Shown here piece by piece: positions 1-64,000 of a stretch of 64,000 bases of DNA. Below the pieces are notes generated by a model, which saw only the letters and a list, made by a program, of their open reading frames with translations, searched no databases and was not told the origin of the DNA. Position numbers and translations under genes: made by a program. The stretch comes from an uncultured Colwellia sp. (GTDB lineage Bacteria > Pseudomonadota > Gammaproteobacteria > Enterobacterales > Alteromonadaceae). Each line of letters begins with the position of its first letter. The stretch's first letter is position 1. The DNA is taken from NCBI GenBank assembly GCA_913049915.1, contig CAJWZC010000003.1:26714-90713 (forward strand), written 5' to 3'.

Positions 1-369
1 TATTATTCCAACAGGCTCATTACTGCTGTTTATCACGGGAAGACATGATACACCAGTATCATGAAAAATTTTTATCGCCGCACTAAAAGGGCTGAATTGT
101 GTAATGGCAACTAACTTTTTAGAAACGACTTGATGAACTCGTTTGTTTAGCATCGCTAGATCTTTATCACTTGCTGTGGGTAATTCTAGATTAGAGTTAG
201 TAGCTTTTAAATAATCTCTTTCAGAGATAACAGCGACGAGTTTATTCTTTTGATCAATTACCATTAAATGATGAAATTTATGTTTAATAAATAACTCTCT
301 TACAACAGATAATCTTTCATCTAAATCTATACAAGTGACATCGGCACTCATTATGTCTTCAATCTTCAT
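1..369 (-). CDS. CBS-domain protein, N-terminal part (C-terminus runs off the window start)
   Basis: Manual minus-strand translation from ATG at 369: MKIEDIMSADVTCIDLDERLSVVRELFIKHKFHHLMVIDQKNKLVAVISERDYLKA..., a tandem CBS pattern; not in the supplied ORF list because it is truncated. Confidence 0.85.
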   Translation of the reverse strand, partial: MKIEDIMSADVTCIDLDERLSVVRELFIKHKFHHLMVIDQKNKLVAVISERDYLKATNSNLELPTASDKDLAMLNKRVHQVVSKKLVAITQFSPFSAAIKIFHDTGVSCLPVINSSNEPVGII

Positions 370-801
370 ATTTTATTATCTATTGTTTTTGAAATAATAA
401 GTAATACAACTCATCACTAAAAGAGGTTAATGACTATTGCTATCTCTAAGAAGACAGTAAGCCTTTCAATAAATCATGTCAATAATACGCTTGTCTTTGT
501 AATAATAGATCACATTATCGCTATACTTGATTCTGCCATTTCAGCTCTAAAAAGAGAGTCATGATAATGATGGTTGATTAAATATATGAAAAATATAATG
601 ATTTATCGTTATATCAAGTCGAAAGAACAATATATTGAGTTAGTACTGTATTTATTAAATCACTAATTATTGCGTTGGTATTAGATTTATAGCCAAGCCA
701 CTTGAAACTAAATTTTCATATAATTTAATTTTTTAATAAGCCCAAGGACCAGTTTAATAATGATCAAAATGACCTTGATTTAGCAAATTAAAGCATGACA
801 A

Positions 802-826
802 AGAACTCACCATAACGATGAGTTCT
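802..826. terminator. hairpin downstream of the MTHFR-like gene
   Basis: agaactca (802-809) / tgagttct (819-826) inverted repeat just past the minus-strand stop at 839. Confidence 0.5.
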
Positions 827-838
827 AAGGAAAAGCTA

Positions 839-1813
839 TTATTTACTTAAAGCAGATAACTCTTTTTGTGCTAAAAAGTTATCCATTTTTGAACGTAATA
901 ACTTATACAATAAAATTGAGCCATCAATTTCTTCTTTACGATTGGTTAAGCTTTCAATGTTTAAGCCTAAAGGTAAGTCATAGGGTAGTATTGCATCTAA
1001 AATTTGCTGTAAACTATTGACACAATTACGAATTGATTCATACAACGGGTTGTCTGCATTAAGAATACGCAAACTCGTTGCCTCAGGAACATTAACACCC
1101 AGCCACTCAATGAATTCTAGTGTTTTTTTACTACCGCATGGAGAGAATGTTAAGATCAAACGCTGTGGTTTTACCCCTTCTTTTTGGCATTCAATAGCAT
1201 AACGAGTCAGCAAATCTATAGTCGCTTGTGGATTGTATATCGCTTGAGAAATAAAGAAACTACAGCCTTGTCGGTGTTTTGCGATTAAGCGTTCATGTTC
1301 ATCTTTTTTACTGGCATGGCGCTCAGCAATCGTGACACCGCCAATAAAAAAATCATTTGGATTATCTACTAAGGTTTTATAGGCTCCAGCTAAAGGTAAA
1401 GAGATTTTATTATCTTTGGACGGACTCCCAACCAGTACCACATCTCTTACACCATATTTTTCCCATGCTTCGTTTGCCCACTCATTAAAGTCTGCGCTAT
1501 TAGATTGAGCAACACTTTTATAGGTAATAACAGGATGATTAGATTTTTTATTCAATAAAGAAGAATAAAGCCTCGTATCATGGGTTGATTTAAACGGGAA
1601 AGGTCTAGGTTTACTAATACGCGAATTTTCATCTTGAATGTCATAAACAATCAGGCCATCAAAGTCGATATCACTGACGCGTTCAAGCAGTTTTTCAGCA
1701 ATTTCGGCCACTTTATCAAGTGGAGTATCACTTTTTGGTGGTGTGGTGCCAATAAAGTAGACGCCTCGATTAATATCGTTGTATCTTGTTTGAAGCTCTG
1801 ATTGTCTAGTCAA
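839..1813 (-). CDS. methylenetetrahydrofolate reductase-related protein
   Basis: 324-aa ORF; MTHFR-like TIM-barrel features (GLIVYDIQDE, RDVVLVGSPSKD, GCSFFISQAIYNPQATIDLLTRY). Confidence 0.7.
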   Translation of the reverse strand: MTRQSELQTRYNDINRGVYFIGTTPPKSDTPLDKVAEIAEKLLERVSDIDFDGLIVYDIQDENSRISKPRPFPFKSTHDTRLYSSLLNKKSNHPVITYKSVAQSNSADFNEWANEAWEKYGVRDVVLVGSPSKDNKISLPLAGAYKTLVDNPNDFFIGGVTIAERHASKKDEHERLIAKHRQGCSFFISQAIYNPQATIDLLTRYAIECQKEGVKPQRLILTFSPCGSKKTLEFIEWLGVNVPEATSLRILNADNPLYESIRNCVNSLQQILDAILPYDLPLGLNIESLTNRKEEIDGSILLYKLLRSKMDNFLAQKELSALSK

Positions 1814-2190
1814 AATATTTCTTCTTACTTTAAATTGATGTAATTTCGGACGTTTAGATGGCTATATGTTCATTCAATTTATCTTTTTTGTCAACCATTG
1901 AGTGCTTTATATATAAGTTTTATTCACTATGTCGATTATTTATAAATTTTTTTACAGCCATAGCTATTTTTACTACGGTATTTAAAATTATTATTATTCC
2001 TCTTTATAGTCAGATATTCACTGTTATAATGCGTAGTTGCAAGTTTTTAGGATAATGCTGCTGGCTAGTTTTATTAGATATTTTTCATCATTCTTCAGCA
2101 TATATCTTTTTCATGCCCGCGCATGGTCAGTAATATTACATGGCTTACTAAATCACCCTCAGAGATAAAAGCTTACTCTAATTTATGAGT

Positions 2191-2409
2191 TTAGTAGCGT
2201 AATTTGCCATATTGTCCATAATTTTTATTTAAACCTTTATCAACTATTAGTCTAGTAAGCGGTATAAACGTCTTTTTATATTTAGTAAATAATTTTGTGA
2301 GCTCTGTTAATTGAATATCAACATTGATACTTTTATTTTGCAACTCAATATCTTTGAGTTGATTAACAAGTAATAGGTGAGTATTGGATAATTTTTCAAG
2401 ATACTTCAT
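2191..2409 (-). CDS. small hypothetical protein
   Basis: 72-aa ORF with no overlapping gene; no recognised domain. Confidence 0.3.
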   Translation of the reverse strand: MKYLEKLSNTHLLLVNQLKDIELQNKSINVDIQLTELTKLFTKYKKTFIPLTRLIVDKGLNKNYGQYGKLRY

Positions 2410-2810
2410 CTCTTTCTGAGTATAAAATACTTTTTATTACGGCGTAACTACAGTAAATAGATGTTCAGTTACTGAACATCTATTGCTATTTTTCTAATAT
2501 TATAATTTACCCATTGCAATAACTGGTAGTCGTTAGTAGTAACAGCGCAAAAATAACGGCTACTAATAGAATAAGTAATTTTCGTTTATTAATAAGGTTT
2601 GAGCTGGTATATAAACCTCCATAGTGTTAATTATTAAACCTTGAATACACTAAAAATAGTACAAATCAAAATAACCATAAATCGTAATAGTTACTATTTA
2701 TAATAAGTGTGGATATATAATATATATGCATATTTGAAGTCGTTCGTTCATTTAAATCAAACGCTGCCATAAATGGTAAGTTGGCAGCATGATTTTTATT
2801 ATTACTCTAT

Positions 2811-5060
2811 TTAAACAGTAAAAATCTTATTGACTGGTAAATCACGTATTCGCGTTTTACTGGCATGATAAATAGCATTAGTTATACTAGGAGCAACTGG
2901 TGGTACTCCAGGTTCGCCTATGCCGCCAGGAGGTGCATCAGACTCAACAAGATGAACATGCATTTCTGGTACTTGGTTCATACGAGTTACCGGAGAATTA
3001 TGAAAATTACTTTGTTGAACTTTGCCCTCTACCACTGATATTTCGCCCATTAAGGCAATGGATAGACCAAATATCATAGCGCCTTCCATTTGCGCTTTCA
3101 CCCTATCAGGGGTAACCACAATGCCGCAATCTACTGCGGTATGCATTTCAAGCACGGTAACTTTATTGTTAACTACTTCAACCTTAGTCGCTGCGGCAAC
3201 AAATGAGCCAAAACTACGTAAGAAACTTATGCCCCAACCTTGATTCTCAGGCAATTTTTGTTCAACGTTAGCTTTATCACTAATTAAATTGATTAGATCT
3301 TTCATACGTTTGGTATCAATAGGGTGAGCGGTTAAGTCTAAATCATAATTAGAGTACTTAAAGTTATTTTTATTAGGATCTACATGGCGATCATCTCCTA
3401 ACAAATTCAACCACATCTGCCGGGTAGGTAACTTTGCTTTGACTGCTAATTCATCAACAAAAGAACCCAGAGCAAAGCCGTTATTAATACAAGCAACTGA
3501 TCGCACCCAACCCGGTCTGACAAAAGAGTCGACCGCATGTTTTTCGATACTTAAGTTATTTAAGGCAAAAGGGATGTCACCAAAACCAAGTGCGAGTTGA
3601 TTATCCGTCGGGGTTTTAGCCTCAGCATCCCATAACCAGCCAATAGGCGGATAAGCATTACGGCTTATCCAGTAGTCTGCGCTACCATTATCGGTTAACT
3701 CGGCTTTACAGTAATTGGCTGAAATAGAGTGATAGTAGCCATGTTGAATATCATCTTCACGACTCCAAATTACTTTAACGGGACGCTTGCTTGTCTTTGC
3801 TAATTCAACCGCTTCAATAATAAAATCGGCTTTTGATTTACGACCAAATGCACCACCCATTAAGGTAATATTAAGTTCGATATTATCGTGTTCATCTTTT
3901 GCTAATCCTAACTCTTGAGCAACATTACGTTTCGCCCATTGTGGATTTTGTGTTCCTGCCCAAATAGTACATTTATTACCATTTACTATGGCAGTAGCTG
4001 CAGGGGTTTCCATTGGCGTATGATTTAAATAGGGAACTGTGTAGGTTGCTTCTAAAGTATTTTTATCATTGTATTGATGGTTGTAAATGTCACCTTTTGT
4101 AGCAACCGTTTCACCTTGTTGATTCACTTTTTTGGCAAGTTTTTTGCTAAATTCACTACTGTTATGAGATGCCTTATCACCATGTTGCCATTTGATTTTA
4201 AGTTTTTTACGTCCTTCTAACGCAGCCCAAGTATTATTGGCAAGCACGGCAACACCGGATAATGGATTGGTGGTAACAGGAATACTTCGCGGTTTTAAGG
4301 CGATAACATCAACAACACCTTTTATTTTCAACGCTTCACTAGCATCAAAAGATAAAACCTTACCACCGACTACTGGCGGTCTTACGATAGTAGCGATAAG
4401 CATATTGGGCAATTGAATATCTTGCGCGTATTGCGCTTTACCTGCGACAATATTATCCAAATCGACTAGTTTTATATCCTTACCAATTAGAGAGAAATCT
4501 GCGTTATTCTTTAGCTTAACTTTTTTGCTACCAGGTGGGGTAAGTTTAGCGGCGTGACTAGCAAGCTCACCAAAACTAATTTTTTCACCGGTAGTTGTGT
4601 GAACAACAAAATGTTTTTCTGCTTTTACACTGCTACGTTGTACTTGCCAAATATTAGCGGCTGCTTGCTCTAACATTTCACGCGCTACCGCACCAATTTG
4701 ACGAATACTGGTGAAATGATTACGTATAGAAGCTGAGCCTGCCGTGCCTTGTGATCCATATTTTGAATTAGCTTTCGCTTGAACCACACTTACCTTTTGC
4801 CAATCAGCTTCTAACTCCTCAGCAATTATTTGTGGCACACTGGTGCGGATGCCTTGACCCATTTCACTGCGATGACAAACTAAGGTCACCATAGAGTCGC
4901 TGGCAATACTTACAAAAAAGTTTAATTCATGACTTAGTGCAGCAGCCGATTTTGCTTGTGCAGTGCTAATAGGTAGATTTATGCCCAATACAAAGGCACC
5001 ACTTGAAATACCAGCAACTTTTAAGAAACCGCGGCGACTTACATTTTCAATAGAGTTCAT
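2811..5060 (-). CDS. iorB: isoquinoline 1-oxidoreductase beta subunit-like molybdopterin enzyme, Tat-exported
   Basis: 749 aa; Tat motif SRRGFLKVAG; molybdopterin-binding motifs (GGAFGRKSKADF, GGIGEPGVPPVAPSITNAI). Confidence 0.88.
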   Translation of the reverse strand: MNSIENVSRRGFLKVAGISSGAFVLGINLPISTAQAKSAAALSHELNFFVSIASDSMVTLVCHRSEMGQGIRTSVPQIIAEELEADWQKVSVVQAKANSKYGSQGTAGSASIRNHFTSIRQIGAVAREMLEQAAANIWQVQRSSVKAEKHFVVHTTTGEKISFGELASHAAKLTPPGSKKVKLKNNADFSLIGKDIKLVDLDNIVAGKAQYAQDIQLPNMLIATIVRPPVVGGKVLSFDASEALKIKGVVDVIALKPRSIPVTTNPLSGVAVLANNTWAALEGRKKLKIKWQHGDKASHNSSEFSKKLAKKVNQQGETVATKGDIYNHQYNDKNTLEATYTVPYLNHTPMETPAATAIVNGNKCTIWAGTQNPQWAKRNVAQELGLAKDEHDNIELNITLMGGAFGRKSKADFIIEAVELAKTSKRPVKVIWSREDDIQHGYYHSISANYCKAELTDNGSADYWISRNAYPPIGWLWDAEAKTPTDNQLALGFGDIPFALNNLSIEKHAVDSFVRPGWVRSVACINNGFALGSFVDELAVKAKLPTRQMWLNLLGDDRHVDPNKNNFKYSNYDLDLTAHPIDTKRMKDLINLISDKANVEQKLPENQGWGISFLRSFGSFVAAATKVEVVNNKVTVLEMHTAVDCGIVVTPDRVKAQMEGAMIFGLSIALMGEISVVEGKVQQSNFHNSPVTRMNQVPEMHVHLVESDAPPGGIGEPGVPPVAPSITNAIYHASKTRIRDLPVNKIFTV

Positions 5061-5062
5061 AG

Positions 5063-5623
5063 TTACGCTCCTTGTTTCTTATTAGCCAATTGACGGGCAT
5101 CAAAAATTTCTACACCGTTATTCATTCCGGCTAAATCTGTTGTTACAGAATTAGCTACTGTCGAATGGGTTGCTGCGGACTTTATCGCCGCTTTAATGCG
5201 TTGATAAGTGCCACAACGACAGATGTTACCTTGCATATGTTCAATGATTTGTTCGTCGTTTGGCAGAGGAATTGCCTTCAATAATGCCGCAGCACTCATC
5301 ATTTGCCCACTTTGACAATAACCGCACTGAGGCACCTTAAATTCACGCCAAGCAACCTGCACAGCACTTTCACCTAAGTTACCGTTATTATCAGCTAAGC
5401 CTTCAATGGTAGTAATGGCTTGTTCAGCAATAGCTGATACCGGCGTTATGCAAGAACGCATAGCCACGCCATTTACATGCACGGTACAGGCACCACATTG
5501 TCCCGCGCCGCAACCAAATTTTGTCCCCGTGAGTTTTAATTCATCACGAAGGGCGTAAAGTAGTGGCATTTGTGGATCAACATCAAGCGCGACAGGCTTA
5601 TTATTCAAGGTCATTTTGATCAT
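5063..5623 (-). CDS. iorA: (2Fe-2S)-binding alpha subunit of isoquinoline oxidoreductase/xanthine dehydrogenase family
   Basis: 186 aa; GTKFGCGAGQCGACTVHVNG and CGYCQSGQMM...GNICRCGTYQRI. Confidence 0.9.
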   Translation of the reverse strand: MIKMTLNNKPVALDVDPQMPLLYALRDELKLTGTKFGCGAGQCGACTVHVNGVAMRSCITPVSAIAEQAITTIEGLADNNGNLGESAVQVAWREFKVPQCGYCQSGQMMSAAALLKAIPLPNDEQIIEHMQGNICRCGTYQRIKAAIKSAATHSTVANSVTTDLAGMNNGVEIFDARQLANKKQGA

Positions 5624-5666
5624 ACTGGCTCCAGGTTTTGTCAGTGTGAAAGTATCTCTAGTTTAA

Positions 5667-6308
5667 CTACTCATTTACTAGGGAACGTTCTAAATTTTGT
5701 CTAACTTGCTCTAAATCAGACAAGGTATCAATATCGATTTTTGCATTTTCATAGCTTATCGCATCTGCTTTTTTTGCATGTTGTAGTAACAATTTACCCG
5801 CGCCTTTATCACCTTGTAGTTTTACCAAAAAAGGAAAGTATTTTTCAGGGAAAATAGCAGGTACCATTAATTGCTCATCACATAGTGTAGCAATAATTTT
5901 ATTCGGTTGGCTTTTGCTGGCGTCGAGTAATTCTTGATAATGCGCAGTCGTGATCAACGCTTGGTCAGCCAAAGTAATTAATACATGACTACTCTGAGCT
6001 TTAATAGACTGGACAGATTCTGCCAGAGTGTGTCCCATGCCCTCAGACCAATGCTGACTTGCAATAATCGATACATCTTGAGGTAAAACCGCTTGGATAG
6101 TATTTTTATTTGCACCTAGGGTGACATATAAATTGTTAACTAATGGATTACTAAGTAGTGGTTGTAATTTTTCAAGACTATAGCAGATCAATGGCTTGCC
6201 ATTGATCTGAGCTAGCTGTTTAATGGTGTCACAACCGACTTGATTTGGAGATGATGCTTGAAAGCGTTGGCCTTTTCCTGCCCCTAATAGAATAATATTA
6301 ATCCGCAT
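5667..6308 (-). CDS. MobA-like NTP transferase (molybdenum cofactor cytidylyl/guanylyltransferase family)
   Basis: N-terminal IILLGAGKGQRFQ...KQLAQINGKPLI; located in the molybdoenzyme cluster. Confidence 0.8.
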   Translation of the reverse strand: MRINIILLGAGKGQRFQASSPNQVGCDTIKQLAQINGKPLICYSLEKLQPLLSNPLVNNLYVTLGANKNTIQAVLPQDVSIIASQHWSEGMGHTLAESVQSIKAQSSHVLITLADQALITTAHYQELLDASKSQPNKIIATLCDEQLMVPAIFPEKYFPFLVKLQGDKGAGKLLLQHAKKADAISYENAKIDIDTLSDLEQVRQNLERSLVNE

Positions 6309-7305
6309 GATTAACTACTTGTTTGATATTGCTAGTGAAATAGCCTAATGATTTCCCAGAGGCTTGTTCTATTGCGGCATGTGCTTGCGATAAAACGGCT
6401 AAGGCAATAGATTCAGGTAGTTCACCACCCAGATCGAAACCGATAGGATTAGCTAATTTACAGGGTAAGTCTGTTGAGAGTAATTGCGCTTTTTCTAACA
6501 CTTTTTCTGTTCGGTGTTGAGGCCCCAATAAGCCTAAGTAACTCGCTGCAGCTAAAGTCGTTTGCCTGTTAACTAATTGTAGGGCGCGAGCATCAAGTGA
6601 AACATTGTGGTGCATTATCACTATGGCGTCTGCTTTGGGTAACAGCAAGTTTTGCTCTAGCTCATCGTAATCTTGATTGATAACTAAATCCGCTTCTTTG
6701 AAGTAGGCAGATCGAGCATAGGCGGTTCTGCTATCTACTAAGCAAATAAACCACCCTAACGTATGCGCTATTGCAACAAGAGGTTGTGCATCGATACCGC
6801 CACCAAATACCACTAAAGCAGGGGCGGGTTTTATAGCAACTAAAGGTTCAAGTGAGCTATCGTATTTTGAGAACACCTGATTTTTGGCGTGTCTATTAAA
6901 GGTATCAATATGATAAAAGCAGGCACTACGGTTATCAAGTTGGCTTTTTAAGGTGAGTAAATCGAGGTAATTATTAGCGTGATTGATAGGCTGTAGCAAT
7001 ACGTTGACTAAACCGCCACAACCTATGCCGAGTTGCCAGGCTATGTCATTGTCATCCTGCATGTCATAACAAACAGTAAGATTAGTTTTCCCCTGCCAAC
7101 ATTTTTGAGCTTGGCGTTTTAAATCAGCTTCAAGGCAACCACCACTTAATAGTCCATAGCTTTTACCTACGCTATTAATCAGCATCATGGCACCGGCTTT
7201 ACGATAAGAAGACCGTTGCGTTTCAATGATGCTAGCAAGTACCCATTGGCACGAGTCTTTCTCTGGAAACCAGTTAGCTAATAACGCGGCAAGACGATTA
7301 CTCAT
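6298..7305 (-). CDS. XdhC/CoxI family protein
   Basis: 335 aa; SSYRKAGAMMLINSVGKSYGLLSGGCLEADL, VVFGGGIDAQPLVAIAHTLGW, PIGFDLGGELPESIALAVLSQ; overlaps the NTP transferase by 11 nt. Confidence 0.88.
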   Translation of the reverse strand: MSNRLAALLANWFPEKDSCQWVLASIIETQRSSYRKAGAMMLINSVGKSYGLLSGGCLEADLKRQAQKCWQGKTNLTVCYDMQDDNDIAWQLGIGCGGLVNVLLQPINHANNYLDLLTLKSQLDNRSACFYHIDTFNRHAKNQVFSKYDSSLEPLVAIKPAPALVVFGGGIDAQPLVAIAHTLGWFICLVDSRTAYARSAYFKEADLVINQDYDELEQNLLLPKADAIVIMHHNVSLDARALQLVNRQTTLAAASYLGLLGPQHRTEKVLEKAQLLSTDLPCKLANPIGFDLGGELPESIALAVLSQAHAAIEQASGKSLGYFTSNIKQVVNHAD

Positions 7306-7331
7306 TTATCATTTATTCCCTTAAAAATATG

Positions 7332-7609
7332 AGGGTCTGTTGACCTTTTGAGATTGTTTTTGCAGCTGTTTGTTGGGCATTTATACAAGGCAGAGCCTTT
7401 GTCATGTGGTTGTTCCACATGAAAAGGCGATAACGCCGTAAAAATGTCCAACAAATGCTGTCCGAAGGATTCGGCTAAAAGCGCTTTATTCTTTGTTGAG
7501 TAGTATTTGCTTAGAGTGACTAGGCTACACACTACTCATCGCGATTAAAACGTTTTGCTCCCTTTAATAAAGACGAACAAAATTTAACCGCGAAAGGTCA
7601 ACAGACCCT
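7332..7609. mobile_element. MITE-like element with 17-bp perfect terminal inverted repeats
   Basis: agggtctgttgaccttt (7332-7348) and its exact reverse complement aaaggtcaacagaccct (7593-7609); internal inverted repeat ttgttgggcattt/aaaaatgtccaacaa; no transposase. Confidence 0.75.
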
Positions 7610-7684
7610 AAGATAACATAGATGAGAAATAGACCAAATTAAACCACAGTGCTTAATTAAAATGTAAGCAATTAATTACTCTAT

Positions 7685-10600
7685 TTATTCAATTATCCCA
7701 TTTTGATTATTGATAGCTATTTTAGGCTGCCACTCTAACCAGTCTTTATTGACATTGGGATCCAAAACAAAGCTTGCTGGCAGATAATGAGGCTTGTCAT
7801 TAAGCGCTTTATCATTATTTTCATCAACTGGAGGTGTGGCAAAAGCAATACCACCAGCAATCAGAGTTTCTATCGACTCAGAATCAATATTAACACCAGA
7901 GAAAATACCTGCTTCAATTTTGATACCACTGGTATTCCAAAATTTACTTTTTCCGTTAACAAGGGGGGCGTAACGTTTTGCTATATTGATAAAAATATTC
8001 ACCTGATCCGCTGTCGGAGATAAATCGAGGCCAATCACTTTACCGACCTTAATTTGACGATATAAAACTGGATTACCAACGCGCACAGAGCCAAGACGGT
8101 TAGTGGTTAATTTAATATTTAAGCCATAACTTAGTTGCTCCACTGTGGGGGCTAACTCAAGGGCTTGAAATTCACTTTTCTGAGCTGCTTTTATATTGTT
8201 TGAGGGTAATAAGCCAATGAATGCCCCGGTAAATAAATCGATGATATTTTTAGATCCTACTAAGCCTATTTGAGGCTCTACTTTCCAAAATTTTGTCCCT
8301 TGACGAGCGTATGGGCTACCTAAATCATTTAATAATACTAAAGCGGTGACGCCCACGGTATCTTCATTATAAAGTAAACGTTGAACTGTACCAAGAGTTT
8401 GCTCTTGATAAACCACTTTGGTATTTACCTTTAATCCGGTCAAATCATTAAAGTGGATGCTAATCGTCTGCCCCGCATTTTTAGCGTGTTCTTCATGCTT
8501 AAACAGGGTGAAATTAGACAGCTCATCGACTGATGTACTTGTTATTATTGGGTTTGTTGTTGATGTAGATAGCGACAACTCTGGATTATAAAAACTAAGA
8601 CCACCGCGTAAAATGGCATCAAGAGATTCAGTTTTTACCACAAAGTCACCTAAACCACCTGATATACTAAGGCCACCAGCATTATAAAAACGGCTGGTAC
8701 TTTTTAATAAGTTTCGGTGCTCTTCGTCTATGGTAATACTGATTTTAATATTATCATCATTTTTATTTAGGCTAACATTGTCGATTTGACCAATAGTTAT
8801 GCCACGGTAACTAATAGCACTACCTGGCGTTGCAGCACTGGCATGCTCAGTGGTTAATGTCAGTTGTAAACCAGTAGCGCTGGCATGTTTAACAGGTGCT
8901 TTGGTATATAGGGGGAAATGCGTTTTGGCTTCACCTTCACCAAGGTTAAAGGTGATATAGCTACCACCGAATAAGGCATCAGTATCGCTAGCGCCAGAGA
9001 GACTTAAACTGGGTTTAACTAAATAAAATTGTGTCTTAGATTTTAATATATGTTTATATTTAGGTAATAAACCTAATTGAAGTTGTTGGGAATCACCTTG
9101 GATATTCACTTGATGAATCGCACCAATTTCTATACCACGATATAACACGCGGGTATCATTATTTACTGTTTCACTTGCAGCAATATTTAGGGTGAAAATA
9201 ACCTTTTGCTTGGCTAATTTGTTATTAGCATAGAGTAAGAAACTATCACCATTTTGAACCAATTTCTTTTGTGAATCTTGCGTGCTATCTTGACTAATAA
9301 AGGCAATACCACCAGTTAAGATACTCTGTAATGACTGCGCTTGAATATCGACACCCAGTAAACTTGCGGAGATTTTTATACCAGAATTATTGTAAAAACG
9401 GCTACTGTTATTTACATAATGGCTAAATTTTGGCTGTACATGAATATGAATTAAATGGCGATCTGGTGCTGTTGTTTCAATGGCTTGTATATTGCCAACC
9501 ACTAGTTGTTTGTAATAAACATTACTACCCACCTGTAATGAACTAAGGTCACTACTGGTTAACATTAAGTGCAAGCCAGGCTCAGTATATTTATATGGGG
9601 GTTTGCTACTAAACACGTTAAATTTGTTACTGGCGTTACCAGCTAACGAAGGTCTAATGCTGATGTAACTTCCAGTTAATAATGTTTTAGCATTAGATAA
9701 ACCCGTCAGGTTAATTTGTGGTGAAACAATATAAAACTGAGATTGATCGGTTAGGTAAGGTACTACACGTGGATTAACTTTAGCGGTAGCGGTAATTTTT
9801 CGACTAACGGGATCTATTTTACTGAATGACTCAATAACACCTATGGTTAGGCCCTGGTATAAAATGGCTGCATTGTGATCTATACCAGAGTTCCACTCTA
9901 ATGTTAGCTCTACTTCATGACCCATTTCAGCTGATTGAAAATCAGCATGTAAAGGGAAGGTTTGACCGTTTTTAGCGGGTGATAATTCGGTTTGATACGT
10001 TAAGGTATCTACGGATATACCGCCTGCTATAATAGCAGCCAATGAATCAGTATTAACTTTTACTCCACCGGAGAGCGAGGCCGTTACTTGTACACCACTG
10101 GTATTATAAAATAATGAGTTTTCTTTGACTAAGTGGGCAAACTCAGGACGAATGTAAATGTTAATGGCAATTTTTCTACTGCTTTCTATGTAATGATAAC
10201 CAGTAACATAACCTATAGGGATTTGCTTAAAACTAATGGGGGAATTTTCACTGATAGAGCCTAATACATCAGTATGTAAGGTAAGGTGCAAGCCAGGAGT
10301 CGACATGTCTAATGTAGGTGCTTCAGTTAACGCAAAAAAATGGTTTTGACTGTCGGCCTCTTTATTGGTATCCGGCATAATTGTGATATAACTACCTGAA
10401 ATCAGCGTGTCTAGGCCTGATATTCCTTGCAAAGAAATATCGGCACTAACTAACCAAAAACTGGTGTTTTTAGTAAGATAGTCGGTAAAGTCTTTAGATA
10501 TTTCTACTTCGGCAATAACGCGCTGTAAGTCTGCCGACGGTACCACTTTTTTCACCAAGCCGGTGACTAAACCTTTATAGCGTACCTCTGTTTTATTGGG

Positions 10601-10804
10601 CACGATGCCAGAGCCATTATCAAACTCTATGGTGATAAAGGTACCTTGTTCAGAAATCACTTTTACAGTTAACCATAAGCCAAAAATTAAGGCGATAAAA
10701 GGAACAAACCAGATAATAGAGATACCCTGACGCGGCACTACTTCAGCACTCTTGTTGATTTTCTTATTTTGCTCAGAGGCAGCATTATTTTTTTTATTAG
10801 TCAT
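7685..10804 (-). CDS. letB: LetB/YebT-like multi-MCE-domain protein (eight MCE repeats by eye)
   Basis: 1039 aa; N-terminal TM (WFVPFIALIFGLWLTV), then eight MCE-type repeats (e.g. VRYKGLVTGLV, ISFKQIPIGYV, ILYQGLTIGVI, VYYKQLVVGNI, VLYRGIEIGAI, ISYRGITIGQI, VVYQEQTLGTV, VLYRQIKVGKV). Confidence 0.88.
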   Translation of the reverse strand: MTNKKNNAASEQNKKINKSAEVVPRQGISIIWFVPFIALIFGLWLTVKVISEQGTFITIEFDNGSGIVPNKTEVRYKGLVTGLVKKVVPSADLQRVIAEVEISKDFTDYLTKNTSFWLVSADISLQGISGLDTLISGSYITIMPDTNKEADSQNHFFALTEAPTLDMSTPGLHLTLHTDVLGSISENSPISFKQIPIGYVTGYHYIESSRKIAINIYIRPEFAHLVKENSLFYNTSGVQVTASLSGGVKVNTDSLAAIIAGGISVDTLTYQTELSPAKNGQTFPLHADFQSAEMGHEVELTLEWNSGIDHNAAILYQGLTIGVIESFSKIDPVSRKITATAKVNPRVVPYLTDQSQFYIVSPQINLTGLSNAKTLLTGSYISIRPSLAGNASNKFNVFSSKPPYKYTEPGLHLMLTSSDLSSLQVGSNVYYKQLVVGNIQAIETTAPDRHLIHIHVQPKFSHYVNNSSRFYNNSGIKISASLLGVDIQAQSLQSILTGGIAFISQDSTQDSQKKLVQNGDSFLLYANNKLAKQKVIFTLNIAASETVNNDTRVLYRGIEIGAIHQVNIQGDSQQLQLGLLPKYKHILKSKTQFYLVKPSLSLSGASDTDALFGGSYITFNLGEGEAKTHFPLYTKAPVKHASATGLQLTLTTEHASAATPGSAISYRGITIGQIDNVSLNKNDDNIKISITIDEEHRNLLKSTSRFYNAGGLSISGGLGDFVVKTESLDAILRGGLSFYNPELSLSTSTTNPIITSTSVDELSNFTLFKHEEHAKNAGQTISIHFNDLTGLKVNTKVVYQEQTLGTVQRLLYNEDTVGVTALVLLNDLGSPYARQGTKFWKVEPQIGLVGSKNIIDLFTGAFIGLLPSNNIKAAQKSEFQALELAPTVEQLSYGLNIKLTTNRLGSVRVGNPVLYRQIKVGKVIGLDLSPTADQVNIFINIAKRYAPLVNGKSKFWNTSGIKIEAGIFSGVNIDSESIETLIAGGIAFATPPVDENNDKALNDKPHYLPASFVLDPNVNKDWLEWQPKIAINNQNGIIE

Positions 10805-10888
10805 TTATCTTCCTTTCTTCGGGTAAAGTGCCTGTTAGATCGTGTGGTAAATCATTGGACAACCATCATGGTGCTTGTGTGACTTTTT

Positions 10889-11515
10889 TTATTCCGCTTT
10901 TTTATCCCATAATAAACGCGGGTCAAAACTATTAGCGGCAAACATAGTGAAAATTACCGTAATAGTGAAATAATTTATCGCGGGGCCTGCGGCTACTGAG
11001 GTGACAAAACCAAGTTCCACCACGGCAACCATTAGCGCTACCACGAATACATCAAGCATTGACCATGGCCCTAAAGACTCAAGCGCATGATAAAATTTAC
11101 TATGTTTGTCTGGCTTTAAACGTATGCCAGTATGTACCTTATAAACTAGCACAAATAAGCCCATAATTTTGAGTAACGGTACTATGATACTGGCAGTAAA
11201 AATAATGATAGCAATGGGGTATAAGCCATGGCTAATAAACTCACTAATACCGGATAATATTGTTGCGTCACGACCAATACCCAACTGATAGACAATCATT
11301 ATGGGATAAAAATTCGCAGGAATAAAAGCGAGTAAAGCAGCAAAATTCCAAGCCAACGTATACTGTAAACTATTGTGTTTACGTTGATAGAACATACCTT
11401 GGCAACGGCTGCACTGCTGTGGCTCGGTCATTAAATTATTTAGCTTATGGCATTTAGGGCACAAAGCTAAGCCGAGTTGTTTAGCTGTTTTCATCTTATG
11501 CTTCGTCCTTGGCAA
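10889..11515 (-). CDS. PqiA/LetA-domain membrane protein (second half-size copy)
   Basis: 208 aa; zinc-ribbon CPKCHKL...CSRCQGMF plus PqiA-type TM core. Confidence 0.85.
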   Translation of the reverse strand: MPRTKHKMKTAKQLGLALCPKCHKLNNLMTEPQQCSRCQGMFYQRKHNSLQYTLAWNFAALLAFIPANFYPIMIVYQLGIGRDATILSGISEFISHGLYPIAIIIFTASIIVPLLKIMGLFVLVYKVHTGIRLKPDKHSKFYHALESLGPWSMLDVFVVALMVAVVELGFVTSVAAGPAINYFTITVIFTMFAANSFDPRLLWDKKAE

Positions 11516-12131
11516 ACGCTTGGTCTAATTTTTCCCAAATATAATTTTGATCGAGTACTACTGATGACATTGTTGAGCAAATTAACCAAAAAATAAAAGC
11601 CAGCAAGCCTAGGTTAACTGATAGTTCAGTATCATCAATTAACTTATACATAGAAACGACAATAGCAAGCATAAATACATTGAGCATAGCCCAGTTATCA
11701 AGATGATGATAAGCGCGAAAAAAGCTTAATAGTGACGGTTTTAATTTATTAAATTTAAAGCAATAGGATATATAGAATACACCTACCAGACGTACAATTG
11801 GCACGGCGATAGCAAATAGAAAAACCAAGCAGGCGATCATAAAAAAGCCGCGGTCAATCAGTACTAAAATACAATCAAATAAAGAGGCTTGATTGTATTG
11901 ACCTGCCAAGGTTACCCCCATAATAGGTAATAAAATCGCGGGCAGCATTAATATTAAGCCGGCAAGAGACCAGTTAAAGCTACGTTCAATAAAGTCGACT
12001 TTTCGTTCTATTAATATACCGCCACAACGATTACATTTGGCTAATTGTCCTTGTTTTAATTGTAGCTTGTCATAGAGTGCATCACATTGCCGACAAGCGA
12101 CAAATAATGAAGTATTAATTTTATTATTCAT
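11496..12131 (-). CDS. PqiA/LetA-domain membrane protein (first half-size copy)
   Basis: 211 aa; CRQCDAL...CNRCGGIL plus PqiA-type TM core; overlaps the next gene. Confidence 0.85.
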   Translation of the reverse strand: MNNKINTSLFVACRQCDALYDKLQLKQGQLAKCNRCGGILIERKVDFIERSFNWSLAGLILMLPAILLPIMGVTLAGQYNQASLFDCILVLIDRGFFMIACLVFLFAIAVPIVRLVGVFYISYCFKFNKLKPSLLSFFRAYHHLDNWAMLNVFMLAIVVSMYKLIDDTELSVNLGLLAFIFWLICSTMSSVVLDQNYIWEKLDQAFAKDEA

Positions 12132-12140
12132 TTAATTATG

Positions 12141-12313
12141 ATACCAATGTCATTAAATTACATGCCTATGTAGTTAACTCATGATTTTTCGATAAACGTC
12201 ATCTTTGAAGTTTCTGATCGAAGATTCATCACTTTTAGATATTGAACTTAGATTAAGAAACCACTGAGATGACGTCCCTGATCTAAGTGCCTAGGCATAT
12301 TAAATTATTGCCC
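12141..12313. repeat. repeat-like intergenic segment with imperfect terminal inverted repeats
   Basis: Left end ataccaatgtcattaaattacatgccta, right end taggcatattaaattatt; the ends pair imperfectly; no ORF. Confidence 0.35.
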
Positions 12314-12480
12314 ACTTGTGTGGGTCCAAATACGCCAAGTTGACGTTTCTCTCAATCCCAATAGCTCGCTATTACTTAATCGAGCACCTTCTTCTGATTT
12401 TTTCCTAAGCATAACAAGATCAAAAATTTCATAAAACGGGTACTGTTATCCATTTATCTACTAATTTACAAAAGTACAAT

Positions 12481-12508
12481 AAAAAAAAGCAGCGATAACG
12501 CTGCTTTT
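12481..12508 (-). terminator. rho-independent terminator of the cytochrome c gene
   Basis: aaaagcagcg-ataa-cgctgctttt with an A-run (U-run on the minus transcript), just after the stop at 12541. Confidence 0.8.
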
Positions 12509-12540
12509 AGAAACTTATTAATGAAGTAACCAAGACATTA

Positions 12541-13500
12541 TTATTTTAATGACGTGATATATTGAGTCACCGCTTTAATATCAGCATCTGATAACTTGAT
12601 CGCAATATTACGCATAATACCATTGCTATCATTACCACGACTACCATTACGGAAGCTAGCAAGTTGTTGTGTCAAGTACTCCTGGCTCTGGCCAGTAAGA
12701 CTAGGGAAAGCAGCTTGCTTCATACCTTTACCCGCCACACCATGACAAGCGATACAAGCAGTAACACCTTTAGTCGCATCGCCACCTAAATATAACTTAT
12801 GACCTACTTCATTTGATTCTCCAGTACCTGCTTTAGAGCTTTGCACTGCAAAGAATGCAGCTAAGTCATGCATATCTTCTGGAGTTAACGCGGCAACCAT
12901 ACCAGCCATTACAGCATTTTTACGATTAGCAGACTTAAAATCAGCTAATTGCTTAGCAAGGTAGTTAGCACTTTGCCCCGCAAGACTTGGGTACATAGGT
13001 ATTAAGCTGTTACCGTCAGCACCGTGACAAGCTGCACATACCATCGCTTTACTTTTACCTGCGGCAACATTACCTTTATAAATTGCTGCTGCTGGCGTAG
13101 AAGAAAGCACTTCAACATTACCTGCTGCTGACGCTACACTTGCTGAAGTTGAATCTGTGCTTGTACCTGAACTTGCTGCAGCTGCGGCTTGTTCTATTGA
13201 ACTAGGTAAACCTGAGAAATAAGCTGCTAGATCAGCCATATCTTCTGCAGATAAGTTAGCTGCCATAGGCCCCATCATTGCATCAGAACGAGTACCTGAT
13301 TTGAAATCGTTTAATTGCTTAATGATATAAGCATCATTTTGACCTGCAAGGTTAGGAAACATAGGACTTGCACTCACGCCTGTAGGGCCATGACAAGCGC
13401 TACAAGTAGCTGATTTTTCTTTGCCTGCGTTTGCATCTGCGGCTTGTACAGCACTTACTGAACTTAAAGCTACAAATAGCGAAAAGATAATTTTTTTCAT
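12541..13500 (-). CDS. triple-domain class I cytochrome c (cytochrome c4-like with a third domain)
   Basis: 319 aa; signal peptide; three CXXCH sites (CSACHG, CAACHG, CIACHG), each followed by P-LAGQ/TGQ and a conserved helix. Confidence 0.9.
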   Translation of the reverse strand: MKKIIFSLFVALSSVSAVQAADANAGKEKSATCSACHGPTGVSASPMFPNLAGQNDAYIIKQLNDFKSGTRSDAMMGPMAANLSAEDMADLAAYFSGLPSSIEQAAAAASSGTSTDSTSASVASAAGNVEVLSSTPAAAIYKGNVAAGKSKAMVCAACHGADGNSLIPMYPSLAGQSANYLAKQLADFKSANRKNAVMAGMVAALTPEDMHDLAAFFAVQSSKAGTGESNEVGHKLYLGGDATKGVTACIACHGVAGKGMKQAAFPSLTGQSQEYLTQQLASFRNGSRGNDSNGIMRNIAIKLSDADIKAVTQYITSLK

Positions 13501-13745
13501 TGAGTTGCTCTCTGCTTGTCATTAATTACGTAGCTGTTTGAATTATATTATAGCTATCTAATTAAAAAATGATAAAAAAGTATGATAGATGTATCAGTAT
13601 TTTACACGAATATTAGCGTCGTGTAACAGTGGATAAGTAAAAATTAAGTAAAAAAAACCGTAATTTGACTGTTTTATGTATTTTTTTAATAATAAAAGTG
13701 AAAGAAAAACGTTATAATAGCGAAAATTTTAAACGAGAGAAGCCC

Positions 13746-14414
13746 TTGTCGTCTTCAAAGATACATTTAAGTAAAGCCGCCTTTACCCTCAGCGCTCCAG
13801 ATATACGTCGTTTACCGGCTGATGCTGGTATTGAAGTCGCCTTTGCCGGGCGTTCTAATGCAGGTAAGTCAAGTGCTTTAAATACGCTAACCAATCAACG
13901 TGGTTTAGCGCGCATTAGTAAAACTCCAGGTCGAACTCAGCTTATCAATGTATTTGAAGTAGCAGAGAATCGACGTCTTATCGATTTACCTGGTTATGGC
14001 TTTGCCCAAGTGCCATTAGCAATGAAGAAAAAATGGCAAAAAGCATTAGGTGAATATTTAGAAAAGCGTCAGTGCTTAAAAGGTTTAGTTATTTTAATGG
14101 ATATTCGCCATCCGTTAAAAGACTTAGATATGGATCTAATACAATGGGCTGCAGATAGTGACTTACCTGTATTAGCTTTATTAACTAAGTGTGACAAATT
14201 ATCACAAGGTAAACGCAGCTCTGAAGTACTTGCTGTGAAAAAAGTGTTAGAGTCATTAAATGCTGATATTAAAGTACAGGCTTTTTCTTCGCTAAAATAT
14301 ACAGGTAAAGAACAAGCTGATGGCGTTATTTGTGAATGGCTTGAACAAGAAGCCGAAGAGTATTTACTACCTGATGAAAATGATTCAGATGATGTAGATG
14401 AGTTTACTAAATAA
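13746..14414 (+). CDS. engB: ribosome biogenesis GTP-binding protein EngB/YihA/YsxC, probable TTG start
   Basis: G1 [13 protein letters not shown]3 DLPGYGFA, G4 TKCDK; the listed ORF start (13665) lies in apparent promoter sequence, while TTG at 13746 follows a purine-rich acgagag. Confidence 0.9.
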
Positions 14415-14470
14415 GAGTAATAAGATCACCACAAAGTGATATGAAAGTGCAGCAATAACACTAAATTTTA

Positions 14471-14506
14471 AAAAGGGAGAAAGCATTATGCTATTCTCCC
14501 TTTTTT
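14471..14506. terminator. bidirectional terminator between engB and the ABC transporter
   Basis: aaaagggaga ... tctccctttttt hairpin between convergent genes. Confidence 0.8.
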
Positions 14507-14566
14507 GTGACTATTTTTTAGTAATCATAACGTAACCTGATTTCAGTTAAGTGATTACCCGCGATA

Positions 14567-16372
14567 CTAGCTTAGCTTTTTGAACTGTAATTCTACTAAC
14601 CGTTGATACAACTCGCAGTTTTTTAATAAAGCCTGGTGATCACCTATTTCGATTATGCTGCCTTGATCTAATACCGCAATGTGATCCGCATGTTGTATGG
14701 TTGATAGTCGGTGAGCGATGATTATGGTGGTGCGACCACGCATTAACTCTTCTAATGCCTGTTGCACATGATGTTCACTCTCACTATCAAGGGCACTGGT
14801 CGCTTCATCTAATAATAAAATATGCGGGTCTTTTAATATCGCTCTAGCAATAGCGATACGTTGGCGTTGACCACCAGAAAGACGCACACCGCGCTCACCT
14901 AGAAAACTATTATAACCTTCGGGTAATTGACTTATAAACTCATGGGCATGGGCTTTTTTAGCCGCTGAAATTACCTCTTCATCACTCGCCTCAGGTCTGC
15001 CATAACGTATATTATGAAAAACATCACTGCTAAATAACGCCGGTTGTTGTGGTACTAAGGCCATTTGTTGACGAAGATCTTTCGGATCAAGTTGACGTAT
15101 ATCTGTGCCACCTAGAGTAATACGACCAGATTGAGGATCATAAAAGCGTTGTAGTAATTCAAATAAAGTTGTTTTCCCTGCGCCAGACGGACCGACTAAA
15201 GCTAATATCTTACCTTGTTCAGCCACTAAGTTAAGCATTTTTGTTGCCGCTTGATCCGGTCGAGAAGGGTAGTTAAAGCTTACTGCTTCAAACGCTATTT
15301 TTGCGTTGAGATCTTTAGCTGAAATGGTATTTTTAATAGGAGGAAGAATATGGCTTTTAACCTGTAATATCTCAACTAGTCTTTCGGTAGCGCCAGCTGC
15401 ACGCTGTAATTCACCTAATACTTCTGAAATAGTTGCTAAAGAAGAGGCAACTAAAATAGCATAAAATACAAAAGCACCTAAATCACCACCGCTCATCTTA
15501 CCTTGAATAACATCGCTGCCACCAACCCATAACATGCCAGTAATAGCGCCAAAAACAATAATAATAACACCAGCAATTAAGGTGGCACGCTGCATTATAC
15601 GATTGCGACCAATATTAAACGATTTTTCAACCTCCTCACCAAAGGCGTGTCTTTCATGCGGTTCGTGAGTATAACTTTGTACTGTTTTAATATGTTCAAT
15701 TGCTTCACCAGCATAACTACCAACATCAGCCATAGAGTCTTGGCTTTTACGTGATAATTTTCTAACTTTTCGGCCATAAAATAATATCGGTACTAAGATA
15801 AAAGGCACCGATAATAAAACAATAAAAGTTAATTTAATATTTGTGGCGAATAGCATCACTAACCCACCCAATAGCATTAAAACGCTTCGGATAGCCATAG
15901 AAAACGAAGAGCCAATAATACTCTGTAGCAGGGTAGTATCTGTGGTGATACGCGACATAATATCGCCACTACCATTGGTTTCAAAATAACTAGGGTGTAA
16001 GGTAATCACATGATTAAAAACGGCTAAGCGAATATCAGCGCTGACCCGTTCACCTAACCAGGACACTAGGTAAAAACGAGAAAATGTGCCCCCAGCAATT
16101 AATACGGTAATGGCTAATATAAATAATACTGCCTGTCGTAATTGCTCAATAGATTGTTGAGCAAAACCCTCATCAATAAGCATTCTAACGCCTTGACCAA
16201 CAGACAGCATTACTGCAGCGGTAAAAATAAGTGCGAAAAAAGCAGCGAACACGTGACTTTTATAGGGACGAATGAATTGAATTAGCTCAAAGAGTATGGC
16301 AACTTTTTTCGTTGATACATTTTTTTCTAAAATTGAGTTTGTAAGTAGGTCGGCTGAGGATTGTTCCGACAT
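14567..16372 (-). CDS. ABC exporter, fused TM and ATPase (MsbA/LmrA type)
   Basis: 601 aa; Walker A GPSGAGKT, signature LSGGQRQRIAIARA, Walker B ILLLDEATSALD. Confidence 0.9.
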   Translation of the reverse strand: MSEQSSADLLTNSILEKNVSTKKVAILFELIQFIRPYKSHVFAAFFALIFTAAVMLSVGQGVRMLIDEGFAQQSIEQLRQAVLFILAITVLIAGGTFSRFYLVSWLGERVSADIRLAVFNHVITLHPSYFETNGSGDIMSRITTDTTLLQSIIGSSFSMAIRSVLMLLGGLVMLFATNIKLTFIVLLSVPFILVPILFYGRKVRKLSRKSQDSMADVGSYAGEAIEHIKTVQSYTHEPHERHAFGEEVEKSFNIGRNRIMQRATLIAGVIIIVFGAITGMLWVGGSDVIQGKMSGGDLGAFVFYAILVASSLATISEVLGELQRAAGATERLVEILQVKSHILPPIKNTISAKDLNAKIAFEAVSFNYPSRPDQAATKMLNLVAEQGKILALVGPSGAGKTTLFELLQRFYDPQSGRITLGGTDIRQLDPKDLRQQMALVPQQPALFSSDVFHNIRYGRPEASDEEVISAAKKAHAHEFISQLPEGYNSFLGERGVRLSGGQRQRIAIARAILKDPHILLLDEATSALDSESEHHVQQALEELMRGRTTIIIAHRLSTIQHADHIAVLDQGSIIEIGDHQALLKNCELYQRLVELQFKKLS

Positions 16373-16697
16373 ATTATCCCTTAGTTTATTGCTAGTAATA
16401 ATATCGGTTAAGCGACTAGCGGGTGAGTTATTGCCAATAGTCTACGCTTTTCACTACAGTTGAACTAGAGGACATTATCTAAATAGAAGATTTTTATCAC
16501 TAATACGGTATTAAAGATTAAATAGTAAGTTATCGTTATAAGGCCAAGAGTAGTAAGAATTTTTACTGAATTTCAGGCATAAGCTTATGGGGAAGCTACA
16601 AAAAAATTATTACAATAAGTGTTCGCTTAAGAACGAGCTGATTATAGAGTAGTTACTCTTTTTCTTTGATTTAGATCATTATTAGGGCATTTGTGTG

Positions 16698-16784
16698 TAG
16701 GGGTGTCATAAATAATAAGCATCGCGTTACGATATGAGAAAAATTAATATCGTATGTAACTACACATAATGTTTGCGACCCCTA
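16698..16784. repeat. short imperfect inverted-repeat element
   Basis: taggggtgtcataaataa ... cataatgtttgcgacccc ta ends; internal ttacgatat/atatcgtatgtaa pairing. Confidence 0.35.
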
Positions 16785-16982
16785 ATCATCAAATGATATT
16801 AGCTTCTAATGATTACTATTACCTCAGAACTGACCTAATTTAATCATGTATTTATTATCATAAATAGTACGCTTAGACAGAGCAGTAGACATTCGGTAAA
16901 ATTTTTTGACTAAAACTTAATATAAAAAAACACCAATTATTACAATTGATGTTTGCTAGAGTAAAGTCCTAAAAATACTACA

Positions 16983-17665
16983 TTATGACTGTTTCTTAAA
17001 TCGACGTGATGCTAAACCAATCACTCCTAATGCAACAATAGCAATAGAAGTCGGCTCAGGCACTGCTGAGACTCTAATTTCATTGAGGCCATAAACATTA
17101 GAACCACAGCAAGGGACACCTCCTACTGCAACGCTGTCAGCTCTGAACTGTAGGTATCTAAATGTACTGGTATTTGTTACAAAAAAGCTCTGAGCATTAA
17201 GTGGACCGTTATGGTAACCATTCCTAATCCGAGGCTCTGCTAATAAAGTTGAGTCAATCAGAGTAGATATGTTGCCGTTAAGGTTGCCCACTTGTGTGAC
17301 TGAGTTGCTGGCTAGTATACGAAAGTCTCCAGTGCCTCGATCGAAATACTGAGCGTTGAGAGTATTGAATAACTCAAGGAAGTCAATGATATACGCGCTA
17401 CCTAGATCTATTGTAATCCAAGCATCTACCATACCGTCGTCAGGATTTACCAGTATCTAGCGTCTACATCATTAGTTTGCTGGTTCGTTTCAGTGATAAC
17501 ACCTGACTGATTGTTGAGGATATATTCAGCTAAAAATCTACTGTCGTAAGATGTTGTTGAGCCAATTACATTACTGGTATTTAGTGTAATCAGGCCTGAA
17601 TTAGCAACTGCCTTAACTGATAAAAGTAAACTCATTAGCGTTGTTCTTAAAAGTGTAAATTTCAT
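16983..17665 (-). pseudogene. PEP-CTERM-sorted, discoidin-like secreted protein disrupted by a one-base frameshift
   Basis: ORFs 17447-17665 (signal peptide) and 16983-17432 (ending VPEPTSIAIVALGVIGLASRRFKKQ) join if one base is restored near 17450. Confidence 0.8.
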
Positions 17666-18347
17666 TTGTCTTCTTTTTTATCCCTTTCCATTAAATTTGG
17701 TAGGTAATAGTTAAAACAGTAATTTATTAATTGCTGTACTTCTTTGCAAAAAACATACTAAGTTAAAATACTGTAATTATTTAAATTGAATAGCAAGTAG
17801 CCTGATTTTGCATATAACTAGGCTATAAAATAGACTAACAATGCATATCTCATCAACTAGTTGTTTATATTGGGTAATTTAAGCCTTCTTAACTTTATAT
17901 GAGCTTTGATCAATAAGTGAGGTAAGGCGAGCTAATTTATAAGGTTTGGCATACAAACACCTTGATTTTGGGTTAGTAATAGGAAGTAAAACTATCATTT
18001 ATGTTGATAAGTCAGTTAGAGCTGATCTTATTGGTCTTAGTAACCGACAGATAGAATAAGGGATAGTAAGCGGACGTTAGGATTATACCGTCCACTTAGT
18101 GTACTTTGGAGTCATCCCAATGCAACTTCGCGATTGAGGTAATGGTGGCTTAGTTCACATAGAGATTGAACGACTTATTGGCATAAAGTTATCATCAAAA
18201 GCTTAATTTTTTTATCTATGGGGAATGTCAGTTAGCGGAAAAACACTAGAGGAGTTTGATTATTAAGCTATATCCACTGTGGCTCAAAACATACAAAAAT
18301 TTTTAGTATAAATTTTTAAATACTAATGTCTTCAGTGTGCCATACAT

Positions 18348-18677
18348 CTATTTTTTTTTCGATGTTGGCCAAACAAAGGCAGCGGGCTTGGTAGTGTTTT
18401 TCTCTACTAATGCTGTATTCTGGGCGAGTATCCCCCTGATTAATTTTCCCGTTTTTTTATTCTTACTACAAAATGTCTTTAGGTATAAAATTTCAACTCT
18501 ACTGCGTGCCCAAGGGGTTGTACGCAGAAATTTCAAACTTGATTTAAGACGCGGTTTATTGGTGAAACAACGAATATTAAGTAACTCACCCATCTTATCC
18601 CAACCAATTTTCTTCTCCAGTTCGGTGAGAATCTGTTCAAGTTTTATACCGTGTAGCGGATCATTACTTTTATTCAT
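18348..18677 (-). CDS. VF530 family (DUF2132) DNA-binding protein
   Basis: NDPLHGIKLEQILTELEKKIGWDKMGELLNIRCFTNKPRLKSSLKFLRTTPWARSRVEILYL is the characteristic VF530 core. Confidence 0.85.
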   Translation of the reverse strand: MNKSNDPLHGIKLEQILTELEKKIGWDKMGELLNIRCFTNKPRLKSSLKFLRTTPWARSRVEILYLKTFCSKNKKTGKLIRGILAQNTALVEKNTTKPAAFVWPTSKKK

Positions 18678-18986
18678 AGTCTATCTAAAATCAAAAATAG
18701 CATTGTAACAAGTTTCCTAAATATTGACAGACTTATACGTTTCACTCAGGTAAAAGTACAGCAAGTACTTTATGGATAGACAATTACATCAGTTGTACCG
18801 TCTAATTACATCAGAACGGCCAGTTATTATCATCTAATACAGTCACCTAATAGCATTTACTGCGACCACTGAATAACATTAGGTTTACCATTAATAAATA
18901 CGGTTACTTTATGTGTATTGTTGACCTTAGCTATGGGGTCAATACTAGATCAACTGATAGCCAATTGCGGACATTACGTTTTTGTG

Positions 18987-19035
18987 AAACCATGATCATA
19001 TTTAGGGTAAGATACCCTAAATATGATCATGGTTT
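18987..19035. repeat. perfect 23-bp inverted repeat with 3-nt loop
   Basis: aaaccatgatcatatttagggta / aga / taccctaaatatgatcatggttt. Confidence 0.9.
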
Positions 19036-19927
19036 GTGGGTCAGGTTTAAACATAAGTCTGTTATACCTTCGGTCGTAATACATTAACGGGTACTGTCAT
19101 ACTAGCCTAAGTTATAACCGGCTTAAAAATTAAAAGTAGGTGTTTGAGCTGATAATAGGGTGTCGATACGAGGTAGAATCGATGTCTTTAGAGTGGGGTA
19201 GTTGTTATCGGTTTTGTTGGGCATAAAAAAGCTGGAGTTATTAATACCCCAGCTTTCATTTAACGCGTTGACTAGGTCAATACGAAGTACTTACTAGCTA
19301 ACATTATGCTAAACAAATGACTATATCGTATCTAAATGAACATAAATTTAACTAGTTTTTAGGACTAATTCATGTTGGTAGTGTTCCATTTATCGAAAGG
19401 TGAAAGCTTTAATAAGGCCGGGATATTGTGGTATAGTTAAATGTAATTAGTTGGCTTAGGCAAGTTCAATTAAGTCAGTTCGCTTCATTGTGAACAAGCT
19501 ATACCTAAATACTCCGTCCTATGACTCAGTACAATCTATGGCTTGGCTATTTATCAATGGTTACAGCTTTATAGAAGACTTGAAATAAATCATCGCTTAA
19601 CTCAATAAATACCTGATGAGATAGCTTCATTCTGGCTTTACAAGAAATAGCGGTGCTAACTGACTTTGTTGACACCATAGCCGTCATAGATATTTTAGTC
19701 AAAGTTGCGTCTATTACACGACAAGTTGACGGAGGTAACGTATGAACTACCTAGTAAAATCAGGGTAACAATACTTGTGCTGATTAATAAATTTATGGCG
19801 TTAGAATGGTAAGGGACAGATTATATGATGTCCTACTCCTCTATATCCTGTTATCTACTTGAAATAGAATAATCAATAACTCTGTACCCATTAGTTGCTC
19901 AATTATCTAATTAGATGCCTCTACTTC

Positions 19928-20161
19928 TTAATCTTCGGCGTAGAGTTTCTTAAAATTTTCTAGATTCCAGCCAATCATTACTTCATCACCAACTTTAAGA
20001 GCTGGTACAGAGCGAGCCCCTATAGCGTCAAGCTCTTTTCTACCACGCTGCATTTTCGCATTTGTTACTCTGTATTTAATACCATTATTATTCAAGTAAT
20101 TTTGAGCTTCACGACAATGGGGGCATTTATCTGAAATATATAAAACAACGCGTTTCATCAC
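19928..20161 (-). CDS. glutaredoxin-like protein
   Basis: VVLYISDKCPHCREAQNYL with CPHC active site and ARSVPALKVGDEVMIGW. Confidence 0.85.
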   Translation of the reverse strand: MMKRVVLYISDKCPHCREAQNYLNNNGIKYRVTNAKMQRGRKELDAIGARSVPALKVGDEVMIGWNLENFKKLYAED

Positions 20162-20672
20162 TAACCTTTACAGAACTGTTAAAGACTAACTATTTTACTT
20201 AACTCTCAATAAAAAACAAAGATGAATTAACTGAACTGTCGATTCTATACAAAGAAAATTAAGCTACGTTAGCAAATTAATGGGATCAAAGTATCTGAAG
20301 TAGTCGCTTTGGCTTTGATTTAATCGTTTCAGGTTGGAGCTACTAATAGCAGTAATGAGCTTTAAGTTGTCAACAGAAGCTTTTTTATTATCTGTTAATT
20401 TTTGTGACTAGTTAATATATATGATTAAGTAATAATGCGGCCAAAATAATTCTAGCGCCAATGTATAACCTCAGTATCCTGTATCAGCACGTTAACAATA
20501 ATACCTGCTGGAATAAGTATATTATTTATTGCTACTCACGCACTACACATGAAAATAATAAATATAAAAAACAAAAGGTTAAAATGCTTTTAGGCGAATC
20601 GTTTAGTAATGTAATTAAATTTATAATAAATCAGTACAAAAATGCAGTCTAATGGTTAGACGGCATTAACAA

Positions 20673-21524
20673 TTACCTACTTAAGTTCTCGGCGTGAAAG
20701 CGCAGATGCTCTGCAATAAATGCTGAGATAAAATAGTAGCTGTGGTCATAACCCTCATGGAGGTTTAAATCCAATGGATAGTTGCTGGCTTTTGCTGCCG
20801 CTTCCAATGATTCAGGTTTTAACTGCTCGTTTAGGAAGTTATCAGCCATACCCTGGTCAACTTTCGCTGGAACAAGCGTGGTTGCTTTTCGCATTAACTC
20901 ACTTGCATCATGATTAAGCCAAGTTGCTTTGTCTTTACCCAAGTAGGCACTAAACGCTTTTTTGCCCCAAGGTACATTCACTGGGTTGCAAATTGGGCTA
21001 AACGCCGACATTGAGCTATAACGCTCAGGATTTAACATAGCAATAGTCAATGCGCCATGACCACCCATTGAATGTCCGCTAATGGCGCGTTTTTCTGATA
21101 CTGGGAATGTCGCTTCAATTATCTGCGGCAACTCATTAACCACGTAATCGTACATATGAAAATGACGATTCCAAGGTGCTTGCGTAGCATTGACATAAAA
21201 CCCAGCTCCTTGGCCTAAATCATAGCCGTCATCATTAGCGACCTCTTCACCTCGAGGGCTAGTATCAGGTGTAACAATGGCAATACCTAACTCAGCAGCT
21301 ATGCTTAGTGCGCCTGCTTTTTGCATAAAATTTTCATCGGTGCAGGTAAGGCCAGAAAGCCAATACAACACTGGGACTTTGTCTCCATTTGATACTTGTG
21401 GAGGCAAATAAATAGCAAATCGCATAGCACAATTTAATGTTTTAGATTGGTGACTATATTGTTTGTGCCAGCCTCCAAAACTTTTGTTCATGCTTACGTT
21501 TTCAATTAAATGATCGGTTGTCAT
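20673..21524 (-). CDS. fghA: S-formylglutathione hydrolase
   Basis: 283 aa; GHSMGGHGAL nucleophile elbow, GLTCTDENFMQKAGA. Confidence 0.93.
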   Translation of the reverse strand: MTTDHLIENVSMNKSFGGWHKQYSHQSKTLNCAMRFAIYLPPQVSNGDKVPVLYWLSGLTCTDENFMQKAGALSIAAELGIAIVTPDTSPRGEEVANDDGYDLGQGAGFYVNATQAPWNRHFHMYDYVVNELPQIIEATFPVSEKRAISGHSMGGHGALTIAMLNPERYSSMSAFSPICNPVNVPWGKKAFSAYLGKDKATWLNHDASELMRKATTLVPAKVDQGMADNFLNEQLKPESLEAAAKASNYPLDLNLHEGYDHSYYFISAFIAEHLRFHAENLSR

Positions 21525-21605
21525 GGTAAAACCTCAAGATATTACCCCTGTTCATTTGTGGTATGAAAGAGGTAACGAAATAGCTATTATTGATTAGAAT
21601 GGATG

Positions 21606-22766
<1,161 letters not shown>

Positions 22767-23569
22767 TTATATTTTTGTAGCGCAGGCCACTATGCTACAT
22801 TCACGCTAGTCTACGCTATTAATTTAAACATGATAATACATCTAATACGTAATTCACTTTTACTGTTTGGTAATAATAAAGACTTGATTATGATAAAGGG
22901 ATTCGTCGGTCTAGACTTGGCTCGAAACAGTGATATCGTAAACTATTAATGTTAATGGCTGTATTCTTGAGAAAGGTTAATGGTTGCTACTCTGGTAGTG
23001 ATTAACTCCATGCCAAGGCATGGAGTTAAATCAAGGTGCTAACGGTAAATTACTACAGATAATATATTCGTTCAACTCGAAGATTCAGCATTCAAGTATA
23101 ATTATAAACGTCTTTAGGCAAGTTTAGCAAAAATACTCATTATTATATTTATTATGATTTACTCAAGTTTGCTGAAACGAGTAGCTTCAAATGGAACAGA
23201 TATAATCACTGTTATAATAGCTAATCCTGCACATAGTTCATGGACGATACCCATAAGTATATCTTTCATCGTTTGTGCTAAAACATAAATGCTACTGAAT
23301 GCCCGAATAAAACTAAAATACTTGCCAGTGATTTAATAAAACCATGAGTTTCTTTTAATACTACATGAGACATCGCTTCTGTAGCAACAGCTAAAAAGGA
23401 AGGCTTAAACATACTTTCTTCCTCTAATATTATGCCGAATAATACTGAGTGAGCCCTAGATACTTGACTTATTCGCAGTACTATTTCTTGATGAATGCTA
23501 TTATGTTTGTTGCTAGATGAATAATAATATTCTGGTTTAGTAAATAACTTATACATATAGGTAACAGTT

Positions 23570-24436
23570 ATGCAGTGGGATGGAATCAGCGAATTTGTTT
23601 ACGTTGCGGAAAGCGATAGCTTTACCCTAGCTTCAAAAAAAATGGCGATATCGACAGCGCAAGTTAGTCGTCAGGTAAGTGCGTTAGAAAAACGGCTTAA
23701 TATCAAATTATTTTATCGAACAACACGTAAAGTGTCGTTAACAGAAGAAGGGAGAATTTTTTATCAGCACTGTCGCAGTGTACTCGATGGCTTAGATGCT
23801 GCAGAACGTGCTATTACAAATTTACAAACTAAGCCTCAAGGTAAAATTAAGCTAACAGCCCCTGTAGCCTTTGGTGAGAAACAAATATTACCATTAGTGA
23901 ATAATTTTATTAAGCAATATAACGATGTTGAAGTGTCTGCTTATTTAAGTAATCGACAAGTAGATATTGTTGAAGATGGCTATGATTTAGCCATTCGTCT
24001 CGGTAAGTTAAGTGACTCGACCATGATGGCAAAAAAGTTAGGTAAGAGAACAAGCTATGTTTGTGCATCGCCAGATTATTTAGCTAAACACGGTATACCC
24101 CATTCTATATCGGAGCTTAATAAGCACAGTTGTTTATTAGGAACGAATGACTACTGGCACTTTAGGGAATCAGGCCGAGAAAAGAGTATCCGCGTAACGG
24201 GTAGATTACGTTATAACAATGGTTATAGTTTGACTGATGCTGCATTGAAGGGATTAGGTATAGTGCAGTTACCTGATTATTATATTGAAAAACAGATACA
24301 AAGTGGTGAACTGGTGTCGTTATTAGATAATTATCGTGCGCCTGATGAAGGAATATGGGCGGTTTATCCTCACAATCGCCATTTATCGCCGAAGATAAGA
24401 CTACTTGTCGATTATTTAGCTAAACAGTTACTTTAA
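23570..24436 (+). CDS. LysR family transcriptional regulator (probable frmA/fghA-adjacent regulator)
   Basis: N-terminal HTH FVYVAESDSFTLASKKMAISTAQVSRQVSALEKRLNIKLFYRTTRKVSLTEEG. Confidence 0.92.
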   Translation: MQWDGISEFVYVAESDSFTLASKKMAISTAQVSRQVSALEKRLNIKLFYRTTRKVSLTEEGRIFYQHCRSVLDGLDAAERAITNLQTKPQGKIKLTAPVAFGEKQILPLVNNFIKQYNDVEVSAYLSNRQVDIVEDGYDLAIRLGKLSDSTMMAKKLGKRTSYVCASPDYLAKHGIPHSISELNKHSCLLGTNDYWHFRESGREKSIRVTGRLRYNNGYSLTDAALKGLGIVQLPDYYIEKQIQSGELVSLLDNYRAPDEGIWAVYPHNRHLSPKIRLLVDYLAKQLL

Positions 24437-24629
24437 GTTATGATGGTTTTACATACTGGTTGAAAAAAGTCATTCAACAGCATAGGAAAACAGTCCATCA
24501 TCACTTTTTGGAGCGGTTAAGAAATAATGGACTAAATTAAACATCTTTATTGAGGTTTTTATTAATTAGCATTAGAAAATTCATTATTAAAGTTTTAGTA
24601 CTTAATACGTTAGTTAACTGTTAAAAGGC

Positions 24630-24663
24630 AAGTCTAGAGTAATAATATACTCTGGACTTTTTA
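24630..24663. terminator. terminator between convergent LysR and MBL genes
   Basis: aagtctagagta-ataata-tactctggactttttatt hairpin. Confidence 0.7.
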
Positions 24664-24683
24664 TTCATTATGACTTAAAAATA

Positions 24684-25451
24684 CTAGCGTTTATTCGAGA
24701 TTAACGATCTTGGACTTTTTAGTCTTCCTTTAACCGCACGCCAATGTGTTTTAGGTATGGTTGGCGCTAGTTGTAATAAGTGCTGGTAATCATGCTCTGT
24801 TAAACACACTTCTCCGCCATGCGCCAAAATAATGCTTTGTGGTTTTAATGTGATAATTTTATGGAGTGAAGCACGATAACGATTAGGATAAAAAATAGGG
24901 AAAGGTGGAATGTATTTATTTTTTACTTTTACTATTAAATCGGCAACGTACACTTTATTGCTGGGTAAGTGATGTAAAGATAAATCTCTATCAGTATGAC
25001 CTTGAGTCGCTAAAGCAACCCACTCGGTAAACCCGGGTAAATTCTCACCATCATTAAGCTTATAATCTGCGTTTAACTGACTAGAGTACCAAAAGTTAAG
25101 ATGAGGTTTTTTCATACGTTTTGCTACCCACTTAGCCAACAATATGTCAGTTAGATGCATGAGTCGACCTTCTAAACCTGAGTACCACTGTCCACTGACA
25201 TTGGCGGTAGCAATTTTACATCCTGTTATTTTTCGTAACTTATTAGCCGCGCCAGCATGATCTGGGTGCATATGTGTTACCACAATTAAGGCTAAATCAC
25301 TGAACGGGCGTTGAAGGTTTTGGGTAATAAAAAGCTTTAACATAGCAACGTCTGAGCGACAGCACCCATCAAGTAATAGCAGTTTATCAGGATACTCTGC
25401 TAGCAAGATTGTTTGGATATGTCCGTCTATATGGTGTAGTTTCATAATCAT
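24684..25451 (-). CDS. MBL-fold metallo-hydrolase
   Basis: THMHPDHAGA metal-binding motif, GHTDRDLSLHHL, ILAHGG. Confidence 0.88.
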   Translation of the reverse strand: MIMKLHHIDGHIQTILLAEYPDKLLLLDGCCRSDVAMLKLFITQNLQRPFSDLALIVVTHMHPDHAGAANKLRKITGCKIATANVSGQWYSGLEGRLMHLTDILLAKWVAKRMKKPHLNFWYSSQLNADYKLNDGENLPGFTEWVALATQGHTDRDLSLHHLPSNKVYVADLIVKVKNKYIPPFPIFYPNRYRASLHKIITLKPQSIILAHGGEVCLTEHDYQHLLQLAPTIPKTHWRAVKGRLKSPRSLISNKR

Positions 25452-25636
25452 AAAGCCGTTCAGTGAATATTTAATGAGAACATTAAATGGTAATGGATAT
25501 ACAGTAAAAGAAAATCCTCATGGCTGCACTACTATAATTCTTAATATCATAATTAACTATGCCACTACATTGACCTTAAAATAGCGAATTTAACGTAAAT
25601 GATGAAAACAAAGATCCTCTAGGAAAAATATTTTAT

Positions 25637-26763
25637 ATGTTTAAAACTATATTGAAGCACCTTTTTTCCAGTATTAAAAGCAAGAAACAACCCAATTACT
25701 TATACTTCGAAAAAGATAAAGAGCCAGTAGAGGAAATATAGCAACAAACTTTTGAAGAGTCTAAAATTGTCGGTCCTGCCAAGCAATTGTGTTTGGTAAG
25801 TATTGAAGAAACACATCGTCAAGATTTCTATGATTTTTTATTTGGCCAATCATTAGCGACAGTACAACACGATGAATTATCGTATTATGTTGCTGACAAA
25901 ATTGAAGCTGTGTTACGTACACCTAATATAATAATTGAAGCAATGTCGGTATTACCTGCTTCGCTCAGTCAGGTCATTGACCAGCTGACTGACGATAACT
26001 TTGATACCCAAGAATTACTTTATTTGATTCAGCAAGAACCCGCTATTGCCGCGAAAGTGATTGAGTTATCTAATTCAGCTTTTTATAACCGTACAGGTAA
26101 AGAAATCTCTGACCTTAAATCTGCTTTTATGTTATTGGGCAGTAATGGACTTATGGAAGGGGTGAACAATAGTTTTGTGAGTAAATTGACCCCTCATCTC
26201 AAATATACTTTAAACAGTATGGTAATAAAATTTGGCACCATAGCTTAACTACTGGTGTTATTTCTAAAGAATTAATAAATAATCCTCTTATAAAAACAAG
26301 GCCGCTCAAGGCTATCTTATTGATCTTATTTGTAATTTGGGTGACATGATTATTTACTAATTATTGATGGAAGTATTTTCTTTTATCCATCCTGATCATC
26401 AACCGAACTCCTATGCCTTTAAAGAATTAATACAGAAAAAATCAAAAAAATTAACTTATCATATTGCTAAACATTGGCAATTCCCTCAGTCCATTTTAGA
26501 TGCACTCGCGTTACAGGTTAAGTTAACTAATGTTTCGATGTTACCTGCTCTTTTTAGCAAACGACCTATGGCTTGTTATGTTTATGAAGGTAATATAATT
26601 AGTAAACTAATTATATTGTTTGAGCACAATGATAAAACCGAAGTCGAGTTAAGATAGGCCTTAGGAATATTGCTCTATAGCGATGAAGCGAAACAGTATG
26701 TTGAACAAGTATTAGCTGTTAGGGCGGAGCAATTAAAACAGACTTTGTTGGTACAAAGTAGTT
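25637..26763 (+). pseudogene. HDOD-domain protein, inactivated
   Basis: Reading frame from ATG 25637 has TAG at 25739; HDOD core (LLYLIQQEPAIAAKVIELSNSAFYNRTGKEISDLKSAFMLLGSNGL) is followed by frameshifts between 26240 and 26360 and a second in-frame TAG at 26655 before coding-like sequence resumes (ALGILLYSDEAKQYVEQVLAVRAEQLKQTLLVQSS*). Confidence 0.85.
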
Positions 26764-26794
26764 AATTTAAGTAGTAAGTCATAGTTTATTCTAT

Positions 26795-26828
26795 AAAAAA
26801 GCCACCCATAAATGGATGGCTTTTTTTA
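26795..26828. terminator. terminator between the HDOD pseudogene and the RND operon
   Basis: aaaaaagccaccca-taaa-tggatggcttttttt hairpin. Confidence 0.7.
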
Positions 26829-26884
26829 TTAACGAAGAATGTCCAGTTAACGACTTTTTGCAAGGCAGAGTTAGAGACTTATAT

Positions 26885-29800
26885 TTATTCAACACTAATT
26901 TTTTGTCTTTTTTCTGCTAAGACTAAATAAAAGCTAGGTAAAATAAACAAGGTAAAGATAGTACCAATAAACATACCCGCCACTAAAATAATACCAATAC
27001 TATTACGCGCTTCTGCACCAGCACCTGTAACTAATACTAATGGGAAGTGGCCCAAAATAGTGGCTGCTGTGGTCATCAAAATAGGACGTAAACGCGTGGT
27101 TGCTGCTTCAGTAACTGCAGCGAGTTTATTCGCGCCAAGCTCTTGTGCGTGATTAGCAAACTCGACAATTAAAATACCATTTTTAGCAATTAAGCCTATT
27201 AAGGTAATTAAGCCTATCTGCGAGTAAATATTTATAGTCGTTAGTTCAAGGTAAGGAATTAGCAGGGCACCAGATAAGGCCAAGGGTACACAGCCAAGTA
27301 ACACCACTAACGGATCTCTAAAGCTATTAAACTGAATCGCTAGTACTAGGAATACAATTATTAATGAAATACCCAATACCATGATTAAGGTATTACCCTC
27401 TTGACGTAATTGTCTTGATTCACCCGCATAATCAATAGAATAACCTAGAGGTAATATTTCTTTTGCTGCGTTTTCAATAGCAGATAACGCCGCTTCTTTA
27501 TTTGAACCTGGCGCTACACCACCATAGATTCTAAAAGACGATTGTTGAGCAAAAGTCCCTAATGCTCTGGGTACGGTTTTCCATGTTAACTCAGCGACCG
27601 ATGAAACGGGTAACAATTCACCGGTGGGTAATTTAATATCCAATGATAAAATCGCTTCCGTTTTACTACGTACGTCATCATTAATAATAGGGATGACGCG
27701 ATAAGCCTTACCATTAGAATCAAAACGGTTAACAAAGTTACTCGATAATAAAATACCTAATTGCTCGCTTATTTGTCCGACAGTCATACCCAAATCGGCA
27801 ATTTTCTCGCGATTTAATTGTAACTCTACTTGCGGTAAATCTATTTTTAGATCGGTATCAGCAAAGAGGAATTGACCACTGCCAAAGGCGGCACCCACAA
27901 GCTGATCGGCATATTGCTTCATTTCGCTATAGGGGGCTGAGGCTTTAACAATCATTTCTATTTCAAACTGACCCGAGGTTGGTAATGAGGCCGGTAAAAT
28001 AGGAAACATGTTAAGTCCGGGTATTTGCGCTAGTTTTCCGTAAATCCGCGGTACTAGTGATTGTGCGCTGTAGTCACGGTCATCGGTATTAACCAACTCT
28101 AACCCGCCAAATCCGCCGCCACCAAAAATTATTTGCCAAATTTTCTTACCGCCTTCAATCTCTTGTAAGCTTTCAACAACGGGATTCATTTGCGAAACGT
28201 TATACAGCAATGACGCATCAGGCGGTGATTGAATAACAAACATCACCATGGCTTGATCTTCTACCGGCGCTAATTCTTTTTTTGAGTACAGATAAAAAGG
28301 TACTGTGAGTAGTGAAACGACCAAGGCAATTAAAAATACTTGCCCTTGCCACTTAAAAATACGGTGCAATAATTTGGCATAGCCTCGTTGTATTCTTTCA
28401 AAAAGGTGATTTACTTTAGTCGTTAACCAACTCTCTTCGCCGCCTTTAGGTGAAACATAAGCACTCATGATAGGTGATAACGTTACCGCAACAATACCTG
28501 AAATAATGACGGCAATGGCGAGGGTAAACGCAAATTCTTTGAACAATACGCCTGTTAGCCCTGATAGGAATCCTATAGGTGCATAAACGGCCGCCAGCGT
28601 TAACGTCATTGAAATGATAGGTACAAGCAGTTGGCGAGAGCTAAGCAGTGCCGCATCAAATTTCGACATGCCTTGGCGCATTAATCTAGCAACGTTTTCT
28701 ACCACAACAATAGCATCATCGACCACTAAGCCAACCGACAATACGATAGCGAGAACGGTTAATAGGTTTAACGAAAAGCCCATCATGGCCATTGCGGCAA
28801 CCGCGCCTAAAATAGATATAGGTATGGTAATTAATGGCACTATCGCGCTTCTAAATGAGCCCATTAGTAGCACAACAACCAAGCCAACTAAAATAACGGT
28901 TTCAATTAGCGTGGTAAAAATTTCTTTTAATGCATCGCGCATGTATAAAGTACCGTCATAGGCATAATCAATTGATATACCGTACGGTAGCGTTTTATTT
29001 AGCTCGGCAACTTTTTTATATACTTTATCACCAATGGCTATTTCATTAGCGCCAGGTAATGGCCAAATAGAAATATACACCGCATCTTTATCGTTTAGCC
29101 TTGCCGTAACGCTAGTATCTTCTGCGGCGAGTTCAATTTTTGCGACATCTTTTAAATAAATATTAGCGCCATCAATCTGGCTAATAACCAGTTGTTTAAA
29201 GTCTGCAACACTACTGAGTTGTGTATTGGCAACAATATCAATTTTTTGTCGACTATTTTCGACATAACCCAAAGTGGCTATGGTGTTGTTTGTTGCTAAG
29301 GCTTGATAGACATCACTAGCACTTAAGTTAAATACTTGTAGTGCTTGAGCATTTAACCAGACTCGCATTGCTGGTGTTCTAGCACCTTCAATACCTACGC
29401 GTTGTACGCCTTCAATCGCATTTAAAACAGGGTTAACTTGACGAGTTAAATAGTCTGTAATACGTGATAAGTCATTACCATTGGCTTGCACATTTAAATA
29501 CATAACCGCGAAAGGTCTATCAGCACGACTTACTGATACTACTGGATCTTGTGCGCCCTGTGGTAATTCGAAACGAATCTGTCCTAAGCGCGCATTTAAT
29601 TCAGCTAATGCCAGTGTTGAGTTTTCATTTAATTTAAGCCAAACCGTTACTTTAGAGCTACCAGAAGTACTGACTGAATCAACATATTCAACACCAGGTA
29701 CTGTTGCTGCTGCTCGTTCAATGGGTTCGGTTATGAAACCTTTAACTACATCAGCGGATGCACCAATATAATACGTTTCAATAACTAATGAGGCACTGTC

Positions 29801-29935
29801 AATTTTTGGAAATTGCAGTACTGGAATTTTACTTGCTGACCAGATACCAGCAATACAAATAATAATAGATAAAACGATGGCAACTACCGGTCGTCTTACA
29901 AAGATGTCCATGATGGATGATTTACTTTCTTGCAT
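26885..29935 (-). CDS. RND family efflux permease (AcrB/HAE1-like)
   Basis: 1016 aa; MDIFVRRPVVAIVLSIIICIAG, GLVVDDAIVVVENVARLM, IGLIAKNGILIVEFAN. Confidence 0.93.
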   Translation of the reverse strand: MQESKSSIMDIFVRRPVVAIVLSIIICIAGIWSASKIPVLQFPKIDSASLVIETYYIGASADVVKGFITEPIERAAATVPGVEYVDSVSTSGSSKVTVWLKLNENSTLALAELNARLGQIRFELPQGAQDPVVSVSRADRPFAVMYLNVQANGNDLSRITDYLTRQVNPVLNAIEGVQRVGIEGARTPAMRVWLNAQALQVFNLSASDVYQALATNNTIATLGYVENSRQKIDIVANTQLSSVADFKQLVISQIDGANIYLKDVAKIELAAEDTSVTARLNDKDAVYISIWPLPGANEIAIGDKVYKKVAELNKTLPYGISIDYAYDGTLYMRDALKEIFTTLIETVILVGLVVVLLMGSFRSAIVPLITIPISILGAVAAMAMMGFSLNLLTVLAIVLSVGLVVDDAIVVVENVARLMRQGMSKFDAALLSSRQLLVPIISMTLTLAAVYAPIGFLSGLTGVLFKEFAFTLAIAVIISGIVAVTLSPIMSAYVSPKGGEESWLTTKVNHLFERIQRGYAKLLHRIFKWQGQVFLIALVVSLLTVPFYLYSKKELAPVEDQAMVMFVIQSPPDASLLYNVSQMNPVVESLQEIEGGKKIWQIIFGGGGFGGLELVNTDDRDYSAQSLVPRIYGKLAQIPGLNMFPILPASLPTSGQFEIEMIVKASAPYSEMKQYADQLVGAAFGSGQFLFADTDLKIDLPQVELQLNREKIADLGMTVGQISEQLGILLSSNFVNRFDSNGKAYRVIPIINDDVRSKTEAILSLDIKLPTGELLPVSSVAELTWKTVPRALGTFAQQSSFRIYGGVAPGSNKEAALSAIENAAKEILPLGYSIDYAGESRQLRQEGNTLIMVLGISLIIVFLVLAIQFNSFRDPLVVLLGCVPLALSGALLIPYLELTTINIYSQIGLITLIGLIAKNGILIVEFANHAQELGANKLAAVTEAATTRLRPILMTTAATILGHFPLVLVTGAGAEARNSIGIILVAGMFIGTIFTLFILPSFYLVLAEKRQKISVE

Positions 29936-29944
29936 TATAATCCC

Positions 29945-31057
29945 TTATTCTTGTACGCTGACATCAGCAGCTACTGCTTGAGCAGTTTCTTTAGCAAGGT
30001 ATACTTTCATGCCTGGGAATAATTTGAATGAGCCGCTATTCGCAATAAGTTGTCCCGCTTCTAGACCCGAAAGAATCATCACGTGATCACCTTGTCGGTC
30101 ACCCAACTCAACGGGCACTTGTTTAGCGCGATAACTACCTTGGTCACCTGCTTCTAAAACAAAAACGTAATTACCGAGTGCATCACGTTTTATCGCTAAA
30201 TCAGGCACGGTAGCAAGGGTTGATTTATTATCAATTGGCACAATTACCGATACTAAGGTATTTGGCTTTAACGCTAACGTGGAAGAAGGCAACTGTGCGC
30301 GGTATTTTAAATGACGTGATAGACGTGATAACTGCGGATCGATAGCTATGATGCTAGCATCAAAGCTCGTGTCTTTATTTATAGGACTAACTTTTACCGT
30401 CGAGGCTAAATCGAGTTCTTGATAGAGCTGCGGCAGATTAAAATCAACCCAGGTGAAATCATTCACACCTACCAGTTCAAGTACCTGACTATTTTTATCT
30501 AAATATTGGCCAACTTCTAGGGTATGAATACCGACAGTGGCGGTAAATGGTGCGGTTAATGTCTTCTTATCGATAGCGGTGGCAATTACTGTGATATCAG
30601 CTTGAGCTATTTGTACTGCAGCGCGCGCTTCATCGACTTTTTCTTCACTAATGCCACGATTTTTTTGTAATTCAATATTACGGTTTAGCGTTTGCTGGCG
30701 TAATACTAACGTTGCTTTAGCTGCCATGAGACGAGCATCTTCGTTACGATGATCTAATTCAAGTAACATTTGACCTTTTTTAACAATATGACCAGAAATC
30801 GCATTTAAACGAGTAATTTCACCAGCCAATTCGTTATTGAGTATTAAAAATTTAAATGCTTGTACTTCGCCACTTACTTGAATATGTTTCTGGTAGTTAA
30901 TAGTACTGACTTCTACCGCCGTTACTACTGCTGCTATTTCAGGCATATTTTCTGCTTGGGCACTTGCCACTGCTTGTAGTGATGATTTATAGCTATACAA
31001 GCTAAAGATGGTACCGGCTAATATTGTAATTACTACTAGCCATTTAGTTACGTTCAT
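29945..31057 (-). CDS. RND efflux periplasmic adaptor (membrane fusion protein)
   Basis: 370 aa; VSGEVQAFKFLILNNELAGEITRLNAISGHIVKKGQMLLELD, APFTATVGIHTLEVGQYL; operonic with the permease. Confidence 0.92.
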   Translation of the reverse strand: MNVTKWLVVITILAGTIFSLYSYKSSLQAVASAQAENMPEIAAVVTAVEVSTINYQKHIQVSGEVQAFKFLILNNELAGEITRLNAISGHIVKKGQMLLELDHRNEDARLMAAKATLVLRQQTLNRNIELQKNRGISEEKVDEARAAVQIAQADITVIATAIDKKTLTAPFTATVGIHTLEVGQYLDKNSQVLELVGVNDFTWVDFNLPQLYQELDLASTVKVSPINKDTSFDASIIAIDPQLSRLSRHLKYRAQLPSSTLALKPNTLVSVIVPIDNKSTLATVPDLAIKRDALGNYVFVLEAGDQGSYRAKQVPVELGDRQGDHVMILSGLEAGQLIANSGSFKLFPGMKVYLAKETAQAVAADVSVQE

Positions 31058-31170
31058 TCATGTCCCTTTATGTTTTTATAAAAAACTTAAGCTTTATATT
31101 TAAGCTATTTTTGTTTGTCGACTGTTCTGCTTTGTTGTCGTAAATCAATGCAGATCTTCCGTGTGTTATA

Positions 31171-31917
31171 TTACCTAAGCTCTGCAGCGATTAAGTGATG
31201 GCAAACTTTTTCAATATCATCATCAGAAATTTTTTGCTGCCAGTCGTAAGTATTTACTAAACGTTTCATCGTACGAATATGTGCATTATCTGCGGGCAGC
31301 ACTAGGCATTTTTTTTCATTACCTTCATCATTCATTTCTTCGATATTGCCAGCAAGGTCATTTTGCCAACATTGATGCAAGCGAACCGTTTGAAAATAGC
31401 CAATGGATAACGACCAGGTGCCTAAGTTTATTTCTTCAATATCTCGGCTACCTGAGGTTAATTCACCTGAATCAGCTGCGTCTTGCAAGAATTGTTGAAA
31501 CATAGTTTGGCATTGTTTCCCACAGGCTATCATTTGCGTTAACCAACGCTCTGAGCATCGCTTCATCATCGCTTCGGTATTAACAATACTTTCAAGCTGA
31601 CTATCAAAGTTATACATTTGAGCTTTAGAAAAATCTAACAAGCTCGTTGCGATAATGCGCTCTGGTGTAGTTAAGGGTAAGGCGAGTACTTTTTTGAAAA
31701 CCGATTGTCGCTCTTGGTACATACGTGTAGCTAAGGCAATAAGTACATCTTCTTTACATTGCACAAATTTATAAACGGATCCCATAGATAGACCGGCTAA
31801 CTTGGCAATAGCTGACATAGAAAAGTCTAATAAACTACTCTCTTCTATCGCCTTAATTGCCGCGCATATGATTAATCGTTCTTGTTCTTCTGCACTAAAT
31901 CGTGGAGCTGGAGCCAT
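31171..31917 (-). CDS. TetR family transcriptional regulator
   Basis: N-terminal HTH: LIICAAIKAIEESSLLDFSMSAIAKLAGLSMGSVYKFVQCKEDVLIAL. Confidence 0.85.
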   Translation of the reverse strand: MAPAPRFSAEEQERLIICAAIKAIEESSLLDFSMSAIAKLAGLSMGSVYKFVQCKEDVLIALATRMYQERQSVFKKVLALPLTTPERIIATSLLDFSKAQMYNFDSQLESIVNTEAMMKRCSERWLTQMIACGKQCQTMFQQFLQDAADSGELTSGSRDIEEINLGTWSLSIGYFQTVRLHQCWQNDLAGNIEEMNDEGNEKKCLVLPADNAHIRTMKRLVNTYDWQQKISDDDIEKVCHHLIAAELR

Positions 31918-32248
31918 GTAAAACCTATAGATAATTGTATTCGAATATAATTCAAATGCTATTTTAACTTACTTTCTGTTAAGTTCAAGTACAAATTAAC
32001 TATGGGTAATTATTTACGTATTTAGTTTAGTGCGCTGCAAGGTAATCAATGGGCAAGCTATTTTTTGATGGTTGTGGTTTTTGCTAGTTGTCGAGTATAG
32101 AAGAAGGAGAGTAAATAGCTTGTAGGTTATTTATGATTAGAGTGATAAAGCATGAGTATCGTTATTGATAACGACATTGATGATGGCAGTAACAGCGGCA
32201 CAATGTGCCGATATAGGGGAAGTGGCTAATGTGGCTAATTTAGACTAG

Positions 32249-32707
32249 TTAGTTAATAACCTTAGTCATAAAAGTGCTGTAGGAATCTTCGTGGTAATCG
32301 GCAAAGGGCTGACAATGCTTAAAACCAAGTTGTTGATAGAGTTTCTGTGCCGGTAAAAATGCATTCATAGTACCGGTTTCAAGACTTAGCTTTTGGTAAC
32401 CACGAATATTTGCTTGGGCAATCATATGCTCCAAAAGTAACTTAGCAACGCCTTGGCGCAAAAAATTACGAGAAGTACGCATAGACTTAATTTCACCGTG
32501 AGCATCGTTTAATTCTTTTAAGGCACCACATCCGGCGAGTTTATTATTTTCCCAAACACTCCAGAAAGTAATACTTGTTTGGGCTAATGCTGATAAATCG
32601 AGGGCATGCACGCTTTCTGCGGGTGAGTGGTTCAGCATATCCTGATGATGCTCCTCCAGCAGCGTAATAACCGCTGGGTGTGTTAGTGAGCCTATATGGA
32701 TTTCCAT
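32249..32707 (-). CDS. GNAT family N-acetyltransferase
   Basis: GEIKSMRTSRNFLRQGVAKLLLEHMIAQANIRGYQKLSLETGTMNAFLPAQKLYQQLGF. Confidence 0.9.
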   Translation of the reverse strand: MEIHIGSLTHPAVITLLEEHHQDMLNHSPAESVHALDLSALAQTSITFWSVWENNKLAGCGALKELNDAHGEIKSMRTSRNFLRQGVAKLLLEHMIAQANIRGYQKLSLETGTMNAFLPAQKLYQQLGFKHCQPFADYHEDSYSTFMTKVIN

Positions 32708-33099
32708 TATTTTCTATTTTGCTTTTTAGTTTCTTTAAGTAAGGCTTCTTCAAACTCTTCTGGAAATAACACTAAACCTTGATTATCTTGATTCGGAAAA
32801 GTAACTAAAGCGAGTTCATCATCAGCTAAACCAGTACTCCAGTGACTGTACCATTTGCTTAATGAGATAGCCTCTGCCTTACAATGTTGCCACTCATCTG
32901 TTGCCCAGCGCTGTGCAAATTCTTTGTTAGGCCATACAGGAACGCAATCTTCCTCTTCGGTGTTTAGCATTACACAGCCATGCTCATCAGCTAATATCCA
33001 GATTTCTTGGTTACTAACAACTTGCTGAAGCAAGTAACTTAAGCGCTTTTCTTCATCGTATTTTTCTATGGTATTAAGTTGTTCGCTGCTGATTGACAT
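32707..33099 (-). CDS. DUF2750-type protein
   Basis: ILADEHGCVMLNTEEEDCVPVWPNKEFAQRWA pattern. Confidence 0.75.
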   Translation of the reverse strand: MSISSEQLNTIEKYDEEKRLSYLLQQVVSNQEIWILADEHGCVMLNTEEEDCVPVWPNKEFAQRWATDEWQHCKAEAISLSKWYSHWSTGLADDELALVTFPNQDNQGLVLFPEEFEEALLKETKKQNRK

Positions 33100-33227
33100 A
33101 GTTGCCTAGAGGAATTGATATAGATGTGCCCTATTTTACCGTGTTAGGGCTGAGCAAACAACTTGATTGATCTTTATCAATTATATCTAAAATTATAGCC
33201 CTAACGGCTGTTAACACTTTTAATTGA

Positions 33228-33938
33228 CTAATTTTCTGAAAGCGTAAACTTGAAAATAACCTGATAATCTTTTCCTAATAATTGTTCATTAGGCTTGTAT
33301 TGCCATTGTGACAACGCTTTTTTAGCAGCACGCTGTAAATTTCGACTAATACTATTTGAGACAATAGTTATATTATTAACTTTACCCGTAATATCTATGT
33401 TGTAGTTTAATTTTATCTTACCAGACTCACGTTCTTGTCTCGCGGTAATTGAGTACTCAGGTAGTACTTTATAGATTGGTTCAATCACTATTAGAGGTTC
33501 TGAAAGTGATGGTAAGGACATAACAGATACTGGTCCCGTGGTGACTATGTGAGGTTTCAATTGCTCACTTCTATTTGCTAGTTCTGGTTGCAGTGTCTTT
33601 TGGCTTATCGGGGACACATTTTCAGGTATTGGTGGTAATACCTTTACAGGTAAGGCCTTTATTTCATCTGGTTGCTTAGGAGCTAGTTCGATTAAGTTTG
33701 TTGACTGTGATGAGGCTATTGCGGTGGTTAAATTTTCTGGCAGGGTCGAAAAATGACTAATAATAGCCATAATGCCAAAAGAAGCCATGCTGCCAGCAAA
33801 AAATATAGTGAGTAATTTTAGTGGTGAATATTTTGTGTTGCTAGATTCTTGAGCAAGTATTATTTTAGGCGCAACAACTTGCTGCTTTCTTTGTTGATAA
33901 AGCGAAGTTATTTCTTCATCAAAATTGTCGCGACTCAT
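33228..33938 (-). CDS. TonB C-terminal-domain protein with a cytoplasmic N-terminus resembling an anti-sigma anchor
   Basis: 236 aa; ~45-aa cytoplasmic N-terminus (MSRDNFDEEITSLYQQRKQ), one TM (LLTIFFAGSMASFGIMAII), Pro-rich linker, TonB_C (PEYSITARQERESGKIKLNYNIDITGKVNNITIV...ALSQWQYKP). Confidence 0.8.
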   Translation of the reverse strand: MSRDNFDEEITSLYQQRKQQVVAPKIILAQESSNTKYSPLKLLTIFFAGSMASFGIMAIISHFSTLPENLTTAIASSQSTNLIELAPKQPDEIKALPVKVLPPIPENVSPISQKTLQPELANRSEQLKPHIVTTGPVSVMSLPSLSEPLIVIEPIYKVLPEYSITARQERESGKIKLNYNIDITGKVNNITIVSNSISRNLQRAAKKALSQWQYKPNEQLLGKDYQVIFKFTLSEN

Positions 33939-34495
33939 TAGTTGGTCCCTAGTATTTTTTTAAGGTTGTTACGGGCATAACGCAAACGACTTTTAACCGT
34001 CTCAAAGTTCTCATCCGTTAACTGACAAATATCCATAACAGAAAAGCCCTCTTGTTGAAAAATAAAAGCTTCACGCTGATAAAAAGGTAGAGAGATTAAA
34101 GCCTCATTAAATTCGGCTAGTTTCTCAGTATGCGCTAATTCTCGAGATAAATTAATCGTAATAGTATGTTCATCAGCTAGCGCTTGCATTTGCCACTTTT
34201 TTTGATGTCGAAGTTCATCAATTAATGTGTTTCTGGCAATAGTGAAAAGCCAGCTTTTCACATTACAGTGATCTTGAGATGTATTTTGTATAACTTTTAG
34301 CCAAGTAGTTTGTAGTACATCCTCAGCTAACTCTTTATTTGATTGGCTTAAAAGGTAGTGATATAGAGATAAATTAAATTGCTCTACCAGTAAAGTTAAG
34401 TACTTTTTATTACCGGTAGAAACATAGTCCATCAATAACTTCTTAGGAGTAATTGTGGGATTTAGCCAACCTTTTATCATTGATGGTAACTTCAA
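33938..34495 (-). CDS. sigma-70 family RNA polymerase sigma factor
   Basis: 185 aa; region 2 LAEDVLQTTWLKVIQNTSQDHCNVKSWLFTIARNTLIDELRHQKK; region 4 LPFYQREAFIFQQEGFSVMDICQLTDENFETVKSRLRYARNNLKK. Confidence 0.92.
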   Translation of the reverse strand: MKLPSMIKGWLNPTITPKKLLMDYVSTGNKKYLTLLVEQFNLSLYHYLLSQSNKELAEDVLQTTWLKVIQNTSQDHCNVKSWLFTIARNTLIDELRHQKKWQMQALADEHTITINLSRELAHTEKLAEFNEALISLPFYQREAFIFQQEGFSVMDICQLTDENFETVKSRLRYARNNLKKILGTN

Positions 34496-34503
34496 ATTAT
34501 CTC

Positions 34504-35112
34504 CTAACTTGATTGAGCCATAGTAAAATCTAACTGCACAGTAAGCTTTTTTTGGTTAATGTTTTTTCCATCAATAGATTTTGCTTTGTATTTCCACTTT
34601 TTTAACGCTTGCTTAGCTGCTTTATCAAAAACTCGCTTAGGTTGTGAACCAATAATGGAGATGTTGACTACTTCACCAATGGTATTAATATCAAAAGCTA
34701 ACACTACCCAGCCTTCAATTCCATCTCTAGCGGCACCAATAGGGTATTTAGGGTTAACTCTTACCAATGGTCTCGCTTCTCCGTCGGCTTTATTACCTAA
34801 AGATAGTACGCTAAGTGGACCACCTGTTTGCTGTAATTTTAGAGGTGAATAATTGAAATCATTATTAACTTCCCCTACATTTGGTTCGACTCTTGTTCTT
34901 GGTATTGATGGTGGGGGGGACGGTGGGTTCAAGTCAGGTCTTACTTTAACTTGAGCCTGGCTCTCATCAGGTAAGCTTACGATATCAATAGGTACACTAT
35001 CAGGTGGTAATACTAAGTTTACCTGATCATTACTAATCAAAAACGCCATAAAGGCAAATAAACCAAAGGTGATTGATCCTGAAAGTCCTGTAATTATTAC
35101 TATTCTATTCAT
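34504..35112 (-). CDS. TonB family energy-transducer-like protein
   Basis: 202 aa; N-terminal TM, Pro-rich linker (PDLNPPSPPPSIPRTRVEP), TonB_C (NPKYPIGAARDGIEGWVVLAFDINTIGEVVNISIIGS...KKWKYK). Confidence 0.88.
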   Translation of the reverse strand: MNRIVIITGLSGSITFGLFAFMAFLISNDQVNLVLPPDSVPIDIVSLPDESQAQVKVRPDLNPPSPPPSIPRTRVEPNVGEVNNDFNYSPLKLQQTGGPLSVLSLGNKADGEARPLVRVNPKYPIGAARDGIEGWVVLAFDINTIGEVVNISIIGSQPKRVFDKAAKQALKKWKYKAKSIDGKNINQKKLTVQLDFTMAQSS

Positions 35113-35345
35113 TTTTTTTCCTCACTAACAGTGAAATTAAAGAGGTGTGGCCACACAGTAAGTAAAAAGAATTAATTACCTACATATCACTTAAACGAAG
35201 AAGAAATGAAAAAGGGGTTAAAAGATATTATTAATTTTTAATATAATATTATGAAGGAAAGCACTTTTGATTATTCAGGGTAAATGTATCTAAAGTTTTT
35301 AATAAAAAGATTAATGAAATTTGTATTGAATGGTCATTTTCAGGC

Positions 35346-35437
35346 AAAAAAAAACCGATAGCAAAGGCTATCGGTGACTTAGCTATGAGGAAAGCTAGAA
35401 TATTCAATTATTACAACAAGCGTCCGCAAAAGGGAAC
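35346..35437 (-). ncRNA. candidate small RNA (~92 nt), minus strand, upstream of ubiE
   Basis: Minus-strand promoter-like TTGCGA-N17-TATACT (35472-35444); strong intrinsic terminator ACCGATAGC-CTTT-GCTATCGGT followed by nine T (35375-35346); internal hairpin TAGCT-TTCCTCAT-AGCTA; no ORF. Confidence 0.6.
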
Positions 35438-35443
35438 AAGAGA

Positions 35444-35472
35444 AGTATAGAGTAAATAATCTATACTCGCAA
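35444..35472 (-). promoter_or_regulatory. sigma70-like promoter for the candidate sRNA
   Basis: -35 TTGCGA (tcgcaa 35467-35472) and -10 TATACT (agtata 35444-35449), spacing 17 nt. Confidence 0.5.
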
Positions 35473-35713
35473 GTGTATTTTGTAATTTTATTTCATTTAT
35501 GTTGCTTTATTACGTAATTGCTAGCTAAATCTAGTTAAAAACCTCTTAAGGCATGGTGAAATCGTTTCTTGAATGGTAATGGTTATAAATAAGTAATAAT
35601 TTAATAAAATGGGTATTAGAGTAATAAAAAACCAGTAGGGTATTTGGTGATTTAGCATGCATACAGTAAACTGTAGGCAATTATTGTTTTAACATTGCTT
35701 TAAGTGAAATACC

Positions 35714-36565
35714 ATGTCATCAACAGATCAAAACTCTTCAGCCAATGACTTATCTACAACTCCCAATACAGCAATCGATGCTGATACTTTAGCCGACAGT
35801 TCAGTTGATACTTCAATTGAGAGTAAAAGCACTACGCATTTTGGTTATAAAACGATAGAAAAAGACGATAAAATTTCTATGGTAGCAGGAGTGTTTCACT
35901 CGGTAGCTAAGCAATATGATGTGATGAATGATTTAATGTCATTTGGTATTCATCGTTTGTGGAAACGTTTTACTATTGATGCAAGTGGCGTGCGCCCAGG
36001 TAATAAAGTATTAGATTTAGCCGGCGGTACAGGTGACTTAACGGCTAAATTTTCACAATTAGTTGGTCGAGAAGGTAACGTCGTTTTAGCTGATATTAAC
36101 AGTTCAATGTTAAATGTTGGTCGTGATAAATTACGGGATAAAGGTTTAGTGCAAAATATAGAATATGTACAAGCTAATGCTGAATACCTACCTTTTGAAG
36201 AAAATACGTTTGATATAGTCACTATCGCTTTTGGTTTACGTAATGTTACGGATAAAGATAAAGCCTTACGCTCAATTTATTCAGTGCTAAAACCAGGCGG
36301 ACGTTTACTGGTACTAGAATTTTCGAAGCCAGAAAATGAATTATTGAATAAAGCCTATGATTTCTATTCATTCAATATATTACCTAAAATGGGCGAATTA
36401 GTAGCTAAAGATGGTGAAAGTTATCAATACTTGGCGGAGTCAATTCGTATGCATCCTGATCAAGAAACATTAAAAGGTATGATGGAAAATGCAGGTTTTG
36501 AACAAACAAGTTATAAAAATTTAACTGGTGGGGTTGTTGCCTTACACAAAGGTTATAAGTTTTAA
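35714..36565 (+). CDS. ubiE: ubiquinone/menaquinone biosynthesis C-methyltransferase UbiE
   Basis: [55 protein letters not shown]. Confidence 0.96.
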
Positions 36566-36567
36566 TC

Positions 36568-37263
36568 ATGCAAGATTTTACTAATCAAGGCCTAACTAGC
36601 TTAAGTACGCAATTTAGCATTCAGTTAGGTAAGCGTTTATTATTCCCACAAGTTGCTACAGCGACGCTTGAATTTATTATTAATAAGGCGTTGGCTTTAA
36701 ATAATAATAAATCAGTATCTTTTGCTGCAGTTGCTCAAAAAATGTTAACCCTTGAACTAGCAGAACTGCCATTCACCTTATGTTTTACTGTTAATACCAG
36801 TGCTAGCAAAACAGTGGTTATCGTTAGGTCTTGTAGTGAGTTGAGTGATTGTACTATTAATACCAGCCTCAGTACGCTCAATAAATTAAAAGCTAATCAA
36901 TCTCTTACGCAATTAATAAAGCAAGACGAACTCGATGTAACGGGTGATATTAAAATAGCGCAACAATTTGCTAATATTGCTCAATCACTTGAAATAGATT
37001 GGCAAAGCGAGCTTGCTAAACAGCTTGGTGACGTACCAACGCATAAATTATTACAGTTTGGTAATAAAATTACCAAATCACTTGTTGGCAGAGGTAAGCA
37101 ACTTGAAGCGGATATTAGCGAGTATATTGTGCATGAAAAGCGTTTAGTGGTTACCCGTAGTCAAATAAATGCTTTTAACCAAAACACTAAAGATGTTGCC
37201 AGTAAGGTTGATACCTTGTCTGTCCGCATCGATAAACTCGTTGCTAACATAGCGAATAAATAA
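36568..37263 (+). CDS. ubiJ: ubiquinone biosynthesis accessory factor UbiJ (SCP2 domain)
   Basis: Position between ubiE and ubiB; DVTGDIKIAQQFANIAQSLEIDWQSELAKQLGDVPTHKL; C-terminal coiled coil. Confidence 0.92.
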   Translation: MQDFTNQGLTSLSTQFSIQLGKRLLFPQVATATLEFIINKALALNNNKSVSFAAVAQKMLTLELAELPFTLCFTVNTSASKTVVIVRSCSELSDCTINTSLSTLNKLKANQSLTQLIKQDELDVTGDIKIAQQFANIAQSLEIDWQSELAKQLGDVPTHKLLQFGNKITKSLVGRGKQLEADISEYIVHEKRLVVTRSQINAFNQNTKDVASKVDTLSVRIDKLVANIANK

Positions 37264-37350
37264 GTTAACGGATAAATAATCTAAGGTTAATTAGCGAATA
37301 CGACTAATAGCCTTGCTCGTGTTAATAAATCATAGGAAATAATAATCGCC

Positions 37351-38919
37351 GTGAGTAGCCAACGTCTTTATCAAATCGTTAAAACCTTCTTAAATTTTGG
37401 TTTAGATAAAATGGTACCTGCGGGACTGTTGCCTTGGTATGCCAAAGCCGCTAGGTATAGCTTGTTTTGGTTGAGAAATAAACATAAAGATAAAACCCCA
37501 GAGCAGCGTTTTCGTTTAGCGATAGAAGTGTTAGGACCAGTGTTTATCAAGTTTGGCCAAATGCTATCAACCAGGCGTGACTTATTACCTCCAGAATTAG
37601 CTGACGAACTCGCTTTATTACAAGATAAAGTAACCCCCTTTGATGGTGAGCAAGCAAAAGATATTATTGTTGCTGCTATGGGTGCAGATGTTTTTACACA
37701 ATACTTTAAAGACTTTGACTTGACCCCTTTGGCATCAGCCTCTATCGCGCAAGTTCATACCGCAACATTACTTGCTAGAGATACTGAAAAAAATATCGTT
37801 ATTAAGGTATTACGACCTAATATCAGTAAAATAATTTTAGCCGACATCAAAGTAATGTCTCTGTTTGCTGGTCTCGTGGCCCGTTGGTTACCCGATGGTA
37901 AACGCTTACGACCAAAGGAAGTTGTTGAAGAGTATCGTAAAACAATGCTAGATGAGTTGGACCTTAACCGTGAGGCTGGTAATGCCATCCAATTAAAGCA
38001 TAATTTTGAACAAGGCAGTGAATACGATAAAGCGCTATACGTACCTGAGATCCATAGTGAATATAGCTTTGAAAATATCATGGTTATGGAACGTATTTAT
38101 GGTGTTGGTGTGGGTGACGTAGACACCCTTAACCAGCTAGGCGTGAATATGAAGTTACTAGCGGAACGTGGTGTTGAGGTTTTTTTCACCCAAGTATTTC
38201 GTGATAGTTTTTTTCATGCCGATATGCATCCGGGTAATGTTTTTGTTGATGCCACTAACCCAGCTGATCCTACGTGGATTGCTATTGATTGCGGTATTGT
38301 TGGTACTTTAAATCGAGAAGATAAACGTTATTTAGCCGAAAATTTCGTCGCCTTTTTTAATCGTGATTATCGGAAAGTTGCACAGCTTCATGTTGATTCA
38401 GGATGGGTACCCGCCCACACTAGTGTGGATGAATTTGAATTTGCTATTCGCACTGTTTGTGAGCCTATTTTTAACAAACCATTGTCAGAAATCTCTTTCG
38501 GCCAAGTATTAGTTAACTTATTTAATACTGCACGTCGATTTAATATGGAAGTACAACCGCAGCTTGTTTTACTACAAAAAACCTTGTTGTATATTGAAGG
38601 GTTAGGTCGTCAGCTATATCCGCAGTTAGATTTATGGCAAACGGCAAAACCATTTTTAGAAAACTGGGTAAAAGAACAAATGGGCGTTAAGGCAGTATTT
38701 AGTAAAATTAAAGCTAACTTACCCTTTTGGAATGAAAAACTGCCTGAAATGCCTGACTTAATTTACGACTACTTAAAAACAAGTCGTGAAAACCAACATC
38801 AGCAAACGCAATTAATGCAAACTATGTTGGCGAGTCAAGGCAAGAATAATCAACGAATTATCTGTAGCATTGTTGCTGCAGCAATTATCATTGCTAGCGC
38901 CATTTTTTTAAGCCATTAG
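37351..38919 (+). CDS. ubiB: ubiquinone biosynthesis protein UbiB (atypical kinase-like)
   Basis: 522 aa; [43 protein letters not shown]. Confidence 0.96.
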
Positions 38920-39570
38920 ATTTATAGCTGTTACCACTCAGAGCCTACTCTAAAACGTAGATATTGATTGATAACGGGTATATTATTATTAGCGCGTTCA
39001 GTTCAAGCCATTGTTGTTTTAGACTCTTTTCAACTCACCAATGCCCTATACTAGCTATTTTATAGCAAGTTAACTTTTTTATCTTGTTAAATAAAAGAAG
39101 CGGCGATGATATTTATTACACAACCAGATAGTAAAAAAGTAAGATTAGTATGTATATTCTTATGGTGCAATAGTCCCTATAAGTGTTGAATTAAGTAGTA
39201 TTTAGTATTTGTTATGAAGTGATTTTTTAAATTTTATTAATGTTGTACTCGTTCTATTTACAGATAAAATTATAAATTAACAACTTAGTAAAAATATTCT
39301 TATGTTTGACTGTAGTATATGATAATTTTATATAATAATATTATCTTGAATTGTAAATTAAAATAAAAGGTTATATAGAATATTGATACTATGATGATAA
39401 AGCGCTAACGATAGGGTTTTGACTTAGTCAAATGAAGATTTGGAAGTGAGTATTAATAAATTTTACAGCTGAAATATATGGCAGGAATTCTGAGCGGTAG
39501 ATACAATTTAAATCATAGGTAAGCGAGTACGCGTAGCGCATCCGCTTACCTATTTGCTATATGCTAGTAA

Positions 39571-39777
39571 TTAAACCGCTACAACTTTATTTGCGCATGG
39601 ACCTTTTTGTCCTTCGCCTACTTCATATTCTACTGCTTGGCCGTCAGCCAAAGTAGCATATTGACCACCAGCTTGAATTTCTGAATGATGAACAAATAAA
39701 TCTTTGCTGCCATCTTCTGGAGTAATAAAACCGAAACCTTTGTCTGCATTAAACCACTTAACTATACCTTTACTCAT
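39571..39777 (-). CDS. cold-shock protein (CspA family)
   Basis: 68 aa; [32 protein letters not shown]. Confidence 0.96.
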
Positions 39778-40332
39778 AACATTCTCTTTTTTTTTGGTGA
39801 AAAAATTTAATTCTGATCAGCTATCACCATTACATAATCAGAAATTGAAATTTGTTAGATACATCATCCTAAAGCGTATATTGGGAGTACCTTTTTTGGT
39901 TACTTTAGCCATAAATCGTATACGATTTAATCCTAATAATACTGCTTTAATAGAATTACATACCCTAGAAAGATATTGTATTGCTAAAGAGCCAAAGAAA
40001 CCAGCAACAACACACTAAAAACCACTAATACTATATTTATTAGTCCAGATCACACAATTATTCTACTTTATTTACTAAATAGATGAATAAATTGGCTAAA
40101 CCTAAACTATTTATTATAAGTTTTAAACTATTGTTTGGCTTTAATGTATCGGTATTTCATCAGATTGTTGGGAGTCTCTTGATATCAAAAGCTTGCGAGA
40201 AATAGGCTTTTATATTACGTCATTTAATTGCCCATAATTATGGATCAACAGCGATAAAAACGATCTCGATTAGGTCTGATTTATATTATCGAACAAAAGT
40301 CTGGTTATTCGTCTACCAAGACATTAATTCGG

Positions 40333-40461
40333 TTAGCTTATCTTACCATTATGATCAATGCTTAATAGCGGCACAGGTACATACTCAATAACAACTTTAA
40401 TATGACGTAACTCTGTTTCTTGATTTGAACGTACTAGTTGAATTCGTTTTAAAATATCCAT
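40333..40461 (-). pseudogene. possible sensor histidine kinase fragment
   Basis: Manual translation MDILKRIQLVRSNQETELRHIKVVIEYVPVPLLSIDHNGKIS* resembles the linker/PAS start of NtrY-like kinases; rest absent. Confidence 0.35.
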
Positions 40462-40664
40462 AAAGGTTGAGCCTCATTAGTCAAAGCCTACGCCTATGAG
40501 ATTAAGTTTAAATCGCGGTAAGAAGTCGGCATGACCCACTACCCCAAACAATCGGACTAACTCAGTATTCGTTTTTGAAATAAAACGTATTATTTCAAAA
40601 AATTAAATAACCAGTAATATAGTTAGATGATAACCCTCATTCTCTTTTTATATCGGTATTTATA

Positions 40665-41540
40665 CTAGGATTCCGCTTTTAAATAATCAATAAATTTTTG
40701 TACCAGTAGGTTATGGTGACTATCTTTATGAGTGACTAAAGAAAAACGTCGTGATAAATTTAGTGGTGATTTCAGTATCACCAAACTACCTATTTTTAGT
40801 TCTTCAGCAATGGTGAGTTGTGACAAACAACCTAGTCCTAAACCAGCTTTGACTGACTCTTTAATTGCGCCTTGCCTCGTTAGCTCTATACCTAAATTAA
40901 TTTGTGCTCCCGCTTGTTCAATGGCGGCGTCAAATATTGCACGTGTACCTGAGCCATGTTCACGTAATACCCAAGCTTGTTGTTGAAGTTGTTCAAGGTT
41001 AATTATCAATTTTTTTGCTAGTGGATGATCAATAGGGCAAAAAATTTGTAGTTGGTCTTGTTGCCACGGGATTATTTGTAAGTGCTTATGCACTGCTGGG
41101 CCCTCTATCAAGCCAATGGATGCTTTACCTTTATCTAAATAATCTATCACCATTTGGGTATTACCTATGTGTATCTCAGGGACGACTTCAGGATAAATTT
41201 TTACAAATTTAGCAATTAACTTAGGCAGTAAATAAGTGGCGATAGTAGCACTGGCGACAATTCTTAATACACCACTCATGGTGTTTAAATTAGCAAGTTT
41301 TAGGCTATTGAGTAAATCGCCTATTTGGCGTACTTTTGGTAGCGACTTAAGACCATTTTCTGTGATCAATAAATCTCGGCCTACGCGATCAAATAGTGGG
41401 TAACCTAAACTTTCTTCCAGTTCTTTTAACGCTTGGCTAGCGGCAGACTGGCTTAAAGAAAGCTCACTGGCCGCTTTAGTTAATTTACCTAAGCGTGCTG
41501 TTGCTTCAAACAACTGTAGCTTTTTTATCGAAATACTCAT
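40665..41540 (-). CDS. LysR family transcriptional regulator, divergent to a YeiH-like gene
   Basis: LQLFEATARLGKLTKAASELSLSQSAASQALKELEESLGYPLFDRVGRDLLITENG. Confidence 0.93.
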   Translation of the reverse strand: MSISIKKLQLFEATARLGKLTKAASELSLSQSAASQALKELEESLGYPLFDRVGRDLLITENGLKSLPKVRQIGDLLNSLKLANLNTMSGVLRIVASATIATYLLPKLIAKFVKIYPEVVPEIHIGNTQMVIDYLDKGKASIGLIEGPAVHKHLQIIPWQQDQLQIFCPIDHPLAKKLIINLEQLQQQAWVLREHGSGTRAIFDAAIEQAGAQINLGIELTRQGAIKESVKAGLGLGCLSQLTIAEELKIGSLVILKSPLNLSRRFSLVTHKDSHHNLLVQKFIDYLKAES

Positions 41541-41800
41541 GGCTTAAATTACCTTAAGGAGAGTTAACATTAATCATTGTTAGTTAACTCAGTTTTGATT
41601 AATTGATTATAGTTCGGTTTTTTGAATACTATACATCGAATCAATCCATTATTCTTATTTAAAACTTTGAGCTATATTATATTCTATAAAGTGATTACTG
41701 GTTGAGAGTGACTAGTAAACCTATAGTCAGCAGCTTATTAGTTACATAAGTCGTTCTTTATTTACTGTTTATTAGCCATTTATTAGCTAAGAGGTTCGTT

Positions 41801-42808
41801 ATGCCTACCTGCATAGTTCTCCCTATTATTGCCTTATTGGCTATTGCCCTAGCAAGAGTAGAAGAAATCTCCGCTTTTGGTTTGAGCGCACTACCTTTAG
41901 CTATTGTCTTTGGTATGCTTTATGGTCATTTTTCATTAAGAGTTGAAGATGAAAAAGATCAACAGTTCTCAACCTTCTGTAAACAAAAGCTACTTAGAGT
42001 AGGCATTATATTATTTGGTTTTGGCTTAAGTTTTCAGCAAATAATCATGGTAGGTTGGCAAGCCGTTGCGATTGATTTAGTGGTAATAACTACTGTTTTT
42101 TTTATCGGCACTTTTGTTGGTATTAAAGTACTTAAACTACATCGTGATGTTGCTATTTTAACCGCTGTGGGTAGTGCTATTTGTGGGGCCGCAGCCATAC
42201 TTGCGACCGAATCAGTACTTAAACCTAAACAAGAACACATTACTATTGCCATAGCTACTGTTGTGCTGTTTGGTACTTTAGCCATGTTTAGCTACCCATT
42301 TATCTATCAATGGGTTGATATGACTGATCAGTCTTTTGGAATCTATATCGGCAGTACTGCTCATGAAGTAGCGCAAGCCGTTGCCGCAGGACAAAGTATT
42401 AATGGTGAAACCATGCAAACAGCAGTGGTGGTGAAACTCATTCGAGTGATGATGTTAGCGCCATTTATTTTAATGCTAAGCGCAGGATTGAATCGCATTG
42501 ATAACCTTGCCAATAGTAGTATTAGTAACAGCGCTGAGCGTAAAAAAATTGTTATTACTATCCCATGGTTTGTTTTTGGCTTTATGGCTACAGCTATGAT
42601 TAATAGTGTTGTTCTCTTGCCAGATTTTTTTAAAGTAGCATTCAGTTTTGCCAGCCAATTTTCTTTAGCAATGGCAATGGCTGCATTAGGCGCACAAACC
42701 CAATGGACTAGTATTAAAGCCGCTGGGCCTAAGCCACTAATCTTGGGATTATTACTCTTTATTATTTTAATTTTTGGTGGTTTTTTCTTAAGTTCGTGGT
42801 TAATCTAG
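41801..42808 (+). CDS. YeiH/UPF0324 family putative sulfate exporter
   Basis: 335 aa; LLRVGIILFGFGLSFQQI, VGSAICGAAAILATESVLK, GSTAHEVAQAVAAG. Confidence 0.9.
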   Translation: MPTCIVLPIIALLAIALARVEEISAFGLSALPLAIVFGMLYGHFSLRVEDEKDQQFSTFCKQKLLRVGIILFGFGLSFQQIIMVGWQAVAIDLVVITTVFFIGTFVGIKVLKLHRDVAILTAVGSAICGAAAILATESVLKPKQEHITIAIATVVLFGTLAMFSYPFIYQWVDMTDQSFGIYIGSTAHEVAQAVAAGQSINGETMQTAVVVKLIRVMMLAPFILMLSAGLNRIDNLANSSISNSAERKKIVITIPWFVFGFMATAMINSVVLLPDFFKVAFSFASQFSLAMAMAALGAQTQWTSIKAAGPKPLILGLLLFIILIFGGFFLSSWLI

Positions 42809-43639
42809 AAGTTAAAGATAGGACGTTTTTTAGCTTTAATATTAGCTTTTAAATAAAAGTAAAAATAGCTTTAAACCTTTTATCTTTTTGTGGTATTTAA
42901 CTTAGTAATAATCTTAATCCTAATTCTTGTTAAGTGATTTGTAGATTAAGTCGCTTAAAATAGTAATACTATCATAAAGGTATACGTAGATAGCCTCTAT
43001 TAAATGCTAAAATACTTTTAAAGATGATCCTATAGTAATGTCGGTATCGACTATTCGCTCACGGATACTGGACTGTTTAGCGGGCTTACAGCTTTTTATT
43101 CACTTCTGTTTGGTTGGAAATAAGCCAAATACCATCAGGCCTCACCATAAACTGCTAATAAACTAAATAAGAACCAGCGCAGTTAATAATTCACTGAACT
43201 AAAAAATTCACTTAGCATATGCCATAACGATTACTCTTTCGCTGATACTAACATCTCGTTGATTGCATTTGAGGTGTGTTAGCGTTATTTAATACGCTTG
43301 TTTGTACTGATGTCGCGTTAAGTTTTTCCGTTAAAGGTGCTGTTATATCTTTCATACTACTGGCAGAAACTAAACGTCATAATTGATATATGTTCGACAA
43401 TTAGGTTTTAAACCTATTTTTTAAGTGCAATAGCACCATTTTATTTACTATAAAATATTTTTTTAATAAATATGTTTTAAAATAACACTGTTAAAAATAG
43501 CTCCTTATGTTGTGGCGTATATCTTGCTTTTTTTAGAGATGAAATTAAATTGAGTGTATAGGAATCATTATGGTTATTTTCCTACCGGTAGAATACTTAA
43601 TAACGGACATAAAAATAAAAGGCTAGCATGCTAGTTATC

Positions 43640-44104
43640 AGTGAGTAAACGCCTAAAAGTATTAGAAAATAGACTGTGGTACGTAGTTATTGTCAAGAAC
43701 GATAGATAAATCAGCGCTTACCAAAGCGGGTCGTTATATTATTGGTGGGTGATAAGTATTATTGATGAAGTCGCTGAGCTTAATGCTCAACTCATACCGT
43801 AAAAATGTCGTTGCCTGGTACGTTAAAAATCACCATACTGTTGTCTTTTTTTACTACATTTAACGCCAGTGATTGATGAGCTCTCTCAGTTACATCCCAA
43901 GTTAAATTTAAACGTAGATTTTGTTGAACGGCATATCGACTTATTAGCAGAGGACTATGAATTAGCGATACGTGTTGCTGAGTTAAAAAATTCAGTTTAC
44001 AAGCTAGGTAATCAACCGCTATTAATCATGTGCTATGTGCTATTTGTTAGCCCAGATTATATTACAAAACACGGTTTCTATCAGAGCGCTGTCGATCACT
44101 GATT
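43640..44104 (+). pseudogene. degraded LysR family regulator
   Basis: Fragmented HTH end (SKRLKVLENRLW...) near 43640 and effector-domain piece in ORF 43869-44102 (LHPKLNLNVDFVERHIDLLAEDYELAIRVAEL...VSPDYITKHG). Confidence 0.7.
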
Positions 44105-44151
44105 GATTTTATTGCACAGCGCTTTGGTGATAATCCATATTAGGATAATTA

Positions 44152-45759
44152 TTAACTTTCTAAAATCATATCAGCGGCTTTTTCACCAATCATAATGGTG
44201 GGTGCATTGGTATTACCACTAATGATTTTAGGCATAATTGACGCATCCACTACTCTTAAATTTTGCATACCGTGTACTCTGAGTTGTGAATCTACTACCG
44301 CCATTATATCGGTTTTGGGGCCCATTTTACAGGTACCACAAGGGTGATATTGGGTATCTGCTCGATTACGAATATCTTTCTCAAGCTGCTCGTCATTACC
44401 ATTTTCAACAACATAAAGCATATTCTTTCGAATGGGAGCGAAGGGCTTTCCTTCAATAATATTTTGCATCTTTTTCGCTGCGCGTTTGATGATCTTCATA
44501 TCTTTTTCATTATTAAAGAAATTAGGATCTATCGCGAGGGAATCTTCAGGATTACTACTGTTAAGTTTTACTTCACCAACACTATCAGGACGGAGTAAGG
44601 TAATATGACAACTGTAGCCATGACCAAAATTAATCGTTCTTGCGTGATTATCAGCAATAGCAGGAACAAATATCAATTGTGCATCAGGGGCTACTAAATC
44701 GTTTTCGGTACTAAAAAAAGCGCCAGATTCAGCTAAAGAGCTAGTCACTTTTCCGGTTCGAGTTTTTCTCCATTCCGATATCCATTTAAGTACTCTAAAG
44801 CTACCTCTAACAGAGAAGCCAAAAGTATCGTGGCGACTACTTACTTTAAACGTTTGCACATAATCAATATGGTCTTGTAAGTTTTGACCAACACCGGGTA
44901 AGTCATGGACACTAGTAATACCTTTTTCTTTTAAATGTTCACTAGCGCCGACACCAGACAACATTAAAATTTGTGGCGATCCAAATGCACCACTGCTGAG
45001 GACTACCTCTTTATTACAATGAATTTCAATGGATTTATTATTTTTTTTGTAACGTATACCAACAGCAATCTTGCCTTCAAACAGTACTTTTTCAGTTAAT
45101 GCATGAGTAATAATAGTTAAGTTTTTTCGCGCTGTATTAGGCGTTAAGTAAGCTTTAGCTGCGCTGCAACGCTCACCATTTTTTATGGTGCGCTGATATA
45201 AGAAAACTCCCTCTTGCTCAGCTCCATTACAATCATGCGTATACTTGATGCCTTGTTGCACGCATGAATCAATGAACATTTGATTAATATCACTAGCATG
45301 ACTGGCACTCGAAACGCCTAATGGACCATCTACATTATGATACTTATCTTTAAATACTTCATTTGCTTCTGATTTTTTGAAGTAAGGTAATATATCTTCA
45401 TAGCTCCAACCGTCATTACCAAGTGCAGCCCAGTTGTCGTAATCCCATTTATTACCTCGAACATATAACATGGCATTGGTAGATGAGCTACCACCTAAGG
45501 TTTTACCTCTTGGTTGATAACCTTGTCGGCCATTCAACCCGGCTTGTGGGATAGTTTTAAAGGCCCAGTTATTCAGTTTAGTGGGCAACATTGCGGCTAA
45601 ACCAATCGGCGCATGGATAAAAACACTTTTATCGGGACCCCCTGCCTCTAAAAGACATACAGATACATTGGGGTCCTCAGATAAACGTGCGGCAACAACA
45701 CAACCAGCAGAGCCGGCGCCAACAATTATATAATCAAATTTATCCTGTACGTTTTTCAT
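44152..45759 (-). CDS. GMC family oxidoreductase (choline/alcohol dehydrogenase-like)
   Basis: 535 aa; FDYIIVGAGSAGCVVAARLSEDP, GGSSSTNAMLYVRG, QYHPCGTCKMG. Confidence 0.92.
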   Translation of the reverse strand: MKNVQDKFDYIIVGAGSAGCVVAARLSEDPNVSVCLLEAGGPDKSVFIHAPIGLAAMLPTKLNNWAFKTIPQAGLNGRQGYQPRGKTLGGSSSTNAMLYVRGNKWDYDNWAALGNDGWSYEDILPYFKKSEANEVFKDKYHNVDGPLGVSSASHASDINQMFIDSCVQQGIKYTHDCNGAEQEGVFLYQRTIKNGERCSAAKAYLTPNTARKNLTIITHALTEKVLFEGKIAVGIRYKKNNKSIEIHCNKEVVLSSGAFGSPQILMLSGVGASEHLKEKGITSVHDLPGVGQNLQDHIDYVQTFKVSSRHDTFGFSVRGSFRVLKWISEWRKTRTGKVTSSLAESGAFFSTENDLVAPDAQLIFVPAIADNHARTINFGHGYSCHITLLRPDSVGEVKLNSSNPEDSLAIDPNFFNNEKDMKIIKRAAKKMQNIIEGKPFAPIRKNMLYVVENGNDEQLEKDIRNRADTQYHPCGTCKMGPKTDIMAVVDSQLRVHGMQNLRVVDASIMPKIISGNTNAPTIMIGEKAADMILES

Positions 45760-46499
45760 TATTAAACCCTTTGAGACAATGCTATTAATTATACAATACA
45801 GCCGACTTTATAATAGTTATACCACAGCTGTAATAAATCACTTATCACTATAATTAATTATGATTATCATGAATAAGTGCAACGCTAATATATAAATATA
45901 CCTTTTATCGTGGAGGTAACGTGGAGAGTATGGCGTTGTCTTAGCTTTGATAAGTTAGTTGAGTTATTTCGCATTTAACCTAAAGGATCTAAAGCTGATA
46001 CTATTCAAAATAGAGTGTAAAGTTTTAAATAACAAAATAGTATTTTTTTTACATCAATACAATGCTGCTGATATATATAGCGACTAAACTTTTGCCTATT
46101 CGTTTACTAACTAGATTTTAACAATGACACCTCACTTTATAATTCACTGCCTATTCTGTAGCTGTGCTGGCTATTTTTATACTAAAGAAATTATTTACTT
46201 GGTTATTGGATATCTTTAGTAGGGTTGTAAAGTAATTAACCCGCGTAATTATCCTAAAATTCTCGTTGAGTTTATTCCTGAGTTTGAGAAAAACTATGTG
46301 CAAGTGATTGAAGCAATAAAAGCCGATATCTCTGCAGTTATTAGCGTGACACTTGAGTGCGTTAACTCTTACGACATTACTTTGTAGCAATAAATGTTAT
46401 GGTAACAACACTGTTTATCGTAAAATGATTAATAGATTAAATAATAAGATAGGGCCTCAATCTTATTATTTATTATTTATTATTTTTAGATTGAGAATA

Positions 46500-46964
46500 A
46501 TAAATAATTACTTTTTAATTGATACTAGTCCGTGTAAATCAATGCTACTTGAAGATATAGCAGCGACTGATGGATTATGTCTATATGAACCAGTAGATTT
46601 TATCACTGAGGTCTTGGCTGAACATTTAAGTTTTACCCCATTAAACGACACTATCATGTTGCATGTCACTTGCAGTAGCAGACGTATGGGCTTAACCAAT
46701 AAAATGCAGCAACTTGCTAAGTTATGCAGTAATAATGTCGTTATTCCTGAACATATTCAATGTTGTGGTTTTACCGGAGATAAAGGTTTTACTACCCCTG
46801 AGCTAAATGAAAATGCTTTAGCTACTTTAAAAGAGCAAGTACCCAAAGGTTGCATGGTTGGTTATAGTAATAGTAGAACTTGCGAAATAGGTTTATCGCA
46901 TCATGCTGGGATAGACTATCAATCTATTCTTTATTTAGTGGATAAAACAACATCGGCTAAATAG
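46500..46964 (+). pseudogene. C-terminal remnant of an FAD/Fe-S (D-lactate dehydrogenase-like) protein with CCG domain
   Basis: LHVTCSSRRMGLTNKMQQLAKLCSNNVVIPEHIQCCGFTGDKGFTTPELNENAL...GYSNSRTCEIGLSHHAGIDYQSILYLVD; no FAD domain upstream. Confidence 0.7.
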
Positions 46965-47448
46965 AAGGCGGACTTTTCAGTTAGCTTGATACAATAAATA
47001 ATATTCTCTTTAATATCTTGATTATAATTATCTTACCCGTACTACTAAAATCAAAGTTAACCCTATAGTGGAATAGCTAAATAATTTTTTCGGGATATGC
47101 CAGTTTATATAACGTTGTATTCTTAGTTGAAACAGTACTCGCATACCAAGTAAGTCCTTCAATTCTAGTTCTCTACCAGCCACAATAATGATGACTCAGC
47201 TGCTGAGTTAATTTTGCTAGCATAAAAAACGAGGAATAATAATAAAGTATATTATGGTCACACAATTCATCGTTATGTCATTAATCTAGTAGAGCTAATC
47301 CCTAATACCTATTATGTTTGTGTTTATGATATCTTTCTAGCTTAGGTGCTGCCGATAGTATTGCTACAAGCAGTATATTAGCAGAGCGAGCAAAGAGGTA
47401 CTTTAATCTTTGGTTCAAAGGCTCAATATTCATAAGTAAGATTTACAT

Positions 47449-47625
47449 ATGAATATTGAGCAGATCAGTGCGGAAATGTTAGCTTTTGCAGAGTAGAAAA
47501 ATTTTGATTTGATTATAACGAGTAGTCATGGATTATAAGGTTTTCAATTGCTCTTAGGCTCTACTAGTCATACTATTTTATACGGGGCACAATGTGACGT
47601 ATTAGCCGCGTGCTTTAACGACTAG
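47449..47625 (+). pseudogene. UspA-like universal stress protein C-terminal remnant with two in-frame stops
   Basis: Manual translation MNIEQISAEMLAFAE*KNFDLIITSSHGL*GFQLLLGSTSHTILYGAQCDVLAACFND*. Confidence 0.75.
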
Positions 47626-47666
47626 ATGTTTATATCCAAATCACTTGCAAGTAGCAGGGGTATATA

Positions 47667-48722
47667 TTAAAACTTTGGAAATATTTGATTTCTACCCGCA
47701 TTTTTTGCTTGATATAAATACTTATCAGCATTGTTGATTACCTCATCAATACTTTGATCGCCATTGAATTGTTCAATGCCCATACTGACGGTAACTTTAA
47801 TTTTGTCGCCTTCATAATTAACAAGATAATCTTGGAGCGTTTCTTGAATTTTCTCTGCCAGTATATTGGCATTTTTAGCCAGTGTTTGTGGTAAAATAAA
47901 TAAGAATTCTTCCCCGCCCCAACGAGCAATACAATCTTGATCTCTGGTATTTTTAGTAAAAATTTTGGCAAGCTCAACCAACACCGCATCGCCTGCATTG
48001 TGTCCATATTGGTCATTCACTCTCTTGAAATGATCGACATCGCATAAAATGATAGAGCAGGGGTGTGGATTACGGATTATACGTGCTTTTTCCTGCGTTA
48101 AAAGAGAGAGTGCACCACGACGGTTAGATAGTTGTGTTAGTAGATCAAAATGAGCGAGTTGTTGATATTTTTTACTTAACTTCAGGGCTTGTTTGTAAGA
48201 CTTTTCTCTTGAATATTCATATAAGGCTGACAGAAATGTAACCGTTAAAAAGGAATAGAGTAAACGTAATTTAAACTCAATATTGTACTCAGCATGAGCA
48301 ATAATATTGGTTGGTATAAACATTATGGTACTAATTATTATTACGAATAGCCCAATATCAATCAACCCACGCTTTAAGCCATGAATAAAGACTGAAACAG
48401 GGGCAATAATATATATCCATAAAGGCCCTGTATTTTCAACACCACCAGTGTAGGTAAGATAAAACATTAATAAATATAGTGAGTAGAGAACTATTGTGGA
48501 ACTTAATTCTATATTATTAAACTTCTGATAAGCGCAGTAACCGAGTAAACAGATAAAACTTGCCAAAAATAAAGTGATCGCTAAAATAAAATTTCCGTTG
48601 AACAGCCCAATAAGTCCCATAATGACAGTCATTGTCATACCGACCAAAGTAAACAAAGAAACAACATTAGGGTGTTGTAACTCTTCCTTATCTATATCAT
48701 CCGTGTAAGGTGGCTCTTGCAA
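47667..48722 (-). CDS. membrane-bound GGDEF diguanylate cyclase
   Basis: 351 aa; multiple TM segments; FDLLTQLSNRRGAL, RWGGEEFLFILP. Confidence 0.92.
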   Translation of the reverse strand: MQEPPYTDDIDKEELQHPNVVSLFTLVGMTMTVIMGLIGLFNGNFILAITLFLASFICLLGYCAYQKFNNIELSSTIVLYSLYLLMFYLTYTGGVENTGPLWIYIIAPVSVFIHGLKRGLIDIGLFVIIISTIMFIPTNIIAHAEYNIEFKLRLLYSFLTVTFLSALYEYSREKSYKQALKLSKKYQQLAHFDLLTQLSNRRGALSLLTQEKARIIRNPHPCSIILCDVDHFKRVNDQYGHNAGDAVLVELAKIFTKNTRDQDCIARWGGEEFLFILPQTLAKNANILAEKIQETLQDYLVNYEGDKIKVTVSMGIEQFNGDQSIDEVINNADKYLYQAKNAGRNQIFPKF

Positions 48723-48900
48723 AGAATATAATCCGATTTTTGAGACAATCTACTATTATAAGATAATTTAGCATAACCTTTTCTTATAAAACACTAATGT
48801 GTCTTTTTTTATACAAATAAGTGGGGTGTGCCTCTTTAGGTTTAACTTTAAATTTATTAACTAGTCAAACAGCTCGTTTTTTATTTGAGCCAAATAGGGT

Positions 48901-51900
48901 TTAATCAGCAAGTACAACCCTATTCCTGCCTCTGGACTTACCAAGATATAATGCCTTATCAGCACTCAACACTATTGAATCAATCGATGTTTCCCTCCCC
49001 GCAGAAGTAGTGACAACCCCTACAGTCAAAGTGACAAATTTACTAGTTTCAGATTTTTCATGAGCAATATTCATACTCTCAATTGCTAAACATAAACGTT
49101 CAGCAACAATCGTCGATTCTTCCTCTGATGTATTAGGTAGGATCATAGCAAATTCCTCACCACCATAACGATAATTAGCACCTGTTACACGCGCAACGTT
49201 AGCAGAAATACATTGAGCTACTTGTTTCAGACAAATGTCATCTTGCTGATGACCATAAAAGTCGTTAAATAGTTTGAAGTGATCAATATCACCAATAATG
49301 AGGGACAAGGGTTGCTTTTGACGATAATGCCTTTTGATTTCTTTTGTTAGTTTTTCGTCGAAGTAACGGCGGTTATATAACTCCGTTAAGCCATCCTGAT
49401 AGGTGAGCACTTCTAATTTCTTTTTTGCAGCGATTAAGTTATTAGCCTGTGTGTAGCGATGCTGTTTTTTCAATGACTTCTTCTTCAAGTGCTAATACAA
49501 ATTGCTTTTGTCTAATAATTTCTGTTCGCTGTATACGTGTTCTAAAGTAAATAAAACTGAATAACCCAAGCACTGCTACTAAAAGATACAAGCTATATAC
49601 CCACTATTTTTTCCACATAGGTGGTGATATATGTAGGTTAATAGACAGTAATTTTTTTACCCACTTACCACTACTGTTAGTCGCTTTAACTAAGAGTTTA
49701 TATGAGCCACCATCTAAACTAGTAAACGAAGCGATATTTCGATTGCCGATATCAATCCAATTACTATCATATCCTTCTAGTTTATAAGTATATTGATTCT
49801 TACTGGAAGAGATAAAGTCTAATGCTTTGAATTAAAAAGAAAAAAGTAGTTAAGATGAGATGGTTTAATATCTGTTATATAGGCATAAGGTTGCTCAAGC
49901 GTTACTGGTTGTCCCATTTTATTAAACCCGGTTAAAACAATATTAAACTCGCTATTATTTGTTTCTATGTTGGCAGTATTAAAGAATTCGATGCCTCTTT
50001 GACTACTGGTGAAAAGAGTTTCATTTCCACCTCTTACTAGGCTATTTGGGTAATAGTTTAAACCTAACAAACCGTCGTAGCTGTCAAAATTAGTTACTTT
50101 ACCCGATAATAGGTTTAGTTTTGAAATACCTTTATTTGTTGTTAGCCATAAATGACCACTTTCATCATCTTCAATTGCACGAATTAAAGAGGTAGGTAAG
50201 CCGTTTTTTCTATCAAAATGTTGAAAACTCTTTGTTTCAGGGAGATATAATTTAAGCCCTTTTTGCGTAGTAATCCAAATCTTTCCATCCCTAGATTGAT
50301 GTATATCCTGAACTATGTTTCCCAATAAACTATCTACTTTATTCGCCTCATTTTTAAATGAAATAAATTGCTGATTGCGATCATCCCAAAGATTGATATC
50401 ATTACCAGTACCAACCCAGATATTTTGTTCATCATCTTTTAAATATTTCCCACACCTCAGGATGAGATAAACCTAAAGAAGCATCTACATGCATAAAAAA
50501 TTTAGTAAGAGGATCGTAGCGATAAACACCATTTTTATAAGTACCAATCCAAAGGTTTCCATATTGGCCAGTATTAAGCGCTTGTAACTCTCTAAATTCA
50601 TTATAGTTAGGATCTGATTTAGGATATTTTAATAAATCTAGTTGCTTAGTTATAAGTTGATTTTTGCTAAACCATCATCCTGTGCAACCCATAAAATATT
50701 ATTACTATCTAGAAATATAATTGGCTTTTCTAATAATAGATTCCCTCCATAGCCATTTTCCTGACTAAAAATAGGGGGCGATAATGTTACTAGTTTTGTG
50801 AAGATAATTGCCATTTATATCAACTGTTATAGCATTAGGCGCTGTCAGTGCCCGGCTATTAATTGATTTAAACTTTCGGTGAGGCACTATCTTATATACC
50901 GTGATTTTCACTAGTAACCCAAATTATATTTGAGCTATCTTCGAAAATCATCCTCAAGTCATTATTATGTTTAAGTAAGAATTTTTTAATTTGAGGACCT
51001 GAGTTTTATTGCCGAAGTAAGCCTCTACTGGTGACAAACCAAACGTAGCCTTGTTGATCCTCAATCATAGAGTTCACTTGACCAATATATTTATCATCAA
51101 CAGTTTTTAAACGCGTGAAAAGATCATTGCGTTGGTTAAAATCAAACAGATCTTTTGTGTACCGACATAAAATTTATTATTTGATATCTTTAAAATACTT
51201 CTTATTTCGTTTGCGCCAGTAGGTGTGAGATTATTAGGTTGGGATAAAAATAAGAGAAGGTTTTTTATTTTTATCATATAAATTTAAGCCAAAGCTAGTG
51301 GCAATCCAAAGACTATTGCTATCGTTGTCTTCAATATCCCATATTCTATTATGAGATAAACTAGATTTTTCATCAGTTAGTCTCTCAATATGCTCAAAGC
51401 TGTTTTGACCAATATATCGGCTAAACCATGATCACAAGAGCCTAACCAAATAGAGCCACGTTGGTCATGGAATAAAGATTGTATACGGTTAGATGAGATA
51501 GAGGTAGTGCGTAGAGAATCATGAATAAAATGCTGAAATTTTCCGGTTTTTGGTTCATAAAGATTAGCGCCTCCGCCCCAAGTGCCAACCCATATTCTTC
51601 CGTCACGGCCTAACATCACATTGCCTGCATTATTATGAGATAAACCATTGGCACTTATACTCTCAAATTCAAATATCGTTACTTTTCGGCCAACATAATG
51701 CATTACACCATTTTCAGCGGTGCCAAATCAAAGTAGTCCTTGATTATCCTGAATAATCGAATATATCTCAGAAGAAAAAAAGCCATCTTCCTCTGTTAAA
51801 ATTTCCACAGAGTATTCATTGGTAAGCTCTAAATGGCGTTCATTACTAAGAGCTGAAATAATAATACCAACAAATAAGATAACAAAACACATAAAGCGGT

Positions 51901-51943
51901 TAAACAGCAAAATACTACATTTCATAAGCTTCAAAGTTATCAA
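48901..51943 (-). pseudogene. Reg_prop/Y_Y_Y beta-propeller sensor with GGDEF output, multiply disrupted
   Basis: Pieces 51728-51943, 51377-51703, 49819-50325 (propeller repeats such as DGRIWVGTWGGGANLYEPKTGKFQHF) and 48901-49488 (GGDEF, YGGEEFAMILP) lie in order in different frames; linker KLLSINLHISPPMWKK*WVYSLYLLVAVLGLFSFIYFRTRIQ carries a stop. Confidence 0.85.
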
Positions 51944-52246
51944 AACTAAGGGGGATATTACGAATACATAACAAAAAACTAATAGTGCTGTTATTTTAGT
52001 TGATTTAACAGGCTATATCTATGTGAAATGTAGGTCGTAAGAGATAAAACGGAACCAAGTATCTGTTACATTATGTCATTTTAGACTAATGTCTAATAAA
52101 TAAAGTAAGGTCACGATATTAATGTATTAGTTAAAATTTTATTGTTTGGCATTTATTGTTGAGCGAGATGAAAATTAGTTTTAAATAGTAGAATCAGCGA
52201 CCTATTATTAACGGCAGTTATGATGGTTTTTATCGTTAATTTATCA

Positions 52247-52292
52247 ATCAATCAAACTTACGTCACGGTTAGCTGACGTAAGTTTGATTGAT
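52247..52292. terminator. long hairpin downstream of the glutathionyl-hydroquinone reductase gene
   Basis: atcaatcaaacttacgtca / cggttagc / tgacgtaagtttgattgat, 19-bp perfect stem. Confidence 0.65.
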
Positions 52293-52326
52293 AAAGTTAT
52301 TGTGACAACACAATAGCGACTTTAAA

Positions 52327-53310
52327 CTAGCTAAACTGCTTGTCCCTATTGTGTTGGGCTGTCCAATCTTGCTGGTGCGCAATAGGAACAATGCCATAAG
52401 GGTTAATGGCTAAATGACTCGCATAGTAATGACGTTTGATATGCGCTTCATTTACCGTTTTGGCGACGTTAGGTACTTGAAATAGTTCCAACATATAATT
52501 GTAGATATTGCTAAATTCTTTGATCAATTTTAAATTACATTTAAAATGCGTATGATAAACCGAATCAAAACGTACTAATGTTACCCACAAGCGCCAATCC
52601 GCTTCGGTAATTTCATTACCTGCTAAATAACGTTGTTTAGAGAGCTTTTCATCCAGTTGCTCTAATGCGAAAAATAACTCTTTTACATTTTTATCATAGG
52701 CTTCTTGCGTTGTGGCAAAGCCAGTTTTATAAACGCCATTATTAATTTTGTGATAAACCAACTCATTTTCATGATTAATTTTTTCACGTAAGTGTTCAGG
52801 ATAAAAGTCTAATTTATTACCAGTAATGTCGTTGAAAGCACTATTAAACATACGAATAATTTCTGATGACTCGTTATTTATTATTACTTTATCTTGCTTA
52901 TCCCATAATACGGGTACACTATTAACACCGCTGTAATCAGGATCTTGTGCTAGATATTTTTCAGAAATAAATTTATCACCGTATAAATTATCTCCCGTTG
53001 TGCCATAAAGTTTTGCCGACTCCTCATCATGGTTAAAACTCCAGCCATTTTCATGCATGTCAGGATGAACCACACTCACGGTAATTAAATCTTCTAATCC
53101 TTTTAATTGGCGGAAAATTAAGGTTCTATGTGCCCACGGGCAGGCGAGTGATACGTATAAATGATAACGACCAGCCTCAGCTTGAAAGCCACCACGTCCT
53201 GTTATGCCAGCACTGCCATCAGCTGTGATCCAGTTTCTAAATTGTGACTCTTTACGTTGGTATTCACCATCTTTTATACTGCTGTCCCAACTATTTTTTA
53301 CTGATTTCAT
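52327..53310 (-). CDS. yqjG: glutathionyl-hydroquinone reductase (YqjG-type)
   Basis: 327 aa; YVSLACPWAHRTLIFRQLKGLE, SVVHPDMHENGWSF, NNESSEIIRMFN. Confidence 0.92.
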   Translation of the reverse strand: MKSVKNSWDSSIKDGEYQRKESQFRNWITADGSAGITGRGGFQAEAGRYHLYVSLACPWAHRTLIFRQLKGLEDLITVSVVHPDMHENGWSFNHDEESAKLYGTTGDNLYGDKFISEKYLAQDPDYSGVNSVPVLWDKQDKVIINNESSEIIRMFNSAFNDITGNKLDFYPEHLREKINHENELVYHKINNGVYKTGFATTQEAYDKNVKELFFALEQLDEKLSKQRYLAGNEITEADWRLWVTLVRFDSVYHTHFKCNLKLIKEFSNIYNYMLELFQVPNVAKTVNEAHIKRHYYASHLAINPYGIVPIAHQQDWTAQHNRDKQFS

Positions 53311-53354
53311 TTTAGTATCTCTCTGTTATATGTGAATTAATATTAAAAGAAATT

Positions 53355-53665
53355 ATACCAATTTGATTAAATTTAGTCCCAACTCATAGCTATACTCGAT
53401 GTTCAATAACAAAGTGAATTTTTTAGGTTTAGTCACTCTAAATCAAATGAATTTAACGCTATTGTTGGATGTCGAGAAAGCTCCCAAGGACCAGTTTAAA
53501 GGGCTGACTTGCAGCGTTATTAATTTTAATAATGACGTTGCATAGATACAGCTTATTAGAAAATGCGGAGCATATTCTCCTGAATAACCATGCTCTGCAA
53601 TCAATGCCTTGCCTCTAAGTCTTTTAATTCTCGCTGAGTGGCAAAGAACTTAATCAATTTGGTAT
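53355..53665. mobile_element. MITE-like element with ~16-bp terminal inverted repeats
   Basis: ataccaatttgattaa (53355-53370) versus ttaatcaatttggtat (53650-53665), 15/16 complementary; no ORF. Confidence 0.55.
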
Positions 53666-53676
53666 TATTTAGTTTA

Positions 53677-54135
53677 TTAACCTAAGCGCTGCTTCAATAC
53701 GTTATCTAGTGCTAACCTGCCTGCACCACTAAACATCAATGAAATTGATATAGCGAGTAAAGCAAGGGCAAATTCATAACCGTTGTTAGTCATAAATAAG
53801 CCATTATCAAAATGCACGCTAAATATGGCTACTACCATAGTAATGCTAAGTATTAACGCTGCTGGGCGAACCAGTAAACCAATGAATAACGCTATACCAC
53901 AAAAAAATTCGGCACTACCAGCTAATAAAGCTAGTTGGTAACCTGGCTCAAGCCCTATTGATGTCATCCACTGACCGGTTCCCTTTAAACCATAACCACC
54001 AAACCAGCCAAATAGTTTTTGTGCACCATGGGCAATAAATATAATAGCGACAGGAATTCTAAGCGCTAAAGTAGCGAAACTGGCATTAGTTGTTATGAGT
54101 TTTTTTATAAAAGAGATGTTCATTGTATTCTCCAA
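53677..54135 (-). CDS. DoxX family membrane protein (copy 1)
   Basis: 152 aa; LRIPVAIIFIAHGAQKLFGWFGGYGLKGTGQWM; near-identical to 56049-56507. Confidence 0.9.
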   Translation of the reverse strand: MENTMNISFIKKLITTNASFATLALRIPVAIIFIAHGAQKLFGWFGGYGLKGTGQWMTSIGLEPGYQLALLAGSAEFFCGIALFIGLLVRPAALILSITMVVAIFSVHFDNGLFMTNNGYEFALALLAISISLMFSGAGRLALDNVLKQRLG

Positions 54136-54579
54136 AGTTGGTCATGAAAGTTTATTATTTCTACTTAATGAAGCTATTATATTTGAAGACACTAACGAAG
54201 AATAACGGTTAAATCTGAACAATTAATTCAAAAATATTGATGTATTGGTTACCCATATATCATTTGATACTTAGGACAATTTTATATTATGATTTTTAAG
54301 TTTTTAAGTTTTTAAGCTTTTATATCAAGTATTTATCCTTGTAGCTATAGTTAATAGCACATTTTTTATCCTAGTAAGTAGTAACGCGTCTTTACAAAAA
54401 AGTATAACATTGGTTTATAAGGATACACTTATTGGTATTAGTTAATCTGGGTAGTGGGACTGAATTATTGTTGTTGTTGTTTTGATTACAGCTAAAAATT
54501 TTACACGTTAAATAATAACTTTGGTGTAGATGTTATTTTGTCATGATTAGCCAGTAGCCAGTAGCCAGTAGCCTAGAGT

Positions 54580-55276
54580 AAAAGTAAGTAGTTTATTATT
54601 ATCAAAAATAACCGTTTATTTAACGACATATTAATTTTTACGCCAAGCTAATTATCGACAAATGCCAGCGGAATAAATGTCATTGCGGTTAAAATAATTT
54701 CTCCCGTTAACATGCCTAAAGCTGTTACTCCAATAAGTTTAAAAATATTCATCATGAAAAAAAATACTGAGGCGGTAGCGATAAATTTAGCTGGGGCTAA
54801 GCCAATAGCACTAAAGTAAATAATAATAGGTGGTCCACCAGCGTGAACTAAGCTACTCGTTAAACCTGAAAACATCTACATAATTAAAGCACCCGTATTA
54901 TTATTCAGTGCCTTGAGTGTTACTTTTTTGAAAAATAAGTTCTTGAGTGAAAAAGTAATACAGATGATACCAATAATTAATTGAAGGTGTTCAGCATTGA
55001 TAAAATCTATGATGAGATACGCGACACTAACACCAATAATAGCGCCAGGAATAAGTGATATTAATAAGCGATGAACCCATTTTTCTAATAACTGTGCAAA
55101 CTTAATATGTCTCCAACAATGAGTAACGGCAGCATTAAAGTAATGGCTTCTGTCGGTGGTAATTTCAGCATTAACAGGGGTACGGCGAAGACGCCAAGTG
55201 CTCCTGCAAAGGCTGATCTTGAAATACTAATAAGTAGAGCAACATTTGCGATTAATACAATCGTTATTATATCCAT
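54580..55276 (-). pseudogene. TauE/SafE family permease, frameshifted
   Basis: ORFs 55085-55333 (from MDIITIVLIANVALLISISRSAFAGALGVFAVPLLM) and 54648-54875 (SSLVHAGGPPIIIYFSAIGLAP) plus in-between and C-terminal sequence readable only across frameshifts/stops. Confidence 0.8.
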
Positions 55277-55277
55277 A

Positions 55278-55973
55278 TTAGTACTTTGCAGGTAATTCAA
55301 ACCACAGTGCTTCAAGTGTTGATATTGCTTCAACCTTTAACATTTCTGATGGTTCAACTGAAAACGCGTCACCCGCTACAAAATAATGACCTTCTACCAC
55401 CAGTTCTCCTTTAACAATATGTAAATAACCAGATTTTTTGATAGGGGCAAGTGTAAAATTCTCTTTTTTCTTCAACACTAAGCGAGATAAACTGGCATCT
55501 TGTTGGATTGATATCGAGCCATCTTTGCCAGTAGTCGTTATCAGTCCGGTTAAAGCGCCTTTTTGTGGAATATGTTTTTGTTCATAACTTGGTTCAATTC
55601 CCCTCTTCTTCGGTTCTATCCAAATCTGGAAAAATTTAACATAATCAGTATTAGAGGCATTATATTCAGAATGTCTTACTCCAGTACCTGCACTCATACG
55701 CTGAATTTCCCCCACAGATACGACATGTTTATTACCTTCGCTATCCTTATGCCTCAATGATCCTTTGGTAACGTAAGATATAATTTCCATGTCGCGATGA
55801 GCATGTTCGCCAAAACCTTTTCCTGGTGCAACAGTATCGTCATTAATGACACGTAAGACTGAGAACCCCATGTGTTTAGGATCATAATAATTAGCAAACG
55901 AAAAGCTATGTTTACTCTTTAACCAGCCATGGTTGACAACGCCTCTACTATTAGATTTTCTGACATATTTCAT
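55278..55973 (-). CDS. pirin family protein (YhaK-like)
   Basis: 231 aa; SFSFANYYDPKHMGFSVLRVINDDTVAPGKGFGEHAHRDMEIISYV. Confidence 0.93.
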   Translation of the reverse strand: MKYVRKSNSRGVVNHGWLKSKHSFSFANYYDPKHMGFSVLRVINDDTVAPGKGFGEHAHRDMEIISYVTKGSLRHKDSEGNKHVVSVGEIQRMSAGTGVRHSEYNASNTDYVKFFQIWIEPKKRGIEPSYEQKHIPQKGALTGLITTTGKDGSISIQQDASLSRLVLKKKENFTLAPIKKSGYLHIVKGELVVEGHYFVAGDAFSVEPSEMLKVEAISTLEALWFELPAKY

Positions 55974-56048
55974 GTTGATTACTCGCTACTAAATTTTTTG
56001 TACTTGATCGGCTGACGATGAATGTCGGCCGAAATTTTATCAGGTTTA

Positions 56049-56507
56049 CTAGCTTAAACGTTGCTTCAATACGTTATCTAATGCTAACTTTCCTGCGCCA
56101 CTAAACATCAACGAAATTGATACAGCGAGTAAGGTAAGAGCAAATTCATAACCATTGTTAGTCATAAATAAGCCATTAACAAAATGCACACTAAAAATAG
56201 CAACTAACATGGTAGCGCTGAGCATTAGGGCTGCAGGGCGAACCAGTAAACCAATTAATAAAGCGATACCACCAAAAAATTCTGCACTACCTGCTAATAA
56301 GGCCAGTTGGTAACCTGGCTCAAGGCCTATTGATGCCATCCATTGACCGGTTCCCTCTAAACCATAACCACCAAACCAGCCAAATAACTTTTGTGCGCCA
56401 TGAGCAATAAAAATAATAGCGGTTGGAATTCTAAGAGCTAACGCAGCAAAACCCGCATTAGTTGTGATAAGTCTATTTATAAAAGATGTGTTCATTGTAT
56501 TCTCCAA
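56049..56507 (-). CDS. DoxX family membrane protein (copy 2, YqjF-like)
   Basis: 152 aa; LRIPTAIIFIAHGAQKLFGWFGGYGLEGTGQWM. Confidence 0.92.
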   Translation of the reverse strand: MENTMNTSFINRLITTNAGFAALALRIPTAIIFIAHGAQKLFGWFGGYGLEGTGQWMASIGLEPGYQLALLAGSAEFFGGIALLIGLLVRPAALMLSATMLVAIFSVHFVNGLFMTNNGYEFALTLLAVSISLMFSGAGKLALDNVLKQRLS

Positions 56508-56573
56508 AGTTCATTGTTTTTGTTTAATGGAGCTATTATATTTAAAGACTCTAACGAAGCATAACGGTTAAAT

Positions 56574-56590
56574 TTGAACTATTAGTTCAA
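56574..56590. promoter_or_regulatory. candidate LysR operator between doxX copy 2 and the divergent LysR gene
   Basis: TTGAAC-tatta-GTTCAA perfect dyad with a LysR T-N11-A core. Confidence 0.55.
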
Positions 56591-56602
56591 AAGGATTGAT
56601 GT

Positions 56603-57502
56603 ATGAGTTCCCCCATAACACTTGATGCGCTAAAAGTGCTTGATGCTATTGAACGAAAAAAAAGTTTTGCCGCTGCCGCTGATGAATTATTTCGAGTGCC
56701 GTCAGCGATTTCCTATACAGTAAATAAACTTGAAGACGATCTTGGTATCGCATTATTTGATCGTAGTAAGCGCAAAGCAGAGTTGACAGCTGTTGGCATT
56801 ATGCTCGTTGAGCAAGGTAGACAGATTTTAAAAGCCACCGACGAGCTAACTCATATGGCAAAACAATCGTCCAAGGGCTGGGAGTTGGAACTACGTATTT
56901 GTATTGATAGTATTTTACTCTTTCAACCTGTTTACACCTTAATCGCACAATTCCAGCAGGAATATCCATGGATTAATATCCGTGTGACAGAGGAAGTGTT
57001 TGGTGGTACATGGGACGCATTGGTTGCAGATAGATCTGACCTTATTATTGGTGCTACAGGTGAACCGTACAATAGTGACTTCTCTTTTTATAAATTAGGA
57101 AAAGTAGATTTTGTTTTCGCGGTGGCAAAAGGTCATCCATTAATTAAAGCACAACAGCCGCTTTCAAATGTAATAATAAAAAAATATCCCTCTGTGGTGG
57201 TGGCAGATAGCTCAATAAATCTACCAGGTCGTTCCGCGGGTCTACTTGATGGACAATCACGTATTACCGTCTCAAGTATTGAAAAAAAAATAGAAGCACA
57301 GCAGCTAGGTTTAGGAGTAGGGTTTCTACCGATTCATCGTATTAAAACTCAATTAGAATCAGGGCAACTTGTTACCTTAGCTTTAGAAAAAACCGAAAAC
57401 AGAAATAGCGAATTATGTATGGCTTGGCGTAATGATAATCAAGGTAAAGCACTGGCATGGTTTGTTAGCAATATCCAACAAATAGCTACTAAGTTAATCT
57501 AA
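56603..57502 (+). CDS. LysR family transcriptional regulator (YhaJ-like)
   Basis: LDALKVLDAIERKKSFAAAADELFRVPSAISYTVNKLEDDLGIALFDRSKRKAELT. Confidence 0.93.
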   Translation: MSSPITLDALKVLDAIERKKSFAAAADELFRVPSAISYTVNKLEDDLGIALFDRSKRKAELTAVGIMLVEQGRQILKATDELTHMAKQSSKGWELELRICIDSILLFQPVYTLIAQFQQEYPWINIRVTEEVFGGTWDALVADRSDLIIGATGEPYNSDFSFYKLGKVDFVFAVAKGHPLIKAQQPLSNVIIKKYPSVVVADSSINLPGRSAGLLDGQSRITVSSIEKKIEAQQLGLGVGFLPIHRIKTQLESGQLVTLALEKTENRNSELCMAWRNDNQGKALAWFVSNIQQIATKLI

Positions 57503-57537
57503 TAAAAGTATTGAAAAATTCATTCATATAGATTAAA

Positions 57538-57566
57538 AAACCAGCCTATATTTATAGACTGGTTTT
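57538..57566 (+). terminator. intrinsic terminator after the LysR gene
   Basis: aaaccagcctata-tt-tatagactggtttt hairpin (one G-U/mismatch). Confidence 0.7.
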
Positions 57567-57589
57567 ATGGGGATAGTAAGTGATTTCGT

Positions 57590-57670
57590 TTTTTAAACAA
57601 ACGCTGTTTTATTACCAGTTATAAAGTCTATTAATGCTGTCAATGGGCGACCTAATAATTATCCCTTAAT
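57590..57670 (-). pseudogene. possible C-terminal remnant of an NmrA-like NAD(P)-binding protein
   Basis: Manual translation LLGRPLTALIDFITGNKTAFV* resembles the C-terminus of NmrA-family proteins; nothing else intact. Confidence 0.35.
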
Positions 57671-57712
57671 ACAGATCGTGCAATTGGTGACCAATATAAT
57701 GTAAAAGGCGAG

Positions 57713-58186
57713 TTAATAAATTCCAACATCAAGTCCGGCAGCCATGGTCATACCGAGTTCTTCACATTGACCAAGAAACGTCGATTGCCAGTCACCAAGG
57801 CAAACTAATGGTGGGCGAATCCAATGCCAACGCAAACCTGTACAAATCGATTCGACTGCCCGACAAGTGCCAGTACCATTGTTACCAGCACGAACATATA
57901 ACGCACAAGGCAACCCCTGCTTTACTTCTAGACAAGGGTAATAGCAGCGGTCAAAAAAATCTTTCAATGCTCCACTCATATAACCAAGATTTTCAGTCGT
58001 TCCCAAAATTATCGCATCACAGGCTAATACATCCTTAGGTGTTGCTTCTAAAGGCGGTATCCAGCGTGTTCTAACCTGGTCAATATCAGAGTGCTGTGCA
58101 CCTCTCAAAATCGCTTCAACCATTAATTGCGTATTTTCAGAAGGAGCATGCGCTACAATTAAAAGTGTTTTCATTATTAAACTCAC
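57713..58186 (-). CDS. flavodoxin family / NAD(P)H-dependent oxidoreductase
   Basis: MKTLLIVAHAPSENTQLMVEAILRGA...CDAIILGTTENLGYMSGALKDFFDRCYYP. Confidence 0.85.
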   Translation of the reverse strand: MSLIMKTLLIVAHAPSENTQLMVEAILRGAQHSDIDQVRTRWIPPLEATPKDVLACDAIILGTTENLGYMSGALKDFFDRCYYPCLEVKQGLPCALYVRAGNNGTGTCRAVESICTGLRWHWIRPPLVCLGDWQSTFLGQCEELGMTMAAGLDVGIY

Positions 58187-58886
58187 TTTGACTTAAAACG
58201 TCCTATGGAAATAAAGGTTTATCTAAGCTTAGTCCGTTTCTAGTGACATAGTCCATTGAACAACATTTTAATGGTAGTAATAAAAATATTATTTGGACCC
58301 TGCATCCATTATCTGAGATATAGTCAACCAGCATGATCATATCTTGTAAACGTACATGCATGTACTAAAAGTTAGGAATGATTGACCTATTTTTATATAA
58401 AGTTGATATTTTCCATTTTGGACTTCAAATACTTTATTAGACACAAAGTAAGTTATATTGTAGCTTCTATTCAGTAAGTGAATGTCTATACTCTACTACT
58501 ATTGCACAGAAAAATAATAACTAACTTATTATACCGCGATAACAAGACCCATCAAATTTTTATGCCTGATATGCACATAAAGTGAGCCGATTTTGTAAAT
58601 ACTGGAAAGGCGCTTGAACGTTTAGTAGGAGATATGATTTTTTGATTAACTAAACGAAAATAGAGGTGATTTATAATTCAAACTATTAGTTCTACTTTAA
58701 GGTAATATCGAGACAGTAAATATATAAAAACAGTAAAGTTAATCAAGTGACCCCGATACTAGAATATGTACGATTCTTTGAGTTTGTTAACAGTATTTAG
58801 AGTCACTTTTACAACTAATATACAATAAGGTGATTTTATGAAATGTTAGTTTATTGTGTATTCTAAGAGGGGAATTAACTAAAAAG

Positions 58887-58952
58887 TGCTCGGTGATGCA
58901 AGATTCGAACTTCCGACCCCTTGGTCCCAAACCAAGAGCGCTAGTTACCGAC
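58887..58952 (-). pseudogene. truncated tRNA-Pro(UGG) remnant
   Basis: Minus strand ...CTAGCGCTCTTGGTTTGGGACCAAGGGGTCGGAAGTTCGAATCTTGCATCACCGAGCA: anticodon arm with UGG, T-loop TTCGAAT, broken T-stem pair and CCA changed to GCA, no 5' acceptor strand. Confidence 0.75.
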
Positions 58953-58994
58953 ATTTTATAATTTTTTATTTCTACTTTAGGCAGAGGTAAAAGA

Positions 58995-59053
58995 TGCGGT
59001 AGCTAAAGGGACTTGAACCTTCAATAACCAGAATCATAATGAGGTTATTGGTA
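58995..59053 (-). pseudogene. degenerate tRNA-like sequence
   Basis: Minus strand CCTCATTATGATTCTGG...GGTTCAAGTCCCTTTAGCTACCGC: T-loop consensus with an anticodon-arm-like segment, incomplete stems. Confidence 0.35.
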
Positions 59054-59343
59054 TAGCATTTGCTTAGATTAACGTTTATCAAGTTAGATGTTAGGTGTAT
59101 CGCTCATATCATAACCTGTATTTAGGCGTAATTTATTAGCTTGATAAACTCACAGAACAGTCTTAGAGTAGATTTTATTATTTATATCAGCTTTTTAAAA
59201 AATTATGTACAAATCCCTAATGTGCCAGTGTATTGCTTACCCTGTTACCAGGGGATTTATTGTTATTAGTCAACGTCGAAGTTTAAATAATATTATAAAA
59301 TCATTAGCTTAAATTTTCATGATTACTGTATACAGTTCCTCTG

Positions 59344-59610
59344 AAGTATATGAAAACTGACCTGCTGGCGCTAATGAAGATAATCGTTTTGCAAGCAACC
59401 AGCTTAGAAAAATTGAGCTATGTGGTCGTAAGTGGTTTAGGGATAATATTACTGCCAGCATTAGCTGTACAAGGTGATTTAGCCAGCTATTCTATTATTT
59501 ATAGCCCTTTTTATACTGTTTTTGTACTCATAAGGCCCAATTATTGACGTATGGATTGTGTTCGTGCTGTGGTAGGAAGTCCCTTATTAATAGCTTTTGA
59601 AAGGTAGTAG
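59344..59610 (+). pseudogene. OxyR-like LysR regulator C-terminal remnant
   Basis: ATSLEKLSYVVVSGLGIILLPALAV in ORF 59350-59547 matches the OxyR C-terminal pattern; stop then residual coding sequence. Confidence 0.65.
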
Positions 59611-59706
59611 GCTTTATTAGCTTTATGATAACCCATTACTGATTTTGAGCGAACTCACCACTAAGAATTTTTAATTGAGCCATAGTGGTAAGCTACTCTG
59701 GTTAAC

Positions 59707-62547
59707 TTACCCCTTAAAGACCTTAAGTAACTCTTTAGCGACATCGTCGGCAACATCTTTCGCGAGTTCGTTAAAGCCTTTTTCAAGTACCTCAAGGTTT
59801 TCTTTATAAACGTGATGCTTGCCATGGATATCAACATCAATAATTAAGGTAGGAGCATCACCTTCTTTACCTGCGGTTATTAGACCTTTTAAACTGCCCT
59901 TAGCTTCAAGTGAGTTTATTTTTAGAGCGGTTAAGCCATTAGCTACGGCTTTTAAGGCTTTTTCTATACCTTTGTTGGTGGCGTGTGCAGCGGTTAGTAC
60001 CCCTTTTGCCGCTTGTAAAGCAGCTGTTTCAGAAACTAATTCCGCTTCTAATTTAACGACGGTTGGGTCTAAATCAACAGGCACTATTTTAACTGCTTTA
60101 TCTGCGGTTTTTAACACACCTTCTGCGGTTTTCAATGAGACTTCTTCAGCGCCTGCAGCCGTTTTGTGTTCGCCTGCTTTAACACCATCTTTAGCTGCTT
60201 TACCAAACTTCCAATGCTCTGCATCTTTTTTAGCATCATGGCTATATTTTTTAGCTTCTTTATTATTGTAATCAATAGTCTTTTTGAGACTATTGACCTT
60301 GTCTTCATCGTGTTTAATACTTTTAGATGCATAATTGTAACGTTTCTGCGCTTTATCCTTTGCTTCTTTTATTTTTTTGTTTAGGCCGTTAACATCTTTT
60401 TGTTTTGCATCAAGTGTATGTTGTGCCCTACTGATATCTTTATCACCTTGTTTCAAGCCTTTTAAAGCAGCGTTAACCAAAGAGCGAAAAATCTTATCGT
60501 ATTTTGTGGCTAATTTGGCATCAAAATCAAGATCACTGCCTGCACTTAAGTGGTGGCCGGTAGACTTAACCGTTAATGCCGCATCAAAAGCGCCACCAAA
60601 TCGAGTGTCAGAGGATAATATTACTTGCTTGGGCTCAATATCAATAACATACTTTTCTTCAAAGTTTTTAAATAACTCAATATCACCCGCCATATAAAAT
60701 TTAGCATCAACCTCTGGTCCCGCTTGCACAGTTAACTCAGCATTTTTAAGATTGAGAGGACCGAACTTGAATGGGTCTAAGGTACCATTTAAAGAAAGTC
60801 CATCGGTTGACGCATAACCTTTCGCGTTACCTAGTTCTTTTTTATCAAATAACAGTGTGGCCTTTAAGGCAATACCTGCGCCCTGAATATCTAATTCATC
60901 AGTTAGGTCATCAGGTAAAGAAGCGCCAGGAGTCATAAAGGCAAAAGCTAAATCTTTTAAACCTACTGACATAGGTTTAAAACCACCTCCTTTAGGTTTT
61001 GCGCGCTTGTTAGCATCTATAATTAAGTTATTAAAACTCAACTTTTTGGCAGTACCTGCCAATGCTATTGCGGTAGGCAACCCTAACGCTTCAGGTGAAA
61101 GTACCATATCAGCAGCTACAGTTACCTTTTCAGAGCCCATCTTTACTGTACCCTCCAAGCTTAAATCAAAGCTACCTGTTTCATTAATCCCTGCACTTAA
61201 TGACGTATTTTCAATGACTAAATTTTTAATGCCCATCGCATTTTTCCAGTCACCTTTCATATCACCCGAGACAAAAACTTCAACTTCAGTATCGTTTTCT
61301 TTTAAACCAAAATCGACATCAAATTCTAAATCATTGCCTTTATGTTGCTTCATTTTGACTACTGTTTTAAATCCAAGTCCAGCCTGGTTTTCAGATAACG
61401 ACATAAAAAATTCGACATTCGCATCTTTAAGTTTTAAAAATTTAAAATCATGATTGTTTGGGGCATCCATATCAACATTAATTTCAACACTTGGCTTAGA
61501 TGAGAAAAGGTTTTTAATTTCGCCATCTACGTCTAATTGTGCTTTTCCTAAACCTATTTTAGCCAAGGCTTTTTGTACATCCTTGGGTGCCTGCGCAACG
61601 TTGAATTCAGCCATGAGGCTCATGCCTTGACCTAAATCTAAGTCGTCATCAGGCAGGTTACTATCAACCATAAAAAAATTTTGTACAGCTAAAGGTAGGT
61701 CATCATAAGTACCAGATAAACCCTCTGTTGAGTTAATCATACGCATTTTAGGTAGGCCTATATCTTTAAGGAAACTTTTATGGATCCCGGTAATATCTGT
61801 TAATGTCACTGGTTTTTCGAATTTCAAACCAATATTCCAACCTTTATTTTCATGATCATAAAAGACTACGGCATCCACCTTCTTCTTGAGAATATCTATA
61901 GTACCGCCTATGGTATCGAGAGAAATTACTGGCGATTCAATGGCGAAATGCTTTACGTCAGGTATTTTTTTAAACTCTTTGAAATCAGCTAAAGAAAAAC
62001 GGTGTCCAGTGAGTGCTAACGTGAAATCAGATATTTCTTTATCTTCAACGGCGATATCAATATTCACATCTATATTATCGTTTTTTTTCTTAAATATACC
62101 GCCAAGTTCACCTGATAGGGTAAGTGCTATATCATCACTATCTATCGTTAATGATAAACCTAATTCACTTAATTCCAGCATGGTCATACCAAAAGCATTT
62201 TTCCAATCAATTTTATCCTTTTCGTTAGAGGTAAAGACGAATTTTTTGTCTTTGAGGGCATCAGCATCAACAGAACCAGTAAAATTTAATTTGTGTCCAC
62301 CAAATTTTGCTGGAAAATGTAAACCTATGGCATTGTCACTTACTACGATAAAGGAAGGTAATTTTTTAATACCAACATCTTTTAATGCCTGTTTGATGGT
62401 AGCTTGTTGTGCGGAAAGCCCTTGAGAAATAAAGAGTAGAGAAAATAACATTAAGGAGTAAAAATATTTTTTTCTAAAACCTGTTACAAAGTGACATAGT
62501 GTGTTTGTTTTTTTATTGATCGTCATTGATTTATCTCTACTATCCAT
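59707..62547 (-). CDS. large secreted repeat protein with C-terminal coiled-coil region, unknown function
   Basis: 946 aa; signal peptide (YFYSLMLFSLLFISQGLSAQ); repeated modules DWKNAFGMTMLELSELGLSLTI / DWKNAMGIKNLVIENTSLSAGI; Lys/Asp-rich helical region ~690-870. Confidence 0.85.
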   Translation of the reverse strand: MDSRDKSMTINKKTNTLCHFVTGFRKKYFYSLMLFSLLFISQGLSAQQATIKQALKDVGIKKLPSFIVVSDNAIGLHFPAKFGGHKLNFTGSVDADALKDKKFVFTSNEKDKIDWKNAFGMTMLELSELGLSLTIDSDDIALTLSGELGGIFKKKNDNIDVNIDIAVEDKEISDFTLALTGHRFSLADFKEFKKIPDVKHFAIESPVISLDTIGGTIDILKKKVDAVVFYDHENKGWNIGLKFEKPVTLTDITGIHKSFLKDIGLPKMRMINSTEGLSGTYDDLPLAVQNFFMVDSNLPDDDLDLGQGMSLMAEFNVAQAPKDVQKALAKIGLGKAQLDVDGEIKNLFSSKPSVEINVDMDAPNNHDFKFLKLKDANVEFFMSLSENQAGLGFKTVVKMKQHKGNDLEFDVDFGLKENDTEVEVFVSGDMKGDWKNAMGIKNLVIENTSLSAGINETGSFDLSLEGTVKMGSEKVTVAADMVLSPEALGLPTAIALAGTAKKLSFNNLIIDANKRAKPKGGGFKPMSVGLKDLAFAFMTPGASLPDDLTDELDIQGAGIALKATLLFDKKELGNAKGYASTDGLSLNGTLDPFKFGPLNLKNAELTVQAGPEVDAKFYMAGDIELFKNFEEKYVIDIEPKQVILSSDTRFGGAFDAALTVKSTGHHLSAGSDLDFDAKLATKYDKIFRSLVNAALKGLKQGDKDISRAQHTLDAKQKDVNGLNKKIKEAKDKAQKRYNYASKSIKHDEDKVNSLKKTIDYNNKEAKKYSHDAKKDAEHWKFGKAAKDGVKAGEHKTAAGAEEVSLKTAEGVLKTADKAVKIVPVDLDPTVVKLEAELVSETAALQAAKGVLTAAHATNKGIEKALKAVANGLTALKINSLEAKGSLKGLITAGKEGDAPTLIIDVDIHGKHHVYKENLEVLEKGFNELAKDVADDVAKELLKVFKG

Positions 62548-62617
62548 TCGTGAAATACTTGTACTATGCTGTTTTTTTTAGTAGCTATTACATGACGTAG
62601 TTAACGTTTGTAATGAG

Positions 62618-63268
62618 TTAATTGTCATTAGAGTCGTAAGTATCATCATCAGAATCATCAGAACTATTACTAGCAGCGTCGGAGCTATTTTTTAATGTTT
62701 TATCATTACTTAAAACAACAGGGGGATTAGCATTATTGACGGCTTGAGTGCCAGAAGCATTGACTGATAGGCCACTAGTATCTTGAATAGTATCACCGAC
62801 AGTAATTGTAGTATTTTGTGCTTCACTTGCCCACACATTACCAATAGTCTTTAAGGTTTGTTGATATAAGCTTATAGCTTCTTGTTTGTTTAAATCAAAA
62901 TTGGTTGAAAATTCACAGGTACGGTAAAACATCTCTCTGGCCATTAATATCGCAGGTGTTCTGCCAGCCATTTCAACCTCATCTGAGTTATCTTGTGCTG
63001 ATACTTGATCACTGCTAGTATTAATGAAAGAGTAGTTAATATCAGCGTCATCACCTTTGTCGTAAGCAACATCAGGCATAGGTTGACTACATAGCTGATA
63101 ATTTGCTGATTGGCTTCGAACAAAAGTTTGTGAAGTACCTGCCGTAACTGAAATTGAACTGTCGGGCTCAATGTTGAACCTTTTTGGTGAGGGCTTTTCA
63201 ATAGAGCTACAAGCAGAAGTTAGAGAAGCAACTATAACAATGGCTATACATTTATAGGAAGACATCAT
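62618..63268 (-). CDS. lipoprotein of unknown function
   Basis: 216 aa; lipobox-type signal CIAIVIVASLTSACSS; Ser/Asp-rich C-terminus; directly upstream of the 946-aa gene on the same strand. Confidence 0.75.
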   Translation of the reverse strand: MMSSYKCIAIVIVASLTSACSSIEKPSPKRFNIEPDSSISVTAGTSQTFVRSQSANYQLCSQPMPDVAYDKGDDADINYSFINTSSDQVSAQDNSDEVEMAGRTPAILMAREMFYRTCEFSTNFDLNKQEAISLYQQTLKTIGNVWASEAQNTTITVGDTIQDTSGLSVNASGTQAVNNANPPVVLSNDKTLKNSSDAASNSSDDSDDDTYDSNDN

Positions 63269-63519
63269 AATTTACCGTTAATTAAAAGTTTTAAGGTTGA
63301 GACATATTTTTAATTTAGCTAAATAAGCCCTCAATAGAATATAATTTTTCAACTACTGCTTAGTTGTACTATTAAATTGTTAGTAACATCCCCAACCCAG
63401 AGATTTTCAGTTATACAATAAGTAGAGCATACTTTTAGTGATTTACCTACGAGTTAAATTATAGTACTTCTGAGGTGGTCAATGATATAACTAGATTTTC
63501 TAGAACCATATTGTAATGT

Positions 63520-63765
63520 TTACCTGTTGTACAACCATGTTTCTAAATCTCTTTTTGCCATTGGCCTGGCATAAATATAGCCTTGAATAGCAAAGACATT
63601 GTGCTGAGCGAGATAACTGACTTGTGATAGCTCTTCAACCCCTTCGGCAATAGTTTGTAATTGTGAGGTTTGAGCGAAAGAAATAATAGCTTCTAGTACT
63701 GAGGCTTTAACGTCATCACTATCAATAGTATCAATAAACATTTTATCTATTTTAAGTGTAGCAAT
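63520..63765 (-). pseudogene. EAL-domain C-terminal remnant
   Basis: IATLKIDKMFIDTIDSDDVKASVLEAIISFAQTSQLQTIAEGVEELSQVSYLAQHNVFAIQGYIYARPMAKRDLETWL; EAL N-terminal part absent upstream. Confidence 0.8.
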
Positions 63766-63949
63766 TCAAATCAGCAGAATTTAATCACCCTAAACCAATG
63801 TTAACGAAATACATTGCATCTTAGCACGAGTTGACAGTAATGAGATTATTATAGATTTACATGAGTACAGGATATGTACAGGAGCAGTTTATGAAGTTGA
63901 TATTTATTATGTATTTTACAAGTGAATTTTCAGGGAGGTATTCAAAAAG

Positions 63950-64000
63950 TGGTCGGTGATGCAAGATTCGAACTTGCGACCCCTTGGACCCAAACCAAGT
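63950..64000 (-). tRNA. tRNA-Pro(UGG), 3' part (5' end beyond the window)
   Basis: Minus strand ACTTGGTTTGGGTCCAAGGGGTCGCAAGTTCGAATCTTGCATCACCGACCA: anticodon UGG, intact T-arm, encoded CCA. Confidence 0.85.

Follow-up and report, generated by a model that had tools for sequence, protein, structure and literature searches.

The window, the 64,000-nucleotide stretch of DNA from an uncultured Colwellia sp. that was analyzed here, carries a putative small RNA gene (RNA A) between a tonB-like gene on the minus strand, which starts at 35112, and ubiE on the plus strand, which starts at 35714 and was identified by NF001240 above its cut-off. The original prediction had described at this place a minus-strand promoter (TTGCGA, a 17-nt spacer, and TATACT), about 92 nt lacking an ORF and ending in a 9-bp hairpin plus nine T, and an internal hairpin with the exposed loop UUCCUCAU, and all of these elements, as well as the two flanking genes, are present. 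The loop was found in a UAGCU/AGCUA stem, and the nine T of the terminator include the last paired T. The terminator stem (ACCGATAGC/GCTATCGGT, 35375-35354) is perfect. The predicted fold of RNA A is unusually stable (z = -3.65), with only 1 of 200 shuffles being equally good. The 5' hairpin does not appear in the lowest-energy fold predicted for RNA A; it is kept in 139 of 146 copies, and its first pair changes from G-C to A-U in 14. In a 5-kb scan, neither promoter-like sites (16 seen versus 18.2 expected) nor terminators (3 seen versus 3.1 expected) exceeded the chance level, and the case for a gene therefore rests on the fold and on comparison. The possibility of a conserved peptide within RNA A was set aside, given the absence of ATG from the ~92-nt body on the minus strand and the variable spacer lengths between copies.

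Table 1. Features of the RNA A locus and of its surroundings in the window
Feature	Position	Strand	Remarks
engB (yihA/ysxC)	13746..14411	plus	TIGR03598, 235.8 bits (cut-off, 124); downstream neighbor of spf elsewhere
Sibling RNA (class B)	16556..16636	minus	Covariance model R1, 42.4 bits, E 3.6e-6
TonB-family gene	34504..35112	minus	Similar TonB-family gene after class A in locus L157
Small RNA A (class A; the finding)	35346..35437	minus	~92 nt; 5' G at 35437 inferred, 7 nt past the -10 box
Intrinsic terminator	35346..35375	minus	9-bp stem and T run
Central hairpin UAGCU-UUCCUCAU-AGCUA	35380..35397	minus	C-rich loop exposed
Predicted seed GCUUUCCUCAU	35385..35395	minus	Complementary without mismatch to AUGAGGAAAGC, which spans the prpC Shine-Dalgarno sequence in the same genome
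5' hairpin GUUC...GGAC	35422..35437	minus	Four pairs; arms found by pattern
-10 element TATACT	35444..35449	minus	17-nt spacer from the -35 element
Palindrome TAGATTATTTACTCTA (family consensus TAGAGTnnTTACTCTATAAT)	35448..35463	minus	Overlaps the spacer and the -10 box
-35 element TTGCGA	35467..35472	minus	CTTG kept in the class A alignment
HexR-like box TGAAATAAAATTACA	35481..35495	minus	Centered ~51 nt before the inferred start; lies just ahead of the -35 element

A DNA search matched the RNA in 39 of 39 genus genomes, and two genomes (G025 and G026) each gave a single weaker, more distant match. When 36 class A copies are aligned, a near-invariant core (GTTCC..GGAC, TTGTTGTAATAATTGAATATTCTAGCTTTCCTCATAGCTAA) is followed by a terminator stem that varies on both sides, with compensatory changes in six of its nine pairs. 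The conservation of stem, loop, and promoter in close relatives, without which the original prediction was to be abandoned, is thus present. No Rfam family reaches its threshold for RNA A; Hrs13 (23.1 bits), MicX, and rli60 all scored below gathering, and the Hrs13 match was confined to the 5' end and the terminator. A covariance model (R1), trained on 24 rows that include the window sequence, gives the copy in the window a score of 106.8 bits (E 8.5e-19) and finds matches in 77 of 249 genomes of the family, representing 18 of the 52 sampled genera, mostly as two copies per genome. This comparison (the 39 genomes, R1, and the compensatory pairs) settles the status of the element as a gene, and RNA A appears to be a real and undescribed small RNA gene, the transcription and regulation of which are inferred.

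The RNA copies were divided by us into two classes on the basis of their loop, promoter, and identity. Class A, to which RNA A belongs, has a promoter with a TGTAATnnnATTACA box and a loop that is mostly UUCCUCAU, and class B has a promoter without this box and a loop that is mostly UUCCCCAU. The class B copy of the window sits ~19 kb from RNA A. At 16556-16690, its -35 region and terminator stem have apparently been deleted between short repeats, with an intact copy being present in other species. An FNR-type site (TTGATnnnnATCAA) occurs at class B promoters in many Colwellia genomes, as ATGATCTAAATCAA at 16655-16690 of the window (minus strand) and as TTGATCTAAATCAA elsewhere (L067-L101), which suggests that class B may be under anaerobic control. 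In genus g2, two or three tandem RNA copies can occur in the polA-engB region (at 1923, 2180, and 2442 in L146; also in L147, L148, and L149).

Spot 42, the product of spf, is a classic small RNA of carbon regulation. The gene order polA-spf-engB has been reported for E. coli and A. salmonicida (PMC3295665). Outside Colwellia, class A usually has polA upstream in the same orientation, and the gene downstream of class B is often engB, which is read from the other strand. The order polA > RNA > < engB was confirmed in relatives; the window retains the engB side only and has ubiE at the place of polA. The window begins this series with engB, an MsbA-like gene, and class B; 18 kb further on come the TonB gene, RNA A, and ubiE. 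In locus L157, class A is flanked by polA on one side and by a similar TonB-family gene on the other. On the basis of the order in relatives, the engB gene of the window, and the TonB neighbor in L157, we interpret the window as a rearranged form of the spf (Spot 42) locus, in which ubiE would have replaced polA. The original prediction had correctly placed an RNA gene upstream of ubiE and had missed the spf-type locus, the sibling copy, and the HexR-like box. The gene group beside the RNA, at 33228-35112, encodes two TonB-type proteins (one TonB-family, one TonB-like) and an ECF-type sigma factor.

Spot 42 itself was not detected at this locus. RF00021, whose gathering score is 80 bits, gives no match in the genome (G000) and none in the window even at E values up to 10, and the Spot 42 5' block (GUAGGGUACAGAGGUAAGAUGUUCUAUC / GUAGGGUACAGAGGUAAGAUGUUC) is absent from RNA A. 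In searches of the same genomes, RF00021 and R1 matches fall in different genera. Four R1 genomes carry weak Spot 42 matches (27-31 bits), none of which is at an R1 place, and the absence of Spot 42 rests on a filtered covariance search. In a polA tree, built by a quick method and without Colwellia, whose copies are no longer beside polA, all 38 R1 rows lie on one side of one branch (SH-aLRT 99). Within the reach of these searches, there is no convincing Spot 42 in the carriers of RNA A, which form one clade.

Many Spot 42-bearing genomes have a second RNA in the spf-engB gap, which contains a CCUGUUG or CUUGUUG block and UAGCUUCUCCCC and is preceded by a palindromic upstream box (TTTAGAGyAAATACTTyAA) that is found in 30 of 30 cases at no more than 2 mismatches. 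Several families have it in this gap (L221-L239, L260-L268, L273, L276, and L136) and is missing from some Spot 42-bearing loci (L220, L278, L279, and others). R1 detects this neighbor RNA in most of the loci tested, about 20 in other genera and families, with a best score of 35.2 bits (E 9e-5); beyond the family of Colwellia, R1 matches are weak. Since the scores are modest (17-35 bits), homology with the neighbor leans also on position and on the C-rich core and upstream box that the two have in common. The neighbor RNA itself constitutes an undescribed family that extends across several families of the order. The body of RNA A resembles this neighbor, and its upstream region carries a HexR-like box of the kind typical of spf promoters. 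The split between R1 and Spot 42 genera, together with the single polA branch, is most simply read as one duplication of the neighbor and one loss of Spot 42.

Alternatively, RNA A could be a fast-diverged Spot 42 orthologue, with class B as its duplicate and the second RNA elsewhere unrelated. RNA A occupies the same place and orientation after polA as Spot 42 and has an spf-type upstream box, R1 gives Spot 42 weak scores at two loci (18.5 and 19.6 bits), and the stretch UGAAUAUUyUAGC recalls Spot 42, with UGAAUAUUUUAGCC visible in L250 and L253. However, the lack of any RF00021 match and of the 5' block GUAGGGUACAGAGGUAAGAUGUUC speaks against this orthology, and it is the second RNA that RNA A matches in its body, in the C-rich loop held by the AGCU stem, and in the CCUGUUG block. 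R1 detects this second RNA at its own place in the loci mentioned above. We consider a diverged Spot 42 unlikely, although it retains some standing.

The box upstream of RNA A resembles the HexR motif TGTAATTAAATTACA of V. parahaemolyticus (PMC11906056). At no more than 2 mismatches, it is found in 84% of class A promoters and 95% of the Spot 42 promoters of the family, compared with 3% of shuffles and 5% of class B promoters, and in the first two groups it lies mostly ~50 nt from the RNA start. The spf promoters of other families carry a similar element, such as TGAAAAAAAATTACA, centered mostly at -51 to -53, and for V. parahaemolyticus, TGAAAAAAAATTACA has been reported as a putative site of HexR at pgi (PMC11906056). 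In the genome of the window, hexR (NF008451) lies beside zwf with a one-mismatch motif between them, and another one-mismatch site adjoins gapA. The pattern at two mismatches is hardly enriched genome-wide (449 sites versus 420 in the reversed control), and for this reason only the single-mismatch sites (zwf/hexR and gapA) were used, together with conservation. In this genome, HexR-like boxes were seen by gapA and by gltB/folE2-like, malQ-like, and prkA-like genes (L202, L213, L216, and L217), which, except for gapA, were named by eye from sequence. Boxes that lie upstream of a promoter are believed to be activating (PMC11906056), and RNA A would therefore be high at low sugar flux. HexR control of RNA A is an inference, with binding and direction inferred as well and a repressor role not excluded, and no paper was found that places RNA A or spf/Spot 42 under HexR. 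The second promoter element, the palindrome TAGAGTnnTTACTCTATAAT, occurs at no more than 4 mismatches in 89% of class A, 100% of class B, and 0.4% of shuffles; a scan of the same genome with TAGAGTnnnnACTCTA yielded 148 sites versus 149 in the reversed control, and no regulon emerged.

The exposed loop CUUUCCUCAU is predicted to pair with the Shine-Dalgarno sequence of prpC, the gene for 2-methylcitrate synthase. The genome of the window contains five occurrences of ATGAGGAAAG, the antisense of the loop; one occurrence is the RNA locus itself, and another lies 4 nt before the start codon of prpC (identified by NF009006). Most members of the genus have the prpC motif, in leaders of two dissimilar types, and it is seen also in other genera. 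Perfect loop/prpC pairing of at least 9 bp is reached in 32 of 50 genomes versus 0.18% of 569 control leaders, and when loops were permuted among genomes, 0 of 20000 permutations reached the observed mean match; kinship among the genomes inflates both figures, and independence is overstated. Some covariation accompanies the pairing. The prpC motif is absent from each of the five Colwellia genomes in which the loop is altered, and G051 shows matching changes, with loop CUCUCCUCA and Shine-Dalgarno sequence UGAGGAGAG. In genus g19, the neighbor RNA loop UUCUCCCCGU matches ACGGGGAGAA of prpC, perfectly over 13 nt in G235, and the match is not present in every g19 genome. The pairing was not found in families f6, f15, and f21 or in several f1 genera that have the neighbor RNA. 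No genome-wide target search underlies the choice of prpC, which is, by sequence only, a conserved antisense target at a ribosome-binding site. The mechanism is likely occlusion of the prpC Shine-Dalgarno sequence, with repression being inferred. In addition, RNA A has the U-run intrinsic terminator and the conserved exposed seed that are traits of Hfq-type small RNAs; Hfq binding itself is an inference. In three genomes (L286, L291, and L298), ATGAGGAAAG is found again directly behind a start codon (ATGGCCCATGAGGAAAGACG), a possible second target.

The loop and the Shine-Dalgarno sequence are both simple in composition, and the prpC match is missing in several Colwellia genomes, including two with a normal loop (G036 and G017). 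The small RNA could thus be real without prpC being its target, its C-rich anti-Shine-Dalgarno loop merely meeting a purine-rich sequence. The rarity of 9-nt matches among control leaders, the altered-loop genomes, and the matching changes in G051 and g19 leave this little probability. The original prediction had inferred a trans-acting small RNA whose C-rich loop meets a Shine-Dalgarno-like target; the predicted prpC site is exactly the AUGAGGAAAG-type motif, and the inference is well supported by the conservation of promoter, body, and terminator and by this predicted target. That the element is no gene but a fortuitous promoter with a stray terminator, or a DNA site, is barely conceivable, since, despite chance-level promoter and terminator counts and absent expression data, the body beyond these two elements is conserved genus-wide and the covariance model, with its compensatory pairs, matches in 18 genera.

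Taken as a whole, the locus is best explained by a replaced transcript at a rearranged spf locus, with the HexR-like box kept and the prpC Shine-Dalgarno sequence blocked, and we hold this explanation with considerable confidence. As to its origin, we lean toward the spf control region having been kept while the Spot 42 transcript was swapped once by a duplicated neighbor, leading to clade-wide sibling small RNAs acting on PrpC. An ancestral neighbor RNA would have lain between spf and engB and been duplicated in the ancestor of the clade, and the class A copy would have taken the place of the Spot 42 transcript under the retained spf-type upstream box; the order of duplication and replacement is inferred. 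RNA A may then be made from its sigma-70 promoter, probably under the control of HexR (central carbon) through the box, and the exposed loop would pair with the prpC mRNA and block its translation, probably with Hfq.

Several known systems bear on this reading. The HexR regulon (PMC5343134, PMC3223726, PMC11906056) is comparable in that the HexR-type palindrome at the RNA A promoter is conserved and close to the V. parahaemolyticus motif and that the genome has hexR and a zwf/hexR site, with binding inferred. The sibling RNAs NgncR_162/163 of Neisseria target prpC, prpB, and gltA, among others (PMC9973317). They resemble the present case in being two sibling small RNAs with prpC as a target, whereas they belong to a different class of bacteria, and this likeness in how they work does not imply homology. 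A paper on Csr small RNAs of Pseudoalteromonas does not treat the locus.

VSsrna24 is a glucose-repressed second small RNA of ~60 nt between spf and engB that was reported from the Vibrionaceae only (PMC3295665). Likewise, a second RNA occupies the spf-engB gap in the Spot 42-bearing genera studied here, class B precedes engB in sister genera, and in most loci of family f21, the gap can be seen to contain a CUCUCCCGUU core. However, RNA A is predicted to be ~92 nt long, R1 has no significant match in the VSsrna24 loci (15.6 bits with E 0.63 and 14.9 bits with E 0.87), and the upstream box TTTAGAGTAAATACTTTAA was not seen in them. A relation between RNA A and VSsrna24 is suggested by position and the CUCCC core only.

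The closest comparison is with Spot 42 (spf, RF00021), a small RNA of central metabolism in E. coli and A. salmonicida (PMC3295665). RNA A shares with it the polA-RNA-engB locus and orientation, the box centered at approximately -50, and the intrinsic terminator, but the body and loop of RNA A differ, RF00021 does not match, and the core promoter palindrome TAGAGTnnTTACTCTATAAT is absent from spf. By its sequence, RNA A is not a member of the Spot 42 family, and it is one that would work like Spot 42, its regulation being inferred. If true, this would be a clear example of a conserved regulatory locus that has exchanged its transcript, Spot 42 having apparently been lost from it. With a predicted target that shows covariation of loop and Shine-Dalgarno sequence, the function can be tested directly in marine bacteria that grow in culture.
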